Assembly: GCF_001050235.1 (NCBI RefSeq)
Contig: NZ_DF967972.1
Span: 893,028-957,027, forward strand
From: Longilinea arvoryzae
GTDB taxonomy: Bacteria > Chloroflexota > Anaerolineae > Anaerolineales > Anaerolineaceae
Length of the DNA stretch: 64,000 bases
Direction: 5' to 3'
The notes under the pieces were generated by a model. That model was not told the origin of the DNA, ran no database searches, and saw nothing but the letters and a program-made list of their open reading frames with translations. The number at the start of each line of letters is the position of its first letter. Position 1 is the stretch's first letter. Shown piece by piece: positions 1 through 64,000 of this stretch. A program made the position numbers and the translations under genes.

Positions 1-81
1 GCTCCGCTGCACCCTCAGCACCTTGCACATCCGCTTCACCGCGTATTCTCCCTCGTGCGCTGCCATGAACATGTACTTCAT
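1..81 (-). CDS. IS3-family transposase OrfB, N-terminal fragment (truncated by window edge)
   Basis: This is the second IS3 frame. It encodes the DDE integrase-type catalytic subunit, normally made as an OrfAB fusion by frameshifting. Only the first 27 codons are visible. The translated start, MKYMFMAAHEGEYAVKRMCK, is the characteristic beginning of OrfB in this family (helical HTH_21 region). Its ATG overlaps the orfA stop as ATGA at 78-81, in another frame. The catalytic DDE residues lie outside the window, so activity cannot be judged. Confidence 0.85.
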   Translation of the reverse strand, partial: MKYMFMAAHEGEYAVKRMCKVLRVQRS

Positions 82-386
82 GCGTCTTTCTTTGAGAAAA
101 TACTCACCACTTTTTTTAGGATCTCGCGCTCTTCGGCCATCTCCTTTAGCTCGCGCTGCAAGCGTTGGATTTCCCGTTTCGCCGCTTCCAAGTCACTTGG
201 CTCTAGCCGTGGCGGTTCTTTCTCGCTCGTCACCATCTGGTATTTGGCCCGCCACTTCAACAGCATTCCCGGCGTGATCCCCAGTTCCCGTTCCAGCTGC
301 CCCGCACTTTTTCCGCTGTTCTTCAGTAGTTCCAGCGCTTCTCGTTTGAACTCCGGCGTGTATGTCCGATATCGTTTGTCTCTCAT
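78..386 (-). CDS. IS3-family transposase OrfA
   Basis: A 102-residue protein of usual OrfA length. It has an N-terminal helix-turn-helix that binds the element's ends (YTPEFKREALELL, then GQLERELGITPGMLLKWRAKY, about residues 9-50). A coiled coil with a leucine zipper follows (about residues 64-95, EIQRLQRELKEMAEEREILK), which mediates multimerisation. The C-terminal KKVVSIFSKKDA is the usual junction with OrfB. It overlaps orfB by 4 nt. The gene is intact. It is mobile DNA with no functional link to its neighbours. Confidence 0.93.
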   Translation of the reverse strand: MRDKRYRTYTPEFKREALELLKNSGKSAGQLERELGITPGMLLKWRAKYQMVTSEKEPPRLEPSDLEAAKREIQRLQRELKEMAEEREILKKVVSIFSKKDA

Positions 387-433
387 TTCCTCGCTTCCTT
401 CCCGTTTAGTTTACCGGATTCTCCCTTTTTCCG

Positions 434-458
434 TGTCCACTTTTTCGGGGGAAGCCCA
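434..458. repeat. Terminal inverted repeat of the IS3-family element
   Basis: The 25-nt end of the element, upstream of orfA. It is recognised by the TG..CA terminus and by the CCCC-GAAAAAGT-GGACA core typical of IS150-group ends. The matching end is outside the window, so the repeat could not be confirmed by pairing. Confidence 0.6.
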
Positions 459-598
459 GACCTCTCCCTAAGAGGGAGAGGGATTAAGCCGTTTTTGATC
501 CAGATGCCGCTTTTTCCAGAAGCCCCGAATTGCACGCCCTTCTCCCTCCGAGGGAGAAGGGTAGGGATGAGGGTTCGATTGAAATACGCTGTATGCGC
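459..598. repeat. Two intergenic palindromes between IS3 and the gene remnant
   Basis: There are two perfect inverted repeats of the same purine/pyrimidine type. The first has 9-bp arms at 461-469 and 473-481 with loop AAG. The second has 11-bp arms at 537-547 and 551-561 with loop CCG. Both read CCCT-CTCCCT against AGGGAG-AGGG. They resemble small REP-like intergenic elements. No coding potential is seen in this stretch. Confidence 0.6.
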
Positions 599-601
599 CA
601 G

Positions 602-766
602 CGCTGACTCGGGTGTGCGCTCGTAGCCCGGCAGCAAACCGGGCGGCCGTCGGGCAATTATTGGGAAGCGCGCCTCGAAGCGGCGTTCGCCGGAAAAGAT
701 ATCCCTGTGCGCCGGCCCTCCCGTTTCGATGGAGCCGGCCAGGGACACCACGCGATCGACGGCACG
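602..766 (-). pseudogene. Remnant of a nucleotidyltransferase-like gene (C-terminal piece)
   Basis: The translation reads DRVVSLAGSIETGGPAHRDI and then continues through an IFSGERRFEARFP and a PGYERTPESALA motif. These are near-identical to residues of the intact gene at 2757-3533 (region 2852-3016). The piece lacks both the catalytic N-terminus and a normal C-terminus. Downstream sequence runs into the intergenic palindromes. It lies directly after the stop of the membrane glycosyltransferase gene, so the two homologous pieces flank that gene as direct repeats. It is a decayed duplicate, not a functional gene. Confidence 0.8.
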
Positions 767-769
767 ACC

Positions 770-2686
770 CTAAGGAATGGGTTTGGCCAGGAATAATTGA
801 TATCCGGAACTTAACTCTTCAACAAGGGGCAAGTCTCGGACGCTCTGCCACTCTTGCGGACAATTCTGGCAAATCACCGCGCAGGGTTTAAAGTTGGCTT
901 TGGCGAATTTTCTCGTCGGCCCTGAAACGATCCATTCGATCTGCAAATCTTTACGCGGCGCATCCATCGCAACCCAGATCGGGTATTCGACCGAAGCGCC
1001 GGAAATCATCACGCCGATACTGGAACAATTGGCAGCCCGAATTCGCCCCAGCATTTCGTCATAGATTACTTTTGAATTACGAATGCTGGGCGAAAAATAC
1101 AGGTCCTCTCGCGATTGCTGGAAGATCGATGGGTAATCGGTGTCGCCTGGTTTCTGGATCACCGGGCGTTCGACCAGATGCACCAGCCAGGTCCAGGACA
1201 GCGCTAGCAAGGTCAGCCCAACTACATCCAGACTCCAATCCGGTAAAAACCGGCCGAGCAGCACCCCGAACACGGGAGCAGAAAGCACAAAGAAGGGCAG
1301 GTGATAGCGACTGCCAAAAATCTGCCATTTGAACATGGCGCTGAAGAAAATGAAGGTCGAAATAACGATCAAAGTATAGAATACGACGTTCCTGCCCAAC
1401 TTTTTTCCCAAAATGAGGGTGATCGGAAAACAGAACAATATCAAAACCGCATGCACGGGATTGCCGACATTATTCTCACTCAGATTCAGGGTAATTCTTC
1501 GATACGGGCCGATGGAGGTGGTGCGTGGATCATCCATATCCACACCAAGTTTCACATGGACCTTGAGCACAAACATCCACACCTCTTCGGTCACCTTTGG
1601 CCAGGGTGTGCCTGTTTGCAGGGCGGCATTTCGAGTGACGTTGGAGAGAATCCCTTGCGGGGTGAGTAAGGCATTGGCATGTTCGGAAACGTGCGTCGGA
1701 TCGCTGATCAAATTATGATAAGTGAGATAGGTGCGCGAAATGTGGCCGGCCATCACGCTACACGCCAGAAGGATGGCCAGAACCGCCCATCCGATGGATC
1801 GTTTCCAGCCAACGCGCCGCACCAGGACAACCGCAAACAGAATTCCAAAAGGAAACAGATAGGCTGCTGCTATTTGTTTGGTCAAGACCGCCAGACCAGC
1901 CGCCAGGCTGGCCAGCGCAGGCATGCGCCAGTCGAATGATTCGGTAAGCGCGGCCAGAGTTTCGCTGGCCGCGCAGATCACCCAGAAGGTCACCACATAA
2001 TCTGTCATGGTGCTGGACGCCTGGGCAATGCCCATTGGCAGCGTGACTGCGAATACGGCCGCAAAGAACTGCCCAATTTTTCTTGCGCCCAACTGAGCCG
2101 CCAGCACGCTCACTCCGATCAGACTTCCCAGCATGGCCAGCCATTCGACAAAATTGACCAGGCGATCGCTTTGCGCAAGCACGTAAAATTGCAACAGGAT
2201 CATCTCTGCCCCGGGCGGCATGTTGTTTTGAGCGTACATACCGGTGGAGTAGAAATGGACAGCCTGATCTTGCGCCCAATGAGCCACTTTTGGCATGTGA
2301 TAGGCCAATGAATCGATCGTGTTGGGCGGCGCGACCCAGGCGATGATCGCAGTCGCGATACAAATCACGCAAATAATCGATAACAGGATTGAATTTTGAA
2401 CGGTCAACCGGACTTTAAGGCGTGAGAGGATGATGGGTTTTTTCTGTAATCGGTGAGTTATCGTCATCCATGCCGCACTTGCGACCAACCCTGCCATCCA
2501 AAACAAGGCCAATCCCACCTGGGTTACCCAATGAAAGAGGCTGAGCAGCTCTGTGCCAATCACCAGATACACTCCCCAGACCACCGCGGTACGCAGGAGA
2601 ATTCTGCGCCGGTCGATTTCCGGGTTTCGGTTGTAGAGAAACAGAAAATAGCCACCGTACGTAAGCAGAGGTAGGATTGCTAGCAT
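770..2686 (-). CDS. Polytopic membrane glycosyltransferase, GT-C / GT39-like
   Basis: A 638-residue protein with about ten or more hydrophobic segments. After the second group of helices comes the loop PPNTIDSLAYHMPKVAHW (about residues 118-135). This has the acidic-plus-YHxP arrangement seen in the first luminal loop of dolichyl-phosphate-mannose-type GT-C enzymes. Such enzymes move a sugar from a polyprenyl-phosphate donor to a protein or lipid on the outer face of the membrane. The soluble C-terminal part (from about residue 520) carries no motif I recognise. Acceptor and donor are unknown. It probably reads with the nucleotidyltransferase gene upstream (71 nt away). Confidence 0.75.
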   Translation of the reverse strand: MLAILPLLTYGGYFLFLYNRNPEIDRRRILLRTAVVWGVYLVIGTELLSLFHWVTQVGLALFWMAGLVASAAWMTITHRLQKKPIILSRLKVRLTVQNSILLSIICVICIATAIIAWVAPPNTIDSLAYHMPKVAHWAQDQAVHFYSTGMYAQNNMPPGAEMILLQFYVLAQSDRLVNFVEWLAMLGSLIGVSVLAAQLGARKIGQFFAAVFAVTLPMGIAQASSTMTDYVVTFWVICAASETLAALTESFDWRMPALASLAAGLAVLTKQIAAAYLFPFGILFAVVLVRRVGWKRSIGWAVLAILLACSVMAGHISRTYLTYHNLISDPTHVSEHANALLTPQGILSNVTRNAALQTGTPWPKVTEEVWMFVLKVHVKLGVDMDDPRTTSIGPYRRITLNLSENNVGNPVHAVLILFCFPITLILGKKLGRNVVFYTLIVISTFIFFSAMFKWQIFGSRYHLPFFVLSAPVFGVLLGRFLPDWSLDVVGLTLLALSWTWLVHLVERPVIQKPGDTDYPSIFQQSREDLYFSPSIRNSKVIYDEMLGRIRAANCSSIGVMISGASVEYPIWVAMDAPRKDLQIEWIVSGPTRKFAKANFKPCAVICQNCPQEWQSVRDLPLVEELSSGYQLFLAKPIP

Positions 2687-2756
2687 TTACACTCCAAACA
2701 GCCTGAATATTCGCAACAGAATAACTTCGTTTCGTAGAAGAGAATAACCTTTTACG

Positions 2757-3533
2757 CTATCCAGGAATCCCTGACCCGGCCAGCTCGCGAATCCGATCCG
2801 CCAATGCCTGGTTGACCGGGAAATGCTGCTCCAGGAAGGTCAGGATGGCCAGGGCTGACTCGGGTGTGCGCTCGTAGCCCGGCAGCATGCCGGGCAGCAG
2901 TTGGGCAATCACCGGGAAGCGCGCCTCGAAACGGCGTTCGCCGGAGAAAATATCTTTGGGGGCCGGCCCTTCCGTTTCGATGGAACCGGCCAGGTCCACC
3001 ACCCGGTCGACGGCATAGCCCTGGATGAAGCGCGCCGCCGAAAGTTTTTCTCCGCGCCGATAACGGCACAACCCGACGTACAGGTTGGTAAGCGCCTCGC
3101 CCAGCAGCCAGTCCACCGATTTCTCTTCCGGCGCGCCGCCCGCCACCGTCGGGTTGGCGATGCTGTCCGGCACATCCGGGCGCTTCCAGACGATTCGCCC
3201 CGGCGCGTAGGGCACGCGCAGCAGTTCGCCGCGCTCGAATACCGCGAACTCGCAGAAGATGCCGTCTGCAAAGAGCAGTTTGAACCCGTCCACCGTGTTC
3301 CGGAAGGCGTAAACCACGGGGGCTACCTTCTCCAACCAATCGAGGTGGGTAATGTAATGCTCCTTCCAGCCCTCCTCGACCACGGCGAAGAAATCCAGAT
3401 CCGAATAAGTGTCCAGGCGGTCGAGCTCGATGCCGACCGAGCCGCAGCTGATCAGGGCTTCGGCATGGCCGCTGTTCTCCAACGAACGGGCGATGGCTTC
3501 CAGGCGCGCCAACAAGACCTCAGGGCTGTTCAT
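2757..3533 (-). CDS. Nucleotidyltransferase-fold protein (Pol beta superfamily)
   Basis: A 258-residue protein. The motif GSVGIELDRLDTYSDLDFFA (about residues 28-47) matches the GS-x(n)-SDxD signature of the minimal nucleotidyltransferase fold. This fold is used by lincosamide and aminoglycoside nucleotidyltransferases and by nucleotidyltransferases of toxin systems. The C-terminal helical part would carry the substrate pocket. I chose the ATG at 3533 because GGAGG sits 7 nt before it; a longer frame upstream has no such site. The substrate cannot be told from sequence. A fragment of a second copy lies at 602-766. Confidence 0.75.
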   Translation of the reverse strand: MNSPEVLLARLEAIARSLENSGHAEALISCGSVGIELDRLDTYSDLDFFAVVEEGWKEHYITHLDWLEKVAPVVYAFRNTVDGFKLLFADGIFCEFAVFERGELLRVPYAPGRIVWKRPDVPDSIANPTVAGGAPEEKSVDWLLGEALTNLYVGLCRYRRGEKLSAARFIQGYAVDRVVDLAGSIETEGPAPKDIFSGERRFEARFPVIAQLLPGMLPGYERTPESALAILTFLEQHFPVNQALADRIRELAGSGIPG

Positions 3534-3597
3534 AGTATAACCTCCGAATACAGGTGTATTGTAGCGAAAATAAAACGGAAGGAACCGAAAAAGGGCC

Positions 3598-3664
3598 TTG
3601 TTTTTCCTGCTGTTGTTGTTATAATACAAATAACTTTGTGATGCAAAGTATATTTGATCACAAA
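3598..3664 (+). promoter_or_regulatory. Promoter and inverted-repeat operator before the membrane protein/regulator pair
   Basis: A -35-like TTGTTT (3598-3603) is followed after 16 nt by a perfect TATAAT (3620-3625). Downstream lies an 8-bp perfect inverted repeat, TTTGTGAT (3635-3642) and ATCACAAA (3657-3664), placed between the start of transcription and the ribosome site. This is a likely operator, perhaps for the winged-helix regulator encoded at 4325. Confidence 0.6.
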
Positions 3665-3675
3665 TGGAGGTAAGG

Positions 3676-4335
3676 ATGTCAACTCCCCTCGATTTACGAA
3701 AGCTTGAAAAGAAGACTTTTCGCACGATCTACGAAGATGGCCTTTTGGATATCGACATCGCTGGCGTCGTCGCCAGTATGGCTTTGATGGCTTTCCTGCC
3801 GGAGGAGGATGCGGGCCGCTGGTTGCGCTACGGTTTGTTTTTTGGCGGGATGATTGCCAGCACATTAATTTATCAGCTTGGCAAGAAATTCATCACCGGA
3901 CCGCGGCTGGGACAGGTCGTCTTCGGGCCGGCGCGCAAACGGCGCGGGGCCACCCTGGCCGCCATCCTGGGCGTCATCATCGTCATCCAGGCCCTGGTCG
4001 TTCTGGGTTCGGTGGTATTCTGGAACAACCCCGGATTGGCCCAGCGCCTGGGATTGGCCGTCTCACAGCCGCAGCAGGGAAAATTGCTGGTCGCGGTGAT
4101 CGGCGCGCTGTTCGTCGGCCCGAGTATGACGTTGATGGCTTATTTCAATGATTTCCCGCGTGGCTACTACATCGCCGTGTTACTGTCGCTGGGGGTTTTC
4201 CTGCTCATCTGGTTCCGTTCGCCGCTGATGATGCTGGCGGCGGCCGTTCTGATCTTCATCCCGGGCGTGGTGTTGTTCATTCGCTTCCTGCGCAAATACC
4301 CGCTGCCCATCGATAAGGCGCCCCATGGCGAATGA
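3676..4335 (+). CDS. Four- to six-helix membrane protein of unknown function, partner of HTH regulator
   Basis: A 219-residue protein. A short soluble N-terminus (RKLEKKTFRTIYEDGLLDID) is followed by several strongly hydrophobic segments (about residues 35-70, 90-115, 130-150, 160-180 and 190-210). It has no catalytic motif I recognise. The ATG at 3676 has GGAGGTAAGG just upstream and is preferred to the ATG at 3664, which lies inside that site. Its last 11 nt overlap the next gene, a winged-helix regulator, so the two are translationally coupled. This pairing is common for small regulators that control their own membrane partner. Confidence 0.75.
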   Translation: MSTPLDLRKLEKKTFRTIYEDGLLDIDIAGVVASMALMAFLPEEDAGRWLRYGLFFGGMIASTLIYQLGKKFITGPRLGQVVFGPARKRRGATLAAILGVIIVIQALVVLGSVVFWNNPGLAQRLGLAVSQPQQGKLLVAVIGALFVGPSMTLMAYFNDFPRGYYIAVLLSLGVFLLIWFRSPLMMLAAAVLIFIPGVVLFIRFLRKYPLPIDKAPHGE

Positions 4336-4651
4336 GCAGTGGGTTCCGGATCTGTCAACCTTGAACGAGATCGACCGGCTGGTGCATGAGCCTGCCCGCC
4401 TGATGTTGATGGCGGTGCTGTACGTGGTCGAAAGCGCCGATTTCATCTTTTTGATGAACCAGACCGGAATGACCTGGGGCAACCTCTCGGCGCACATGAG
4501 CAAGTTGGAAGAGGCCGGCTACGTGAAGGTCGAAAAGACCTACAAAGGCAGGCGTCCCAACACGATTTTGCAGCTCACCCCGCAGGGGCGGGATGCTTTC
4601 CGCACCTACCGCAAGCGGATGCTGCAGGTATTGGACGATTTACCGGAATGA
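4325..4651 (+). CDS. Winged-helix transcriptional regulator (HTH_34 / MarR-like)
   Basis: A 108-residue protein made almost only of a winged helix. The helices are ARLMLMAVLYVVESADFIFL and TWGNLSAHMSKLEEAGYVKV, with the wing KTYKGRRPNTILQLTPQGRD and a C-terminal helix that would serve for dimerisation. This is the layout of the small HTH_34 regulators with ArsR/MarR-like DNA binding. It overlaps the membrane protein gene by 11 nt and probably controls the shared promoter, where an 8-bp inverted repeat is present. The effector is unknown. Confidence 0.85.
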   Translation: MANEQWVPDLSTLNEIDRLVHEPARLMLMAVLYVVESADFIFLMNQTGMTWGNLSAHMSKLEEAGYVKVEKTYKGRRPNTILQLTPQGRDAFRTYRKRMLQVLDDLPE

Positions 4652-4657
4652 CCGGGG

Positions 4658-5431
4658 TCAACCGCGAATCAGGTAAATCACGCCGACGATGACACCGATG
4701 GACACCACCATCCAGCGCAGGACGACGGGCTTGATTTTCCCGGCCAGTTTGCCGCCCAGCACGCCGCCCAACAGGGCGCACACTGCCATCACGCCCGCCG
4801 CCGGCCAGTTGACCTTGCCGGAGAACACGAAGAACACCGCAGCGGCGACATTGACCACCAGCGAAACGGATTGTTTGAGCGCGTTCAGTTTGGTGAGCGA
4901 ATCCGAAAGCACCAGGCCCAACACGGCCAGCACGATCACGCTTAACCCGGCCCCGAAATAACCGCCGTAGACGGCCGCCAGCGCCACCGGCAGCACGCCC
5001 CAGATTTCCATCTTCGATACGTCCGCGCCAACCCCGGCGGCCCGGCGCAGCACCCAGTTGCGCAGCGGGTCGGAGACGGCCAGCAGCAGCGCAGCGGCCA
5101 GGATGAGGAATGGCACGACCGAACGGAACAGGCGCTCGCCGGTGTTGAGCAACAATAACGCGCCGGCGATCCCGCCGAAGATGGACGCCGGCAGGTAAAG
5201 GATGGCGCGTTTCTTCTGCGCGCGAATCTCATTCCACTGCGCCAGGGTGGCGCCCAGGTAGCCCGGGCAAAGCGCCACCGTGTTGGTGACGTTGGCCACC
5301 ACCGCCGGAACGCCGACCATGGTGAGCATGGGGAAAGTGATCAGTGTGCCGCCGCCGGCCAGAGCGTTGACCATGCCGGCTGCGATCGCGGCCAGCCCGA
5401 TGAGGAGATAATTGCCAGGATCGAGGATCAA
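4658..5431 (-). CDS. TSUP-family permease (TauE/SafE-like)
   Basis: A 257-residue protein with about eight hydrophobic segments arranged as two similar halves. The N-terminal segment [20 protein letters not shown] and the second-half [20 protein letters not shown] are the typical TSUP repeats. Members carry small organic or sulfur-containing anions such as sulfite, sulfoacetate or taurine breakdown products across the membrane. Length is normal. It is convergent with the regulator gene, with only 6 nt between the stops. Substrate is not predictable here because no sulfur genes are adjacent. Confidence 0.88.
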
Positions 5432-5719
5432 AATGGTATGCCTGTAAATTTAATTTGAAATCATGGTAAGTATAACGAAGAAGCCGAAAAATGGGAGATG
5501 GATTGGCCGGTTTCCGGGGAGCGGAACGGATATTCGGGTGTTTTTATTTGAGGGGGAAATCGCAGCGGGTTGGAATCGCACTAGAAACTGCAACCCATCT
5601 GAAATTTACAATTCTGTATTTTCTATTGACTTTCGATTATTACGTGCTAACATGTATTCTTGTAAACACAAGTACACAAGTATACACGTTGTTCTCTTTC
5701 CCTTTCCCAAGAGGCAAGC
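5432..5719. other. Intergenic region upstream of gntR, non-coding
   Basis: A 288-nt gap between the divergent TSUP and GntR genes. Its right part holds the gntR promoter and operator (listed separately). In the left part I see nothing with coding potential or clear structure. Confidence 0.6.
5626..5687 (+). promoter_or_regulatory. gntR promoter with overlapping operator repeats
   Basis: TTGACT (5626-5631), a 16-nt spacer and TAACAT (5648-5653) form a good sigma-70 type promoter. Directly downstream lie an inverted repeat CTTGT-AAAC-ACAAG (5659-5672) and a further direct copy of ACACAAGTA running into the palindrome GTATAC. Position and symmetry suggest autoregulation by the GntR protein encoded at 5720. 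Confidence 0.6.
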
Positions 5720-6466
5720 ATGCTGAATAAAGATGGCCCGATGCCCATTTTCTATCAGATTGCGAGCAATCTTCGCGAGTTGATCTACCGCGGCGATTAT
5801 TCCCCTCGTCAAAAATTACCATCTGAAAATGAACTCGCGCTTCACTTTGGCGTGAGTCGCGTGACCATCCGGCACGCGCTGCTGGAGCTGGAGCAAAACC
5901 AGTTCATCTACCGCGAAAAGGGAAAGGGCACTTTCGTCGCGCCGCTGCCGTACAAGGGCTTTCTGGGATTTGGAAGTTTCTCGTACAAATGCCGCCTGCT
6001 GGGGCACACGCCGTCATCCAAAGTGATCCTCTTCGAGGAAAGACCCTCCATCCCCCCGGAAAGCGAAGGAATCTTCGCGATGCTTCAGGAGGAGTGCGAA
6101 CTCAGGCCGTTTTATTACATCGAACGCATCCGCCTGATGGACGGGATTCCGGTTGCTTACGAAAACAACTACCTGCCCAAGCATCGCTATCCAGGCCTGG
6201 AAGAATTCAACCTGGAAACGCAGTCGCTCTACACCTTGATGGAAGAAAAATGGGGGATCATTCCGGCCAAGGCCGACCAATTCTTTTCCGTCGAGCTTGC
6301 CGATGAAACCACAGCCGGATACCTTCAACTTGACCCCGGACAGCCGTTGCTCAAGCTGGCGAGCATCGTGCAGACCGTCAAGAATGAGATGATCGAGTTT
6401 TCGGTCACCACGTACTGCCAACGCTTCTTACCCTATCACGTCCGCCAGCAAAGTTACCAGCTTTAA
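5720..6466 (+). CDS. GntR-family regulator with UTRA effector domain (HutC subfamily)
   Basis: A 248-residue protein of normal length for the subfamily. The N-terminal winged helix (about residues 8-75) contains the GntR signature: PIFYQIASNLRELIYRGDYS, then KLPSENELALHFGVSRVTIR and EKGKGTFVA. The UTRA ligand-binding domain follows (about residues 95-240; ERIRLMDGIPVAYENNYLP, EEKWGI, LKLASIVQTVKNEMIEFSVT). UTRA domains bind phosphorylated sugars or amino-sugar derivatives. It stands just upstream of the ABC transporter and sugar enzyme operon and is the likely regulator of it; frlR/fraR-type regulators hold the same place in Amadori-product operons. Confidence 0.92.
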   Translation: MLNKDGPMPIFYQIASNLRELIYRGDYSPRQKLPSENELALHFGVSRVTIRHALLELEQNQFIYREKGKGTFVAPLPYKGFLGFGSFSYKCRLLGHTPSSKVILFEERPSIPPESEGIFAMLQEECELRPFYYIERIRLMDGIPVAYENNYLPKHRYPGLEEFNLETQSLYTLMEEKWGIIPAKADQFFSVELADETTAGYLQLDPGQPLLKLASIVQTVKNEMIEFSVTTYCQRFLPYHVRQQSYQL

Positions 6467-6575
6467 TTCCTTATCCCGCATAGGAATAAGGTCCGACCCA
6501 CCGGCTTTCGAATAAAGTCAAGGAGGCGCCACTGCACGATATTTCCCATTCGCATGTGAACTGAAGCTCGATGTT

Positions 6576-6595
6576 TTGACAAGATGAACCTTGTC
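6576..6595 (+). promoter_or_regulatory. Candidate GntR operator upstream of the transporter operon
   Basis: GACAAG-ATGAAC-CTTGTC (6578-6595) is a perfect 6-bp inverted repeat. It overlaps the -35-like TTGACA at 6576-6581, though no convincing -10 stands at the right distance. The half site ACAAG/CTTGT is the same as in the gntR promoter repeats at 5659-5680, which suggests one protein binds both. Confidence 0.45.
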
Positions 6596-6688
6596 GGGCA
6601 AAAGGACCAGAGATGAACGATATCTGGCTCTAGTATTCTTTTTGTCCCTTACCGGGATTATCGATGAATATGGAGAGGATAAAAGAAA

Positions 6689-8065
6689 ATGAAGAGAATT
6701 GGTTCCTGCTTGTTAGCCGCTATGCTCATTTGTGTTTTTGTCCTGACGGCCTGCGCTCCGGCTGCCGCGACACAAACCCCCGCCGCAGCAACGGAAGCCC
6801 CGGCTGCCACCGAAGCTCCGGCCGCCACCGAGGCTCCCGCGGCGACTGAAGCTGCCACAACCGGCGCCCCCGTGACCCTGGAATTCTGGGCGTACGCCTC
6901 CATGGTCCAGAGCGGTTTTGGCGAGTACATGAAGGCCCAGATTGCTGACTTCGAAGCTTCCCATCCGAATGTAACCATCAATCTGACCGGGAAGAACGAT
7001 GACGATCTTGTCGCCGGTCTGGTCACCAGCGCGGCCAGCGGCACCATGCCGGACGTGTACATTGACAGCACGGGCAACGGCGGCGCCCTGCTCGCAGCCG
7101 GCGCGGTGGGCAACATTTATGACCGCTGGATGGCAATGCCGCAAGATTTCCGCGACCAGTTCTATCCGGCCAATATCGCCATGGTTACACCGCAGGATGG
7201 TGTGATGTACGCCGTACCCTACACCGGTTATGGCAACCTGATGTATCGGAACCTGACTGTCCTGCGCGCGGCGGGCATCGATCCTTCACAGCCGGTGACC
7301 ACCTGGGACGAATGGCTGGCCCAGATGAAGCAGATCACGGACGCTGGATATACCGCGATCCCGAATATGGCCACAACCTGGTTTGGATTTGGCAGCATTT
7401 ATTCAGGCATCGCAACCCGGGATGAGTGGGGCATCGATTTCGCTAATAACAAGACCCTCATCAATCCGGATGAATGGGCGAAAACGGCTGAATTCCTTAT
7501 CAAAGCGAAGCCCTATACTTCCGAACTACCCGCCCTGGATCAGGGTATGACTGACCAGTTCATTGCCAACCAGTTGGCCTACTACTTCTGCGGCGCCTGG
7601 TGCGATCCGACCTTCCAGGAAGCGAAGAAGACGAGCGGTCTGGATTACGATTGGGCTTTGATCCCAGGAGCTACCGCAGACAAGCACGGCGGCTGCAGCG
7701 GCTACGAACTGATGTCCATCAACACCAAGGGTGCGAATGCCGACCTGGCCTGGGAATTCCTGACCTTCATGGTCGGGAAAGACTCGATGACCAAGATGGC
7801 CGAAGCGGTTGGCCAGTACAATGCCAACAAGGCGGCCATGGAAGCTTCCGCTGCGAACAGCCCGTTGATCGCCATCACCATGAAGGCAGCCGAAGGCGCG
7901 ATTTATAACACACCTCCGTTCTTCATCGAACCCTATCCCACCAATTACATCAGCACCATGCAGGACAACATGACCTCGATTTATGAAGGTCAAATGACCC
8001 CGGCAGAAGGCGCCGCGAAATTGATCGAAGACCTGAACGCCGTCGTCGCGGGACGCAATCAATAG
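6689..8065 (+). CDS. ABC sugar transporter, extracellular substrate-binding lipoprotein (family 1)
   Basis: A 458-residue protein. The signal peptide ends in the lipobox LTAC, with Cys at about residue 22, so the protein is lipid-anchored outside the membrane. A low-complexity linker of APAATE repeats follows (about residues 25-60). The mature domain then starts VTLEFWAYASMVQSGFGEYM, typical of CUT1 binding proteins. Further family features are PDVYIDSTGNGGALLAAGAV and the C-terminal LIEDLNAVV. It delivers a sugar or glycoside to the two permeases downstream. Ligand unknown; the enzyme content of the operon points to an amino sugar or fructosamine. Confidence 0.93.
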   Translation: MKRIGSCLLAAMLICVFVLTACAPAAATQTPAAATEAPAATEAPAATEAPAATEAATTGAPVTLEFWAYASMVQSGFGEYMKAQIADFEASHPNVTINLTGKNDDDLVAGLVTSAASGTMPDVYIDSTGNGGALLAAGAVGNIYDRWMAMPQDFRDQFYPANIAMVTPQDGVMYAVPYTGYGNLMYRNLTVLRAAGIDPSQPVTTWDEWLAQMKQITDAGYTAIPNMATTWFGFGSIYSGIATRDEWGIDFANNKTLINPDEWAKTAEFLIKAKPYTSELPALDQGMTDQFIANQLAYYFCGAWCDPTFQEAKKTSGLDYDWALIPGATADKHGGCSGYELMSINTKGANADLAWEFLTFMVGKDSMTKMAEAVGQYNANKAAMEASAANSPLIAITMKAAEGAIYNTPPFFIEPYPTNYISTMQDNMTSIYEGQMTPAEGAAKLIEDLNAVVAGRNQ

Positions 8066-8381
8066 AGTTGGTTCTTGATTAGCGGTAATTTTGGATAATT
8101 GGTGTCCCCCATTAATGGTTATTATTTCGGTGACCGGACACCCTGGAAAATGGGGGGGACGATTAAATCCCCCCCATTAGGCAGCTCAAGATGACTTTCG
8201 AAGAGCACGGCACGAAGCAACGAAGTCGATGCAAGTCGGCTCTCTTTATCGGATCGAGAATTTCAAATCTGATCCCGCTATATTGAAATTCGCTTTTCCA
8301 ATCGTGATGACGGCGGGTATTTTCCAAAAGACCGGATCAAGCGAAAGTATCCACGGGTTTGGATCTGCAGGAGGTATTACG
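8066..8381 (+). other. Intercistronic region with strong hairpins between binding protein and permease genes
   Basis: This 316-nt gap has no coding sequence. It holds GGTGTCC/GGACACC (8101 and 8136) and a perfect 10-bp stem AATGGGGGGG (8149-8158) with CCCCCCCATT (8169-8178), loop 10 nt. The left GTCCCCCATT (8103-8112) can pair with the same G-run, so two folds compete. Such hairpins commonly protect or partly end the binding-protein message, giving more binding protein than permease. Confidence 0.65.
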
Positions 8382-9272
8382 ATGCATAGATGGTTTTCGA
8401 AAAACATCAAGCATTATCTAATGTTGGCGCCTTTTTTCGTTTTATTCGCCGTCTTCTTTATCTACCCGATTCTCTCGGGGTTCTACATCAGTTTCAACAA
8501 ATGGGACAGCGTTCATCCGGCTCAGTTCGTCGGCCTGACGAATTACATCAATGTCATAAAATCCGCCAATTTTTCCAAGTCATTTCTAAATTTGATTAAA
8601 TATGTAGGCTTAACCATCCCGATCAATATCCTGGTAGCCTTTGGTCTGGCTGTCCTGGTAAATAGTTTTAAAGGGGTATGGTCGAATATTTTCCGCAGCG
8701 CTTATTTTCTGCCGACCATGATGCCGCTCTTTCTGGCGGCTTCGATCTGGCGCTGGTTGTATGCGCCGGATGTAGGTTTTATCAATGTAATTCTGGGACG
8801 ATTTGGGATCGACAGTGTGGGCTGGCTGACCAATCCCAAGATCATGATCTTTTCGTTGATCATCGTGGACGTCTGGATTTCAGCCGGTTTCAATATGATC
8901 ATCCTGCTCACCGGGCTCAAGAATATCCCGGATGTTTATTACGACGCGGCCAAGGTGGACGGGGCCAACAAATTCCAGGAAATCTTCTACATTACCATCC
9001 CACAGCTCGAGCCGATCCTGTTCCTGGTCATCGTATATGGGTTTATTTCCGCCTTGCAGGTTTTCGATGCGCCCTGGTTATTGACGACTTCAAGTTATAC
9101 CGCTTATGGCGGACGATCACAGGCTTTAATGTTTCCGGTCATGGATTTGATGGGCCGCGCCTTCAGCGGTTTAAAGTTTGGACCCGCCTCTGCGTATGGC
9201 TTCATCCTAACGACCTTCATCATGGTCTTGACATCCATCCAGTTCGCCTTACGCAAGCGCAACCAGGCCTGA
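8382..9272 (+). CDS. ABC sugar transporter permease (CUT1, MalF-like)
   Basis: A 296-residue inner-membrane permease with six hydrophobic segments. The N-terminal HYLMLAPFFVLFAVFFIYPI is usual for MalF-type subunits. The EAA loop that docks the ATPase is YYDAAKVDGANKFQEIFYIT followed by IPQLEP (about residues 187-212). I chose the ATG at 8382 because AGGAGG lies 9 nt upstream; the frame is open further upstream but without a ribosome site. It works with the binding protein before it and the permease after it (18 nt away). Confidence 0.92.
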   Translation: MHRWFSKNIKHYLMLAPFFVLFAVFFIYPILSGFYISFNKWDSVHPAQFVGLTNYINVIKSANFSKSFLNLIKYVGLTIPINILVAFGLAVLVNSFKGVWSNIFRSAYFLPTMMPLFLAASIWRWLYAPDVGFINVILGRFGIDSVGWLTNPKIMIFSLIIVDVWISAGFNMIILLTGLKNIPDVYYDAAKVDGANKFQEIFYITIPQLEPILFLVIVYGFISALQVFDAPWLLTTSSYTAYGGRSQALMFPVMDLMGRAFSGLKFGPASAYGFILTTFIMVLTSIQFALRKRNQA

Positions 9273-9290
9273 GCGTAAAAGAGGTTCCTT

Positions 9291-10139
9291 ATGATCAGTA
9301 GATATTCTCATAAAATCATACCCAGCCAGGTCCTTAAATGGATCGTCGCCATGATCATCCTGATTGTGATGGTGTTTCCGATCTGGTGGATGTTCAACGT
9401 CGTTTTTACCGAACCTGGCGTCCCGATTTCGATCAATCCGCGCTTATATCCATCCTCCCTCCAGGCGGGTATCGACAATATTTCTCAGGTGCTTTCCGAC
9501 TCGAAAATCTTGCATGCTTTCCTGATCTCCATTGGTTATGTGGTCTTTCAGGTGATTGGCATTTTGCTGCTTTCCTCGATGGCGGCTTTTGAATTCGCTT
9601 TGTTCAAATTCCCGGGCAAGCGATTCTTGTTCATGCTGGCGCTTTTATCCATGATGATCCCAGCAGCAGTGACGCTCGTCCCAACCTACCTTTTGGTTGT
9701 AAAGATCGGTTGGCTGAACACACTCCAGGGCTTGGTTGTGCCGGGGCTGGCATCGGCTTTCGGCCTGTTTATGATGACCCAGTTCATGGAGAATCTGCCG
9801 CGCGAACTCTTCGACGCCGGGGAAATCGATGGGCTCAATCATTTCGGCCTCTTCTGGCAGATTGCGCTGCCCCTATCGAAGAATGCGATCATCACCCTGG
9901 CCATCCTACAATTCGTGCGCACCTGGGGAAATTACATCTGGCCGCTGGTCATTGCTTCGAACCAGCAGGCCTACACCATCAGTCAGGTCGTAGGTTTATA
10001 CAACAATCCCATGACCTATACGACGGTCAACGTCATCATGGCGACCAACCTGCTGGCTACATTGCCAACCATCCTCTTCTACTTCTTCTTCCAACGCTTC
10101 ATCCTGGAAGGGATCGCCATGACGGGCATCAAAGGCTAG
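9291..10139 (+). CDS. ABC sugar transporter permease (CUT1, MalG-like)
   Basis: A 282-residue second permease subunit with six membrane segments. The EAA motif (LFDAGEIDGLNHFGLFWQIA, then LPLSKNA, about residues 173-200) contacts the cytoplasmic ATPase. The C-terminus FQRFILEGIAMTGIKG is the classic MalG ending. No ATP-binding subunit is encoded in this operon. As in many CUT1 systems of Gram-positive bacteria, a shared MsmX/MsmK-type ATPase encoded elsewhere would be needed; this is inference. Confidence 0.93.
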   Translation: MISRYSHKIIPSQVLKWIVAMIILIVMVFPIWWMFNVVFTEPGVPISINPRLYPSSLQAGIDNISQVLSDSKILHAFLISIGYVVFQVIGILLLSSMAAFEFALFKFPGKRFLFMLALLSMMIPAAVTLVPTYLLVVKIGWLNTLQGLVVPGLASAFGLFMMTQFMENLPRELFDAGEIDGLNHFGLFWQIALPLSKNAIITLAILQFVRTWGNYIWPLVIASNQQAYTISQVVGLYNNPMTYTTVNVIMATNLLATLPTILFYFFFQRFILEGIAMTGIKG

Positions 10140-10206
10140 CCGCTTTATCGACCTGGAGTTTTCCAGGCTTATCCATGGAATCATTTCATTAACGTGAGAG
10201 GTAACT

Positions 10207-11082
10207 ATGACGTCAAGAATCGATCAGAAAAAGTTATTCGAATACTGCCGAATCCCGGTGGACCAATTGGAGAATCACCCCGATTCGCGCATCAAGATCA
10301 AGATCTTTGATAAAAGCACCCAGACCATGGAATTCGCCGGCAACATGATGACCGAAGAGGTCATCGCCAACAACAAGGCCGGCAAGCCAACCCGCTGGGT
10401 GCTGCCGGCCGGCCCAAGCGAGCAATATGAGACCTTTATTCGCCGCGTGAACACCGAAAGAATCAGCCTGAAGAACGTGCACGTTTGCCTGATGGACGAC
10501 GTTTTGGATTGGAACTGCCGGCCGTTTCCCCTGGATCACCGGTATTTCAGCGCCGAGGGACGCATGCTGCGCGGCTTCTTCAGCCGCTTCGATCCGGAGC
10601 TGGCCATCCCGCCCGAGCAGGTCCATTTCCCGCGCTATAATGACCTGGATGCGATGGACGAAACTGTCGATCGGATGGGCGGGTTCGACACCGTTTACGG
10701 CGGATTGGGCTTTACCGGGCTGGTCGCTTACTGCGAAGCGCCGCGTTCCCCCTGGTACTCGGTCACCGAAGAAGATTACTGCCAGATGAAGACCCGCATC
10801 TTTCCCATCAACGAGGATACGATCATCGCTTCAGCCGAGCGCAGGTTCGGCGGCCTGACCCACATGATGCCGCCGTTGGCCATCTCGATCGGTTTCAAAT
10901 CGCTTCTCAAGACCCAACGGGTGGTATTCATGAGCACGACCGGCGCCTGGAAACGGACCGCGGTGCGCGTGCTGATGTTCTGCGAGCCAACGGTGGAATA
11001 TCCGGCGACCCTGTTTACCGATAAGGTCGAGGTCACTTTACTGACCGACCGCAACACGGCCGCCTGCCCGCTTTCGGATTAG
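10207..11082 (+). CDS. NagB-like (glucosamine-6-phosphate deaminase superfamily) protein with altered active site
   Basis: A 291-residue protein with the NagB/RpiA-type Rossmann fold. Recognisable blocks are RWVLPAGPSEQYETFIRRV (about 64-82), CLMDDVLDWN (about 94-103, equivalent to the NMDEY block) and GGLGFTGLVAYCEAPR (about 165-180, equivalent to GIGxDGHIAFNEP). In the last block the catalytic Asp and His of true deaminases are replaced by Thr170 and Leu172, while Glu177 is kept. It therefore probably does not carry out the standard isomerising deamination. It sits between the permease and the PfkB kinase genes, so a role on a related sugar phosphate, or as a sugar-phosphate sensor, is likely. 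Confidence 0.75.
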   Translation: MTSRIDQKKLFEYCRIPVDQLENHPDSRIKIKIFDKSTQTMEFAGNMMTEEVIANNKAGKPTRWVLPAGPSEQYETFIRRVNTERISLKNVHVCLMDDVLDWNCRPFPLDHRYFSAEGRMLRGFFSRFDPELAIPPEQVHFPRYNDLDAMDETVDRMGGFDTVYGGLGFTGLVAYCEAPRSPWYSVTEEDYCQMKTRIFPINEDTIIASAERRFGGLTHMMPPLAISIGFKSLLKTQRVVFMSTTGAWKRTAVRVLMFCEPTVEYPATLFTDKVEVTLLTDRNTAACPLSD

Positions 11083-11101
11083 CCTGGAAAGGATATCGAT
11101 C

Positions 11102-12046
11102 ATGGGATCATCCCCGGATATCGTGGTGCTGGGACATCATGGCTGCGGCACGAGCATCGTGCGCGTGCACCATATCCCGGTCGCGGGTGAGACGATCACC
11201 GCCTGGGACAGCCAGCACGTGAAGGACGGCGGGAAGGGTTCGCACCAGGCCATCGTGATCAGCCGGCTGGGCGGCAATTCGGCGTTTATCGGTAAGATCG
11301 GCAGCGATGAGATGAGCGAGGCTTCGCGGGAATGGCTGGTGGAGGATAAGGTCAACATCCGGCATCTCCTGCGCAGCGACCTGAAGATGCCGAAGGCCGG
11401 CCTCATCATGATGGACGACAACGGCGTCAATACCATCGTCAGCAGTAAAGGCGTGCGCAACACCCTGACCTTCGAAGAGGTCAGGCCCTGCATCGAGGAC
11501 TTTAAATCCGCGAAGATGTTCATCACGGGTTTTGAGATCCCTGAAAAAACCGCGCTGGCTTCGGCAAAACTGGCCAAGGAACTGGGCATGTTCGTCATTT
11601 TGAACCCCGCGCCGGCCCCGGAGGAACCGATGGGCGTCCTGGACTACGTCGACGTCATCATCCCCAACGAAACCGAAGCCAAGAGCATCGTCGGCATCGA
11701 TCTGCACGCTGAGATCGACCCGATCGAGGTCGCCAAAAAGATCCGGGAGATGTACAAGGTGGGCGTGGTGATCATCACCATGGGCGGGAGCGGCGTCTTC
11801 GGTTACGACGGCCGGGATTCCTGGAGCTTGCCGCCGGTTCCGGTCGACGTGGTCAATACCACCGGCGCAGGTGATGCCTTCATCGGCAGTTTTTCCTGGG
11901 CGTTATTCAACGGCAAATCCATCCCGGAAGCCATGCAATGGGGCAACTATTACGCGGCCCTGTCGGTCACCCGCGCAGGAACCATCACTTCCTTCCCGTA
12001 TTTGGACGAGGTCGAGGCTTTCATCAAGGAACGCAAACAAGGTTAG
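11102..12046 (+). CDS. PfkB-family carbohydrate kinase (ribokinase-like)
   Basis: A 314-residue kinase. The N-terminal DIVVLGHHGCG and DGGKGSHQAIVISRLGGNSA (about residues 35-60) form the first PfkB signature and the sugar pocket. The C-terminal VNTTGAGDAFIGSFSW (about 252-267) is the second signature, with the GAGD anion hole and catalytic Asp. It phosphorylates a sugar or sugar-like substrate with ATP in the cytoplasm. Together with the SIS protein downstream it recalls FrlD and FrlB, which phosphorylate and then cleave fructosamines. The exact substrate is not decided by the sequence. Confidence 0.9.
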   Translation: MGSSPDIVVLGHHGCGTSIVRVHHIPVAGETITAWDSQHVKDGGKGSHQAIVISRLGGNSAFIGKIGSDEMSEASREWLVEDKVNIRHLLRSDLKMPKAGLIMMDDNGVNTIVSSKGVRNTLTFEEVRPCIEDFKSAKMFITGFEIPEKTALASAKLAKELGMFVILNPAPAPEEPMGVLDYVDVIIPNETEAKSIVGIDLHAEIDPIEVAKKIREMYKVGVVIITMGGSGVFGYDGRDSWSLPPVPVDVVNTTGAGDAFIGSFSWALFNGKSIPEAMQWGNYYAALSVTRAGTITSFPYLDEVEAFIKERKQG

Positions 12047-12072
12047 CGCCTGTCCCGCGCAAGAAAGTAAGT

Positions 12073-12114
12073 CGCCCCGGCAGTTCAAAATTGCCGGGGC
12101 GCGCCTTCGGGCGG
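12073..12114 (+). terminator. Intra-operon hairpins between kinase and SIS genes
   Basis: A 10-bp perfect stem CGCCCCGGCA (12073-12082) with TGCCGGGGCG (12092-12101) is followed directly by a short CGCC-TTCG-GGCG hairpin. There is no clear T-run, so partial termination or mRNA protection is more likely than full termination. Confidence 0.5.
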
Positions 12115-12192
12115 CCACCCTTCTTTATCGATTATCCGGGCCGGATCTCGCGGGAAAGCTCAGGAAGACCGGCAAGATTTAAAGGAAAAGGA

Positions 12193-13338
12193 ATGACAAA
12201 TTTCGATCGGATCAAGAATCGATTCCCGAATGGAGAAGTTCGGACTGAACCGCCTTTCTACATGGTGGAGGCGATCGCGGACATTCCCGGCTGCCTGGAA
12301 GCCTGTATGAGCGCTGACCGGCTGGACTCGATGCGCGCGGCGCTGCAGAAATTGAAGGTGACCCGCGTCATCGCCATGGGATGCGGGACGTCCTTCAATT
12401 CGTGCCAGGCGGTGGCTTCGGCCTGCCATACGTTATTGAACATCCCAACCGCGGCTTACGACGCGTTCGATTTCTGCCTGGAAGAGTCGCCGGAAGTTGA
12501 CGCATCGACCCTGGCGATTTCGATCAGCCATTCCGGCGAGACGCTGATCACCTGCCAGGCGCAGGAAAAAGCCAGAGGGCTGAAGGCGTTCACGATCGGG
12601 ATTTCCGGCGACGCGGGGTCGCGTCTGGCCCGATCGGCCGACCTGGCTCTGACGGACCCGTACGGGCAGGAGACTCCCTTCGGAAAGACGCGCAGCTACC
12701 TCAGCAATGCCTTCCTTGGAATCCTGGCAGCGCTGGCAACGGCTCCGGCCGAAACCCAGGGGGAATTCCTGGGCCACGCCCGCCAGATGACCGGCCTGCT
12801 GCGCCAGAACATGAAGACCTGGGAAAGCGCTGCCAGGGTTATCGCCGAAGAGTGGCGCGGTGCGACCACCCATTACCATCTCACCGGCTATGGCATTCAG
12901 AAGGGCAACGCCGATGAAATCGGTTTGAAGATCATGGAAGTCCTCGGCGAGAGCGCGACCAGCCTGGGGCTGGAGGAGTTCATGCACGGCCCGTATGCCA
13001 GCTTCCGCAAGGACATGGGCATCTTGATCTTCCAGACCGATCCAAGGTCGCTGGAAAAGGCCTTGATGGTCGCCCGGGGCGTGGCCATCTCGGGCGCAAA
13101 AGGGGTGGTGATCACGGACCGGGTGGACGCGAGCTGGCCTGAAAATGTGAAGGTCATCGGACTGCCGTGCGTCGAACAGCCCCGGCAACTGGCGCTGTTC
13201 CCGGCGGCCATGGCAGCCCAATATCTGGTCTACTTCCTGGCACTCAGTAAGGGGATGATCCCGGACATCAACGGCTTCGAGTTCCACCCCGAACTGCGGA
13301 ACGTGGTCGACATTTTCTTCCCGCCGGGCACACATTGA
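12193..13338 (+). CDS. Double-SIS-domain sugar isomerase/deglycase (FrlB/AgaS/GlmS-C-like)
   Basis: A 381-residue cytoplasmic protein made of two SIS domains without the glutaminase domain of GlmS. The first SIS shows VTRVIAMGCGTSFNSCQAVA and SISHSGETLITC. The second shows the catalytic helix with Glu249 and the loop EEFMHGP with His265. This 16-residue Glu-His spacing is that of GlmS and of fructosamine-6-phosphate deglycases. It would isomerise or cleave a phosphorylated amino-sugar adduct. The ATG at 12193 follows AAGGAAAAGGA and is preferred; the longer upstream frame covers the hairpin region. It ends 1 nt beyond a possible TTG start of the next gene. Confidence 0.88.
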   Translation: MTNFDRIKNRFPNGEVRTEPPFYMVEAIADIPGCLEACMSADRLDSMRAALQKLKVTRVIAMGCGTSFNSCQAVASACHTLLNIPTAAYDAFDFCLEESPEVDASTLAISISHSGETLITCQAQEKARGLKAFTIGISGDAGSRLARSADLALTDPYGQETPFGKTRSYLSNAFLGILAALATAPAETQGEFLGHARQMTGLLRQNMKTWESAARVIAEEWRGATTHYHLTGYGIQKGNADEIGLKIMEVLGESATSLGLEEFMHGPYASFRKDMGILIFQTDPRSLEKALMVARGVAISGAKGVVITDRVDASWPENVKVIGLPCVEQPRQLALFPAAMAAQYLVYFLALSKGMIPDINGFEFHPELRNVVDIFFPPGTH

Positions 13339-13358
13339 GTCTGGTTCAGGAAACGGGC

Positions 13359-14108
13359 ATGAATTTACTGGGTATCGATATCGGGCGCACATCGATCAAA
13401 TACGGCCGGGTCCGGCTGGAGAACGGGATCGAAGTCATGGATTTCGACCAGATCCCGATTTCGCAGACTTCGCGCTACGCCGGCTACCGGGACGCGTTGA
13501 TTCACCTGCTGCGGACGGTGCCCGGTTTTCGAGCCGTTGGGGTGGGTTTCCCGTGCGTGATCCGCCAGAACCGGGTTTACAGCCGGGACGTCGATTTCGA
13601 CGGAATCTGGTCCGAAGTCCAGGCGTTTCTGGAGCCGTCCGGGGCGCCCTGTTTCGCGCTCAACGACGCCGACGCGGCCGGGATGGCCGAAATCACGCGT
13701 CCGGAAGCCGGGGACCTGCGCCGCGGGGCGACGATCGTGCTGACCCTGGGCACGGGGATCGGCTCGGCAATCTTCCTGGATGGGAAGCTGCTCCCCAACA
13801 CCGAACTGGGCCGCATCGAGTTACACGGCGGGCTGGCCGAGCAGTACTGCGCGGCTTCGGTGCGCACGCGGGAGGGCTTGTCTTTCGAGGCCTGGGCCGG
13901 CCGTTTGCAGGAATACCTGGCCGAAGTGGACGAACTGTTCGCGCCGGATCACCTGGTGCTGGGCGGCGGGATCAGCGCGGATTTCGAGCAGTACCGCGCG
14001 GGTTTGAAGACCCACGCCGATCTGCGCCCGGCGCACTACTGCAACCAGGCCGGCGTCATTGGCGCGGCCATGTTCGCGGCAGGGCGTTTGCAGGATGGCG
14101 TTGGATAA
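13359..14108 (+). CDS. ROK-family sugar kinase, polyphosphate-glucokinase-like
   Basis: A 249-residue kinase of the ASKHA fold. The phosphate-1 motif is LGIDIGRTSIKYGRV (residues 3-17). ALNDADAAGMAE carries the catalytic Asp and is followed by TLGTGIGSAIFLDG. The block PNTELGRIELHGG replaces the ELGH seen in typical polyphosphate glucokinases, with Arg for His. The family phosphorylates glucose or close analogues using ATP or polyphosphate. The ATG at 13359 has AGGA 8 nt upstream. A TTG at 13335 overlapping the previous stop is the alternative. It is the last gene of the operon and is followed by a strong terminator. Confidence 0.82.
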   Translation: MNLLGIDIGRTSIKYGRVRLENGIEVMDFDQIPISQTSRYAGYRDALIHLLRTVPGFRAVGVGFPCVIRQNRVYSRDVDFDGIWSEVQAFLEPSGAPCFALNDADAAGMAEITRPEAGDLRRGATIVLTLGTGIGSAIFLDGKLLPNTELGRIELHGGLAEQYCAASVRTREGLSFEAWAGRLQEYLAEVDELFAPDHLVLGGGISADFEQYRAGLKTHADLRPAHYCNQAGVIGAAMFAAGRLQDGVG

Positions 14109-14147
14109 GAAATAAATCTGGCCGATTTAGAGATCGACTGCCATTCG

Positions 14148-14176
14148 CCGGCAGGCTCACGAGCCTGCCGGTTTTT
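14148..14176 (+). terminator. Rho-independent terminator of the sugar operon
   Basis: CCGGCAGGCTC (14148-14158) and GAGCCTGCCGG (14161-14171) form a strong stem followed by TTTTT. It closes the rightward operon just before the convergent gene ending at 14183. Confidence 0.9.
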
Positions 14177-14182
14177 CGTTGA

Positions 14183-15169
14183 CTACGAATTTCGTACCCA
14201 CACGTAGCGCCCGGTGATGTACTCCCACCAGGATCGCAATTCCGGGAAGGGGCGCACATCGAAGCGGCCGAACAGTTCTTCGCTGAAGGCGGGGATGAAG
14301 CGGCCTGCGTCCTTCACCAAACGCTGCCAGACGCCGGTGGCGCTTTCGCCCAGCGAGCGCAACCGCGGCGAGGTGACGCGCCTGAAATCCTGATTGTGGG
14401 CCGGAGAGATGTGCATCAGGCTGACCATATCCACGCCGAGTTCACGGGCTTTTTCCATTTCGTGGGCCAGGAACTGCTGGCGCATCAACTGGTAGAAGGG
14501 CTCGAAGAAAAGCGCCTCATAGGCCGGCAGGGCGGTTTTGTCCAGCGGGCAATCCGGCGCTTCGAACAAGTACCGGTAAATGTCCGCCCGGCTAACCCCG
14601 CTGGCGGCAATTTGCAGATCGGTGCCGGCGTACGATTCGGTGTATTTCCATTCGATCAGCACGACCTGAATGCTCCCATCCAGGCGTTTGAAACGCACAG
14701 CGGCATCGGCGCTGGTGAAGTTGGCGCCGCGGCTGCGTGGTTTGCCAGGGTTCTTTTGCTCGTGCAGATAATCGCGATCACCGATCCACTCGAAAGCCAC
14801 AAAGCGGCCGTCCTCGACCGGCAGCATTTCGGCCAGGTCCGGGAAGCGCGGTTTCAGCAAAGCCGCCAGGGCCCGGGGCTGGTGAGCGAAGGCATCCAGA
14901 AAATTGACGCAGCAGACCTGCGAATCGCACAGGTGATGGCTGGGATTGTGATCCTGTCCGTCGTGCCATTGGATCGCATGGGCGGTGAAGTAATCGATGG
15001 CATCCTGGCGGATGCCGGCGAACAGATTTTCGGCGGCGCACTCGCGTGGCAGACAGAAGGGGTAAGCGTGATTTTTGTAGATGCCATCCGCCCGGGCGGC
15101 TGCGGAGAAATGGTCGCCGTGTTTGAACAGCGTTTGCAAAGGTTTTTCGGATGTGCGGAATGTGGGCAT
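14183..15169 (-). CDS. PD-(D/E)XK nuclease-like protein (PGN_0703-type)
   Basis: A 328-residue protein. The middle contains FTSADAAVRF followed by VVLIEWKYTES (about residues 153-180), which fits the D-x(n)-ExK core of PD-(D/E)XK nucleases. The segment NPSHHLCDSQVCCVNFLDAF (about 75-94) is like that of the PGN_0703 group, annotated as putative restriction endonucleases. No methyltransferase or other restriction gene is near, so a restriction role is not shown. It could be a solitary nuclease or a related non-restriction protein. It is convergent with the sugar operon. Confidence 0.7.
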   Translation of the reverse strand: MPTFRTSEKPLQTLFKHGDHFSAAARADGIYKNHAYPFCLPRECAAENLFAGIRQDAIDYFTAHAIQWHDGQDHNPSHHLCDSQVCCVNFLDAFAHQPRALAALLKPRFPDLAEMLPVEDGRFVAFEWIGDRDYLHEQKNPGKPRSRGANFTSADAAVRFKRLDGSIQVVLIEWKYTESYAGTDLQIAASGVSRADIYRYLFEAPDCPLDKTALPAYEALFFEPFYQLMRQQFLAHEMEKARELGVDMVSLMHISPAHNQDFRRVTSPRLRSLGESATGVWQRLVKDAGRFIPAFSEELFGRFDVRPFPELRSWWEYITGRYVWVRNS

Positions 15170-15301
15170 GATGCTCTTTTTTCGAATGAATTATTCTACG
15201 TGGCGCAAAGGTGAAATTTATTGTTCGAAGAAGCTGTTGTCTATAAAAAATAATCGATCGATGATTTACGGATTCGATTGTAAGCTGATATTAGCATGAA
15301 T

Positions 15302-15339
15302 CTGAAAATCGCCGCTCCTCTCGGGCGGGCGGTTTTCAG
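15302..15339 (-). terminator. Hairpin after the membrane glycosyltransferase-like gene
   Basis: CTGAAAATCGCC (15302-15313) pairs with GGCGGTTTTCAG (15328-15339) with one G-T pair. Read on the minus strand it lies 21 nt past the stop at 15360 and ends in a T-rich arm, so it may terminate the leftward transcript. Confidence 0.55.
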
Positions 15340-15359
15340 CCGGTTGTGAAATATTGGCT

Positions 15360-16748
15360 CTACAATATAAATCGAATTCGCTGCAGCGAAATCATGGTCT
15401 GAAACAGGATCGTTCCGGCCAGGATGAAGAACAGTGCGTTGCTTTTGACCTGCCTCGCCATAAAAAGGGCGGCCGGCACCTGAAAGAAGACGGCCAGGTA
15501 GATCCACAGGCGGGTAACCTCGCCGCGGTTGATCCCGAGGAACAGCACGGCACCGAAGGTGAGGATCAGGCCGCAGGTGTAGAACCACTCCAACGGCCAG
15601 CGGCGCGCGCCCCGGATGATCTCTTTCCAGCGCGCGAGAAGATCGAAGGCGCAGTAAACGAACACCATCCCGACCGGCAGCCCGACCGCGTAGAAGAATT
15701 CCTTGACGTTTTCGCGGAGCCAGACCACGTAGCCGCGATGCTCTCGATCGTTGAAATCGCTGGCATCGGTCCATATATGCTGGAAGGCCTGCCACAGGTC
15801 GAATGAGAAGATCCACCAGAACAGGAGATAGGTCGCGGCGAAGGAAAGGAGCGGGATGAGCACCAGGCCGGCGATTTCCTTCCAGGTGATCTTCCGATGG
15901 ACGATGGCGTGCGCCAGGATGCCGGCGAACAGGATGCCCGTCACCAGCGGGGAAGGCTCGAAAAGGACCAGAATGTAGAGCGATATGCCCAGCAGGATCA
16001 GATACCGTCGTTTTTTGGTGTTCAGGTAGGCCAGGAAAAGGTACAGGCTCAGCAGGATGAAAACGGGCGTGACGGTATTCAGGATGGGTAAAAATTCCTG
16101 TTTGGCCGGGATCAGCGTATAGAGCACGAAGGCATACAGGGCCGTCCGCCGATCCTGAAACAGGAATTTGCAAATGCCGTAGAGCAGCAGCCCACCCAGG
16201 CTCGAAACGGCGATGATCAGATATCCCAGGACCTGGGGGTCTTTCGAGAACAGGGTCAGGAATTGAAATAGCAGGATCTTTCCCGGCATGTTGGTGCGGG
16301 CGTGCAGCGGAAGGTCTGGCGCCAGGGTGGAGAACTGCGACAGGATCTCGCCCGGAGAATGCTCCAGCGCGGCCGTGTAAAAAGAATTGGCAATGTCACT
16401 GCTGACGATCCGATCCATGCGGATGGGATAGATGCTTTGTAAAATGACCTGGAGGCCGACCGCGATGAGGAAACATCCGATCAGGGTGATCTTTTCATGG
16501 TCCCGGATCATCCGGCTGCCGAGGAAAATGAGCATGCCGATCAGGCTAAAACCGGCCGCCGGTATCCAGAGCGGCAGCGACGCTTTTTGGTCCAAATAGC
16601 CGTACACCCAGTTCCCGCCACCGGAGCCTAAGACGATATTTTTCGAGATGATCAGATAGATGAATATGCCGCTGATCACGCAAAACGTAAGAATTAAGGA
16701 AAAAGCGTGCGCAGGTGAAAGCCTGTCTGGCGAAGATGGTTCGTCCAT
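15360..16748 (-). CDS. Polytopic membrane protein, GT39-like
   Basis: A 462-residue protein with about eleven hydrophobic segments. The loop RIVSSDIANSFYTAALEHSP and the later NMPGKILLFQFLTL, together with LGINRGEVTRLW near the end, resemble GT-C membrane glycosyltransferases of the PMT/ArnT type, though the sugar-phosphate binding residues are not certain. I start at the ATG at 16748, preceded by AAGGGG; the longer upstream frame has no ribosome site. It stands alone. Donor and acceptor are unknown. Confidence 0.65.
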   Translation of the reverse strand: MDEPSSPDRLSPAHAFSLILTFCVISGIFIYLIISKNIVLGSGGGNWVYGYLDQKASLPLWIPAAGFSLIGMLIFLGSRMIRDHEKITLIGCFLIAVGLQVILQSIYPIRMDRIVSSDIANSFYTAALEHSPGEILSQFSTLAPDLPLHARTNMPGKILLFQFLTLFSKDPQVLGYLIIAVSSLGGLLLYGICKFLFQDRRTALYAFVLYTLIPAKQEFLPILNTVTPVFILLSLYLFLAYLNTKKRRYLILLGISLYILVLFEPSPLVTGILFAGILAHAIVHRKITWKEIAGLVLIPLLSFAATYLLFWWIFSFDLWQAFQHIWTDASDFNDREHRGYVVWLRENVKEFFYAVGLPVGMVFVYCAFDLLARWKEIIRGARRWPLEWFYTCGLILTFGAVLFLGINRGEVTRLWIYLAVFFQVPAALFMARQVKSNALFFILAGTILFQTMISLQRIRFIL

Positions 16749-16907
16749 GATGGATCCCCTTCGGAGAATATTTTTCAAGGTAACTGGCGATCGGACTTTA
16801 ACGGCCCTCGATTTTTTTATTCTATGATTTCGCCAGCCCGGCCGAATCGAATGGATGTTGAAAATCTGCCACATCCCGATATTCATTCGGAATGCGGCAG
16901 GCCACGA

Positions 16908-17609
16908 TCATTCTTCCAGCTTCTGCACCAGCTCAGGCAGCAGACCGATATGCTCGAGCTCGTAAAATCCAGGCGTCCCATCGGGTTTCTCGCCGTTCTC
17001 GTGCGCCCAGTTGAGCGGGTGGGGGATGTAAACCGCACTGCCGCCCAGCGCCAGCACGGGCAGCACGTCCGAGCGCAGGGAATTGCCCACCATCAGGAAG
17101 CGTCCGGCCGGGATGGCGTGCTGGGCCAGCAACCCGGCGTATTGACTTTCGGTTTTGTCGCTGACGATCTCAACGTGCTGGAAGTACTTTCCCAGCCCCG
17201 AGCGGTTTACCTTGGCCTCCTGGTCGAGCAGCTCGCCCTTGGTGATGAGCATCAACGGACAGCGCAGGGCCAGCCGGGGGATGATCTCGGCGACATGCGG
17301 CAGCAGTTGAATGTCGGCGGTCAGCATGGATTTGACGGCATCCAAAATGGACTGGATCTCCCGGCCGGTGACGCGCCCATCGCTGACCTGGATGGCGGTC
17401 TCGACCAGCGACAATCCGTAGGACTTGATGCCGTAGCCGTAGATCTTCAAATTGCGCATTTCAGTCTGGTAGAGGCGCTCGGCGACCCACGCGGCGGGGC
17501 GATAAGGCTCCATCACCCGTTCGAGAACCTGGCGGGTGCGCAAATAGATGACCTCGTTCTCCCACAGGGTATCGTCCGCGTCGAAAGCGATCATGTCGAA
17601 AAGTTTCAC
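16908..17609 (-). CDS. HAD-superfamily hydrolase (phosphatase-like)
   Basis: A HAD hydrolase of about 233 residues. Motif I is FDADDTLWENE with the nucleophile and acid Asp. Motif II/III is LMLITKGE with a later Lys, and motif IV is MVGNSLRSDVLPVL. A helical cap lies between motifs I and II. It is likely to dephosphorylate a small phosphorylated metabolite. The GTG at 17609 is chosen because CAGGAG, part of the end of the racemase gene, lies 8 nt upstream; a GTG at 17618 overlapping the racemase stop is the alternative. It is coupled to the racemase gene. Confidence 0.82.
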   Translation of the reverse strand: MKLFDMIAFDADDTLWENEVIYLRTRQVLERVMEPYRPAAWVAERLYQTEMRNLKIYGYGIKSYGLSLVETAIQVSDGRVTGREIQSILDAVKSMLTADIQLLPHVAEIIPRLALRCPLMLITKGELLDQEAKVNRSGLGKYFQHVEIVSDKTESQYAGLLAQHAIPAGRFLMVGNSLRSDVLPVLALGGSAVYIPHPLNWAHENGEKPDGTPGFYELEHIGLLPELVQKLEE

Positions 17610-17614
17610 GGACT

Positions 17615-18310
17615 TCACTCCTGCAGGGCCCAATCCACGGCCGCTTCAGCGTGGATGCGCGTGGTATCGAAGAGCGGGGCGGGATGGTCCTCCTGTTTCA
17701 CCAACAGGCCGATCTCCGTGCAGCCCAGGATGACGCCCTGCGCTCCCTGAGCCACCAGGTCGTCGATGATGCGCAGGTAAGCAGCCTTTGATTCGGGGCG
17801 GAGAATGCCAAAGCCCAGTTCCTGGTAGATGACGCGGTGGATGATTTCGCGGTCCGCCGCAGTCGGGGTGATCACGCGCAGCCCAAAGCGTTGGCTCAGC
17901 CGATCCTTATAGAACCCCTCTTCCATGGTGTATTTCGTTCCCATAAGGGCGATGGTGTTCAGGCCGGCCGCCTTCACGCGCGCGGCGGTGGCGTCGGCGA
18001 TGTGCAACAGCGGAATGCTCACCGCGGATTGGACGGCGTCCATCACTTTGTGCATGGTATTGGCGCAAATCAGTACGCATTCTGCGCCGGCGTGTTCCAG
18101 TTGCCGGGCCGCCTTGGCCAACTCGCGCCCGGCTTCGTCCCATTCGCCGCGTTCCTGCTGCATCTCGAGCGGTGCGAAATCGATCGAAACCATCACGCAT
18201 TTGGCCGAATGCAACCCTCCCAGGCGCTGGGCCACGCGTTCGTTCAGGATACGGTAATATTCGACGGATGATTCCCAGGTCATGCCGCCAATCAAACCAA
18301 TCGTACGCAT
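17615..18310 (-). CDS. Aspartate/glutamate racemase family protein
   Basis: A 231-residue protein of normal length. The start RTIGLIGGMTWESSVEYYR is typical of the aspartate racemase/EcsC-like group. The two catalytic cysteines are present in LICANTMHKV (about residue 83) and VILGCTEIGLL (about residue 193). It interconverts L- and D-amino acids without a cofactor, usually aspartate in this subgroup. It is followed by the HAD gene, whose start lies at its stop, so the two are one operon. The link between them is not evident. Confidence 0.9.
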   Translation of the reverse strand: MRTIGLIGGMTWESSVEYYRILNERVAQRLGGLHSAKCVMVSIDFAPLEMQQERGEWDEAGRELAKAARQLEHAGAECVLICANTMHKVMDAVQSAVSIPLLHIADATAARVKAAGLNTIALMGTKYTMEEGFYKDRLSQRFGLRVITPTAADREIIHRVIYQELGFGILRPESKAAYLRIIDDLVAQGAQGVILGCTEIGLLVKQEDHPAPLFDTTRIHAEAAVDWALQE

Positions 18311-18347
18311 AGGCGCCTCCTGCGCAGGATTATAGCATGATGGCGGG

Positions 18348-19364
18348 TCAGATCAAACGCTTGAGGCGCGGGTGGGCGGCCAACAGGGCAGCCAATCCGA
18401 GCGAGAGCCCGAAAATGGCCAGAGAAACCAGCGGGATGAGCAGCGGTGGCGCGGCATCGACGCGCCCACCGAATTTGATGAACAAATCCAGGAAGATCGG
18501 GTGAATCAGATAGACGCCGAAAGTCAACCCGGCCAGGTCGAACAGAGGGCCGCTGACATTTTCCAGGGCAGCCGGGTCAAGGCGCTGGCAGCAGCGGAAA
18601 GCCGCCGCGGCAGCCAGTGCCACGCCGGGACTGAAGTATTCGAATGCCAGGTCCCAGGGCAGAGAGGGCGAACCGAGCGCCAGCAGCCCGGCCGCGACGG
18701 CGGCTGTCAGCAGGCAGCTCAGGACGAAAACTGCGGCGTAGAAACCGATCGAAAAGCGCGGTGTGTGTTCCGCCAGCCAGCGCCCGAGCAGGAAATAGCC
18801 GGTGTAAGGCAGCCAGAGGAAGGGAAACCACATGCCCGAAGCGCCGGCATTGCGCCGCAAATAGATATCCAGCATACCCGCGGCCAGGATGACCCCGGCC
18901 AGGGTCAACTGCCCGGCCGGCTTGAGCCTGGCCCGCAGCGCTGAAATCAACGGGGCCGCCAGGTAGAGCCCGGCGATCATGAACATGAACCAAAGGTGAT
19001 AATAGGGCTTGCCTTCGAGCAGCGGCTGAACGAGGGACGCGAAATCGATGCGCCGGTCGTTCAGGAAGATCCATAAAATGTAGAACACGCTCCAGAAAAG
19101 CAGAGGCAGCAGGATGCGCCGGAAACGGGTCCGGTAAAAAAGGCGCGGGTCGCGGTGCAGCGGGCGGTCGAGCAGCAGCGCGCCGCTGAGCAGCACAAAG
19201 GCCGGTACGCTCCAGCGGCTGAATGCGGCCAGCACATCGGCGGACAGCCAGCCGGGGCGCTCGAGGGCGGCAGCCGGCATGACGGCCGCGGTGGCGACAT
19301 GCAGCCACACCACAAAAAAAATGGCGCTGACGCGCAGAATGTCGTATGCAGGATTGCGTCGCAT
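18348..19364 (-). CDS. Membrane acyltransferase, acyltransferase 3 family
   Basis: A 338-residue membrane protein with about ten hydrophobic segments. The start PAYDILRVSAIFFVVWLHVA carries the family's R-x(10)-H motif, in which the His is required for acyl transfer. It probably O-acetylates or succinylates an exported sugar polymer or lipid. The ATG at 19364 is chosen because it gives the canonical N-terminus; the longer frame adds 47 residues not typical of the family. It is transcribed leftward from the region shared with glgC. Confidence 0.85.
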   Translation of the reverse strand: MRRNPAYDILRVSAIFFVVWLHVATAAVMPAAALERPGWLSADVLAAFSRWSVPAFVLLSGALLLDRPLHRDPRLFYRTRFRRILLPLLFWSVFYILWIFLNDRRIDFASLVQPLLEGKPYYHLWFMFMIAGLYLAAPLISALRARLKPAGQLTLAGVILAAGMLDIYLRRNAGASGMWFPFLWLPYTGYFLLGRWLAEHTPRFSIGFYAAVFVLSCLLTAAVAAGLLALGSPSLPWDLAFEYFSPGVALAAAAAFRCCQRLDPAALENVSGPLFDLAGLTFGVYLIHPIFLDLFIKFGGRVDAAPPLLIPLVSLAIFGLSLGLAALLAAHPRLKRLI

Positions 19365-19661
19365 CGATCGTTGAAAAGAGTATACGGGAAAGGCGAGTCT
19401 CCGAGGGCGGCGTTGACAGGCGGGAAGGTTAAAAAAACGCCAATGGATGGCGTTCCCTGTATCCGATTGACTAGTCAACAGTAAAAAATTTAATATATGA
19501 ATCATCCTATATTTAGCACAAAAGTAATATTGAAAAACGGATGATTAGCAGGTATGCTTATTTTTGTGATGTTCATCCCCGACAGATAAAATTTAATCAC
19601 CTATGTTCGACCTGGCTTATTCGTGCAGGGTTCGTTTAGTGTGTAAAGAAGGGAGTCGATC
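19365..19661. other. Divergent intergenic region between acyltransferase and glgC genes
   Basis: This 297-nt AT-rich gap contains the promoter with a palindromic -35 described separately. The remainder shows no gene or strong hairpin. Confidence 0.6.
19467..19496 (+). promoter_or_regulatory. Promoter with palindromic -35 upstream of glgC
   Basis: TTGACT (19467-19472), an 18-nt spacer and TAATAT (19491-19496). The -35 lies inside the perfect 12-bp palindrome TTGACTAGTCAA (19467-19478), a possible operator. The leader to the glgC start would be about 160 nt. Confidence 0.5.
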
Positions 19662-20954
19662 ATGGAGATGGCAATGGATAACATCCTCGCAGTCATATTG
19701 GGCGGCGGGCGCGGCAGCCGGCTGTATCCATTGACAAAAATGCGCTCCAAACCGGCCGTTCCCATGGCCGGGAAGTACCGCCTGATCGATATCCCGATCA
19801 GCAACTGCATCAATTCCGGCATCTACCGGATCGCGGTGCTGACTCAATTCAATTCGGTCAGCCTGCACCGCCATATTTCGCGCACCTACCAGTTCGACGC
19901 ATTTCACGTTGGCTGGGTGCAGGTGTGGGCAGCCGAACAGACCATGAGCAACATCGACTGGTACCAGGGCACCGCGGACGCCGTGCGCAAGCAGCTCAAT
20001 GAAATCCGCTCGGCGGGGGCGGCGTATACGCTCATCCTGGCGGGCGACCACCTGTACCGCATGGATTACGGGTTGATGGCGAACTTCCACGCCGACCTGG
20101 ACGCCGATATCACCGTGGCCGTGCAGCCGGTGGCGCGCGAAAACGCTTCGCGGTTGGGCATTCTCAAGCGGGGTGAAAATTACCGCATCACCCGCTTCGC
20201 CGAAAAGCCCAAAGAGCCGGAAGCGCTCGAAGCCATGGTCAGCCTGCCCAATTCCGACCGGCCCTTCCTGGGGTCGATGGGCATTTACCTGTTTAAAACC
20301 GAGGTGTTGGTCAAGCTTTTGGAGGGCACCACATTTACCGATTTTGGCGGCGAGATCATCCCGACCGCCATCGAAAATTATAAAGTCATGGGCTACGATT
20401 TCAACGATTACTGGGAGGATATCGGAACCATTCGCTCGTTCTACGAAACCAATTTGGCGCTGGCCTCTCCCAACCCGCCCTTCAATATCTTCGATCCAAA
20501 GCGGCCCATCTACTCGCATGCCCGATTTTTACCGGGCACCGTTCTGCAGAACAGCCGGCTGGAAAACGTTCTGCTGTCAGACGGCTGCTGCATCAAGAAC
20601 GCCGAGCTGCGCAACTGCGTCATTGGCGTGCGCAGCCAGATTCGGGATGGGGTTAAGCTGTACAATACCATCCTGATGGGTTCGGATTACTACGATGAGG
20701 TCAGCAGCGCCAGCAGTCCGGATGACGGGCGCATCCCCATGGGGATCGGTGAAGGATCGATCATCGATGGCGCCATCATCGACAAGAATGCGCACATCGG
20801 GCGGGGGGTTATCATCCGGCCTTTCCCGCGCGATTGCCGGGATATCGACAACGAAAATTGGTTCGTGCGGGATGGGGTGGTGGTCATTCCCAAAAACGCC
20901 ACCCTCCTTCCGGGCCTGACCATCGGTCCTGAATTGTTGAACCAAACGGATTAG
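19662..20954 (+). CDS. glgC: Glucose-1-phosphate adenylyltransferase (ADP-glucose pyrophosphorylase)
   Basis: A 430-residue enzyme making ADP-glucose from ATP and glucose-1-phosphate, the first committed step of glycogen synthesis. The nucleotide-binding start is AVILGGGRGSRLYPLTKMRS, followed by KPAVPMAGKYRLIDIPISNC. WYQGTADAVRKQL and LILAGDHLYRMDYG complete the active site. The C-terminal part from about residue 290 is the left-handed beta-helix used for oligomerisation and allostery. The first ATG, at 19662, follows AAGGGAG and is preferred over the ATG at 19674. No other glycogen gene is in view. A terminator follows at 20970. Confidence 0.96.
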   Translation: MEMAMDNILAVILGGGRGSRLYPLTKMRSKPAVPMAGKYRLIDIPISNCINSGIYRIAVLTQFNSVSLHRHISRTYQFDAFHVGWVQVWAAEQTMSNIDWYQGTADAVRKQLNEIRSAGAAYTLILAGDHLYRMDYGLMANFHADLDADITVAVQPVARENASRLGILKRGENYRITRFAEKPKEPEALEAMVSLPNSDRPFLGSMGIYLFKTEVLVKLLEGTTFTDFGGEIIPTAIENYKVMGYDFNDYWEDIGTIRSFYETNLALASPNPPFNIFDPKRPIYSHARFLPGTVLQNSRLENVLLSDGCCIKNAELRNCVIGVRSQIRDGVKLYNTILMGSDYYDEVSSASSPDDGRIPMGIGEGSIIDGAIIDKNAHIGRGVIIRPFPRDCRDIDNENWFVRDGVVVIPKNATLLPGLTIGPELLNQTD

Positions 20955-20969
20955 ATTCGGTTTTCACTG

Positions 20970-21000
20970 GGCAGAAATTTAGACTCTGCCCGGATTTTTA
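20970..21000 (+). terminator. Terminator after glgC
   Basis: GGGCAGA (20970-20976) and TCTGCCC (20986-20992) form a 7-bp stem followed by GGATTTTT. It separates glgC from the ATPase gene and lies just upstream of that gene's ribosome site. Confidence 0.75.
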
Positions 21001-21019
21001 GAGAATAGGAGAAGTGCTT

Positions 21020-23977
21020 ATGACACAAGCAGCAAAAGAAGCCCTCGTGCCGGCCGCCTCAGATGTCGAGGTGACGTGGCATGCCATGAGTACTGACGAG
21101 GTCCTGGAAAAACTCCAGACGCCCCTTCAGGACGGGCTGAGTTCCGAAGAAGCTGCCCGCCGTCTGGCGAAGTTCGGCCCCAATCAGTTAGTGGAAGCGC
21201 CTCGTCCGTCCTTCCTGTCGCTGGTTTTCGACCAATTAAAGAGCCTGGTCATTATCCTGCTAATCGTTGCTTCCATCATTTCGGCTTTACTAGGTGAAAC
21301 GGTCGACGCGATTGCCATTATTTCGATCGTTATCCTGAATGCCGTGTTGGGCGTAATTCAGGAAAGCCGCGCCGAACAGGCGCTGGCCGCGCTCAAGAAG
21401 CTGGCCGCGCCTGAAGCGCAGGTGCTGCGCGACGGGCACCGCACATCGGTGCCGGCGCGCGACCTGGTGCCCGGCGATGTGGTCTTCCTGGAAGCAGGCA
21501 ACTTCATCCCGGCGGATGTCCGCCTGCTGGAAGCGATCAATCTGAAGGTCGAGGAAGCCGCGCTGACCGGCGAATCGACGGCCGTGCAGAAGAACGCCGC
21601 GGCCGTGCTGCTGCCGGATGCTCCGCTGGGCGACCGCAAGAATACCGTCTTTATGGGTACGGTGGTTTCCTACGGACGCGGCCATGGTGTGGTTGCCTCC
21701 ACCGGCATGCACACCCAACTCGGTTTGATCGCCACCATGCTGCAAACCGTGGAAGCGGAAGAGACCCCGCTGCAGCGCCGCCTGGATGAACTCGGCCGGA
21801 TTTTGGTGTGGGGCTCGCTGGCGATTTGTGGCCTGGTATTCGTGGTAGGTTTCATCCGCGCCATCGGCTCGCTGGGTGGTTTCAATCAACTCTTCACCGA
21901 AGCCGGCTTGCAGGCCGTCGTCGACATGTTCATGATCGCCGTCAGCCTGGCCATTGCGGCCGTGCCCGAAGGCCTGCCGGCCGTGGTGACCATCAGCCTG
22001 GCGTTGGGCATGCAGGAAATGGTTCGCCGACACGCGCTCATCCGCCGGTTGTCATCGGTGGAAACGCTCGGCTCAGCCACGGTCATCTGCTCGGATAAGA
22101 CCGGCACGCTCACTCAGAACGCCATGACCGTCACCCGTCTGTGGGTGGACGGTTACTTCATCGATATCAGCGGCACCGGTTATAAACCCGAAGGCGAGTT
22201 CTTCTATAACGGCAAGAAGATCGACCTGCACGACTATCCCGGCGCGCTGACTACGCTGTGGGTTGGCACGCTGAACAACGACGCCATGCTGGACCAGTTG
22301 ACCTCCGAATCCGGCGAAATCAGCCACCGCATCGTCGGCGATCCGACCGAAGGTTCCATCCTGGTGGCGGCCGCCAAAGCCGGCCTGCTGACCGAGGCCA
22401 TGCATTCGGCCTTCCCGCGTTCGGGTGAAATCCCCTTCGACTCGGTTCGCAAGCGCATGGTCACCGTGCACAGCCTGGTGGATCCGCGCATGGAAATCGC
22501 CCCGTCAGCGGTTGCCGGACGCACCGAGCAGTATGCCATCGCGGTCAAAGGCGCGCCGGATGTGGTGCTCGGTCTGTGCACCCACTATCTGGATATCAGC
22601 GACAAAACCGTCAAGCCGCTGGATGAAGCTGCCCGGCAGCGCATCCTGGCTGCCAACGATGAACTGACCAAGGACGCGCTGCGCGTGCTGGGTATGGCAT
22701 ACCGCGTGATAACGGCCATGCCCGAACAGGCAGACAACGACGAGTTGGAAAAAGATCTGATCTATGCCGGCCTGGTTGGCATGATCGATCCGGCCCGCCC
22801 CGAAGTCAAACCGGCGTTGGTGGAAGCGCGCGGCGCTGGCATCCGCACCATCATGATCACCGGCGACTATCCCAATACGGCTCGCGCCATCGCCCAATCG
22901 ATCAGCCTGCTGCGCCCCGGACACAATGTGTTGACCGGCGCCCAGCTCAATGAAATGAGCGACGCCGACCTGAATGAAGCCGTCAAGACGACGGATGTGT
23001 TCGCCCGCGTCTCGCCCGAGCACAAGATGCGCATCGTGGATGCGCTGCGCTCCAACAACGAAGTGGTGGCCATGACCGGCGACGGCGTCAACGACGCCCC
23101 GGCCATCAAGCGCGCCGATATCGGCGTGGCGATGGGCATTACCGGCACGGATGTAGCCAAAGAGACCGCCGATATGGTGTTGACGGATGACAACTACGCC
23201 ACCATCGTCTCGGCCGTCGAGCAGGGCCGCATCATCTACGCCAACATCCGCAAGTTCGTCTTCTTCCTGCTTTCGTCCAACGTGGCCGAAATCATGGTCA
23301 TCTTCCTGGCCACGCTGGCCGGCCTGCCCACCCCGCTGACCGCCATCCAACTGCTGTGGTTGAACCTGCTCACCGACGGCGCCCCGGCCCTGGCCCTGGC
23401 CATGGAGAAGGGCGATCCGGACGTGATGGAGCAGAAACCGCGCGCCAAGTCTGAACCCATCATCAACAAAACCATGGGGTCGGGCATCATCGTCCAGACC
23501 ATCATGCAGACCTCGGCCGTGCTGCTGGCTTTCTGCACCGGCCTGATCTGGGAACTGGCCGCCGAAGGGCTGCCCGTACCCTCCGGCCTGGCCGGTCTGG
23601 GTTACCTTCTGCAGCACGGAGATTGGAACCTGGTGGATGGCGGTGTGCGCACAGCCGAGACCATGGCTTTCATGACCCTGTCCTTATGCGAACTGTTCCG
23701 CGCCTACACCGTCCGCTCAGAACGCGTCTCGCTCTTCAAGTTGGGCTTCTTCTCCAACAAGTGGATGCAGTACGCTGTTGGCGCTTCCATCGGCCTGCTG
23801 CTGCTGGTGGTTTGCGTGCCGTTCCTGCAGAACGTGTTCGATACCCACTTCCCAACCTTGCGGGAATGGGTGATGGTGATCGGGCTGTCGCTCCTGCCGG
23901 CCATCGCCGAAGAAATCACCAAGTACTTCCACCGCCGCGCCGAAGCGAAGGCAAAGGCGCAGGCTGTAGCCGACTGA
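21020..23977 (+). CDS. Calcium-type P-type ATPase (type IIA/PMR1-SERCA-like)
   Basis: A 985-residue membrane pump. The N-terminal cation-ATPase domain is followed by M1-M2, the actuator domain with LTGES, M3-M4, the phosphorylation motif [11 protein letters not shown] (about residue 358), the nucleotide domain with KGAPD, and the hinge [20 protein letters not shown] (about 685). Calcium-site residues are visible: PEGLP in M4, NVAEIMVIF in M5 and [12 protein letters not shown] in M6. This supports Ca2+ export rather than Na/K transport. AGGAG stands 9 nt before the ATG at 21020. A strong terminator follows. It is an independent transcription unit. Confidence 0.93.
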
Positions 23978-23998
23978 GAATCACTTTTTCCGACATTA

Positions 23999-24024
23999 AG
24001 GGCGCACTCCGGTGCGCCCTTTTT
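23999..24024 (+). terminator. Rho-independent terminator after the P-type ATPase
   Basis: AGGGCGCAC (23999-24007) and GTGCGCCCT (24012-24020) form a 9-bp perfect stem with loop TCCG, followed by TTTTT. Confidence 0.93.
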
Positions 24025-24077
24025 GATCCAGATAAGAATCTTCTAATCCCACAGGTTTTCAGCGGGTGTCGAGTCCG

Positions 24078-24106
24078 TTGATTGCCCCTGCCGGGCGTGG
24101 TAGAAT
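24078..24106 (+). promoter_or_regulatory. pdxS promoter
   Basis: TTGATT (24078-24083), a 17-nt spacer and TAGAAT (24101-24106). It lies 82 nt before the pdxS start and after the ATPase terminator, so it probably drives the long pdxS-to-methyltransferase run. Confidence 0.7.
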
Positions 24107-24187
24107 CGAAATCGGGAGCGTACGGATACGCCGCCTGGCCGGGAATCATCCTGGGCAGGGTAATCATTTATCTTTTTGGAGGATTGA

Positions 24188-25075
24188 ATGGATCAGCAGG
24201 TAGCGACCTTTGCGGTGAAATCGGGTTTGGCTCAAATGCTCAAGGGCGGCGTGATTATGGACGTGGTCACACCGGAACATGCGCGCATTGCTGAAGATGC
24301 CGGCGCTTGCGCGGTGATGGCCCTGGAACGCGTTCCCGCCGATATCCGCGCCCAGGGCGGCGTGGCGCGCATGAGCGACCCCGATTTGATCGAACGGATC
24401 ATGTCGACCGTTTCGATCCCGGTGATGGCCAAATGCCGCATCGGTCACTTCGTTGAGGCGCAAATTCTTGAATCGATCGGTGTGGATTATATTGATGAGT
24501 CCGAGGTACTGACTCCCGCGGATGAGGAAAACCATATTTACAAGCATAACTTCAAGGTTCCTTTTGTGTGCGGCGCGCGCAATCTGGGTGAGGCCTTGCG
24601 GCGCATCGGGGAAGGCGCGGCCATGATTCGCACCAAGGGCGAGGCCGGCACCGGCGATGTGGTGGAAGCCGTGCGCCACGCGCGCACCTTGATGGGTCAG
24701 ATTCGCCACCTGCAATCGCTGCAGGATGAAGAAGTGATGGCTTTCGCCAAGGAATTGGGCGCCCCCTACGAATTAGTGGTTGAGACCCGAAAATTGGGCC
24801 GCCTGCCGGTGGTCAATTTTGCCGCGGGCGGTGTGGCCACCCCGGCGGACGCTGCTTTGATGATGCAGCTCGGCATGGACGGCGTTTTTGTCGGCTCTGG
24901 CATTTTCAAGTCCGGCGATCCGGCCAAACGGGCTGCCGCCATCGTCAAATCCGTCACGAACTTCAACAATCCCGCCGTCCTGGCTGAGGTCAGCCGCAAT
25001 TTGGGCGAGGCCATGGTTGGCATCAATGTCACCAGCATTCCTGAAAAAGAGCTGCTGGCCGGACGGGGCTGGTAA
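24188..25075 (+). CDS. pdxS: Pyridoxal 5'-phosphate synthase, synthase subunit PdxS
   Basis: A 295-residue TIM-barrel enzyme that builds PLP from ribose 5-phosphate, glyceraldehyde 3-phosphate and ammonia. Hallmarks are [20 protein letters not shown] (about 19-38), [36 protein letters not shown] with the catalytic Lys, and [17 protein letters not shown]. The late Lys-containing segment [20 protein letters not shown] completes the P-site. Twelve copies normally assemble with PdxT, encoded 5 nt downstream. GGAGGA lies just before the ATG. The organism thus makes vitamin B6 by the DXP-independent route. Confidence 0.98.
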
Positions 25076-25079
25076 GCGC

Positions 25080-25673
25080 ATGCGGATTGGGGTGCTGGCG
25101 CTGCAAGGCGCATTTCATGAGCATCAGGTCATGCTCGAGCATCTGGGAGTGGATGTGGTCCAGGTGCGCCTGCCGGCCGACCTGGAGGGGTTGGATGGAT
25201 TGATCCTGCCCGGCGGCGAGTCGACCACCATCGGCAAGCTGGCCGTGGATTTTGATCTGATGGACCCGTTGAAGGCTTTTGCCGCGGAACACGCCCTGTG
25301 GGGCACCTGCGCCGGGGCCATTTTCATGGCGCGTAAGGTGGGCCGCCCGCAACCGGTGTTGGGTCTGATGGATATTGTGATCGAACGCAACGCGTTTGGC
25401 CGCCAGGTGGCCAGTTTCGAGACCGATCTGGACGTGCCAGCGCTGCGGCATTTGAACGGCGGTGGGAAGGCATACCATGCCGTGTTTATCCGCGCGCCGT
25501 TGATCGAAGCCGTGCAGGGGACGGCCGAGGCGCTGGCCACACTTCCCGACGGACGGATCGTTGCCGCCCGGCAGGGACGCTGGTTGGTGACCTCGTTCCA
25601 CCCTGAACTGACCCAGGACGACCGTTTCCATCGTTACTTTCTGGAGCTGGTGCAATCGAAATTCGACCGTTAG
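25080..25673 (+). CDS. pdxT: Pyridoxal 5'-phosphate synthase, glutaminase subunit PdxT
   Basis: A 197-residue class I glutamine amidotransferase giving ammonia to PdxS. Oxyanion and glutamine-binding motifs are LPGGESTTIGKL (about 42-53). The nucleophile is Cys77 in WGTCAGA, and the catalytic dyad His174/Glu176 lies in TSFHPELTQD. Length is normal. It starts 5 nt after the pdxS stop. The 3' end overlaps the beginning of the next reading frame. Confidence 0.97.
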   Translation: MRIGVLALQGAFHEHQVMLEHLGVDVVQVRLPADLEGLDGLILPGGESTTIGKLAVDFDLMDPLKAFAAEHALWGTCAGAIFMARKVGRPQPVLGLMDIVIERNAFGRQVASFETDLDVPALRHLNGGGKAYHAVFIRAPLIEAVQGTAEALATLPDGRIVAARQGRWLVTSFHPELTQDDRFHRYFLELVQSKFDR

Positions 25674-26620
25674 ACTGGTATGATCTTCCGGCGGTTTTCC
25701 GCTACCGAAACCAGGTACTGTACCTCGACAGTGCGCTGCGGCTGACGCATGGAAGTCCATTTAAATTGGCCGGCATGCTCACCCGCCTGCGCCCGACGAA
25801 CGAATTTTTTACCGCTGTCGCCCCGTCTTCGGATGGGACGACAGCGCTGATCGGCCAGGTCTTTTATCACGGCGGCGAGAAAAGCGCCCGTTTGAGTTAC
25901 CTTTTACCGCTGGGCCAATTCCCATCGCCGGCGCTGACCGCGCTGGTGGAAGCCCTGGCCTGGCAGGCCGGCGAGTGGGGCGCGTTTCACCTGCTGGCCG
26001 AGGTGGAGGAGCGCAGCCCGGCTTTCGAGGGGCTGCGCGCCGCCGGTTTTTCCACCTATGCCCGCCAGCGCGTTTGGCGCATCGATGCCCCGCTTCCGGA
26101 CCAGCCGGTTCCCAATCACTGGCACGCGGCCGCCGGCATCGATGAACATGCGGTCCGAAACCTGCACAATCTGGTGATACCGCCCCTGGTGCAGGCCGCT
26201 GAACCGTTGAATCTGCACCTTTCGCACGGCATGATCTTCCACCGGGGCGGTGAACTGGCCGCCTATGTGGAGGTGATCGGCGGGCCGAACGGCGTTTACC
26301 TGCGCCCGTTGATCCACCCGGACGTGGAAGAAACGCCCACATTGCTGACCAGCCTGATCACCCGGCTCCATCCGACGCCCAAGCGGCCTGTCTATGTGGC
26401 GGTGCGTTCCTACGAAGCCTGGCTGGAACCTCCGCTGGAAGATCTGGGGGCCAGTGTTGGACCGCGCCAGGCGCTGCTGGTGCGCCATCTGGCTGAAGCG
26501 CAGCATGCGATGCAGGCTATGCCGCGCTTGAACATTTTGGAAAATCGGGCTGAACCCGGCGCGCCCATCGCGCGCAATATCCAGTCCAACACCGATCCCG
26601 TGAAAATTCAGGAGCCTTGA
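25655..26620 (+). CDS. GNAT-fold-like protein of unknown function; start codon non-canonical or unclear
   Basis: The frame reads IRPLDWYDLPAVFRYRNQVL and then LDSALRLTHGSPFKL before the first ATG at 25775. The beginning has the (M)xIRPLxxxDLPxxxRxR pattern typical of acetyltransferase-like N-termini, so the gene almost certainly begins upstream of that ATG. No ATG, GTG or TTG lies in frame between the homologous start and 25766 (TTG). An ATC at 25655 has GGAG exactly 8 nt upstream and overlaps the end of pdxT by 19 nt. I therefore place the start there. The conventional alternatives are TTG 25766 or ATG 25775, giving 284 or 281 residues. Catalytic residues are not recognisable. It belongs to the pdxST transcript. 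Confidence 0.6.
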   Translation: MEIRPLDWYDLPAVFRYRNQVLYLDSALRLTHGSPFKLAGMLTRLRPTNEFFTAVAPSSDGTTALIGQVFYHGGEKSARLSYLLPLGQFPSPALTALVEALAWQAGEWGAFHLLAEVEERSPAFEGLRAAGFSTYARQRVWRIDAPLPDQPVPNHWHAAAGIDEHAVRNLHNLVIPPLVQAAEPLNLHLSHGMIFHRGGELAAYVEVIGGPNGVYLRPLIHPDVEETPTLLTSLITRLHPTPKRPVYVAVRSYEAWLEPPLEDLGASVGPRQALLVRHLAEAQHAMQAMPRLNILENRAEPGAPIARNIQSNTDPVKIQEP

Positions 26621-26628
26621 TCGAATTT

Positions 26629-28257
26629 ATGACTCAACGCAGAATAACAGATGATTTACACGCCCTTCTCGGCGTTTTGCCTGTGCCGATTGCCGAGGCC
26701 GTTGTTCGCGGTAATAACAGTGATAATTTACTGGAAATCATCCTTGACCTGGGCCGCAAGCCGATGGCGCGTTTTGTCGACAGCGAAATCGAGCTGCTGC
26801 CCGAAGAAGTGGCCCACGAGGATATCGATTATGTCGTCTCGCGCATCGGCGAAGTGGACGCCGACAATCGCGCGGGCCTGGAACGCACGCTGCACCGCAT
26901 TTCGGCCATTCGCAACCGCCGCGGGCATATCGTTGGCCTGACCTGCCGCGTTGGCCGGGCGGTCTACGGCACCATCGATATCATCCAGGATCTGCTGGAG
27001 ACGGGAAAGAGCATTTTGCTGCTGGGCAAACCCGGCATCGGCAAGACGACCATGCTGCGCGAAGCGGCCCGGATTCTGGCGGAAAGCAAACGCACCATCA
27101 TCGTCGACACCTCCAATGAAATTGGCGGCGACGGCGACGTGCCCCACCCGGCAGTCGGCCGGGCCCGGCGGATGCAGGTGGCCAAGCCCTCCCTGCAGCA
27201 TGAGGTGATGATCGAGGCGGTGGAAAACCATAACCCCGAGGTGATCGTCATCGATGAAATTGGGCGCGAGTTGGAAGCCGCTGCTGCGCGCACCATTGCC
27301 GAACGCGGCGTGCAGTTGGTGGCGACCGCGCACGGACGGACGCTCGAGAATCTGCTGCTCAACCCGACCCTCTCGGACCTGGTCGGCGGCATCGAATCGG
27401 TGACGCTCTCGGATGAAGAGGCCCGCCGGCGCGGCACACAGAAAACCGTGCTGGAACGCCGCTCGCCGCCCACCTTCGATGTGCTGGTTGAGATTCAGGA
27501 GCGCGATCGCCTGGCCGTCCATGCCGATGTGGCTGCAGCGGTGGATGCGCTCCTGCGCGGCTACCCGCTGGCGCCGGAGATTCGCGTGCGCGCTGCCAGC
27601 GGAGAAATTCAGATCGAAAAACCCGCGCCAACTCAGGCAGTTTCCCGCCAGGCACGTGGGGCCGGCCGCCGGGGTACGGCGGAAGCTTTTGGCGGGCCGC
27701 AGCGGGTGAGCGGTCCGGTCCGAACGACGCCGAATTATGCGGAGATGCGGGAGGAACCGGCCGAAGAAAACGCCGTCCAGGCTACCGCCGTGCATACCAT
27801 CCGTGTTTTCCCCTATGGCGTGGCCCGCAACCGCCTGATGCAGGCTGCCAAACGCCTGGGCGTGCCGGTGCTGGTGGTGCGCGAAGCGGAAGAGGCCGAT
27901 GTGGTGATGACCCTGCGCGCCTATTACCGCGCGCGCGAACAACCGATCGTTCAGGCCGAAGAGCGCGGTTTGCAAATCTACGCCTTGCGCGCCAACACCA
28001 TTGCCCAGATCGAACAATCGCTGGCGGCCTTGTTCAACCTGCCGGAGGAAAGCCCGCTGCCCGGCGACCTGGTTAGCGCGGCCAGCCAGACGCAAACTGC
28101 CATTCAGGCCGTCCTGGACGGGCAACGTTTCGTCGATCTACCGCCGGCGGTCGCTTCCATCCGGCGCATGCAGCATGAAATGGCCCGCCAGGCACAATTG
28201 GTCTCCCATTCATACGGCAAAGAACCCAACCGCCGCGTGCGGATTTTCCGCGATTAA
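26629..28257 (+). CDS. SpoIIIAA/Ycf45-like AAA ATPase with C-terminal R3H domain
   Basis: A 542-residue protein. The N-terminal part leads to an ATPase with Walker A LLLGKPGIGKTTMLREAAR (about residues 131-149), Walker B VIVIDEIGRELEAAAART, and ERGVQLVATAHGRTLENLLL. From about residue 385 a second fold begins (IRVFPYGVARNRLMQAAKRL, LRANTIAQIEQSL). The end, from about residue 500, is an R3H-like single-strand nucleic acid binding domain (LPPAVASIRRMQHEMARQAQ). Proteins of this build occur widely in Chloroflexota, cyanobacteria and plastids; their job is not settled. A TTG at 26617 overlapping the previous stop is an alternative start. It is followed by tmk. Confidence 0.88.
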   Translation: MTQRRITDDLHALLGVLPVPIAEAVVRGNNSDNLLEIILDLGRKPMARFVDSEIELLPEEVAHEDIDYVVSRIGEVDADNRAGLERTLHRISAIRNRRGHIVGLTCRVGRAVYGTIDIIQDLLETGKSILLLGKPGIGKTTMLREAARILAESKRTIIVDTSNEIGGDGDVPHPAVGRARRMQVAKPSLQHEVMIEAVENHNPEVIVIDEIGRELEAAAARTIAERGVQLVATAHGRTLENLLLNPTLSDLVGGIESVTLSDEEARRRGTQKTVLERRSPPTFDVLVEIQERDRLAVHADVAAAVDALLRGYPLAPEIRVRAASGEIQIEKPAPTQAVSRQARGAGRRGTAEAFGGPQRVSGPVRTTPNYAEMREEPAEENAVQATAVHTIRVFPYGVARNRLMQAAKRLGVPVLVVREAEEADVVMTLRAYYRAREQPIVQAEERGLQIYALRANTIAQIEQSLAALFNLPEESPLPGDLVSAASQTQTAIQAVLDGQRFVDLPPAVASIRRMQHEMARQAQLVSHSYGKEPNRRVRIFRD

Positions 28258-28287
28258 TTTTGAACGATATAGAGGCTCAAGCATCCC

Positions 28288-28923
28288 ATGTTCATCACTC
28301 TGGAAGGCCCCGAAGGCAGCGGAAAGACCAGCCAACTCCCCGATCTGGCCGCTTTTTTGCGTGAGGATGGCTGGAACGTGCTGACCACGCGCGAACCCGG
28401 CGGCACCGATATCGGCGACCAGGTGCGCCAGGTTCTCATGCGCATCGACAACACGGCCATGGATCCGCGCGCCGAAACGTTGCTGTTTCTGGCAGCCCGC
28501 GCCCAACTGGTGGCCCAGATCATCCGACCGGCATTGGCCGAGGACCGCGTGGTCATCTCGGACCGTTACGGAGATTCGACGATCGCCTACCAGGGTTACG
28601 GTCACAAGAACGATTTGAACACCATTCGCCAGATGCTGGCTTTTGCTACCGGCGGGTTGATCCCGGATTTGACCATCCTGATGGACGTGGATCCGGCCAT
28701 CGGGCTGCGCCGAAAAAAGAGCGAGGGCGAGTGGAACCGGATGGATGCCTACGAGCTGGAATTCCACCGCCGGGTTCGGGCCGGGTATCTGGAACTGGCG
28801 CGCGAAGATCCCAAACGCTGGGTGGTGTTGGATGCCAGCCAATCCCGTGAAATGGTACAATCGGCATTGCGCCAGGTGGTCCTGGCGCGGTTGACACCTC
28901 CTTCGGTAGCTCACAACGCGTAG
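28288..28923 (+). CDS. tmk: Thymidylate kinase (dTMP kinase)
   Basis: A 211-residue kinase converting dTMP to dTDP. The P-loop is FITLEGPEGSGKTSQLPDLA (residues 2-21). The DR(Y/H) motif is VVISDRYGDSTIAYQGYGH, preceded by TTREPGGTDIGDQVR. The LID region follows MDVDPAIGLRR. Length is normal. It stands 30 nt after the R3H ATPase gene and belongs to the same transcript. Confidence 0.96.
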   Translation: MFITLEGPEGSGKTSQLPDLAAFLREDGWNVLTTREPGGTDIGDQVRQVLMRIDNTAMDPRAETLLFLAARAQLVAQIIRPALAEDRVVISDRYGDSTIAYQGYGHKNDLNTIRQMLAFATGGLIPDLTILMDVDPAIGLRRKKSEGEWNRMDAYELEFHRRVRAGYLELAREDPKRWVVLDASQSREMVQSALRQVVLARLTPPSVAHNA

Positions 28924-28978
28924 AATACGGTTGGAAACCACCCCAGGACGATCTATTAGAGAGAAGAAGGAAGAACCC

Positions 28979-30265
28979 TTGAAACGCACATATTGGATTT
29001 CAGTATTGATGCTCGTCGCTGTGGCGCTCTCGGCCTGCGGCGCGCAAGCGACCCCCGCGGCAACGGCGACGGTAACTACAGCTCCCTCTCAGGCGGCAAC
29101 GGAAACCGGTGCTTCCATTACGCCCACGCCGACCGAAGTGGTCGACTGCAAGGTCGAATCCCTGTTCATCGACCAGACGGATAAGAATACGAATTTACCG
29201 CCGGTTTCCGATCAGGACTGGAAAATTGGCGCAGACGGCGCCAAAGTAGTCCTGATCGAGTACAGCGATTTTCAATGTCCATATTGCCAGCAGAGCTCGG
29301 ATGGACTGAAGAAGTTCGTCGAGGACCATGCCGGTGAGGTGCAACTGGTTTATCGTCCCTTCCCGCTGCCCAGCCATGACAAATCGCTCATCTCCGCTCA
29401 GGCGGCCGAAGCGGCCGGCCTGCAGGGCAAGTTCTGGGAAATGCACGCCATCCTCTTCAAAACCGCCACCTGGGAAACCTGGACGTCGATGTCGGTGGAT
29501 GATTTCAAGACCTGGATCGTCGATCAGGCCAAGACGATTGACGGCCTGAATGTCGATCAGTTCTCCAAGGATCTGGTCAGCGACGCCATCGTCAAGAAGG
29601 TAGCCGACGAACAGGCTGCGGCGAATACCCTTCAAATTCCGGGTACGCCTTCGTTGTACATTCTGATCGATGGAAAGGTCTATTTCACCCCCGCCGATCA
29701 GGTTCCCACCGATGCCAGCACGCTGCAGTTGATCCTGGATCTGTGGGGCTTCAAGGATAAGCAGTACACGGCCTGCCCGCCGACGGTGATCGATGCCAGC
29801 AAGAGCTACACGGCCACGTTGGATACCACCAAGGGCAAGATCGTCATCGAACTCTACCCTGATAAGGCTCCGCTGGCGGTGAACAGCTTTGTCTTCCTGG
29901 CGCGGGATGGCTGGTTCAATAACATCCCCTGGCACCGGGTGGTGGCCGACTTCGTGGCCCAATCTGGCGATCCGAGCGGCACCGGCGCAGGCGGCCCGGG
30001 ATACCTGTTCAAGAATGAAACCAACGACCTGAAGTTCGACGCCGCCGGCATGGTGGGCATGGCCAATTCGGGCGCCAACCGGAACGGCAGCCAGTTCTTC
30101 ATCACCCTGGCCGCGGCTCCCAACCTGGATGGCAGCTATACCGTTTTTGGAAAGGTGATCGAGGGCCTGGATGTCGTCAAGTCGTTGACTCTGCGCGATC
30201 CACAGAACGACGCCGTGCTGGCTGATCCGGACATGATCAACAGCGTGACCATCGAGGAAAAGTAG
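28979..30265 (+). CDS. Lipoprotein fusing a DsbA-like thioredoxin domain to a cyclophilin-type peptidyl-prolyl isomerase
   Basis: A 428-residue extracytoplasmic folding protein. The signal peptide MKRTYWISVLMLVAVALSAC ends in the lipobox Cys20. A Thr/Ala/Pro-rich linker follows. The thioredoxin-fold domain, about residues 75-260, has the active site SDFQCPYCQQ (Cys100, Cys103) and a cis-Pro loop IPGTPSLYIL. The cyclophilin domain occupies about 280-428, with VNSFVFLARDGWFNNIPWHR, NRNGSQFFITL and YTVFGKVIEGLDVV. A TTG at 28979 is chosen as start because it begins the signal peptide exactly and has AAGGA 8 nt upstream. It could act on both disulfides and prolines of secreted proteins. Confidence 0.9.
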   Translation: MKRTYWISVLMLVAVALSACGAQATPAATATVTTAPSQAATETGASITPTPTEVVDCKVESLFIDQTDKNTNLPPVSDQDWKIGADGAKVVLIEYSDFQCPYCQQSSDGLKKFVEDHAGEVQLVYRPFPLPSHDKSLISAQAAEAAGLQGKFWEMHAILFKTATWETWTSMSVDDFKTWIVDQAKTIDGLNVDQFSKDLVSDAIVKKVADEQAAANTLQIPGTPSLYILIDGKVYFTPADQVPTDASTLQLILDLWGFKDKQYTACPPTVIDASKSYTATLDTTKGKIVIELYPDKAPLAVNSFVFLARDGWFNNIPWHRVVADFVAQSGDPSGTGAGGPGYLFKNETNDLKFDAAGMVGMANSGANRNGSQFFITLAAAPNLDGSYTVFGKVIEGLDVVKSLTLRDPQNDAVLADPDMINSVTIEEK

Positions 30266-31467
30266 TGCCTTCGGAAAATCGTTTCAACTGGGGCTCATTC
30301 GGTCAGCTCCTCATCAGCCTGCTGGGAATTCTCTTCGGGCTGGGAGGAGCTGGCCTGCTGGCGCTTTTGGGGGTGATGCCGCTGATCGATGGTTCGACAG
30401 ACGGCCAGCAGATCACCAGTGTTTTGACGATGGCTTGGGGCGGATTATTGGTGGCTGCGATTTGCCTGCCTTCGGCAGTGCTGGCGGTGCGCAGCCTGAT
30501 GGGACACGCTCCATGGATGCGAGGCGGACGCCGCAGGCTGGTTTTTGCCAGCCTGCTTTTACTGTTGTGGCCGCTGGCGCTGGTCCTTGCCAACGCCACC
30601 GCCGGCAGTTCGCAGTCCTGGCTCTTTTTGCCGCCACTGCTGATCCTCGTGGTGGGCATCCCGGTCTTCTGGTTGACCAGCGCGGTTCGAAGCGGCTTGC
30701 CGCCTGAAAGCGCCCAACGTACCTGGGGTGTGGCCTCCTTTGGCCTGGTCATCGGCCCGCCGCTCAATCTGCTGATCCAGATTGCGGTGCTTTTGGTGGG
30801 CGTCGTTGGCTTCGGCGTCTACCTGGCGGGACAACCCGGGCTGCTGGGCGAATTGCAAACGTTGAGTCAATCCTTTAACTTGCAAAGCGACCCCAACCGG
30901 GTGCTCGATCAATTGCGCCCTTACCTGGAACAACCGGGTATTCTGACGCTGGGGATGCTGTTCATCTCCGGATTGGTGCCGTTGATCGAAGAATTGTTCA
31001 AACCGCTGGGCGTGTGGTTTTTAGCCGGCCGAAAATTGACCCCCGCAGCCGGTTTTGCAGCCGGCGCCTTGAGCGGCGGTATGTTTGCCCTGCTTGAAAG
31101 CCTGGGTTATCTGTCGAGCGCCTCGGCGGACGGTTTCATTACTTTCGCGCTGGCGCGCACCGGCACGATGTTGTTGCACGTCACCACTGCCGGACTGGTC
31201 GGCTGGGGGCTGGGCTCGGCGCTGGGAGAAAAACGATATCTGCGCCTGGGGTTGACCTATCTGGGCGCGGTCGTGTTGCACAGTCTCTGGAACACGGCCG
31301 GAATTCTACCCGCGCTGGTGGAAATTCCCTTTCTTACCGATCGATTACAGGGTCTGGCGACGGCTTCACCCTATTTCCTGGGCGGCCTGAGCCTGATCAT
31401 GGTTGTGATTTTAGTGGTATTGAACCGCCGTTTACGCGCGCCGGCTGTCGAAGGCGCGCGCATTTGA
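30265..31467 (+). CDS. PrsW-like intramembrane metalloprotease
   Basis: A 400-residue membrane protein with about nine to ten hydrophobic segments. Metal-site motifs are in the second half: VPLIEELFKPLGVWF (EExxK type, about residue 241), GFAAGALSGGMFALLESLGY with a Glu, MLLHVTTAGLVGWGLG and VLHSLWNTAGI with the two His. These are the PrsW family signatures; PrsW cleaves an anti-sigma factor in Bacillus. The GTG start at 30265 overlaps the previous TAG stop by 1 nt, so it is coupled to the folding lipoprotein gene. That suggests an envelope-stress context, which is inference. No sigma or anti-sigma gene is near. Confidence 0.85.
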   Translation: MPSENRFNWGSFGQLLISLLGILFGLGGAGLLALLGVMPLIDGSTDGQQITSVLTMAWGGLLVAAICLPSAVLAVRSLMGHAPWMRGGRRRLVFASLLLLLWPLALVLANATAGSSQSWLFLPPLLILVVGIPVFWLTSAVRSGLPPESAQRTWGVASFGLVIGPPLNLLIQIAVLLVGVVGFGVYLAGQPGLLGELQTLSQSFNLQSDPNRVLDQLRPYLEQPGILTLGMLFISGLVPLIEELFKPLGVWFLAGRKLTPAAGFAAGALSGGMFALLESLGYLSSASADGFITFALARTGTMLLHVTTAGLVGWGLGSALGEKRYLRLGLTYLGAVVLHSLWNTAGILPALVEIPFLTDRLQGLATASPYFLGGLSLIMVVILVVLNRRLRAPAVEGARI

Positions 31468-31494
31468 GTCTGATGACGGTTATGGAGTGAATGG

Positions 31495-32169
31495 ATGAAC
31501 CTGATTAGTTTGGGAATTGACTTTATTCTGCACATGGATCATTACCTTACCCAGATCATCAATTCGGTAGGGGGATGGACGTATCTGGTGCTGTTCGTGG
31601 TGATTTTTATCGAAACCGGGTTGGTTTTTACACCGTTTCTGCCGGGCGATTCACTGCTGTTCGCGGCCGGGGCGCTTTCCGCCCTGCCGGATAGCATTTT
31701 GCACGTGCAGTGGATGTACCTGCTGCTGGCGGCGGCTGCTGTGCTGGGCGATACGGCCAATTACTGGATTGGCCATTTCTTCGGCCGAAAACTGTTTGGC
31801 AACCGCTTCCTGAAGAAAGAATATCTGGACCGTACGCAGACCTTCTACGAGAAGCACGGCAACATCACCATTTTCCTGGCGCGCTTCATCCCCATCATCC
31901 GCACTTTCGCGCCCTTTGTCGCAGGGATCGGCAAGATGTCGTACGTCCATTTCATCACCTACAACATCTTCGGCGGCGTCCTGTGGACAGCGTTATTCAT
32001 CTTCGGCGGCTATTTCTTTGGCAATCTGCCGTTCGTGCAGGAGCATTTCTCGTTGATCGTGCTGGCCATCATCTTCATTTCCCTGCTGCCGGCCGTATAT
32101 GAGGTGCTCAAGGCGCGATCGGAGAAGAAACAAAAGGAACCACAACCCAAGCCCGAAATCGAGGCCTGA
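31495..32169 (+). CDS. DedA-family membrane protein
   Basis: A 224-residue membrane protein of usual length. Family motifs are FIETGLVFTPFLPGDSLLFA (about 41-60), AAAVLGDTANYWIGHFFGRK, TIFLARFIPIIRTFAPFVAG (with FxRFxPxxRT) and ITYNIFGGVLWTALFIFGGY. DedA proteins are thought to be lipid (undecaprenyl phosphate or phosphatidylethanolamine) flippases in the proton-driven VTT superfamily. The charged tail SEKKQKEPQPKPEIEA is not conserved. It is followed 143 nt later by plsC. Confidence 0.93.
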   Translation: MNLISLGIDFILHMDHYLTQIINSVGGWTYLVLFVVIFIETGLVFTPFLPGDSLLFAAGALSALPDSILHVQWMYLLLAAAAVLGDTANYWIGHFFGRKLFGNRFLKKEYLDRTQTFYEKHGNITIFLARFIPIIRTFAPFVAGIGKMSYVHFITYNIFGGVLWTALFIFGGYFFGNLPFVQEHFSLIVLAIIFISLLPAVYEVLKARSEKKQKEPQPKPEIEA

Positions 32170-32312
32170 TCGATCGAGCTTGACTTTCAAGAAGGTGGGC
32201 GTTGATATGCCTGCCTTCTTCGCTTTTAGAAGGTGGAGAGCAAATTGGCAGCCGGTTTCAGAATGCCGACCTTCGAGCCATCGAGTAAAATAGATTGCAT
32301 CGGAGTCGTTGG

Positions 32313-33002
32313 ATGAAAAAAGAGACTTTACGCAACACACTTCAATTCCTGTTTCGTCACCTGACGCGGCTGGAATATTACAATCTGGAAAATCTTCCAA
32401 CCAGCGGACCGATCATCCTGGCGACCAATCATCTCAGCCGGCTGGATATTCCGTTGTTGTTTATCAATCCGGTGCGCGCGGACGCCACTGCGTTGGTTAC
32501 CGATAAATATTTGCATTACCCGATTTTTCGCTGGTTCACCAAGACTGCCGGCGGCATCTGGTTGGATCGCGAGCACGCTGATTTCGCGGCCCTGTCCGCC
32601 TCCAGGGAGGTGCTGAACCAGGGCATGATGTTGGGCATCGCGCCGGAGGGCACGCGCAGCAAGACCAAGGAGCTGCTGGAGGGTAAGCCTGGCACGATCC
32701 TCATCGCGCTGCGCAGCGGCGCACCGATCGTGCCGACGGGTCTGTATGGAACCGAAGATTCGATGAGCCGCATCCTCACGCTGCAGCGTCCGCGGATCAT
32801 TGTCCGCATCGGCAAGCCGTTCCACGTTCCGCCGCTCGACCGTGAGAAACGCAGCGAACAACTCAAGTACTGGACGGACGAGCTGATGCTGCGCATCGCG
32901 GCCCTGCTGCCCGAGAAATATCACGGCTTCTACCGCGGTAACCCGCGCATCCAGGAGCTGCAGGCCGAGCAGGGCGAATTTTCCGGACCGGTGTTTCTGT
33001 AG
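32313..33002 (+). CDS. plsC: 1-acyl-sn-glycerol-3-phosphate acyltransferase (PlsC family)
   Basis: A 229-residue membrane-associated acyltransferase making phosphatidic acid. The catalytic motif I is ILATNHLSRLDIPLL (HX4D). Motif II/III is GIWLDREHADFAALSASREV, followed by GIAPEGTRSKT. Motif IV is GAPIVPTGLYGTE. The ATG at 32313 follows GGAG; an upstream TTG at 32295 is less likely. It is part of the run that ends with the methyltransferase-like gene. Acceptor specificity is not certain. Confidence 0.9.
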   Translation: MKKETLRNTLQFLFRHLTRLEYYNLENLPTSGPIILATNHLSRLDIPLLFINPVRADATALVTDKYLHYPIFRWFTKTAGGIWLDREHADFAALSASREVLNQGMMLGIAPEGTRSKTKELLEGKPGTILIALRSGAPIVPTGLYGTEDSMSRILTLQRPRIIVRIGKPFHVPPLDREKRSEQLKYWTDELMLRIAALLPEKYHGFYRGNPRIQELQAEQGEFSGPVFL

Positions 33003-33012
33003 ACATTCAGCC

Positions 33013-33669
33013 ATGCCATCCAGCGCCTTGATTCTCGTGACTGCTTGCGGATTGTATGGGGTGGTGCATTCACTGCTGGCCTCGCATACTGCCAAGCGCC
33101 TGGCCGAAGCGCGCTGGGGAGCGGCCGCCCGGCGCTGGTACCGCCTGGGGTTCAGCTTGCTGGCCGGCTTTTTGCTGCTGCTGCCGATCTTGTGGCTGGC
33201 CTGGAAACTACCCGACCGGGTGATCTATCGGATCCCTTTCCCGGCGTTGATCCTGAGCGGCCTGATTCAGTTGGGCGCGGCGCTGGCGCTGCTGGCAGGA
33301 TTGCTGCAGACCGGCGTAATGCGTTTCCTGGGGGTTGGTCAGGCGCTGCATCCGGAAACAGCCGGCCCATTGATCGCCGGGCGCAGGCCGCAGGAACTGG
33401 TGGTCGACGGCGTGTATCGCCGGGTGCGCCATCCGTTGTATACCTGCGGGCTGGTCATCATCTGGCTTTCGCCGGTCATGAGCTGGAACCTGCTGGCATT
33501 GAATGTTGGAATGACGGGCTATATTTTGATCGGCATCTACTTCGAGGAGCGCAAGCTGCTGGCGGAGTTTGGCGAGGCTTATGCTGAATACAAGCGCCGT
33601 ACGCCGGCGTTGATACCGGGGATGAAGAGGTTTCACCACAGAGACGCAGAGGACACAGAGAAGAAATAA
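33013..33669 (+). CDS. Isoprenylcysteine methyltransferase-like membrane protein (ICMT/NnrU-like)
   Basis: A 218-residue protein with about five membrane segments. The C-terminal part carries the ICMT signature: LVVDGVYRRVRHPLYTCGL (about 128-146), then FEERKLLAEFGEAYAEYKRR (about 177-196) and TPALIPG. These residues bind S-adenosylmethionine in this fold. The substrate is unknown. The last 14 or so residues and the stop codon are supplied by the dispersed repeat that begins at about 33630, so the original C-terminus has probably been replaced. The homologous gene at 61829 ends naturally with IPGLPI. Confidence 0.8.
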   Translation: MPSSALILVTACGLYGVVHSLLASHTAKRLAEARWGAAARRWYRLGFSLLAGFLLLLPILWLAWKLPDRVIYRIPFPALILSGLIQLGAALALLAGLLQTGVMRFLGVGQALHPETAGPLIAGRRPQELVVDGVYRRVRHPLYTCGLVIIWLSPVMSWNLLALNVGMTGYILIGIYFEERKLLAEFGEAYAEYKRRTPALIPGMKRFHHRDAEDTEKK

Positions 33670-34052
33670 AGAGGAAAAAGAGAAGAAGGGTTCACCACGG
33701 AGACACGGAGGACACGGAGAAGAAATAAAGAGGAAAAAGAGAAGAGGTTCTCACCACGAAAGTCGTGGAAAAAGATAAAGAGGAAAAAGAGAAGAAGGGT
33801 TCACCAGGAGAGCACGGAGAAGAAATTTACAGAAAAAAGAGAAGAGGTTCTCACCACGAAGGGCGTGGAAAAAGATAAAGAGGAAAAAGAGAAAAGAGGT
33901 TCACCACGGAGACACGGAGGACACGGAGAAGAGATAAAGAAGGAAGAACAAAAGAGAAAAGGTTTTCACCACGAAGAGCATGAGGAAAGATAAAGAAGAA
34001 AAACAAGATAAAAGAATGGTTCACCACGGAGTTCACCGAGAAGAAAAAAAAG
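33630..34052. repeat. Array of eight degenerate copies of a TTCACCACGGAG-type repeat
   Basis: Copies begin at about 33633, 33689, 33748, 33799, 33848, 33899, 33963 and 34020. Each starts TTCACCACGGAGACACGGAG or a shortened variant (for example TTCTCACCACGAAGG), followed by a purine-rich stretch such as AAATAAAGAGGAAAAAGAG. Copies are 43-65 nt apart and alternate between a full and a reduced form. Single copies occur at 41437, 57053, 57271 (inverted) and 60291. No gene lies in 33670-34132. There is no repeat-spacer regularity of a CRISPR array. Confidence 0.85.
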
Positions 34053-34056
34053 AATA

Positions 34057-34084
34057 TTGGAGTCTCCGAAGAAGGTTGTAGAAT
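34057..34084 (+). promoter_or_regulatory. Promoter upstream of the metallo-hydrolase gene
   Basis: TTGGAG (34057-34062), a 16-nt spacer and TAGAAT (34079-34084), just after the repeat array and 48 nt before the start codon. Confidence 0.45.
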
Positions 34085-34132
34085 ATTTTTAGCGATTGAA
34101 TGATCAACCGATTTCGATGGGAGGGATGATCG

Positions 34133-35110
34133 ATGGACAATCCTCTCGCATTCGAATCCAGACATTTCCGCTTGCAGGCTCTGGCGGACGGCGTTCTGAC
34201 CGCCATCGCGGCCAACGGCGGCTGGGCGATCTGCAATTCCGGCCTGATCGATCTCGGCGAGCAAATTGTAATCTTCGATACCTTCCTGACGCCGCAAGCC
34301 GCGCAGGATTTGCGCTGGTTTGCAGTCGAGCAGTACGACCGGACCCCTCAGTTCGTCGTCAACAGCCATTATCACAATGACCATATTTGGGGAAACCAGG
34401 TTTTTGCAGCCGATGCCCAGATCCTGTCCAGCGTTCGCACCCGCGAACTCATCGCCACAGAGGGGATGGAGGAACTGCGCTGGAATCAGTCCAACGCAGC
34501 CCAGCGCCTGGAGTCTCTCCAAACCCAGTTCCAAAATGCAGGCGATCCCCGACAAAAACAGGAACTACTCCTGTGGATCGGCGAATATGAAGGCATTGTG
34601 GAGGCGCTGCCGCAATTGAAGGTCTGCCTGCCGGGCGTCACCTTCGATACCCGGTTGGAGATTCACGGCGCCCGGCGGGCCTGCGAATTGGTCACCTTCG
34701 AAGGCGGGCACTCCGGCAGCGATACGATCCTTTACCTTCCCGAGGAAGGGATCGTCTTCATGGGCGATCTGTTGTTCGTTGGCGCCCATCCATTTCTGGC
34801 GGATGGCGACCCCCAGGCGCTGCTGATAGCCCTGCGGGAGGTGAGCCGACTGAAGGCAACCTGCTTTGTGCCCGGTCACGGCCCGCCCGGGAGCCGCGCG
34901 GATGTCGAACTGCTCAGCGCGTACGTCGAGAGCTGCCTGGAGATCGCGGGCAGGCTGGTGGATGCCGGAAAATTCGACGAAGCGGCGATTAAAGAAGTCC
35001 AGATTCCTGAAGCTTTTCAGGCCTGGCAACTGGCCCAATTCTACCGGAGCAATCTGCGTTTCCTGTGCAAACGATTGAGCCTGGCAGAAAACGGTGCTCG
35101 GGATGGGTAA
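34133..35110 (+). CDS. Metallo-beta-lactamase-fold hydrolase
   Basis: A 325-residue protein. The zinc motif is VVNSHYHNDHIWGN (about residues 78-91). The third His and bridging Asp are in FEGGHSGSDTILYLP and VFMGDLLFVGAH, and the last His is in FVPGHGPPGS. The set of ligands is complete, so it should be an active hydrolase. The substrate is not predictable. A helical insert lies between motif 1 and motif 3 (about 105-160). It precedes a lipoprotein gene by 16 nt. Confidence 0.88.
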   Translation: MDNPLAFESRHFRLQALADGVLTAIAANGGWAICNSGLIDLGEQIVIFDTFLTPQAAQDLRWFAVEQYDRTPQFVVNSHYHNDHIWGNQVFAADAQILSSVRTRELIATEGMEELRWNQSNAAQRLESLQTQFQNAGDPRQKQELLLWIGEYEGIVEALPQLKVCLPGVTFDTRLEIHGARRACELVTFEGGHSGSDTILYLPEEGIVFMGDLLFVGAHPFLADGDPQALLIALREVSRLKATCFVPGHGPPGSRADVELLSAYVESCLEIAGRLVDAGKFDEAAIKEVQIPEAFQAWQLAQFYRSNLRFLCKRLSLAENGARDG

Positions 35111-35126
35111 AGAAATCAGGTGAAGT

Positions 35127-36899
35127 ATGAAGTCGAGATTCCACTCATCTCTGGCTTTCGGAATATTCCTCCTGGCGCTCTGCTGTTCCGCCTGCACCCC
35201 ACCTGCACCTACCCCGACACCCCTCGCCAACCTGGATGACCTGCAAACTGCGCCGGGTCATTTGAATGTCGCGCTACAGGCCGCGGAACCGGATACTTTC
35301 GCTGGCTTATGGATCGAACATGAGCCGGAATTCAGGGTGATCGTCCTTTTCACCGCGGATGGTGAAAAGACCCTCCAACCCTACATTGCCGGCACCCTTC
35401 TGGAAGGGAAAGTTGAAGTCCGTCAGGCGAAATACAGCCTGGCCCAATTGACCTCCACCGAGCATGAGATTAATCAATTGATGCGGGAACAGGCGCTGCC
35501 TTTCTCGGCCTCCGTCGAGATCCAGGAAAACCGGGTGGTCGTTTATATTACCGACCAGGCACTGTGGGAAAATGCCCTGCGCGAAAATGGCCTGGCGCTG
35601 CCCGACTACGTGGTTGGCGAGGTCATCTATGAACCCCTGCAGGGCCAGCCTGATTTCCCGGTCACGCCGGTCGGCGGCCTTTTCTTTCCACAGTTGCGGG
35701 CCCGCAGCGTGGTGTTCATGACAGCCTTATTGGAAGGCCAACTGGTCCTGGAGGACGGCTGCCTGCGTGTGGTGACCGGCTTTGCTCCCCAGGGCAGCCT
35801 GATTATCTGGCAGCCGGATTATTTTCCGAGTCAAAAGGGCGATCAAATCGAGATTCTCGACCGGAATGGGCTGTCCGTGGCGCGCGTCGGGGAGTCGATC
35901 GCGCTGGGGGGCGGCGAAATCCAACTCAGCGACGATACCACCCGTCAACTGCGCGAATCCATCCCGGCTGCCTGCGCGGGTCCCTATTTTCTGATGGGAG
36001 AAATCGTCGGGCAGTCAAAGCTCACGCCGGCGGCGACCGGAACGCCGGCTCTGCAGCGCGCAACGCCGACGCTCTGGCCCACCTCCACGCCTGGACCGGC
36101 CACCTCCGTCCCAACAGCTTCAGCGACCCCCACCCGCACAGTGGTTACCTGTACCGGCGCTCCCGATACTTTGTTAAATGTTGGCGACTGGGTGCACGTC
36201 AGCCTGGAGCAGCCCATCTCCAATCGAATTCGCAGCACACCCAATATCAATTCTGAAATGCTCGGCAAGATTCAACCCGGTGAGATGGTCCAGGTCCTGG
36301 ATGGCCCGGAATGCGCCGATGGCTATGTGTGGTGGTTCGTCCACAGCCTGAGCGGGTTGCAAGGCTGGACGGCAGAAGGTGACAGCACCGGCGATTGGAT
36401 CGTCCGGCCACTGGATGGATTCCTGTACGATACCACCGATGAGAGTTCGACTTCGACGATTATCCTGGAGCAGGAGGAAAAATACCGGATCATCCTGGCC
36501 GGGACATACAGCTTATGGATCCCGTCTCAATGGACGGACCCGGGTGTCTGCATCTGGGGAAAATCCGATCCCAGCCCGATGATTCTGTCCCGGGGAAAAC
36601 CCAACGGCCGGGTGGGTTTGGATCCTTTTGTCGTCTATGCCCGACCTTTCTACCGAAACGATTGCCAGGATCCAAATCTGGTTCCGGCGGAAGAAAGAAT
36701 CAGCCGGATCGCGATCAGTCTGGATGGCGGCGTCGATTATTCCATCCCGCGTCCGGTGGAAGCTGTGTATCGCACGAACCACACCTATGTGTACACCGTA
36801 ACCGGCGAAGGCTATCCGTTGAAAATCAGGCTGGATGATCCGGTCTTGAACGACAACTATGGTCAGATATTCGTCATGATCGAGAGAATCAAACAGTGA
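35127..36899 (+). CDS. Lipoprotein with bacterial SH3-like domain
   Basis: A 590-residue secreted lipoprotein. The signal peptide ends LLALCCSACTPPAP (lipobox Cys about 23). An N-terminal domain of about 300 residues shows no known motif. A Thr/Pro-rich linker follows (about 305-340). An SH3b-type domain (about 355-425) has NRIRSTPNINSEMLGKIQPG and WWFVHSLSGLQGWTAEGD. A C-terminal beta-rich domain contains several cysteines. SH3b domains often bind cell-wall components. The function is unknown; the location is the outer face of the membrane. Confidence 0.75.
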   Translation: MKSRFHSSLAFGIFLLALCCSACTPPAPTPTPLANLDDLQTAPGHLNVALQAAEPDTFAGLWIEHEPEFRVIVLFTADGEKTLQPYIAGTLLEGKVEVRQAKYSLAQLTSTEHEINQLMREQALPFSASVEIQENRVVVYITDQALWENALRENGLALPDYVVGEVIYEPLQGQPDFPVTPVGGLFFPQLRARSVVFMTALLEGQLVLEDGCLRVVTGFAPQGSLIIWQPDYFPSQKGDQIEILDRNGLSVARVGESIALGGGEIQLSDDTTRQLRESIPAACAGPYFLMGEIVGQSKLTPAATGTPALQRATPTLWPTSTPGPATSVPTASATPTRTVVTCTGAPDTLLNVGDWVHVSLEQPISNRIRSTPNINSEMLGKIQPGEMVQVLDGPECADGYVWWFVHSLSGLQGWTAEGDSTGDWIVRPLDGFLYDTTDESSTSTIILEQEEKYRIILAGTYSLWIPSQWTDPGVCIWGKSDPSPMILSRGKPNGRVGLDPFVVYARPFYRNDCQDPNLVPAEERISRIAISLDGGVDYSIPRPVEAVYRTNHTYVYTVTGEGYPLKIRLDDPVLNDNYGQIFVMIERIKQ

Positions 36900-36924
36900 T
36901 GTTCCCCGGGTCGCTTCCGGGCGA

Positions 36925-39114
36925 TCATTTCCCTTCGATCCACATCTTCTGGCCATCCGTCGCCAGGCGAATCCACTCGTTCAACTTCGTCCAGTGCGCC
37001 GGGCCGTCGCCGTCGGCAATGATCCACTGCGCCTGCCAGGCCTCGAAGGTCCGGTCGGCCTGGCCGAGCACCAGCACCTGAACGGATGGCGACTGATCGG
37101 GCGGCAGTCCGTTGGGCCAGGCGATTGCCAGACCGCGCCATTCGAGCGCCAGCGCCGCGCCCTGGGCGGTGCTTCCCAGGGAACGCAGGGTCAGGTCATC
37201 ATCCAATTGCAGCGCCTCGCCTGCGGCAAGCGATTCCTGGAGGATCTGCAACCGGTCGAGCGCGCTGGCTTCGGGGGCCGCGGCCCAATAGAGCTGCGCC
37301 GGCGGGCAGCGTTCCAGCAGATCGGCCAGATCGCGATCGGGTGGGGTGAAGAGGACCAGGGCGTCCAGGCAGCGCATGGAGGGCAGGGCCTCTTCGAGCG
37401 CCGGGGAGGGCTGCCCGGCTAAAAGCACACTTCGCCCGGCCGGCGTGGTGATCAGTGCGCTGCTCCCGTTGAAAAATTCCACATGCAGGCGGCCGTCCGG
37501 CAGCGGCAGGGTGGCCTGCCAGGCGGTGATCGCCAGCAGACCGACCGCGGCGATGGAAGCTGCCGGGTGAAGCAGGCGACGCAGCGCGTGGCCGGCGGGC
37601 AGGCGCGGCAGGAGCGTGACTGCGAACAGAAGGGCGTAGAATAGCAGGGCGGCCGCGGGCGTGATTTGCCCGATCGAGATGGCCCCGGCCGGCAGGCTGG
37701 AAAGCAGGGCGGTAAGGCGCAGGGTGTAAGCAGCCAATGGCCAGGCCAGCCAGGCCAGGAGCTGGCCCAGCGGCAGCCAGAGCAGTCCACCCAACAGGGA
37801 CAGGCCGCCCAAAATCATCAGGGCCGGCTGCGCGGGCAGCACCAGTGGGTTGGCAATCAGCGCCGAAAGCGACAGGCGCCCGAAATGGTAGGCGATGACC
37901 GGCAGGGTGGTAATCTGCGCGGCCAATGTGAAGAGCACGTATTCGGCCAGCGGCGCGGCGATCCGCCGCGCCTTGCTGGCGGGCAGGCTGCGCTCCAACC
38001 AACCGGTCAGTCCGCTTTGCAGCGGGCCGGCGTACAGCACCAGGCCGAGCGTGGCCATGAATGAAAGCTGGAAGCTGGGATCCCAGGGCAGCCAGGGATC
38101 GAACAGGCACATCAGGGCGGCGGTGAAAGTCAGGCTGTTGGCGCCGGCCTGCCGCCGGCCGATCAGCCCGCCGAACATGCCCACTGCGCCCATGATGGCG
38201 GCACGCACCACCGGCGGCGAACCACCCACCAGCACGGTGTAGGCGGCGATCAACAGGATGGCGGCGACGGTTGCCGAAACGCGCGGCAGGAGCCGTCCCA
38301 GCAGCGCGACGAACAGGCCGGCCAGGATGGCGATGTTGAAGCCTGAAATGGCGACGATGTGGGCCGTGCCCGTATCCCGAAAGGCCTGCTGGGCGCTTTC
38401 GGGCAGATCGCTGTCGTCTCCAAGCAAAATGCCGTCCAGCAGGGCAGCCTCCGGCTGCGGGTAGAGCTGCCGTAGCACGGTGGCCGAGCGTTCGGCGAGA
38501 TCGTAGATGCCCGCGATCAGCGCCGAACCGCAGCCGCGCCCGGTGCGCTTGGCCTGCGGCGCGGCCAACTGGCTGTGAACGCCCTGCCGGGCCAGATACT
38601 CGCGGTAGGAAAAACTGCCGCCTTCCGGCGGCGTGACCGGGCGGGCCTGGATTTCCAGACAGTCCCCGTAACGCCAGTTTCCATCCGCCGGCAGCGTCAC
38701 CAGGGCCAGGCCATGCAGGGGCGCCAGGCTTCCGTCCGCTGCGACCTGGGCTGTGACTGAGAGGCGCAGGCGGGTTCCGGAGGCGGTCCTTTCAGGCGCG
38801 CCGGCAACGCTGGCCCGCAGGGTCAACGCGCCGTGATCGTTATAATAGGCCAGGTTCTGAGGGCCGAAAGACGGCCGCGCCAAAGTCCCGCGCAGCCCAC
38901 CCAGGCTAAGCGCGACCAACAGTAAGGCCATGGGAATGCGCGCGAAACGCCGCCAGCGCAGCAGCGCGGGAATGCGCACATAACGCATTTCCAGCAGGCT
39001 TAAAAGCACGCCGGCGGCAGCCCCTCCGGCCCAGAGAAGGGTTGGCAGAGCCGAAAGACCGTCGGCCAGGGCTAATCCAGCCAGGAAGGCAAGCGAAAGC
39101 CAGAGCAGCGGCAA
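36925..39114 (-). CDS. comEC: ComEC/Rec2-family DNA uptake channel with degenerate metallo-hydrolase domain
   Basis: A 729-residue membrane protein. The N-terminal domain is followed by the competence channel: GILLGDDSDLPESAQQAFRD, then GTAHIVAISGFNIAILAGLF and SPPVVRAAIMGAVGMF. These are highly typical of ComEC, which carries single-stranded DNA across the membrane. In most ComEC proteins a C-terminal metallo-beta-lactamase domain begins FLDVGQGDAxLI and has HxHxDH. Here the same place reads LHVEFFNGSSALITTPAGRS, and no HxHxDH follows. The domain is kept in length but not in metal ligands. It may rely on another nuclease, or uptake may be lost. Confidence 0.88.
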   Translation of the reverse strand: MPLLWLSLAFLAGLALADGLSALPTLLWAGGAAAGVLLSLLEMRYVRIPALLRWRRFARIPMALLLVALSLGGLRGTLARPSFGPQNLAYYNDHGALTLRASVAGAPERTASGTRLRLSVTAQVAADGSLAPLHGLALVTLPADGNWRYGDCLEIQARPVTPPEGGSFSYREYLARQGVHSQLAAPQAKRTGRGCGSALIAGIYDLAERSATVLRQLYPQPEAALLDGILLGDDSDLPESAQQAFRDTGTAHIVAISGFNIAILAGLFVALLGRLLPRVSATVAAILLIAAYTVLVGGSPPVVRAAIMGAVGMFGGLIGRRQAGANSLTFTAALMCLFDPWLPWDPSFQLSFMATLGLVLYAGPLQSGLTGWLERSLPASKARRIAAPLAEYVLFTLAAQITTLPVIAYHFGRLSLSALIANPLVLPAQPALMILGGLSLLGGLLWLPLGQLLAWLAWPLAAYTLRLTALLSSLPAGAISIGQITPAAALLFYALLFAVTLLPRLPAGHALRRLLHPAASIAAVGLLAITAWQATLPLPDGRLHVEFFNGSSALITTPAGRSVLLAGQPSPALEEALPSMRCLDALVLFTPPDRDLADLLERCPPAQLYWAAAPEASALDRLQILQESLAAGEALQLDDDLTLRSLGSTAQGAALALEWRGLAIAWPNGLPPDQSPSVQVLVLGQADRTFEAWQAQWIIADGDGPAHWTKLNEWIRLATDGQKMWIEGK

Positions 39115-39233
39115 ATTGTTCTCTCCCTGTCAAAATCATTATAAATTGGAAAGAAAATGGCATGCCAAAACACCGGCTCGAGTTTTGCACTATAATGGCT
39201 TGGATTTGATTTTAGCTGTAAGAGGTGTTATTG

Positions 39234-41426
39234 ATGAAAAAAGCCCCCGTCCAATGGATGCCCGTGTTCATTTTGCTTGCACTGCTACTGATACCAGCTT
39301 TCAGCGTGGCCGCTCAGGATGGAGGGCTGACAACCTACCTGCCGTTCATCTCCAACCAGACGCCTGAACCGACCCCGATTCCGCAGGCCGTGGAACGGAT
39401 CGGGCCGTCTGGCGGCACTTTCCCGGCTGTGGCGGTGGATCCGAGCAACCCGACTACGCTCTACCTGGGCACCTGGGGATTGGGCGTGGAGAAAAGCCTG
39501 GACGGCGGGCTGACCTGGCAGGCGGTGAACACCGGCCTGGGGAATGGATATATTCAATCCCTGGCCGTCCGTTCGGACGGTCGGGTGTACGCCGGGACGT
39601 ACGGCAACGGGGTGTATCGCTCGCAGGATGGCGGCGCGAGCTGGGTGGCGATCAACACCGGGGATAGCCGCGTGGCCGGTTTGATCGTCTACGATATCGA
39701 GATCGACCCGAATAATACCCAGACGATTTATATTTCCGGGCGCACGACTCAAGGGTCATGTATCAATGATCCTCTTTGTGTGCTTTATGGTTATGCATTT
39801 AAAAGCCTCGACGGCGGAGACACCTGGACGCTTTCGTGGAATAGCATGAACTACACTGTCTATGTGAAGGGTCAATATTATAGCAACATTGGAGATTATT
39901 CCTACGATATCGAAGTCGACCCAACGAACAGCCAGACCGTCTATCTCGCCGGTCACCGCGGATCGGGCGTGTACAAAAGCACGGATGGCGGAGGCACCTG
40001 GGCCATGACCCAGCCGATTACGCTCGACCGCAGCGCGCGGAAACTGCTGATCGTCAAGGGAACGCCGCAGGCGATCTACAACAGCACTTATGATACAGCG
40101 GGGGTATATAAGACGACGGATGGAGGCAGTACCTGGGTGCAAAAGAACACCGGATTGCCTTCACCGCTTTACGGTTTTGCACTTTCACGTGATTCGCAAA
40201 ATCCATCCGATATCTATCTGGGGACCGGTGACCACGGAGTTTATAAATCCAGCGATCTGGCGGATAATTGGACTCCCTGGGGGCTGAGTAGTAATTTCAT
40301 CTGGGCTTTCGGGCAGGTGCCCGGCACTTCGCCGGCGCTGTATGCGGCGACGGACGGCAACGGCCTGCAGTATTCGGCTGATGGCAGCGCCAACTGGCAA
40401 TCGGCGCACGCGGGGATTCTCAACACCAACGTCACCGGGTTGGCGACATTCAGCGGTTATCTCTACGCCGGGGTGAATGGCGGCGGTGTTTTCAAGACCA
40501 ATGATCAGGGCGAAAACTGGCAGGCCGTCAACTCCGGCCTGACAAACCTGAATGTCCAAAATTTACAGGTGATTTCCGGCAGCCTGTATGCCTTCACGAC
40601 CACCAGCCTGTACGTACTTTCCGGCGATGGATCGAGCTGGAGTGTTGCCGGCAGCGTTTCTTTCGCCCCGTCTTTGGAACAACCTTCTGCGTCTGCCGCG
40701 ACGACAGCCGCTGAAACGGCCGGGCTGTTCAGCGAACGCAACGAGCTGCCACCGGAAGAACAATACCTGCTGCAAATGAATACCGCGGATGGTTCGGGCG
40801 ATCCCGCTTCGCTGCAGGCCACCTATCCACGCCAGATCACTTCGGCGGCGCGCAACTGGGCAGGGCTCTGGACCGGCACGGTCGGAGGCGGTTTTTATCT
40901 AAACGGCTCTTATAGTTTTTATTCGGGCCGCACTGTTTTTGCCATGCATGTCAGTAATGTCGATGGCGCGTTATATGCCAGCATCACCGGAGCCACCGGC
41001 AGTGCCATTCCTTACCAGGTGGTTATCTGGCATGATGGAACGAATTGGGATTCGGCCAATGGCGGATTGGCCAACCCCAACCTTGTGTACAGTTTTGCAT
41101 CGACCACCCAGAGATTATTCGCCCCTTCCAGTACCGGCATTTACTATCTTTCCAAAGGCGCATATTCGTGGAAAGCGGCAACTGGCGTTTCCGGAGCGGT
41201 GTATGCGGTGGCGATCGATCCATCGAACACCAATTTACTTTACGCGGCTGCCGAATCGGGCGCATATGTCAGCACGGATGGCGGTCTGACCTGGGCGCAG
41301 GCTTCCAGGGATGAGCTTAAGAACGTACCTTTCCTTTCGGTCAGCATCGACCCGACCAATTCGAACATCATCTATTTCGGCAGTCGGGAGGGCAGCACCT
41401 ACCGCTGGGATCGCAGCCTGCCGTAA
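39234..41426 (+). CDS. Secreted Asp-box (BNR) beta-propeller repeat protein
   Basis: A 730-residue protein with an N-terminal signal peptide (VFILLALLLIPAFSVAAQDG). At least nine Asp-box motifs S/T-x-D-x-G-x-x-W are visible, for example KSLDGGLTWQ, RSQDGGASWV, KSTDGGGTWA, KTTDGGSTWV, KTNDQGENWQ and STDGGLTWAQ, spaced about 40-70 residues. This is the pattern of sortilin-like and sialidase-like propellers that bind or cleave glycans or proteins outside the cell. No catalytic sialidase arginine triad is evident. The ATG at 39234 follows AGAGGTG. A repeat copy lies directly after the stop. Confidence 0.85.
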   Translation: MKKAPVQWMPVFILLALLLIPAFSVAAQDGGLTTYLPFISNQTPEPTPIPQAVERIGPSGGTFPAVAVDPSNPTTLYLGTWGLGVEKSLDGGLTWQAVNTGLGNGYIQSLAVRSDGRVYAGTYGNGVYRSQDGGASWVAINTGDSRVAGLIVYDIEIDPNNTQTIYISGRTTQGSCINDPLCVLYGYAFKSLDGGDTWTLSWNSMNYTVYVKGQYYSNIGDYSYDIEVDPTNSQTVYLAGHRGSGVYKSTDGGGTWAMTQPITLDRSARKLLIVKGTPQAIYNSTYDTAGVYKTTDGGSTWVQKNTGLPSPLYGFALSRDSQNPSDIYLGTGDHGVYKSSDLADNWTPWGLSSNFIWAFGQVPGTSPALYAATDGNGLQYSADGSANWQSAHAGILNTNVTGLATFSGYLYAGVNGGGVFKTNDQGENWQAVNSGLTNLNVQNLQVISGSLYAFTTTSLYVLSGDGSSWSVAGSVSFAPSLEQPSASAATTAAETAGLFSERNELPPEEQYLLQMNTADGSGDPASLQATYPRQITSAARNWAGLWTGTVGGGFYLNGSYSFYSGRTVFAMHVSNVDGALYASITGATGSAIPYQVVIWHDGTNWDSANGGLANPNLVYSFASTTQRLFAPSSTGIYYLSKGAYSWKAATGVSGAVYAVAIDPSNTNLLYAAAESGAYVSTDGGLTWAQASRDELKNVPFLSVSIDPTNSNIIYFGSREGSTYRWDRSLP

Positions 41427-41436
41427 GATTAAAAAA

Positions 41437-41550
41437 CAACCACAGAGACGCAGAGAACACATAGAAAGAGTATTTGTTGGGGAGGGTTTGCGCCTGGACG
41501 GACTTCAGCCGTTCACTACCCAAACCCTCCATTTCATTGGATACGAACGG
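41437..41550. repeat. Dispersed repeat copy and long inverted repeat
   Basis: ACCACAGAGACGCAGAGAAC (41441-41460) is a single copy of the TTCACC-type repeat. Next, GGAGGGTTTG (41481-41490) and CAAACCCTCC (41521-41530) form a 10-bp inverted repeat, which encloses ACGG-ACTTCAG-CCGT. The inner part resembles the ACGAC-TTA-CGTCGT element at 43771. Confidence 0.6.
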
Positions 41551-42024
41551 CTACCCGATCGGATAGTACAGAATCAAATCCATTCCTCCCGCTTCACCCG
41601 GGACAAGCTCTTCCAGGCATGGGTGATAGCCGCATTTGATTTCCGGATGGGATTGCATCCATTCGTGCAGATAACGCCAGCCGGCGGGGATGGTTTCGAA
41701 AGGCGCCGTGAACGGGTCGAACAGGCGCAGCACGGCGTAGCGCCCGCCGGGGAAGCTGCGCACCATCACCCCATCCGCACCGGTCACATCATTGGGTACG
41801 CTGTGCCACTGCTCGTAGCCGCGTATGCCGGCCCTGGCTTGCTCGGCGGTCACCGGCACATCGAAGCCGAAACGCCGTCCTCCCTGCAGGTCGCGCGCTT
41901 CGATCCATGCGTCCATGAACTTGCCGCCTTCGTCTTCCGGTTCACGGCTGACCACCTGGTAGCAGGCCATCTTCATGGGCGGCAGGTTTTGAAAGCTGAC
42001 TTCGCTCATCTTCGGATTCGTCAT
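41551..42024 (-). CDS. GyrI-like small-molecule-binding domain protein
   Basis: A 157-residue protein consisting of one GyrI-like (AraC effector-binding) domain: LPPMKMACYQVVS, then RRFGFDVP, WHSVPNDVTGADGVMVRSFP and GGRYAVLRLFDPF, and PCLEELVPGEAGGMDLILYY. Such domains bind amphipathic compounds and serve as regulators, drug-binding proteins or hydrolases. The ATG at 42024 has AAAGGA 7 nt upstream; the frame continues upstream without a ribosome site. It is divergent from the AraC-GyrI gene at 42170, with the starts about 145 nt apart. Confidence 0.82.
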   Translation of the reverse strand: MTNPKMSEVSFQNLPPMKMACYQVVSREPEDEGGKFMDAWIEARDLQGGRRFGFDVPVTAEQARAGIRGYEQWHSVPNDVTGADGVMVRSFPGGRYAVLRLFDPFTAPFETIPAGWRYLHEWMQSHPEIKCGYHPCLEELVPGEAGGMDLILYYPIG

Positions 42025-42169
42025 TTTAAAATCCTTTCTGATTAATATTCCATGTGGCATTATTTTAGGCTCGATCCGCTGGAAATTCTTGATCATTTTT
42101 CTGATTTTCGGTATTGCAGGAAGGGTTTTACGCCGGGTTGGAGCCGGCCGGGGATAAAATAGAGGAACC

Positions 42170-43030
42170 ATGTATGATCCCTTGCTTCAGCCCTCCCTGG
42201 ATTTCATCGACCGGCACCTGCTGGATAACCCATCATTGGAAACGATTGCCGCCCAGTCGAGCTATTCGCTGTCCCATTTTTACGCGCTGTTTCAGGCCAG
42301 CACCGGCTTTACCATCCGGGATTACATGCGCAGGCGGCGGCTGGCGCTGGCCGCGCGGGAGTTGGTGACCACGCGCCGCCGCGTGCTGGATATCGCGGTC
42401 GAACTGGGGTTCGAATCGCACGAGACTTTCACACGCGCCTTCCGCGCGGTGTACGGCCTGGCGCCGAATGTCTACCGCCGCCAGCGACGCGATTTATTAC
42501 ACTACCAGAACCTGGATGCTTTTTCGGCGCAGATGATCGAGCGTACGCCTCGCCCGCTGGAGCCGGTTCACGTGGCCGTGCAGGTACTCGAACGCGGGCC
42601 GATCCATTTGATGGGCATGCAGGTGGTCACCTCGGTGGCGGAAAACATCGATCAGCATCTCATCGAGCACTTTATTCAGGACGTCTTTATCCCGCGTTCG
42701 GGCGAGATCCACGGGCGGGTGGCGGCGAACGTGCTCTACGGCATGGAGGTCGGCGACCCGTACACCGACCGGTTGGAGCATTTCACCGCCTTCGAGGTGC
42801 AGGAACCGGCCCGGCCGCCGGATGGAATGCGGCTGCGCATCCTGCCGCGTCAGGCTTATGCCGTTTTCAGCCCGGAACGCTTCCTGGGGCCGTATGATTA
42901 CAGCCTGCTGGTGCGCTACGCTTTCGGCGAATGGTTCCCCATGTCCGGCAGGCAGTTCAGCGGCACGTTTACGATGGATGTGTATTATCCAAACCGGTTG
43001 GAAGTGTACGTGCCGCTGGTAGGCGCATGA
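42170..43030 (+). CDS. AraC-family regulator with C-terminal GyrI-like effector domain
   Basis: A 286-residue regulator. Two helix-turn-helix units occupy residues 5-105: LETIAAQSSYSLSHFYALFQ and VLDIAVELGFESHETFTRAF, then YGLAPNVYRR, the AraC signature. The GyrI-like domain spans about 125-286 (HLMGMQVVTSVAENIDQHLI, PRQAYAVFSPERFLGPYDYS, DVYYP). This Rob/SoxS/BmrR-like layout senses drug-like molecules. A TAAAAT-like box at 42155-42160 lies so close to the ATG that the message may have a very short leader. The next gene overlaps its stop. Confidence 0.9.
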   Translation: MYDPLLQPSLDFIDRHLLDNPSLETIAAQSSYSLSHFYALFQASTGFTIRDYMRRRRLALAARELVTTRRRVLDIAVELGFESHETFTRAFRAVYGLAPNVYRRQRRDLLHYQNLDAFSAQMIERTPRPLEPVHVAVQVLERGPIHLMGMQVVTSVAENIDQHLIEHFIQDVFIPRSGEIHGRVAANVLYGMEVGDPYTDRLEHFTAFEVQEPARPPDGMRLRILPRQAYAVFSPERFLGPYDYSLLVRYAFGEWFPMSGRQFSGTFTMDVYYPNRLEVYVPLVGA

Positions 43031-43707
43031 AGATCGATATCGGTTCTCTCGAAGGTTGCGCGGCTGCGGATGGGGTGGTGGTGGTCATCGACGTGCTGCG
43101 CGCCTTCAGTACGGCGGCCTTCGCGCTGGCGGCCGGTGCTGCGCGGTTGATCCTGGTGAGCAGCGTGGAAGAGGCCCTGGATTTGCGCAGCCGCATCCCC
43201 GATTCGCTGGCGATGGGGGAAGTGGGCGGCATGCGGGCGCCGGGTTTCGACCTGGGCAACTCGCCGGCCGAGGTTCTGTCGCGCGACCTGCGCGGACGGA
43301 CGTTGATTCACCGCACCAGCGCGGGCACGCAGGGCGTAGTGCGCGCAGAACGGGCGACTCATTTGTTCGGCGCTTCCTTCGTATGCGCCGCGGCAACGGC
43401 GCGAGCCGTGCTGGCGCTCGAGCCGCAGCGCGTGACCCTGGTGGCCAGCGGGCTGAGCCCGGACGACCCGGCGGAAGAGGACGTCGCCTGCGCCGAGTAT
43501 CTGACGCTATTATTGAAGGGCCGGCGGCCGGATCCGCAGCGGTATCTGCAGCGGGTGTCGAGTTCGCAGAATGCGGACAAGTTCCTCGATCCGGCCCAGC
43601 CGGAATTTTCGAGCGCCGACCTGGCATTGTGCACGCAGTTGGACCGCTTCGATTTCGCCATGCCGGTGCGGCGCGTGGGCAGCCTGCTGGAGCTGACCGG
43701 GTCATGA
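43027..43707 (+). CDS. ComB-family protein (2-phosphosulfolactate phosphatase-like)
   Basis: A 226-residue protein. VVVVIDVLRAFSTAAFALAA (about 17-36) and AGAARLILVSSVEEALDLRS are hallmarks of the ComB family, with GEVGGMRAPGFDLGNSPAEV and HRTSAGTQGVV further along. In methanogens ComB dephosphorylates 2-phosphosulfolactate in coenzyme M synthesis. In other bacteria its role is not clear. The ATG overlaps the AraC gene stop as ATGA, so it is co-translated with the regulator. Confidence 0.85.
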   Translation: MKIDIGSLEGCAAADGVVVVIDVLRAFSTAAFALAAGAARLILVSSVEEALDLRSRIPDSLAMGEVGGMRAPGFDLGNSPAEVLSRDLRGRTLIHRTSAGTQGVVRAERATHLFGASFVCAAATARAVLALEPQRVTLVASGLSPDDPAEEDVACAEYLTLLLKGRRPDPQRYLQRVSSSQNADKFLDPAQPEFSSADLALCTQLDRFDFAMPVRRVGSLLELTGS

Positions 43708-43715
43708 ACGACTGA

Positions 43716-43823
43716 CGTCATCCCTACCGGTATTCGTAGTGACGACGTCAGTCATCTCTTGCAAAAGCAAACGACTTACGTCGTTACTACGAATTTCCTG
43801 TACTGATGACGTTCGTCATCAGT
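43716..43823. repeat. Imperfect inverted repeats, intergenic element
   Basis: TTCGTAGTGACGAC (43734-43747) and GTCGTTACTACGAA (43780-43793) pair over 13 of 14 positions. The perfect palindrome ACTGATGACG-TT-CGTCATCAGT occupies 43802-43823. A related core occurs at 41490-41520. It looks like a small non-autonomous intergenic element. Confidence 0.6.
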
Positions 43824-43985
43824 GGGCGTATCTTTAAACACCGTCCGAAACCGGACCGTTTTCGGGTAAAATTGGAGAGGCCCATCTCCGCTGCCACAAA
43901 ACCTGATCACCCTATTATCTGTGTCTGTTCGTGGCTGCGGTATAAAAATCTACTTCTTAGCGGTTTCATACCGCAACCCTGGTGT

Positions 43986-45746
43986 ATGCAAATTCCCATC
44001 GAAACGCCCCACCCGGCATCTTCGCAGTCGCGGCTGCTGCTGCGCTGCTTTGGCTATTTACGTCCGCATTGGAAATTAACCGTCGTTGCGTACTCATCGA
44101 TGCTGGCCATCGACGCGCTCAATATGATCTCTCCCCAGATCATCCGCTGGACGATCGACAAGGGCATCCTGGCCGGCGATTTTTCGCTGCTGGCGCTGGC
44201 TTCGGCCGCGCTGCTGGGACTGGTGATCGTCAAAGGCGTTTTGAGTTACTTCCAGGGGCGCTGCACCGAGGTGGCCTCGCAAAATGTGGCCTATGATATG
44301 CGCAACGAACTCCAGCGCAAGATTACCCAGCTCTCCTTCTCGTTTCACGATCAGGCCCAGGCCGGCGACTTGCTCTCCCGGGCCATTCAGGATGTGGAAC
44401 GCATCCGCTTCCTGACCGGCCGGGCGACCTTCCGGGTGGTCGAGGGCGTGGTGATGATGGCGGCGACCGCCGTGGTCATGGTGGTGATGAACCCACGCCT
44501 TTCACTGCTGGCCGTGCTGGCCATTCCGCTGCTGGCCTTCCAATCCATCCGTTTCGGCCGGATTTTCCGGCCACTCTCGCGCCTGATCCAGGAGCAACTG
44601 GCGGCGCTGACCACGCGCGTGGAACAAAACCTGCGCGGGGTGCGCGTGGTGAAAACGTTTGCCCAGGAAGCGCAGGAAATCGAACGCTTCGAAGTCGAAA
44701 ACCAGCGCTGGTTCGAACTTTCATCGACCTCGGCGCGCTTGCAGGCAGTGCACATGCCGCTGTTGCAGTGGATTGCCAACATTAGCAGCGTGGCCATCCT
44801 GCTCTACGGCGGCATGCTGGTGATCAACGGCCAGATGACCATCGGCGAACTGGTGGCCTTCAATACCTACATGGGCCAACTGGTCACGCCAGTGCGTTTT
44901 CTGGGGATGATCCTGCCGGCCATCACCATGGCGGCCGCTTCAGCCGAACGCATCTTCGAGATTCTGGACCAGGTGCCGGAGGTATATGAACAACCGGATG
45001 CTCCGCAGCTTAAAGTCGAGCAGGGCTGCGTGCGTTTCGAGAACGTGTCCTTCTCCTACGGCAAGAACCGCGTGTTGCGGGAGATCAGCTTTGAGGCGCA
45101 GCCCAACCAGGTGGTGGCCCTGCTGGGATTGACCGGATCGGGCAAGACCAGCATCGTCAACCTGATCCCGCGCTTCTACGATCCCACCGAGGGCCGCATT
45201 ACCATCGATGGGACGGACATCCGCGATGTGACCCTGGCTTCGCTGCGCGCGCAGATCGGCATGGTGCTGCAGGAAACCACCCTGTTCGAGGCATCCATTC
45301 GCGACAATATCCGCTTTGGGCATCCGGACGCCACGGAAGAGGAGATCGTCGCCGCCGCGCAGGCCGCGCAGGCGCACGAGTTCATCCTTGAGTCGGCAAA
45401 GGGCTACGATACCGAGGTGGGCGAGCGCGGCGCCACGCTTTCGGGTGGACAGAAACAGCGCCTGGCCATCGCCCGCGCGCTGCTGACCGATCCGCACATC
45501 CTCATCCTGGACGATGCCACGTCGAGCGTCGATTCAGAGACTGAATACCGCATCCAACTGGCCCTGGAGCAGGTGATGCGCGGCCGCACCACCTTTGTCA
45601 TCGCCCACCGCCTGAGTACGGTGCAGCGCGCCGACCTGATCCTGGTGCTGGAAAAGGGCCGCATCGCCGCCCGCGGGCGGCATGCCGAACTGCTCAATTC
45701 ATCGCCGCTGTACGCCAGCATCTGCCGCCAGCAGTTGAAGGGTTAG
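43986..45746 (+). CDS. ABC exporter half-transporter, subunit with degenerate Walker B (type IV, heterodimeric)
   Basis: A 586-residue protein. The membrane domain with six helices (about 25-320) is followed by the ATPase: Walker A LLGLTGSGKTS, Q-loop QIGMVLQETTLFEASIRDNI, signature TLSGGQKQRLAIARAL, Walker B ILILDDATSSVDSE and switch FVIAHRLSTV. The catalytic Glu after Walker B is Asp here, while the signature is canonical. The ATG at 43986 is the first one giving the normal N-terminus; the frame is open further upstream through non-coding sequence. It pairs with the next gene (15 nt away). Confidence 0.92.
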   Translation: MQIPIETPHPASSQSRLLLRCFGYLRPHWKLTVVAYSSMLAIDALNMISPQIIRWTIDKGILAGDFSLLALASAALLGLVIVKGVLSYFQGRCTEVASQNVAYDMRNELQRKITQLSFSFHDQAQAGDLLSRAIQDVERIRFLTGRATFRVVEGVVMMAATAVVMVVMNPRLSLLAVLAIPLLAFQSIRFGRIFRPLSRLIQEQLAALTTRVEQNLRGVRVVKTFAQEAQEIERFEVENQRWFELSSTSARLQAVHMPLLQWIANISSVAILLYGGMLVINGQMTIGELVAFNTYMGQLVTPVRFLGMILPAITMAAASAERIFEILDQVPEVYEQPDAPQLKVEQGCVRFENVSFSYGKNRVLREISFEAQPNQVVALLGLTGSGKTSIVNLIPRFYDPTEGRITIDGTDIRDVTLASLRAQIGMVLQETTLFEASIRDNIRFGHPDATEEEIVAAAQAAQAHEFILESAKGYDTEVGERGATLSGGQKQRLAIARALLTDPHILILDDATSSVDSETEYRIQLALEQVMRGRTTFVIAHRLSTVQRADLILVLEKGRIAARGRHAELLNSSPLYASICRQQLKG

Positions 45747-45761
45747 GGGAGGAGAGCAAGC

Positions 45762-47603
45762 ATGGGATTCGGAATCGGAGTATCCAACCCGGGTATGGGA
45801 CCGCGCGGCGCGCTGGACAGTTTTTCGGGCGGCGAGGAGGACCGGCGCGGGGCGGTGTTCAACCGCACGGTCGTGTCGCGTATGCTGGCCTATTTGCGCC
45901 CCTATGCGCGCCAGATGAGCCTGGCTTTCGGCACGATGCTGGCCATTACCGGCCTGACCCTGCTGACGCCTTACCTGCTCAAGCAAATCATCGATCAGGC
46001 CATCACCCACAGCAACCGCGCGGACCTGATCCGGCTTTCGATTTATACGGCGCTCGCGTTTACCGCGCTGTACGGCGCCACCACGGTCCAGCAATATTTG
46101 CTCTCCTGGGTCGGGCAGCGTGTGCTGGCCAACCTGCGCAGCGAACTGTTCACCCACCTGCAGAAGCTCTCGTTAAGTTATCACGATACGCACATCGTGG
46201 GCGTGACCGTCTCGCGCGTGATGAACGACGTGGCGGCCATCAACGAACTGCTCTCGCAGGGCGTGATCACCCTGGTGGGCGATCTGCTGGTGCTGGTGGG
46301 CATCATGATCATCATGTTGAGCATGAGCCCCTACCTGGCCCTGTTGACCTTTATCGTGCTGCCGTTGATGGTGCTGGCCACGGTGTGGTTTTCCCATCAT
46401 GCCCGTGGAGCCTTTCGCCGGACGCGCACCTCGGTGGCAAAGGTGGTCGGCGATCTGGCCGAGGATATCTCCGGGGTGCGAGTGATCCAGGCTTTCGGCC
46501 AGGAGGGCACCACCCAGGAACGCTTCAGCCAGGTCAACGAGGCCAACCGGGACGCCAACATCGACGCGATGAATTTGTCGTTCATCTTCCTGCCGGTTAT
46601 CGAATTCCTGGGCGTGCTGGCGACGGTGATCGTGCTGTGGTTCGGCGGCCAGGCCGTCGCCCGCGGCATCGTGACGCTGGGCACGCTGGTGGCTTTCCTC
46701 TCGTACGTCACGCGCTTTTTCCAGCCGATTCAGGAACTGAGCCGCATGGTCACCACGCTGCAAACGGCCATGGCCGGCGGTGAGCAGGTGCTGCGCCTGC
46801 TGGATACGGTCCCGGACGTGCAGGACCGGCCCGGCGCGAGAGAATTGAAGCTGGCCGGCGCGCCGCGCATCACCTTCGAACAGGTCGGCTTCCGCTATCG
46901 CCCCGGCCTGCCCGAGGTGCTGCACGACCTGAACCTGACCATCCAACCCGGGCAAACCGTGGCGTTGGTGGGTGCGACCGGCGCGGGCAAATCCTCGATC
47001 GCCAACCTGATCGGGCGTTTCTACGAGGTCGAAAAGGGCGCGGTGCGCATCGATGGGGTGGATGTGCGGGAGATGACCCAGGCTTCGCTGCACCGCCAGA
47101 TCGGGCTGGTGCCGCAGGACGCTTTCCTGTTCTCGGATACGCTGGCTGATAACATTCGTTTCGGCCGTCCGGAAGCCAGCGATGCGGAAGTGGAACGCGC
47201 CGCGCGCCTGGCCAATGCCCACGATTTCATCGCCGCCCGCCCCGAAAGTTATCAGACGCGCGTGCAGGAGGGCGCGGCCAATCTTTCAGTCGGCCAGCGC
47301 CAGTTGGTGTGCATCGCGCGCGCCATCCTGACCGACCCGCACATCCTCATCCTGGACGAGGCCACCTCGAACGTGGACAGCCTGACCGAGGCACTGATCC
47401 AGGATGCCCTGCGCACGCTGTTCAAAGGGCGCACTTCGGTGGTCATCGCCCACCGCCTGAGCACCATTCGCAACGCCGATCTGATCTGCGTGGTGGACGG
47501 CGGTACGATCGTCGAGCAGGGCACGCACGCCGATCTGCTGGCGCGGGGTGGAGCTTACGCCGCGTTGTACCAGAGGCAGTTTGGGGAGGAAAGTGAAGCG
47601 TGA
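45762..47603 (+). CDS. ABC exporter half-transporter, subunit with degenerate signature motif
   Basis: A 613-residue partner of the preceding subunit. Its six-helix membrane domain is preceded by about 45 extra residues (GIGVSNPGMGPRGALDSFSG). The ATPase has Walker A LVGATGAGKSS, signature ANLSVGQRQLVCIARAI (Val for the first Gly) and the canonical Walker B LILDEATSNVDS. Together the two subunits give one canonical and one degenerate ATP site, as in TM287/288, BmrCD and TmrAB. The likely role is export of lipids or hydrophobic drugs. It is followed after 157 nt by a GyrI-like gene. Confidence 0.92.
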   Translation: MGFGIGVSNPGMGPRGALDSFSGGEEDRRGAVFNRTVVSRMLAYLRPYARQMSLAFGTMLAITGLTLLTPYLLKQIIDQAITHSNRADLIRLSIYTALAFTALYGATTVQQYLLSWVGQRVLANLRSELFTHLQKLSLSYHDTHIVGVTVSRVMNDVAAINELLSQGVITLVGDLLVLVGIMIIMLSMSPYLALLTFIVLPLMVLATVWFSHHARGAFRRTRTSVAKVVGDLAEDISGVRVIQAFGQEGTTQERFSQVNEANRDANIDAMNLSFIFLPVIEFLGVLATVIVLWFGGQAVARGIVTLGTLVAFLSYVTRFFQPIQELSRMVTTLQTAMAGGEQVLRLLDTVPDVQDRPGARELKLAGAPRITFEQVGFRYRPGLPEVLHDLNLTIQPGQTVALVGATGAGKSSIANLIGRFYEVEKGAVRIDGVDVREMTQASLHRQIGLVPQDAFLFSDTLADNIRFGRPEASDAEVERAARLANAHDFIAARPESYQTRVQEGAANLSVGQRQLVCIARAILTDPHILILDEATSNVDSLTEALIQDALRTLFKGRTSVVIAHRLSTIRNADLICVVDGGTIVEQGTHADLLARGGAYAALYQRQFGEESEA

Positions 47604-47690
47604 TGGGAGAAGGGGGATGCGGTATAAAGAACACGGTATTCGGTATTCGTTGATTCGGGAAGGGAACCAGAAATACTGGCCGGTTGGCGG

Positions 47691-47719
47691 TTGACAAAAT
47701 AGAATATTAGTTCTAAAAT
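47691..47719 (+). promoter_or_regulatory. Promoter of the GyrI-like gene
   Basis: A near-ideal promoter: TTGACA (47691-47696), a 17-nt spacer and TAAAAT (47714-47719). TTAG-TT-CTAA lies inside the spacer and could be an operator. It stands 41 nt before the ATG. Confidence 0.8.
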
Positions 47720-47760
47720 CATTGCATTGAATTCATTCTGTATTCGGGGAGAAAAAAACC

Positions 47761-48222
47761 ATGGACATTCAATGTGAGGTCAAAGAGCGATCAGACATGC
47801 CGGTAATGTCGGTGCGCACGCGCTGCCCGGTCGCGGAATTGAAGCCGACCATCGGCCAGAATTATGCCAGAATCGCAACCTATCTGGCCGGGCTGGGCAA
47901 ACAGCCCACCTACGCCCCCTTTGTGGTCTATTACAACATGGATATGAACGACCTGGATGTCGAGGTGGGGTTCCCGGCCGAAGCCGGCCTGCCTGGGGAA
48001 GGCGAAATCCAGGCCAACACACTGCCGTCCGGTAAGGCGTTGTCGGCGATGTACACCGGCTCGTATGAGAAGATGGCCGAAGCTTATGCGGTCATCGATC
48101 ATTGGGCCAAAGAACACAACCTGAAGTATACCGGGGTGGTCTACGAGTTCTACCACAACGATCCGGCCGTCACGCCGCCCGAGCAGCTCATCACGGAGAT
48201 CGTGTTTCCGCTGGCGGATTGA
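47761..48222 (+). CDS. GyrI-like small-molecule-binding domain protein
   Basis: A 153-residue single-domain protein: CEVKERSDMPVMSVRTRCPV, then GQNYARIATYLAGLGKQPTY, APFVVYY, VEVGFPAEAGLPGEGEI and TLPSGKALSAMYTGSYEKMA, with the end PPEQLITEIVFPLAD. These are the two alpha-beta repeats of the GyrI/SOUL-like effector fold. It has no DNA-binding part, so it may act as a binding protein or hydrolase. It is the third such domain within 7 kb, and it directly follows the ABC exporter genes. It has its own strong promoter. Confidence 0.85.
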   Translation: MDIQCEVKERSDMPVMSVRTRCPVAELKPTIGQNYARIATYLAGLGKQPTYAPFVVYYNMDMNDLDVEVGFPAEAGLPGEGEIQANTLPSGKALSAMYTGSYEKMAEAYAVIDHWAKEHNLKYTGVVYEFYHNDPAVTPPEQLITEIVFPLAD

Positions 48223-48338
48223 AACGTGATTGGTGTAACGTAGAACTGTAGCGGAAGGTTTGTGATTGGAACGGCACTGAAGATTCGACCAACCGAACCC
48301 TCCACGGTTTCAATTCACGGATTTTGACAATCAACAAG

Positions 48339-48369
48339 CGCAGCCGGGAAATCAAATTTCCCGGCTGCG
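48339..48369. terminator. Bidirectional terminator between GyrI-like gene and mscL
   Basis: CGCAGCCGGGAAAT (48339-48352) and ATTTCCCGGCTGCG (48356-48369) form a 14-bp perfect stem with loop CAA. T-rich sequence lies on both outer sides. It serves both convergent genes. Confidence 0.88.
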
Positions 48370-48404
48370 TTCTTTCCTTGATCAATTCGTACGAAGAGAC
48401 TCTT

Positions 48405-48833
48405 CTACAACTGCGACGTGCAATTCGGGCAGCGTGTGGCTTTGATGGGGATGGCCGTCTGGCAATACGGGCAGTCCTTGGTGGTGGGGGCTGCGGGCGC
48501 CTCGGGTTTCTTCATTTTATTGAAGGCGCGCACGATCAGGAAGATAACAAGAGCGATGATGAGGAAATTGATGATGGTATTGATGAAATTGCCGTAGTTG
48601 ATGGTAGCAGCTCCGGCTTTCTGCGCGTCAGCCAGCGAGGCATAAGGCGTGCCTGAAAGATTGATGAACAGGTCCTTGAAGTTGATTCTGCCCAGCAGCA
48701 TGCCGATGGGCGGCATAATGATGTCGTTGACCAGTGAAGTGATAATGCCTCCAAAGGCGCCGCCGATGATGACCGCGACAGCCAGGTCGAGAACGTTGCC
48801 GCGCATGACGAATTTCTTGAATTCAGCGAACAT
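48405..48833 (-). CDS. mscL: Large-conductance mechanosensitive channel MscL with C-terminal zinc ribbon
   Basis: A 142-residue pore protein that releases solutes on hypo-osmotic shock. The start [20 protein letters not shown] and the first membrane helix [20 protein letters not shown] are near-canonical. The second helix is [20 protein letters not shown]. In place of the usual amphipathic C-terminal tail there is a linker ([13 protein letters not shown]) and a zinc ribbon [18 protein letters not shown]. Zinc-ribbon tails occur in some MscL proteins of this type. It is convergent with the GyrI-like gene. Confidence 0.95.
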
Positions 48834-48928
48834 AGGTTGTCTCCTTGGCGAGAAAGAGTACCGTACGGATACAAAACCATTCTATATCAATTGAGGGAAA
48901 AATACCCATCAACATCAAACATTGCACC

Positions 48929-48957
48929 TTGAGTATGGTGAGCAATTCGCCTAAAAT
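48929..48957 (+). promoter_or_regulatory. Promoter of the MoaD-like/DUF1952 operon
   Basis: TTGAGT (48929-48934), a 17-nt spacer and TAAAAT (48952-48957), 34 nt before the GTG start. It is divergent from mscL. Confidence 0.7.
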
Positions 48958-48991
48958 GTGATTACGATATTCCAATGCCTATGGAGTGGTT

Positions 48992-49270
48992 GTGAACGTT
49001 CGATTTTACGCCACGTTTCGCGCCTTGGTCGGGGCGAAGAATGCCGAATTTTTGATTCCAGACGGAACCACCGTGCGTGGCCTGTTGTCCGAGATCATTC
49101 GACGTTATCCGTCACTCGAGCCGGAATTGCTGGATGAAAAGCGCGAGCTGCACCGGCATGTCCACGTCCTCATCAACGGACGCGATACCTATTACCTGCC
49201 ACAGAAAATGGAAACGGTGCTGGAGGAACAGGATACGGTGGATATCTTTCCTCCGGTAGCGGGTGGATAA
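48992..49270 (+). CDS. MoaD/ThiS-like sulfur-carrier protein
   Basis: A 92-residue ubiquitin-fold protein: NVRFYATFRALVGAKNAEFL, then PDGTTVRGLLSEIIRRYPSL, ending DTVDIFPPVAGG. The C-terminal Gly-Gly is the site adenylated and thiocarboxylated in molybdopterin synthase small subunits. Its neighbours are the AOR enzymes and moaA, so it is most likely dedicated to the tungsto- or molybdopterin cofactor rather than thiamine. The GTG at 48992 follows GGAG at 5 nt; a GTG at 48986 is possible. Its stop overlaps a possible start of the next gene. Confidence 0.88.
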   Translation: MNVRFYATFRALVGAKNAEFLIPDGTTVRGLLSEIIRRYPSLEPELLDEKRELHRHVHVLINGRDTYYLPQKMETVLEEQDTVDIFPPVAGG

Positions 49271-49274
49271 CGGG

Positions 49275-49532
49275 ATGGTGCTTGAGAACCGCGAACTGCG
49301 CGCCCTGCCGTTGTGGCTGATGCGCGATTATCTACTCGAGTTGGGCGGCGTCGAGAAGCCAGATGGATCGATTGAAGGGGATGGCTGGCAGGCGCGCCTG
49401 ACGCAGTTGGAGGATTTCAGCATCGGATCCCTGAAGGTTGGGCAAATCCGATTGGAATGGCAAGCCGAGGAAGCAGCCAATGCGCGGGTTTGGCCGATAT
49501 TGGAAAAGAAGCTGCTCCGGGCGGGCGGATAG
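49275..49532 (+). CDS. Small protein, DUF1952-like
   Basis: A protein of 85 residues (89 if the GTG at 49263 is used, which overlaps the MoaD stop). The sequence RELRALPLWLMRDYLLELGG and later DGWQARLTQLEDFSIGSLKV resemble the DUF1952 family, small proteins found beside molybdopterin genes. The function is unknown. It lies between the MoaD-like gene and the convergent AOR gene, and would be co-expressed with MoaD. The family assignment is from memory of its pattern. Confidence 0.65.
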   Translation: MVLENRELRALPLWLMRDYLLELGGVEKPDGSIEGDGWQARLTQLEDFSIGSLKVGQIRLEWQAEEAANARVWPILEKKLLRAGG

Positions 49533-49591
49533 AAAGCAAAACGGGCAGGTTCATTCCCCGCCCGTTTGTTTTACCACGCGTGAAAGCGCGA

Positions 49592-51409
49592 CTAGATAAT
49601 CTCGAGTTCTTTGAGCTTCTTTTCGGGCACCACGCCTTCTTCCCAACCGCGAAGCATGTAGTAATCCTTCAGCATCAGGTCCAGTTCACACACGTGCCCC
49701 TTCGAGCCGGGCATGGTGGAGGGTTCCTTGAGGAAGCGTTCCGGTAGCGTGTCGCTGCCCTCGCGGAAGCCGGCCAGGTTGTTGTAGTAGCGCTCGAGGT
49801 TGTAGATGCGTTCACCTGTCTTCAACACGTCGTCGGCCGTAAACGGAATGCCGACATACGCCGAGTACTGCGCGGCATATTCGTCGCCGCCCTCGGCAAA
49901 CGCGCTGAACTTGCACAGATCCAGGCTGTCGGAGAAGGCGTGCAGGTCCTGCAGCAGCTTGAGCAGCGCGCCTTTGCCCTCCCAGGCCAGTGGATCCGTC
50001 TTGAATGCGATCAGGCCCAGTTCGGAGGCAGGGCTGTAGCCGCGCAAGTGGCAAGCGCCTCGGTTGCTGGTTGCATAGCCCAGACCCATGCCTTTCAGGC
50101 CGCGCGGGTCGTAGGCCGGGATGGCCTGTCCCTTGACGGTGAGCGACATTTCGGGATGGCCATATTGCTTCGCAATTCTGGCTGCGCCTTCTGCCAATAG
50201 ATCGCCGATACCTTCCCGGTAGGCGATTTTCTTGCAGAGTTTCATCATGGCGGCGTGATCACCCCAGGCCAGTTCTTCGCCCTTCTTGACGTAGCCGCGT
50301 TCGGTGGCTTCCATATAACAGGAGAAGGCCACGCCGACTTCGATGGCGTCGAAGCCGTATTCGTTGGCAGCATCAATCAATGCGGCGACCGAATTGATGT
50401 CGTCGTTATAACAGTTGGCGCCTACCGACCAGGACGGTTCGTATTCGACGCTCTCCATACGCAGACCTTTGTAGGGTCCTTCCGTGATCTCAACCTCTTT
50501 CTTACAGGCCACCGGGCAGGCGTGGCAGGTGGGATCATTCACCAGAATGTGTTCTTTGACGTATTCGCCGCTGATCTTTTCACCCTGCGCGCCGAAGGAG
50601 GTGAGCTGGCCGTTCCGGGTGGGCAAGCCGCCCATCGAATTGGTAATGTTCATTAACACGTTGGTGCCGTAGACCGAAAGGCCGCCCTTGCGCGGGCTGG
50701 TGACGTTGGCTGTATCCATGATGGTCGCCAGGGCGCGTTTCTGGGCTGCTTTCCAGGCTTCGTGATCGAGCGCCTTGGTCATTTTCTTTTCGGATTTAAC
50801 CACAATGGCCTTGAGCAGCTTGGAGCCGCCCACGCAGCCCGTACCGCCGCGGCCGCTGGCGCGATCGTCTTCGTTGATCCAGCAGGCATATTTGACCAGG
50901 TGTTCGCCGGCCGGGCCGATGGCGATGACAGTCAGGTCGTTCTTGCCATACAGGTCTTTGAAGTATTGAATGGTCTCATGAACGCCCTTGCCCCATACGG
51001 CTCCGGCATCCATGATTTCTGCTTTGTCATCATGGATGTAGAGATAAACCGGGCTGGAGGCCTTGCCAGAGAAGACAAGTCCGTCGAAACCAGCCCAGCG
51101 CAGGCGCGCCGCCGACCAACCGCCGTGGTGGCTGTCGGTGACGGTGCCGGTGAGCGGCGATTTGGTGACCACCGCCATGCGCCCGCTCATATTGGCCTCC
51201 GAACCGGTCAGAGGGCCGTTCATGAAGCACAGGATGTTTTCAGGGGAGAGGGGATCGACCTGTGGACCGTTATCGAAGACCAGTTTCACACCCAGGCCGC
51301 GCCCGCCGATATACTTGCGCGCCAGATCTTCGGGGATGGGCTTAAATTCCACATTCCGACGCGTCAAGTCGATGTATGCCAATCGATTCGCATATCCGCC
51401 GAGTGTCAT
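49592..51409 (-). CDS. Aldehyde:ferredoxin oxidoreductase family tungsten enzyme (first copy)
   Basis: A 605-residue AOR. The N-terminal domain shows ANRLAYIDLTRRNVEFKPIP and KYIGGRGLGVKLVFDNGPQV, and GPLTGSEANMSGRMAVVTKS binds the bis-pterin. The 4Fe-4S ligands are in CHACPVACKK (about residue 291) and DLCKF (about residue 498), the standard spacing. It oxidises an aldehyde to an acid with ferredoxin as acceptor. The ATG at 51409 follows GGAGG; an upstream open frame has no such site. It is convergent with the MoaD-like/DUF1952 genes and divergent from moaA. Confidence 0.94.
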   Translation of the reverse strand: MTLGGYANRLAYIDLTRRNVEFKPIPEDLARKYIGGRGLGVKLVFDNGPQVDPLSPENILCFMNGPLTGSEANMSGRMAVVTKSPLTGTVTDSHHGGWSAARLRWAGFDGLVFSGKASSPVYLYIHDDKAEIMDAGAVWGKGVHETIQYFKDLYGKNDLTVIAIGPAGEHLVKYACWINEDDRASGRGGTGCVGGSKLLKAIVVKSEKKMTKALDHEAWKAAQKRALATIMDTANVTSPRKGGLSVYGTNVLMNITNSMGGLPTRNGQLTSFGAQGEKISGEYVKEHILVNDPTCHACPVACKKEVEITEGPYKGLRMESVEYEPSWSVGANCYNDDINSVAALIDAANEYGFDAIEVGVAFSCYMEATERGYVKKGEELAWGDHAAMMKLCKKIAYREGIGDLLAEGAARIAKQYGHPEMSLTVKGQAIPAYDPRGLKGMGLGYATSNRGACHLRGYSPASELGLIAFKTDPLAWEGKGALLKLLQDLHAFSDSLDLCKFSAFAEGGDEYAAQYSAYVGIPFTADDVLKTGERIYNLERYYNNLAGFREGSDTLPERFLKEPSTMPGSKGHVCELDLMLKDYYMLRGWEEGVVPEKKLKELEII

Positions 51410-51609
51410 CGTGCTGTTCCTCCATTGATCATGGAAAGGGAATGTGACGCTTGAATAAGAGCGGGACGAAAAGGGCGCACCTCCTTTCCAGAGTCGCTGA
51501 ACCTGGCGAGTCAAATGACTCACTGGTTCGTTTCGTTTTCATGGATGCCTTACTATTCGATGCAGAATTGGGCCGGGAAGCCGGTTCGATGGATCGATCC
51601 GGTCCTTAA

Positions 51610-51637
51610 ATTATACCGAGCAAACCGGATTTTACAA
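51610..51637 (-). promoter_or_regulatory. Leftward promoter of the first AOR gene
   Basis: On the minus strand TTGTAA (51637-51632), a 16-nt spacer and TATAAT (51615-51610). The message would have a leader of about 195 nt before the AUG at 51409. Confidence 0.6.
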
Positions 51638-51740
51638 GTATGGTTGATCAGAATAGATTATGGATTATCATTGGCGCAAATGTTTATATTTTTCAGCTGC
51701 AAATATCTTCGATATTATGCTTATTTAACTCTAAATTATC

Positions 51741-51749
51741 TGATATAAT
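51741..51749 (+). promoter_or_regulatory. Extended -10 promoter giving a leaderless moaA message
   Basis: TGATATAAT is a perfect extended -10 element. It ends 6 nt before the moaA ATG at 51756, so transcription should start at or next to the start codon. No Shine-Dalgarno sequence is present. A weak -35 would lie in the AT-rich sequence before it. Confidence 0.7.
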
Positions 51750-51755
51750 GCGACC

Positions 51756-52736
51756 ATGACCATCGACCGTTTTGGACGCAGCATTCACTACCTGCGCATC
51801 AGCCTGACCGATCACTGTAACCTGCGCTGTGTGTACTGCATGCCGGAGAGCATGATCTTTCGGCCGAATGCGGCCCTGATGCAGGATGACGAACTGCTGC
51901 GCCTGGTAAATGTGTTTGCCCGCCTGGGTTTCGACAAGATCCACCTGACCGGCGGCGAGCCGACCGTGCGCCTTCACGTGGTGGACCTGGTGCGCCAGAT
52001 CGCGGCCGTGCCGGGCATCACCTCTCTTTCGATGACCACCAACGGCGTCCTGCTGGAAAAGCTGGCCCACCCACTGAAAGAGGCCGGCCTGCAGCGCGTC
52101 AACGTCAGCCTGGATACGCTGGATGTGCAGCGCTTCCACAGCATCACCCGCTGGGGTTCCCTCGAACGGGTCTGGGCGGGAATCCTGGCCGCTGAAGAGG
52201 CCGGCCTGACGCCGGTCAAAATCAACACGGTGGTGGTGCGCGGTTTTAACGATGGCGATGTGAGCGGCCTGGCCCGCCTGACCCTGGAACATCCATGGCA
52301 GGTGCGCTTCATCGAAATGATGCCCTTCGGTGGCGATACGACCTTCCAACAATCCCAGGTCGTGAGCGACGCTGAGATTCGCGAACGCATTCAGGCCGAA
52401 CTGGGACCCCTGGAACTGCAGGAGGATGGCCGGTTGGACGGCGAGGCGCGCATCTACCGCCTGCCCGGAGCTCAGGGTGAATTGGGCTTCATCTCGTCGG
52501 TGACGCTGCCGTTTTGCGCCTCCTGCTCGCGCGCGCGCCTGACCGCCGACGGCAAGCTGCGCCTGTGCCTGCTGCGAGACAAGGAACTGGATCTGCTGAC
52601 ACCCCTTCGCCAGGGCGCGACGGACGAGGAACTGCGCCAATTGGTGGTGGCGGGCATCTGGGTCAAGCCGTGGGGGCACGGCCTGGCCGACGGTGAGGTG
52701 GCGACCAACAGCGTGATGAATGAAATCGGGGGATAA
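51756..52736 (+). CDS. moaA: GTP 3',8-cyclase, molybdenum cofactor biosynthesis
   Basis: A 326-residue radical-SAM enzyme that starts pterin-cofactor synthesis from GTP. The radical-SAM cluster is in LTDHCNLRCVYCMPES (Cys 21, 25, 28). LTGGEPTVR binds SAM, and MTTNGVLL and NVSLDTLD are family features. The second 4Fe-4S cluster for GTP is in LPFCASCSRARLTADGKLRL, followed by a Cys. The typical C-terminal GG is present (EIGG). It lies between two AOR genes and near the MoaD-like gene. No other moa genes are in the window. Confidence 0.96.
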   Translation: MTIDRFGRSIHYLRISLTDHCNLRCVYCMPESMIFRPNAALMQDDELLRLVNVFARLGFDKIHLTGGEPTVRLHVVDLVRQIAAVPGITSLSMTTNGVLLEKLAHPLKEAGLQRVNVSLDTLDVQRFHSITRWGSLERVWAGILAAEEAGLTPVKINTVVVRGFNDGDVSGLARLTLEHPWQVRFIEMMPFGGDTTFQQSQVVSDAEIRERIQAELGPLELQEDGRLDGEARIYRLPGAQGELGFISSVTLPFCASCSRARLTADGKLRLCLLRDKELDLLTPLRQGATDEELRQLVVAGIWVKPWGHGLADGEVATNSVMNEIGG

Positions 52737-52790
52737 GGATCCATTTTTTCAGGGCGTGGGGGACGAAAATATTTTCTCAACCGGGTTGGA

Positions 52791-52819
52791 TTGACAACCC
52801 GGCGGCTCATCCATAAAAT
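52791..52819 (+). promoter_or_regulatory. Promoter of the second AOR gene
   Basis: A near-consensus promoter: TTGACA (52791-52796), a 17-nt spacer and TAAAAT (52814-52819), 115 nt before the start codon. Confidence 0.8.
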
Positions 52820-52933
52820 AGATGGAATATTATTGTTAATAGTTTAGAACACAAAGTCATCGCGGCCTGAACCATCCGGCCCAGCATCGCACGATCTTTA
52901 AAAACTTTTCGAAAATCGAACAGGATATCGAGC

Positions 52934-54775
52934 ATGAACGGATACGCCGGGAAGCTGTTGTTTGTTGATTTATCTAAAGGCACCTTGCAAGACGAGCCAT
53001 TGACCGATGAAATGGCGCGCAACTTTATCGGAGGTTACGGCCTCGGGGCGCGTATCCTGTACAGCCGGATGAAACCGGGCGCCGATGCGCTCGGCCCGGA
53101 TAGCATGCTGGGCTTTGTCACCGGTCCGGTCACCGGCACCGAGGCCAATTTCAGCGGCCGCTACACGGTGGTGTGCAAGTCGCCGGTCTCCGGCACCTGG
53201 AACGACTCGAACTCGGGCGGTTATTTTGGCCCGGAGTTGAAGAAGGCGGGTTATGACGGCGTGTTCATCACGGGCATCTCCCCCAGCCCGGTCTACCTGT
53301 GGATCCATGAGGGGACGGCCGAACTGCGCGACGCGGCCAACCTGTGGGGGCTGGACGCCAAAGAAACCCAGACGGCACTCGAAACCGAAACCGGCGAGCC
53401 CAAACTGCGCGCGGCGGTCATCGGCCCGGCCGGGGAGCGGTTGTCGCTGATCTCATGCGTGATCAACGACGGCCATCGCGCAGCCGGCCGGGGCGGGTTG
53501 GGCGCCGTGATGGGCTCGAAGCGTTTGAAAGCGGTGGCAGCCCGCGGCACGGGCAGGATCGAGGTCGCCGATCCCGAAAGGGCCAGGGAGATCAACCTCG
53601 CCATCCGGGCGGCCCTGAAGGCCGACCCGTACGCGGGCTATTTTCGCAGTGGCGGGACCGGTGCCGGAACCCCGGATTCGGTCTTCAACGGCGATTCACC
53701 GGTAAAAAACTGGGGCCAGGCGGGCGTGGATGTGTTTGCCCCCCAGCAGACCGAATCCCTGAGCGGGATCAAGATCTCGGAAAAATACCTGGTCAAACAC
53801 TACGCCTGCGCGCATTGTCCGTTGGGCTGCGGCGCCGAGCTTACCGTCGACGACGGACGTTATCCCCTGCAAAGCACCGAACGGCCGGAGTACGAGACCC
53901 TGGCCGCTTTCGGCCCGTTGTGCGGCAACACTCAGGTCGAAGCGATCATCCAATGCAACGAACTCTGCAATCGGGCCGGGCTGGATACCATCAGCGCTGG
54001 GGCGACGATCGCCTGGGCCATCGAATGCTTCGAAAACGGGGTGATCGGCCGGGAAGAAACCGGCGGGTTGGAATTGGTCTGGGGAAACGCGGACGCGATC
54101 GTGGAGGTCACCCGGGAAATGGCGGATGGACGCGGCTTTGGCGCTGTCCTCGGGCTGGGATCGCAGGGCGCCGCCAATAAGCTGGAAAAAGGACACGAAT
54201 ACTTGCAGACCGTGCGCGGCATCGAGCTGCCCATGCACGACCCGCGCCTTTATCCCGGTCTGGCCCGCACCTACCAGTTCGATCCCACCCCGGGCCGGCA
54301 CGTCAAGGGCGGCATCGGATTAACGCAGGGCTACCTGGGACCCGAAAAATATCAGACCCAGGGCAGCGGTCCGGCGGATGTGCAGGCCACGACGTTCAAC
54401 GAGATGCTCAGCAGCGGCGGCTTCTGTTTGTTCATTTCCTACTTCGGCGGTTCGGACCAGGTGTTACCGATGGTTACGGCGGTGACCGGTTTCGACCTGC
54501 CCACCCTGGAGAGCGCCGCGATCCGAATCCTGACCATGCGCCAGGCCTTCAACCAGCGCGAGGGGCTGACCCGCGCCGATTTCAAATTGCCGGCACGCAG
54601 CGTGGGTCAGCCGCCCCTGGCCGCCGGCCCGTCCGCCGGGGGTGTGGTGGACAGCGAGGCCCTGGGGGATAATTTCTTCGCCGAGCTGGGTTGGGATGTG
54701 AAGACGGGAAAGCCTTCCCGCGAGGCGCTGATGAAGCTGGGTGGGATGGAAGATGTGATCAGAGATTTGTACTGA
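52934..54775 (+). CDS. Aldehyde:ferredoxin oxidoreductase family tungsten enzyme (second copy)
   Basis: A 613-residue AOR paralogue. It has GYAGKLLFVDLSKGTLQDEP, NFIGGYGLGARILYSRMKPG and TGPVTGTEANFSGRYTVVCK in the pterin-binding domain, with cluster ligands in CAHCPLGCG (about residue 291) and GGFC (about residue 496). It differs much from the first copy in the substrate half, so it probably uses another aldehyde or acid. It is transcribed from its own promoter directly after moaA. A short AT-rich hairpin follows the stop (54775-54793). Confidence 0.93.
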   Translation: MNGYAGKLLFVDLSKGTLQDEPLTDEMARNFIGGYGLGARILYSRMKPGADALGPDSMLGFVTGPVTGTEANFSGRYTVVCKSPVSGTWNDSNSGGYFGPELKKAGYDGVFITGISPSPVYLWIHEGTAELRDAANLWGLDAKETQTALETETGEPKLRAAVIGPAGERLSLISCVINDGHRAAGRGGLGAVMGSKRLKAVAARGTGRIEVADPERAREINLAIRAALKADPYAGYFRSGGTGAGTPDSVFNGDSPVKNWGQAGVDVFAPQQTESLSGIKISEKYLVKHYACAHCPLGCGAELTVDDGRYPLQSTERPEYETLAAFGPLCGNTQVEAIIQCNELCNRAGLDTISAGATIAWAIECFENGVIGREETGGLELVWGNADAIVEVTREMADGRGFGAVLGLGSQGAANKLEKGHEYLQTVRGIELPMHDPRLYPGLARTYQFDPTPGRHVKGGIGLTQGYLGPEKYQTQGSGPADVQATTFNEMLSSGGFCLFISYFGGSDQVLPMVTAVTGFDLPTLESAAIRILTMRQAFNQREGLTRADFKLPARSVGQPPLAAGPSAGGVVDSEALGDNFFAELGWDVKTGKPSREALMKLGGMEDVIRDLY

Positions 54776-54798
54776 AAAGATCGATTATCTTTTAAACC

Positions 54799-54910
54799 AC
54801 CCACAACCAATCAGGTGGACATGTACGAGAAGAAGAAGTCGGCCATAACTACCGTCATTGATTAACAAGAAATCTTTATTGTGAACAATAAGATGAATTC
54901 GGTTGTGGGT
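54799..54910. repeat. Flanking 10-bp inverted repeat with inner hairpin, intergenic
   Basis: ACCCACAACC (54799-54808) and GGTTGTGGGT (54901-54910) are perfect inverted repeats 92 nt apart, and the region between contains TTATTGT-GA-ACAATAA. It could be a small mobile-like insertion beside the AT-rich gene that follows, but it may be chance. Confidence 0.35.
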
Positions 54911-54996
54911 ATGCCTGATTTTGAAAGATTCAGGGAGGGATGAATTTATAATTCAATGAAAAAATAATATATTTTTGCTTGAATGTGGGGGAAATG

Positions 54997-55785
54997 ATGG
55001 GATTGTACCGGATATATATTGATGAAGTTGGGAATCATGATTTATCTCATACCGATGATCCCAATCACCGATTCCTATCACTAACGGGTGTGATTTTAGA
55101 GTCCAAATACACTTACCAGGTTCTAATTCCTGAAATGGATGCGATTAAACGGAAATATTTCCAAACTGATCCTGATGTACCGGTCATTTTTCATCGTTCC
55201 GATATGATTAATCACCGGCCTCCTTTTTCTTGTTTAAACGACCTAACGATAGAGCAACAATTCAATCGTGATATTTTGGATGCTCTGGCAGGGTGGAATT
55301 ATCTGGTGATAACGGTCGCAATAGATAAAAAAGAACACCTCAATAAATACGCCGTCTGGCATTATCACCCTTACCATTATTGTCTCTCTGTACTATTGGA
55401 ACGATTCGTTTTATTTTTATATTACAAAAACAATTTAGGAGATGTGATGGTTGAAACTCGTGGCGGGAAAGAAGATGAAAAATTGAAATCATCATTTACT
55501 CGTCTTTATGAACAAGGAACAGATCATATTGCATCTGACTTATGGCAGAGAACTCTGACATCTCGAGAATTGAAAGTAAAACCAAAAACTGCCAATATAG
55601 CTGGTCTCCAATTAGCAGATCTTATTGCTCATCCTTCTAGGCGGGAGATCCTGATCGAGCATCAAATGGTTATCGATCAGCGGAATATATTTGGAGATCA
55701 GATTAGTGCTATTCTCCGACAAAGCAAGTACTATCGAAGTGGTAACGGTCAGATAGAAGGCTATGGGAAGAAATTACTGCCATAA
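54997..55785 (+). CDS. DUF3800 family protein, AT-rich and probably horizontally acquired
   Basis: A 262-residue protein beginning MGLYRIYIDEVGNHDLSHTD, with the early acidic YIDExG motif of DUF3800, thought to have an RNase H-like fold. Later motifs are HRSDMINHRPPF, VMVETRGGKEDEKL and IAGLQLADLIAHPSRR, the conserved LADL/(A)HP block. The base composition is far more AT-rich than any neighbour and codons end mostly in A or T, a sign of transfer. The ATG at 54997 follows GGGGG at 5 nt; TTG 54979 and ATG 54994 are alternatives. Function unknown; such genes often lie in mobile or defence regions. Confidence 0.8.
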   Translation: MGLYRIYIDEVGNHDLSHTDDPNHRFLSLTGVILESKYTYQVLIPEMDAIKRKYFQTDPDVPVIFHRSDMINHRPPFSCLNDLTIEQQFNRDILDALAGWNYLVITVAIDKKEHLNKYAVWHYHPYHYCLSVLLERFVLFLYYKNNLGDVMVETRGGKEDEKLKSSFTRLYEQGTDHIASDLWQRTLTSRELKVKPKTANIAGLQLADLIAHPSRREILIEHQMVIDQRNIFGDQISAILRQSKYYRSGNGQIEGYGKKLLP

Positions 55786-55792
55786 ATATTAA

Positions 55793-55854
55793 AGAGAAAA
55801 CGCCCTTTCGGGCGCTCTCCGATGACCTACGGTCATCCACCTCCACTAAATGGA
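55793..55854 (+). ncRNA. Tandem hairpins after the DUF3800 gene, candidate structured RNA
   Basis: Three hairpins stand in a row. AGAG-AAAA-CGCCC-TTTC-GGGCG-CTCT (55793-55818) is a stem with a one-sided AAAA bulge. GATGACC-TAC-GGTCATC is at 55821-55837, and TCCA-CTAAA-TGGA at 55842-55854. They are GC-rich inside very AT-rich surroundings. No T-run follows, so simple termination is not the best explanation. Conserved RNA motifs near DUF3800 genes have been reported; whether this one belongs to them is not known. Confidence 0.45.
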
Positions 55855-55963
55855 TTAACAACAATATAGCATTATCAACTTACTATGTCAAGTTAATTTT
55901 ATTTCGTGAAAATAAATCGGAATTTTGATTTTCCAAACCATTTCTAATATTTCTGCACACCAC

Positions 55964-57046
55964 TTATTTACTTTTTCTCTCTTTACCCACCGATTTTTCC
56001 AGCGGCACCGTTTTCAGCGACTGCCCGGCGTTCGGGCGCGAGTTGCTGCGCTGTTCCATTAACCACTCCAGCGCCTCGCGGATCGCTTCCTCCGCCGGGC
56101 GGGGTTCCGGCAGGCCCAGGTCGCCGCGCGCTTTGCTGCCGTCGTAATAGAAGTAATAGCCGGCCAGGGGTAATAAGCTGGGGGATACCGGCAGGTCGAT
56201 GAAGGACTGCAGCAGATGCAGCGGCCCGGCCAGGCTGCGCACCAGTCCGGCGGGCAACACCAGCGTCGGCGCCGGCACGCCGGCCGCGGCGCTGGCGATT
56301 TGCAGGAGTTCGAGGTGGGTCAGGTTCTGGCCGCACAGCAGGTAGCGTTCGCCGCGCCGGCCCTTTTCCAACGCGGCCAGGTGCCCGGCGACCACGTCCC
56401 GGATGTGAACCACGTTCAGCCCGCCCTCGGTCACGAAGCCCACCTGACGGTCAGCAGCGCGTGCCAGAATGGAGCGGGACGCATTGTAGATGTCGCCGGC
56501 GCCGAAGACCAGGCTGGGGTTGACGATGACCACATCCTGCCCGGTGGCCACCGATTTTTGAATTTCCAATTCCGCCTGATATTTGGTATAAGCATACGGC
56601 CAGTGCTGGGGAATGAAATTCCAGGTGTGGCGTTCGTCGACCGGCGCGGGGCCGGAGAGCGGCACGCCCAGCGCGGAGGCCGAGCTGGTAAAGACCACGC
56701 GCCGCACGCCGGCCGTCCGGGCGGCCTCCAGCAGGGCGCGCGTGCCTTCCACGTTGACGGCGTAGAGACGTCCGGGCTGCGCGCTGGCGCTGACCAGACC
56801 GGCGGTGTGAAAGACAGCCTCGACTCCCTGCAACGCGGCAGGCAGGGTTTCAGGTTGGGTCACGTCGCCAATGATGTGTTCCAGGCAGCCGGGTTGATCG
56901 GGTCCGCTGCAATCGGGGAGGCCTTCCAGCGCGCCCAGCGAGGAGGAGGCGCGGTGAAACGCCAGCACATGGTGGCCAGCTTCGACCAGGGCGCGGCACA
57001 ATTGCGATCCGATGAAACCGGTGGAACCGGTGACGAGGATTTTCAT
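55964..57046 (-). CDS. NAD-dependent epimerase/dehydratase (extended SDR)
   Basis: A 360-residue Rossmann-fold enzyme. The NAD(P) motif is LVTGSTGFIGSQLCRALVEA (residues 4-23). The catalytic Tyr-x3-Lys is in WPYAYTKYQAELE with Ser in VVFTSSASALG. It is related to 3-beta-hydroxysteroid dehydrogenase/dihydroflavonol reductase-like SDRs. The substrate is unknown. The ATG at 57046 begins the standard N-terminus; the frame upstream is only read-through of a TTCACC-type repeat. The end SVGKERKSK is not conserved. Confidence 0.88.
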   Translation of the reverse strand: MKILVTGSTGFIGSQLCRALVEAGHHVLAFHRASSSLGALEGLPDCSGPDQPGCLEHIIGDVTQPETLPAALQGVEAVFHTAGLVSASAQPGRLYAVNVEGTRALLEAARTAGVRRVVFTSSASALGVPLSGPAPVDERHTWNFIPQHWPYAYTKYQAELEIQKSVATGQDVVIVNPSLVFGAGDIYNASRSILARAADRQVGFVTEGGLNVVHIRDVVAGHLAALEKGRRGERYLLCGQNLTHLELLQIASAAAGVPAPTLVLPAGLVRSLAGPLHLLQSFIDLPVSPSLLPLAGYYFYYDGSKARGDLGLPEPRPAEEAIREALEWLMEQRSNSRPNAGQSLKTVPLEKSVGKERKSK

Positions 57047-57052
57047 AAGGGG

Positions 57053-57105
57053 TATTTCACCACGGAGACACGGAGAACACAGAGAAGAGAGAAAGAAATA
57101 AAGGA
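57053..57105. repeat. Single copy of the TTCACCACGGAG repeat
   Basis: It starts TTTCACCACGGAGACACGGA and continues into a purine-rich AGAGAAGAGAGAAAG tract, as in the array at 33630. It stands just upstream of the epimerase gene. A partial inverted copy (CCTCCGTGTCTCCGTGGTGA) lies at 57271-57290, 8 nt from the end of the thiolase gene. Confidence 0.8.
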
Positions 57106-57297
57106 AGAGAAACCATACTTGCAAAAAAAGGTTGGAATGGATGTTTAGGAAGGAATATCAGGCTCATCGGAGACTCATGTTGTCATTCGGGATAGGAAAC
57201 ACGGAGTTATTAAGAATAGAGAAAATACCTACAGGCAAAATCCAAGGATATTCTCATACCGAATGATCTTCCTCCGTGTCTCCGTGGTGATTTATCC

Positions 57298-58512
57298 TTA
57301 TAAATACTCGATGATCGTGGCTTCACCCTGGCCGACGCCCACGCACAGCGTTGCCAGGCCATAGAACGGCCGGCGGGCCTGCGGAGCACGTTTCTGCATC
57401 TCATGCAGCAGGGTGGTGAGAATGCGCGCACCGGAACAGCCCAGTGGGTGGCCGAGGGCGATGGCGCCGCCGTTGACATTGGTGATCTCTTCCGAGATGC
57501 CCAGTTCGTGCAGGACGGCCAGGGACTGCACGGCGAAGGCTTCGTTGAGTTCGACCAGGCCGATATCTTCCACGCGCAGACCGGCGCGTTTGAGGGCCTT
57601 GCGTGTAGCCGGAATGGGCCCCAACCCCATGACGCGGGGTTCGACGCCGGCAGCGGCCGAGGTGACGACGCGTGCCAGCGGTTTGAAGCCGAGCTGGGCG
57701 GCGCGTTCGGCGCTCATCAGCAGCAGCGCGGCGGCGCCGTCGTTCAGGCCGGAGGAATTGCCGGCCGTGACGCTGCCGTCCTTGCGAAAGGCGGGCCGCA
57801 GACGAGCCAGCGTTTCCAGGCTGGTGTCGCGGCGCGGGCGTTCGTCTGTGGCCACCAGAATGGGATCTCCCTTCTTCTGCGGCACCGGCACGGGCACGAT
57901 TTCGGCGTCGAAACGACCCGAGTCGATGGCCGCGATGGCCCGCCGGTGGCTTTGCACGGCGAAGGCGTCCTGTTCCTGGCGGGTGATGCCGGTTTGCTCG
58001 GCGACGTTTTCGGCGGTTTCGCCCATGGCGTCGATGCCGTAGCTCTCGATCATCTTTGGATTGGGGTAGCGCCAGCCCAGGGCGGTATCCCAGGCGGTCA
58101 GGTTGCCGAAGGCAAAGGGATGCTCTGCCTTGGGAATCGAATAGGGCGCGCGTGACATGCTTTCCACGCCGCCGGCGATGAAGATCTCGCCCTCACCGGC
58201 GCGGATGGCGCGCGCCGCCATGTTCACCGCGCTCAGACCGGACGCGCACAGGCGGTTGAAGGTGACGCCGGCCGTGGCAACCGGCAGACCGGCCAGCAGC
58301 AATGCCATGCGGGCCACATTACGGTTGTCCTCGCCGGCCTGATTGGCGCAGCCCAGATAGACTTCCTCGACCAATGCGGGGTCAAGGTCGGTGCGGGCCA
58401 ACAGCGAGCGCAGCACATGAGCTGCCAGATCGTCTGGCCGAACGGCGGATAGAATTCCGCCCAGCGCACCGATGGGGGTGCGGACGGCATCTATGATTAC
58501 GGCATCGGTCAT
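57298..58512 (-). CDS. Thiolase family acetyl-CoA acyltransferase
   Basis: A 404-residue thiolase. The nucleophile Cys is in [20 protein letters not shown] (about residue 89). [11 protein letters not shown], the [13 protein letters not shown] block and [20 protein letters not shown], with the catalytic His and Cys, follow. It makes or splits 3-ketoacyl-CoA. It resembles the acetyl-CoA acetyltransferase/3-oxoadipyl-CoA thiolase group. The ATG at 58512 follows GGAGGG. No other beta-oxidation genes are adjacent. Confidence 0.93.
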
Positions 58513-58808
58513 GCAAATCCCTCCGGGAGTGACAAGCGTTACTTTCATTCTACCATCGTTGTGAAAATGAGCTGGCAGAACTGCAAGCTATGCGAAAAAG
58601 TAGATTAATCTCCTTGCGTATTTGTAAGGAATGTATATAATGCTATTAGACCCAAAACCATCCAATTATTGTGACAGGATGGTTGGCGCTGTTGATCGGA
58701 ACAGGTTCGTACTACCTTTCGATTGCTGGATTTAGTATAGTCTTCAGGAAACCTTCCCATAGTTCGCTTTATCGACCCTATCGGGCCAACACCCCCAAGG
58801 AATCGTAG
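58513..58808. other. Divergent intergenic region between thiolase and lipoprotein genes
   Basis: A 296-nt gap. It contains a rightward promoter (58614-58641). The leader from there to 58809 holds no open frame or strong hairpin that I can see. Confidence 0.55.
58614..58641 (+). promoter_or_regulatory. Promoter of the repeat-containing lipoprotein gene
   Basis: TTGCGT (58614-58619), a 16-nt spacer and TATAAT (58636-58641). It gives a leader of about 160 nt. Confidence 0.6.
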
Positions 58809-60281
58809 ATGAATCGCAAGATGGTACGATGGATGATGGCCATGCTGACTCTGCTGCTGGCGACCCTGATGACAGGGTGCGCCCCGGCAGTCAGTTCGAG
58901 CAGCCTCGAGGCGACCCCCGAAGGCGCCGTATCCGTCGATCCGGATTTTCGCGAATTCTACCGCGCGTTGGGCGGTGCAGATCGGTTGGGGCCGGCCATT
59001 TCGGATCCATTCGAACAGGATAACCGCAAGTGCCAGTATACCGAGAATACGCTGATGTGCCTCGATCCTTACCTGACGGATGCGAGCCGCTTCAGCTTTT
59101 ATCCGCTGGGCCAGAAGTTTGGCATCAGCGATACCCCCGATCAGCAGCCGGCCCAGCCCAGCGATCGGGTTGTGGATGGCTTCAAGATCTACCCCGAATT
59201 CGTGTCATTGTACGATGCGCTGCATGGGGCGCTGTATGTGGGTCGACCGTTGACCAAGGTGCGCACCAACGCATCCGAACGGCGCATCGAGCAGTATTTC
59301 GAGAACGTGGCTTTCTACCGGCGCTACGACGATCCCAGCGGCCAGGTGCATTTGCTGCCTTACGGGGCTTACGACTGCGGGGTGAGTTGCCGTTATCACT
59401 CGGCGACGGCCTTTATTCCGCAGCAGATGAACGTCGAGCAGCCCTTCCTGCAGTTGATGATGCGTTTGGGCGGCCCGGATATCTTCGGGCAGGTGCTTTC
59501 GGAACCTTTCGTGACCGACGACGGCATGCTGGTGCAGGTGTATGAGAACGCGGTGCCCTGCGCGCCGAAAGATCAACCCCAATCTTTCCGGTTGTGTCCG
59601 GTGGCCAAATGGTTGAATATGCCGACCACGCCCGCCGGTCCGAAAGTTTACACGGAACAGAATGGGGTCTATTTCTACCCGACCCAGGGCGACCAGGGTT
59701 ACCATGTGCCCATCGTTTTCGACAAGTTCATCGCCACGCACGGCAGCAAGGAAATCTCCGGGCAGCCCATCGCCGAGGTGATGCCGGCGGACCAGATTTA
59801 CCGGCAATGCTTCGAAAATTACTGTCTGGATTATGACACCAGCCAACCCGAGGACCAGCGCGTGTCGCTGGCGCCGTTGGGATCGATGTACCTGAAGAAG
59901 GTGCGCCCGGATGTCTCCACGCCGACGGTGGAAAGCAGCGCGCCTTTGACCTATTCGGCGGATACGGTGGAGGTGAACATCAGCGAAGCCTCTCCGACCC
60001 TGGCAAACGGCCAGGCGCAGCGCTTCGAAATGCTGGTACTCAGCCGTTCGGACCAGCGCCCGCTGGCGAATATCGAAGCCAGCCTGGACATCGTGCTGCC
60101 AGACGGCTCGGTGGTCAGTTCGCACTTTCCGCCCACCGGGACAGATGGGCGCTCGACGGTCGAGGTTTCATCCCTGCCCGAAATTTCGAACGGAAGCATC
60201 GTGCCGTATCTGGTGTGCCTGAACGTGCCCTCCGCGAAGGCAATCTGCGCGGCGGAAAATTTTCTGATCTGGGATCCGTAA
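58809..60281 (+). CDS. Lipoprotein with four degenerate LGxPIS-type repeats and an Ig-like C-terminal domain
   Basis: A 490-residue extracytoplasmic lipoprotein, lipobox MTGC at about residue 24. Four repeat units of about 90 residues can be aligned by hand: FREFYRALGGADRLGPAISD, FVSLYDALHGALYVGRPLTK, FLQLMMRLGGPDIFGQVLSE and FDKFIATHGSKEISGQPIAE. Each is followed about 25 residues later by a QYxEN or QxFEN segment and then a short FYPLG/LAPLG-like strand. From about residue 390 a beta-sandwich-like region (VEVNISEASPTLANGQAQRF) resembles Ig-like adhesin domains. No enzymatic motif is seen. Probable role: binding at the cell surface. Confidence 0.7.
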   Translation: MNRKMVRWMMAMLTLLLATLMTGCAPAVSSSSLEATPEGAVSVDPDFREFYRALGGADRLGPAISDPFEQDNRKCQYTENTLMCLDPYLTDASRFSFYPLGQKFGISDTPDQQPAQPSDRVVDGFKIYPEFVSLYDALHGALYVGRPLTKVRTNASERRIEQYFENVAFYRRYDDPSGQVHLLPYGAYDCGVSCRYHSATAFIPQQMNVEQPFLQLMMRLGGPDIFGQVLSEPFVTDDGMLVQVYENAVPCAPKDQPQSFRLCPVAKWLNMPTTPAGPKVYTEQNGVYFYPTQGDQGYHVPIVFDKFIATHGSKEISGQPIAEVMPADQIYRQCFENYCLDYDTSQPEDQRVSLAPLGSMYLKKVRPDVSTPTVESSAPLTYSADTVEVNISEASPTLANGQAQRFEMLVLSRSDQRPLANIEASLDIVLPDGSVVSSHFPPTGTDGRSTVEVSSLPEISNGSIVPYLVCLNVPSAKAICAAENFLIWDP

Positions 60282-60290
60282 ACGGAAAAA

Positions 60291-60340
60291 AAGCCACAGA
60301 GGACACAGAGGAAGAAAGAGAGAGAAGCAAGAAAAGACAA
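60291..60340. repeat. Single copy of the dispersed CCACAGAGGACACAGAG repeat
   Basis: It begins 10 nt after the lipoprotein stop and continues into AGAAAGAGAGAGAAGCAAG, like the copies at 33630, 41437 and 57053. Confidence 0.75.
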
Positions 60341-60344
60341 GAAA

Positions 60345-60371
60345 GCACAGGTTTTACGCCTGTGCTTTTTT
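60345..60371 (+). terminator. Rho-independent terminator after the lipoprotein gene
   Basis: GCACAGG (60345-60351) and CCTGTGC (60359-60365) with loop TTTTACG, followed by TTTTTT. Two further A-T pairs extend the stem. Confidence 0.9.
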
Positions 60372-60470
60372 CTTTCCATGTAGCGGCCGACCTGCGTGTC
60401 GGCCAGTCGACCCATGTGTCGGCCAAATCATCCACGTGCCGGCCAGTCAAACCGTGTATCGGCCCATTCC
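60371..60470. repeat. Five in-phase 20-bp tandem repeats
   Basis: The period is exactly 20 nt: CCTGCGTGTCGGCCAGTCGA (60391), CCCATGTGTCGGCCAAATCA (60411), TCCACGTGCCGGCCAGTCAA (60431), ACCGTGTATCGGCCCATTCC (60451), preceded by a weaker copy at 60371. The constant core is GTGT-CGGCC. It lies between convergent genes, after a terminator. Confidence 0.8.
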
Positions 60471-60482
60471 TACGGCGAGCGG

Positions 60483-61665
60483 TCAGGGTCGGGCTTCGGC
60501 CAGAACAGCCACCCGGGTGATCGGATCGCCGGCGGAATATAGGGTTAGTTCGGCATCCAGCGCGCCACCAACGGGTAGAGCTTCGGTGCTTTCCCAGCGG
60601 CGCACACCCACGACGCGGCCGGCGGCGTCATAGCCGACCCCCAGCAGCCAGACCTGGCTGGCCTGGGCATCCGGGCTGGCCAGCTTGAGCGTGGCGCTCA
60701 GCGTGGCAGAGAGGCCGTCGGCTGCGATTTGCACCCGGGGTTGAATCTGTGCCAGCCCAAGATAGCGCGTCGGCTCGGTTGGCACAGGCACTGCCGAGGC
60801 CAATTCGGCGTTGATTTGGGCGGGTTGGGCGCCTGTACTGGGGAAGAAGGCCAGCAGCGGCAGGGTTTCACCGGGTAGAAGCAGGTTGAGCGGCGGGTTG
60901 GCCACCTGGTCGGGAAGAGGATTGCCGCCGGCGTCGACGGCGCGCAGAACAGCGGTCACATTTTCGACCGCGAAGCTTTCGGGATTGGTGACCGGCAGGA
61001 AACACCAGGTTCCTCCGCTGGCCTCAGGCAGGCAGTTGGCCTGGCCGAGTTGCAGCCCGACCGGCGTGGCCGAGAGCTCCTCGACGGGCACGGTGGGGGT
61101 GGCAGCGGCGCTGGCCGGGATGATGAGCACGGTTCCGACGCTCATCATGCGCGGATCGACGCTGGGATTGGCGTCCTTCAGTTCTTGAAAGCCGACCTTG
61201 TAGCGGATGGCAATGCCCCACATATCCTCGCCCTTTTGGACGGTATGGGTCATGGGGGTGGGTGTGAGTGTGGGCAGTGGGGTGGGGGTGGCAGCGGCGC
61301 TGGCCGGGATGATGAGCACGGTTCCGACGCTCATCATGCGCGGATCGACGCTGGGATTGGCGTCCTTCAGTTCTTGAAAGCCGACCTTGTAGCGGATGGC
61401 AATGCCCCACATATCCTCGCCCTTTTGGACGGTATGGGTCGAGTTGCAGCCCGACCGGCGTGGCCGAGAGCTCCTCGACGGGCACGGTGGGGGTGTTGGA
61501 GTCGGTGGGCGTGGGCGTGGTTGTGGGAGTGGCTGAGGGATAAGGGGTAAGCTGACCGGGCAGGGTGGCGGTGGCTGTGGGCAGCGCAGGCGAAGCCGTG
61601 CAGGCCGCCAGGAGAATCACCAGGCCGAGCAGCAGGATCAGCAAAGGTTGAATTTTCAATCGCAT
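60483..61665 (-). pseudogene. LysM-domain lipoprotein, frameshifted by an exact internal duplication
   Basis: The N-terminal part (from ATG 61665) is a signal peptide with lipobox LLAAC and a Thr/Pro-rich linker ending PVEELSATPVGLQL. The frame then changes. In the other frame two identical LysM-like units follow (THTVQKGEDMWGIAIRYKVG, FQELKDANPSVDPRMMSVGT), joined by a TPTPLPTLTPTPM linker. After them come a second copy of PVEELSATPVGLQL and a 190-residue C-terminal domain. At DNA level 61092-61251 equals 61281-61440 exactly, and 61047-61100 equals 61441-61494 exactly. The junction at 61440 puts the signal peptide out of frame with the rest. Either the gene is broken or the region is misassembled. 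Confidence 0.8.
61092..61440. repeat. Exact 160-bp direct duplication inside the LysM gene
   Basis: 61092-61251 and 61281-61440 are identical over 160 nt and encode the LysM-like module on the minus strand. A 29-nt linker separates them. A shorter 54-nt exact duplication flanks them (61047-61100 and 61441-61494). Confidence 0.92.
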
Positions 61666-61828
61666 GGGGTGAATTATATCGTGATTCGGGTAACGTGAAC
61701 CGTAAACCGTGAGAGAAGTGGGTGCCTGCCTTCTGGAATGGGAACCCCGTTTGGGTTTGGATTGCGCTTTCGGCGAAATGGAGTATCGTTAGAATTGTAG
61801 AAGGTGATCCTGGTGCAGGGAGGCGTGC

Positions 61829-62371
61829 ATGTTGATCCTTACCGATCCTTTTTTCTGGGCCTTTGTAGGAATGTTCGGCCTGCTCATCGGGACCGTCTTT
61901 GTCAGCGGGATCAAATTGAGCCAGAATCCGCTCTTTGGATTGCTCACCGTCGCGACCTGTGATTTTCCGCGCCTCCTGCTCGTCCTTCCCTTTTGTCCGC
62001 AGCCCCGTTTTGAAATCGGCATCTGGAATTGGGTCAGTGGTGGGATTTTACTTCTGGCCGGGCTGTTTTTTGGCGTCCCGGCGTTGTCGATCGATTGGCG
62101 CCGGGGGCCCAATCCGCAGACCGTCCTCAAGACGGATGGAATTTACCGGATCGTGCGCAATCCGATTTACCTGGCCGATCTGTTGTTCACCATTGGCTTC
62201 GCGCTGATTTTTCGCTCCAGTATCGGTCTGGCGCTGGTGCCCGTCTGGTGGGCCGGCTATGGGCTGCTCGTTCTGGTGGAGGAAGCCAGCCTGGAACGCG
62301 CCCTGGGCGAGCCCTACCTGGCTTACAAACGGCGGGTCAAGGGCCGAATGATCCCTGGACTGCCCATCTGA
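61829..62371 (+). CDS. Isoprenylcysteine methyltransferase-like membrane protein
   Basis: A 180-residue protein with about four membrane segments. The C-terminal signature is TVLKTDGIYRIVRNPIYLAD (about 108-127), then EEASLERALGEPYLAYKRRV and KGRMIPGLPI. These are the SAM-binding residues of the ICMT/phospholipid methyltransferase fold. The substrate is unknown. It is a paralogue of 33013-33669 and shows what an unaltered C-terminus looks like. It precedes the methyltransferase remnant and the LCMT-like gene and may be transcribed with them. Confidence 0.82.
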   Translation: MLILTDPFFWAFVGMFGLLIGTVFVSGIKLSQNPLFGLLTVATCDFPRLLLVLPFCPQPRFEIGIWNWVSGGILLLAGLFFGVPALSIDWRRGPNPQTVLKTDGIYRIVRNPIYLADLLFTIGFALIFRSSIGLALVPVWWAGYGLLVLVEEASLERALGEPYLAYKRRVKGRMIPGLPI

Positions 62372-62404
62372 CCGTTCTTCCTCTCTGCAGAAAGGTGAAC
62401 CCGC

Positions 62405-62710
62405 ATGTCCGAGTCCAAATCTCCAGGCCTGAGCGGCGTATCCGAGCCTTTTCTCCGTTCGATGTCTGGGGTAGGCAACCGCCAACTCGCACTCTCCGCC
62501 TCAAAAATCGCTGCCGGCCTGCTGAAGTGGGGCCTCAGGCGCGGCCGGGAGATGGAAGGCTGGGGCGCCGGCATTCGCATGCTGGACCAGTGGGGTTACT
62601 TTGACCGGCCGGAGCCGCGCCTGGCCGCCATCTGGTGGATGCCGATTGCCAGACCCCTGCTCGGCGGGATGCGCATCTACCATTTTCAGGTCAGAATATT
62701 CGCTGCCTGA
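62405..62710 (+). pseudogene. Internally deleted copy of an LCMT-family methyltransferase
   Basis: A frame of 101 residues. Its start, ESKSPGLSGVSEPFL, matches the beginning of the intact neighbour (EITKPNLSGVAETLL). After about 30 residues it jumps to the equivalent of the neighbour's C-terminus: AGLLKWGLRRGREMEGWGAG and IRMLDQWGYF, against AYLHWGLKQGRELERWSEPG and IRLLDERYPF, ending in IYHFQV against VYHYQF. The whole SAM-binding core (about 175 residues) is missing. The frame and the ATG are still open. It cannot be a methyltransferase; it is either a remnant or a small protein that has kept only the cap part. Confidence 0.72.
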
Positions 62711-62732
62711 CGTGGGCGAAAAAGAGGTGGGT

Positions 62733-63563
62733 ATGACCGAAATCACGAAACCCAACCTGAGCGGCGTGGCCGAGACGTTGCTGATCACGCTCTACATTCG
62801 AGCCACCGAATCACAACGTCCGGATGCGCTGATCAAGGACGAGCGGGCCGAGGCCATCGTCCGCCAGTTGGATCCGGAATCCTTGCAGAAGACGCTGACC
62901 CTGACTGACGATTTCAGCCGGGTGGCGGTGATTCTCAAGACGCGTGAATTCGACCGCTTCGTCCAGGATTTTTTGGCCCGCCAACCGGACGCGGTGGTCG
63001 TTCACATCGGCTGCGGCCTGGATACGCGCTTCGAGCGCGTGGATAACGGCCGGGTGGAGTGGTTCGACCTGGATCTGCCGGATGTGATCGATTTGCGTCG
63101 CAAGGTGATCGGCGGCGAAGGGGCGCGCTATCATCTGCTGGCCGGTTCGGTGTTGGAGAGCGCCTGGTGGGATCGGGTGCGTGTGCACAAGGATCGACCG
63201 TTCCTGTTTCTGGCCGAAGGCGTTTTCATGTACTTTACTGAAGCTCAGGTCAAAGGGCTTGTGTTGGGGTTGCTAGAAAATTTTCCAGGCGCCGAACTGG
63301 TCTTCGATGCCTTTTCGCCGGTCATGCGCTGGGCTCACAACGTAAAAGTCACCCGGACCGGGGTTGGCGCCTACCTTCACTGGGGTTTGAAACAGGGACG
63401 GGAACTCGAGCGATGGAGCGAACCTGGCGCCGGCGGCATCCGCCTGCTCGATGAGCGCTATCCCTTCCAGTATTCGGTGCCGCGGATGCGCCGCGCTTTA
63501 AAAATGCGCCTTTTCCCGTTCCTCAAAACCGCGATTTGCGTTTATCACTATCAGTTCTGTTGA
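62733..63563 (+). CDS. LCMT-family SAM-dependent O-methyltransferase (Tcmp-like)
   Basis: A 276-residue class I methyltransferase. The SAM site is VVHIGCGLDTRFERVDNGRV (about 89-108), with WFDLDLPDVIDLRRKVIGG as motif II and FLFLAEGVFMYFTEAQVKGL as motif IV. This is the pattern of the leucine carboxyl methyltransferase/tetracenomycin polyketide O-methyltransferase family. Its substrate, a small molecule carboxyl or phenol, is unknown. The ATG at 62733 follows AGAGGTG. A deleted paralogue lies directly before it. The gene is convergent with the rRNA operon. Confidence 0.88.
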   Translation: MTEITKPNLSGVAETLLITLYIRATESQRPDALIKDERAEAIVRQLDPESLQKTLTLTDDFSRVAVILKTREFDRFVQDFLARQPDAVVVHIGCGLDTRFERVDNGRVEWFDLDLPDVIDLRRKVIGGEGARYHLLAGSVLESAWWDRVRVHKDRPFLFLAEGVFMYFTEAQVKGLVLGLLENFPGAELVFDAFSPVMRWAHNVKVTRTGVGAYLHWGLKQGRELERWSEPGAGGIRLLDERYPFQYSVPRMRRALKMRLFPFLKTAICVYHYQFC

Positions 63564-63730
63564 AGATAACGGGGGATAAAAGTGATCGTTGATTGGGTAA
63601 TCGGTAATCGGTATTCGGTATTGGGTATTGGGTATTGGGTATTCGGTATCCGGTTACCCAATACCGGTTACCGAATACCCAATACCGCCTCACGCATCAC
63701 TCCTCACCAGATTGGTTAAATACAAAGTCT
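63564..63730. repeat. GGTATT(G/C) heptad repeats and 23-bp hairpin between methyltransferase and rRNA operon
   Basis: The sequence is built of GGTATTC/GGTATTG heptads (63619-63647). A 23-nt inverted repeat has arms 63631-63653 and 63664-63686 (one mismatch) and loop TTACCCAATA. It lies about 45 nt downstream of the 5S gene in transcription direction and could end the rRNA transcript, although no T-run follows. Similar CGGTATTCGGTATTC sequence occurs at 47630-47650. Confidence 0.65.
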
Positions 63731-63846
63731 CTTGGCAATGACCTACTCTCCCAGGGGGTCGCCCCCCAAGTACCATCGGCGCTGACAGCCTTAACGACCG
63801 GGTTCGAGATGTAGCCGGGTGTACCACTGTCGCACAAATCACCAAG
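63731..63846 (-). rRNA. rrf: 5S ribosomal RNA
   Basis: Read on the minus strand the 116-nt sequence begins CTTGGTGATTTGTGCGACAG and ends in GAGTAGGTCATTGCCAAG. The conserved CCCGGC..CATCTCGAACCCG loop and GCGCCGATGGTACT are present. The ends pair as helix I. It lies about 108 nt after the 23S end, the usual order. Confidence 0.96.
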
Positions 63847-63954
63847 AGACTGAGTAACACGTTTGTAGAATAGTGAGATTAGGTGTGTAGGTTGTAAAGC
63901 CAGAAATGAGGAAGTGTCCAAAAGAACACTCAGTTCCCCGCACCACGCAGGAAA

Positions 63955-64000
63955 GCCCTCGATCATTAGTACGGTTTAGCTCAACGCATTGCTGCGCTTA
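63955..64000 (-). rRNA. rrl: 23S ribosomal RNA, 3' end (truncated by window edge)
   Basis: On the minus strand TAAGCGCAGCAATGCGTTGA then GCTAAACCGTACTAATGATC and GAGGGC is the typical 3' end of bacterial 23S rRNA. Only about 46 nt are visible. It is followed by a spacer without tRNA and then the 5S gene. Confidence 0.9.

Follow-up and report, generated by a model that had tools for sequence, protein, structure and literature searches.

A NagB-like protein that lacks the ring-opening histidine in a sugar operon of Longilinea arvoryzae

The general base of glucosamine-6-phosphate (GlcN6P) deaminase, NagB, is normally assigned to D72 (Escherichia coli numbering, as throughout for NagB unless stated). 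Simulations of the S. mutans enzyme indicate that Lys194, Thr38 and Ser37 hold the phosphate and that His130 touches the sugar (PMC8369159); we take Lys194 as K208, Thr38 and Ser37 as the phosphate loop and His130 as H143. In E. coli NagB, the catalytic His143 is contacted by Glu148 (PMC4008608). The fold extends beyond the deaminases: 6-phosphogluconolactonases form the PF01182 branch of the superfamily, and the sensor domains of SorC/DeoR-type regulators (LsrR, CggR and DeoR) are NagB-like in fold and bind sugar phosphates but catalyse no reaction. Here we describe a NagB-like protein encoded in a 64,000-nucleotide stretch of the L. arvoryzae genome (the window). It resembles NagB (TIGR00502; E. 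coli 1dea and B. subtilis 2bkv) in its fold over about 240 residues, in the equivalents of D72, E148 and K208 and in its sugar operon setting, but lacks His143, has D141 replaced, carries Asp for E73 and Cys for N147, and differs further in a phosphate loop that is two residues shorter, a DW..R insert after D72, a longer lid and a score far below the NagB cut-off.

An intact NagB homologue

The gene lies in a co-directional run that comprises a GntR/UTRA regulator, a solute-binding protein, two permeases, the NagB-like gene, a PfkB kinase, a SIS protein and a short ROK kinase (Table 1). As the initial annotation had held, the gene is intact, and its 291-residue open reading frame has a ribosome-binding site, the Shine–Dalgarno-like GAGAGG at 10196-10201, five bases 5′ of the ATG. 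Descent from the NagB fold, also proposed there, is borne out by three comparisons. The single sequence matched 2bkv in a phmmer search of PDB chains (E = 2e-7), a 46-row family profile matched NagB chains at E = 5e-38, and an AlphaFold2 model (mean pLDDT 94.4) aligned to 2bkv with Z 28.8 over 234 residues and to 1dea with Z 28.4. We therefore regard the homology as secure, despite scores below the cut-offs of both PF01182 (11.6 bits against 27) and the NCBIfam nagB model TIGR00502 (53.8 bits against 236.9). 6-Phosphogluconolactonase shares the superfamily fold (Z up to 22.9) but is not the best superfamily match: both the profile (2e-4, against 5e-38 for NagB chains) and the structure match it less well than NagB, and the likely 6-phosphogluconolactonase of this genome is a separate gene.

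Table 1. Features of the operon and of the NagB-like gene, in window coordinates
Feature	Coordinates	Strand	Basis
GntR/UTRA (HutC-type) regulator	5720..6466	+	PF00392, PF07702
Sugar ABC transporter solute-binding protein (SBP)	6689..8065	+	PF13416/PF01547
Sugar ABC transporter permease 1, start uncertain	8229..9272	+	ORF; homologues beside SBP in L048, L049, L029; sequence reading
Sugar ABC transporter permease 2	9291..10139	+	ORF; homologues beside SBP; sequence reading
NagB-like protein, window clade, 291 aa	10207..11082	+	Intact ORF; NagB homology; Shine–Dalgarno-like GAGAGG
Codons of D97-D98 (E. coli NagB D72-E73; D72 retained as D97, E73 replaced by D98)	10495..10500	+	Alignment mapping
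Altered catalytic block YGGLGFTGLVAYCEAP: T170, L172, C176, E177 (E. coli D141, H143, N147, E148)	10696..10743	+	Alignment
Codon of K249 (phosphate-contacting K208 of E. coli NagB)	10951..10953	+	Alignment; S. mutans NagB Lys194 (PMC8369159)
PfkB / ribokinase-like sugar kinase, 314 aa, 19 bases downstream of NagB-like gene	11102..12046	+	PF00294 171 bits; TIGR02152 239.5 against cut-off 299.65
SIS double-domain protein, GlmS isomerase-like, start inferred	12193..13338	+	PF01380; TIGR01135 95.9 bits, below cut-off
Short ROK-family kinase, polyphosphate-glucose phosphotransferase-like, start inferred	13359..14108	+	PF00480; NF045942 189.7 bits, cut-off 250

Catalytic residues and the clade that shares the changes

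The block that corresponds to GxGxDGHxxFNEP of NagB reads GLGFTGLVAYCEAP in the window protein. Alignment to E. coli NagB pairs D72 with D97, E73 with D98, D141 with T170, H143 with L172, N147 with C176, E148 with E177 and K208 with K249, which agrees with the initial annotation in placing Thr170 and Leu172 at the Asp and His positions with Glu177 retained. That annotation was mistaken, however, in naming the Thr170 site as that of the general-base Asp, which is D72 and is retained as D97. Sequence mapping gave no second Asp/His pair aligned to the catalytic block, and the structure, profile and model alignments put no catalytic His elsewhere; a misalignment that hides the catalytic His is thus unsupported. 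Nothing in the window protein corresponds to residues 43-44 of the phosphate loop (41-44, Gly-Ser/Thr), and the family has LPVGP-- at this site. At the R172 column the window protein has E211, with R212 adjacent, and the profile alignment sets the Arg one residue later, which makes R212 a candidate equivalent by a one-residue shift; R197 was rejected as the equivalent, as it aligns with R158.

A set of five sequences, which we call the window clade, consists of the window gene, its paralogue in the same genome (L029) and the genes at L030, L048 and L049. They form one branch (SH-aLRT 96 with five rows and 99 with four), and identity to the window protein is 48-67% among the other four, with the paralogue at 67%. 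D98, L172 and C176 are present in all five, whereas the main-group rows outside the clade have H172 and E98 in 56 of 56 and N176 in 55 of 56. Because the three substitutions are common to five sequences and the other 56 have H172 and E98, chance is excluded as an explanation for the loss of the His. Nine positions are specific to the clade, five of which fall in catalytic blocks (hypergeometric p = 0.01, with the blocks picked post hoc). All rows examined retain D97; E177 is invariant across the main group, and K249 occurs in each of the five window-clade sequences.

Loss of Asp141 was considered as the key change and rejected, as the Asp is missing from every main-group row and from the B. 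subtilis NagB structure 2bkv, which has GIGRNGHIGFNEP, that is Asn, at this position; D141 is therefore no general catalytic requirement. The informative signal is the clade-specific loss of His143, accompanied by the changes of E73 to Asp and N147 to Cys.

The wider family reaches across several phyla of bacteria and also includes sequences from Haloarcula and from a Brockarchaeota metagenome-assembled genome. Relatives turned up at 58 loci in many phyla, as well as on Vibrio and Haloarcula plasmids. Within Chloroflexota, relatives occur in 18 of 400 genomes at E ≤ 1e-5, the weakest matches being NagB-like but outside the family. In family members the phosphate loop is two residues shorter than in NagB, and scores fall far under NagB cut-offs; where annotations were seen, they read hypothetical protein or 6-phosphogluconolactonase, and a literature search found no described relative. 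The wider family (for example, Vibrio nigripulchritudo L025, Halobacillus L083/L084 and Haloarcula L026) shares with the window clade the shortened phosphate loop, a MDEYLDWxGR-type motif and the replacement of D141, but retains His143 and Asn147. An additional paralogue group of seven rows retains the His and has often lost Glu148.

NagB-like genes of different subgroups also occur as adjoining or close pairs (L081:7085-8789, L057:5782-8852, L065:5966-8864, L026:8916-10774 and L027:8952-10777). The second gene retains His143 in all five pairs, and in four it has D, D, S or L at the Glu148 site. Such pairs raise the idea of a mixed oligomer.

Gene neighbourhoods

The neighbourhood of PfkB, SIS and ROK genes named in the initial annotation is shared in part. 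A PfkB gene occurs near the NagB-like gene at all five window-clade loci, within 22 bases at four and at 4.8 kb in L030. SIS and ROK genes are present at three (the window, L048 and L029) and were absent from the stretch read at L049 and L030. The same SIS/ROK set as in the window occurs, divergent, at L048; that of L029 is of more distant types, lies upstream and is accompanied by hydantoinase A/B genes. In this paralogue operon (L029:351-11815), the hydantoinase A and B genes, which match caprolactamase-like models below cut-off, lie between the SIS gene and the ABC transporter. The association of K249 with PfkB (Fisher p = 6e-10) was rejected as independent evidence, as it reflects one or two evolutionary events.

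E. coli RbsK has a SINAD motif that is missing from the PfkB kinases of the clade; their sugar therefore need not be ribose, and a plain ribose pathway was rejected on the same ground. Unlike the window clade, the wider family mostly has no PfkB nearby; its neighbours are instead Gfo/Idh/MocA oxidoreductases, GH4 enzymes and amidohydrolases or, in Vibrio, genes for nucleoside hydrolase, an adenosylhomocysteinase-like protein and adenosine deaminase. On the V. nigripulchritudo plasmid (L025:4968-12194), these three nucleoside genes stand with a ribokinase, a DeoR regulator, the NagB-like protein and a nucleoside transporter, a cluster that suggests an unusual nucleoside-sugar pathway.

Possible functions of the window protein

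Given that the fold and the main catalytic acid are retained and the ring-opening His is lost, the window protein probably acts as an enzyme on another sugar phosphate rather than as a true NagB. With moderate confidence, we propose an active NagB-fold enzyme that is not a GlcN6P deaminase and that acts on a kinase-made sugar phosphate without enzyme-assisted ring opening; catalysis, substrate class and residue roles are all what we infer from the comparisons above. In this proposal, the protein belongs to a separate family in which the 6-phosphate loop of NagB would first have been shortened by two residues, and the window clade would then have lost the ring-opening His while keeping D97 (the C2 proton shuttle), E177 and the phosphate-contacting K249. 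Retention of the Asp, Glu and Lys together with loss of the His fits a substrate that can react without help in opening its ring. What the kinase next door makes is a plausible candidate: the ribokinase-like PfkB would yield a phosphorylated ketose or a sugar phosphate already in open-chain form. D97 would shift a proton between neighbouring carbons, in an isomerisation or epimerisation, and E177 and possibly Cys176 would assist it. A bolder version, which we put forward tentatively and think rather doubtful, is that the new clade uses the C176-E177 pair and Asp97 on the NagB scaffold to convert a sugar phosphate in a way that NagB is not known to do. A dedicated PfkB would act before it in what would be an uncharacterised route of sugar catabolism.

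The initial annotation had offered a different reaction or a regulatory binding role. The latter would make the window protein a non-catalytic sugar-phosphate sensor or a regulatory subunit, for example of the PfkB kinase or the SIS enzyme, much like the NagB-fold domains of SorC/DeoR-type regulators. The lost ring-opening His is compatible with lost catalysis, a binding-only protein could show the same loss, and the fold is common to the sensor domains of LsrR, DeoR and CggR (Z about 11-12). We nevertheless find this role unlikely, and less favoured than a different reaction, as the equivalents of D72, E148 and K208 are all retained and are fixed in the five clade members. The model is also nearest to catalytic NagB, its Z of 28.8 being far above that of the sensor domains (about 12), and no helix-turn-helix or other DNA-binding domain was found in the window protein: PF01182 was the sole Pfam match up to E = 1, and the NagB alignment begins at residue 29, after an N-terminal stretch too short for such a domain.

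NagB-like chemistry might instead persist: the window protein would still deaminate or isomerise an amino-sugar phosphate, with Cys176 or spontaneous opening of the ring making up for the lost His. The retained D72 and E148 equivalents would suit such an enzyme, as would the GlmS-like SIS protein and the ROK kinase of the operon and a genome that has a nagA-like gene above cut-off (L130, G000:C1:1700626-1701696) and no nagB above cut-off. That gene lies away from the operon, however, while the clade adjoins PfkB; with residues 43-44 of the 6-phosphate loop missing and a score so far short of the NagB cut-off, we judge persistence improbable. The same nagA and nagB content means that GlcN6P deamination in this genome may use a SIS-type enzyme.

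A decaying or neutral pseudo-enzyme, to which the missing NagB catalytic residues might point, is highly improbable given the intact reading frame with its ribosome-binding site, identical substitutions fixed at five loci despite only 48-67% identity to the query, and low dN/dS. Among the estimable pairs with the window gene (most other pairs were saturated), dN/dS was 0.135 against the paralogue L029 and 0.243 against L030, which shows purifying selection and argues against decay, and nonsynonymous divergence of the NagB-like gene was lower than that of the adjacent PfkB gene in each comparable pair. Together with the clade-fixed residues and the intact operon, these values support the original view of a changed function.

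For L. arvoryzae, calling the two genome copies NagB would lead to a wrong pathway reconstruction. The label misleads because these copies are the only matches to the nagB model in the genome besides the likely 6-phosphogluconolactonase (L001), which adjoins a glucose-6-phosphate dehydrogenase-like reading frame. For the superfamily, the nested losses, which took part of the phosphate loop first and the ring-opening His second, provide a stepwise natural series for probing the role of each NagB residue.
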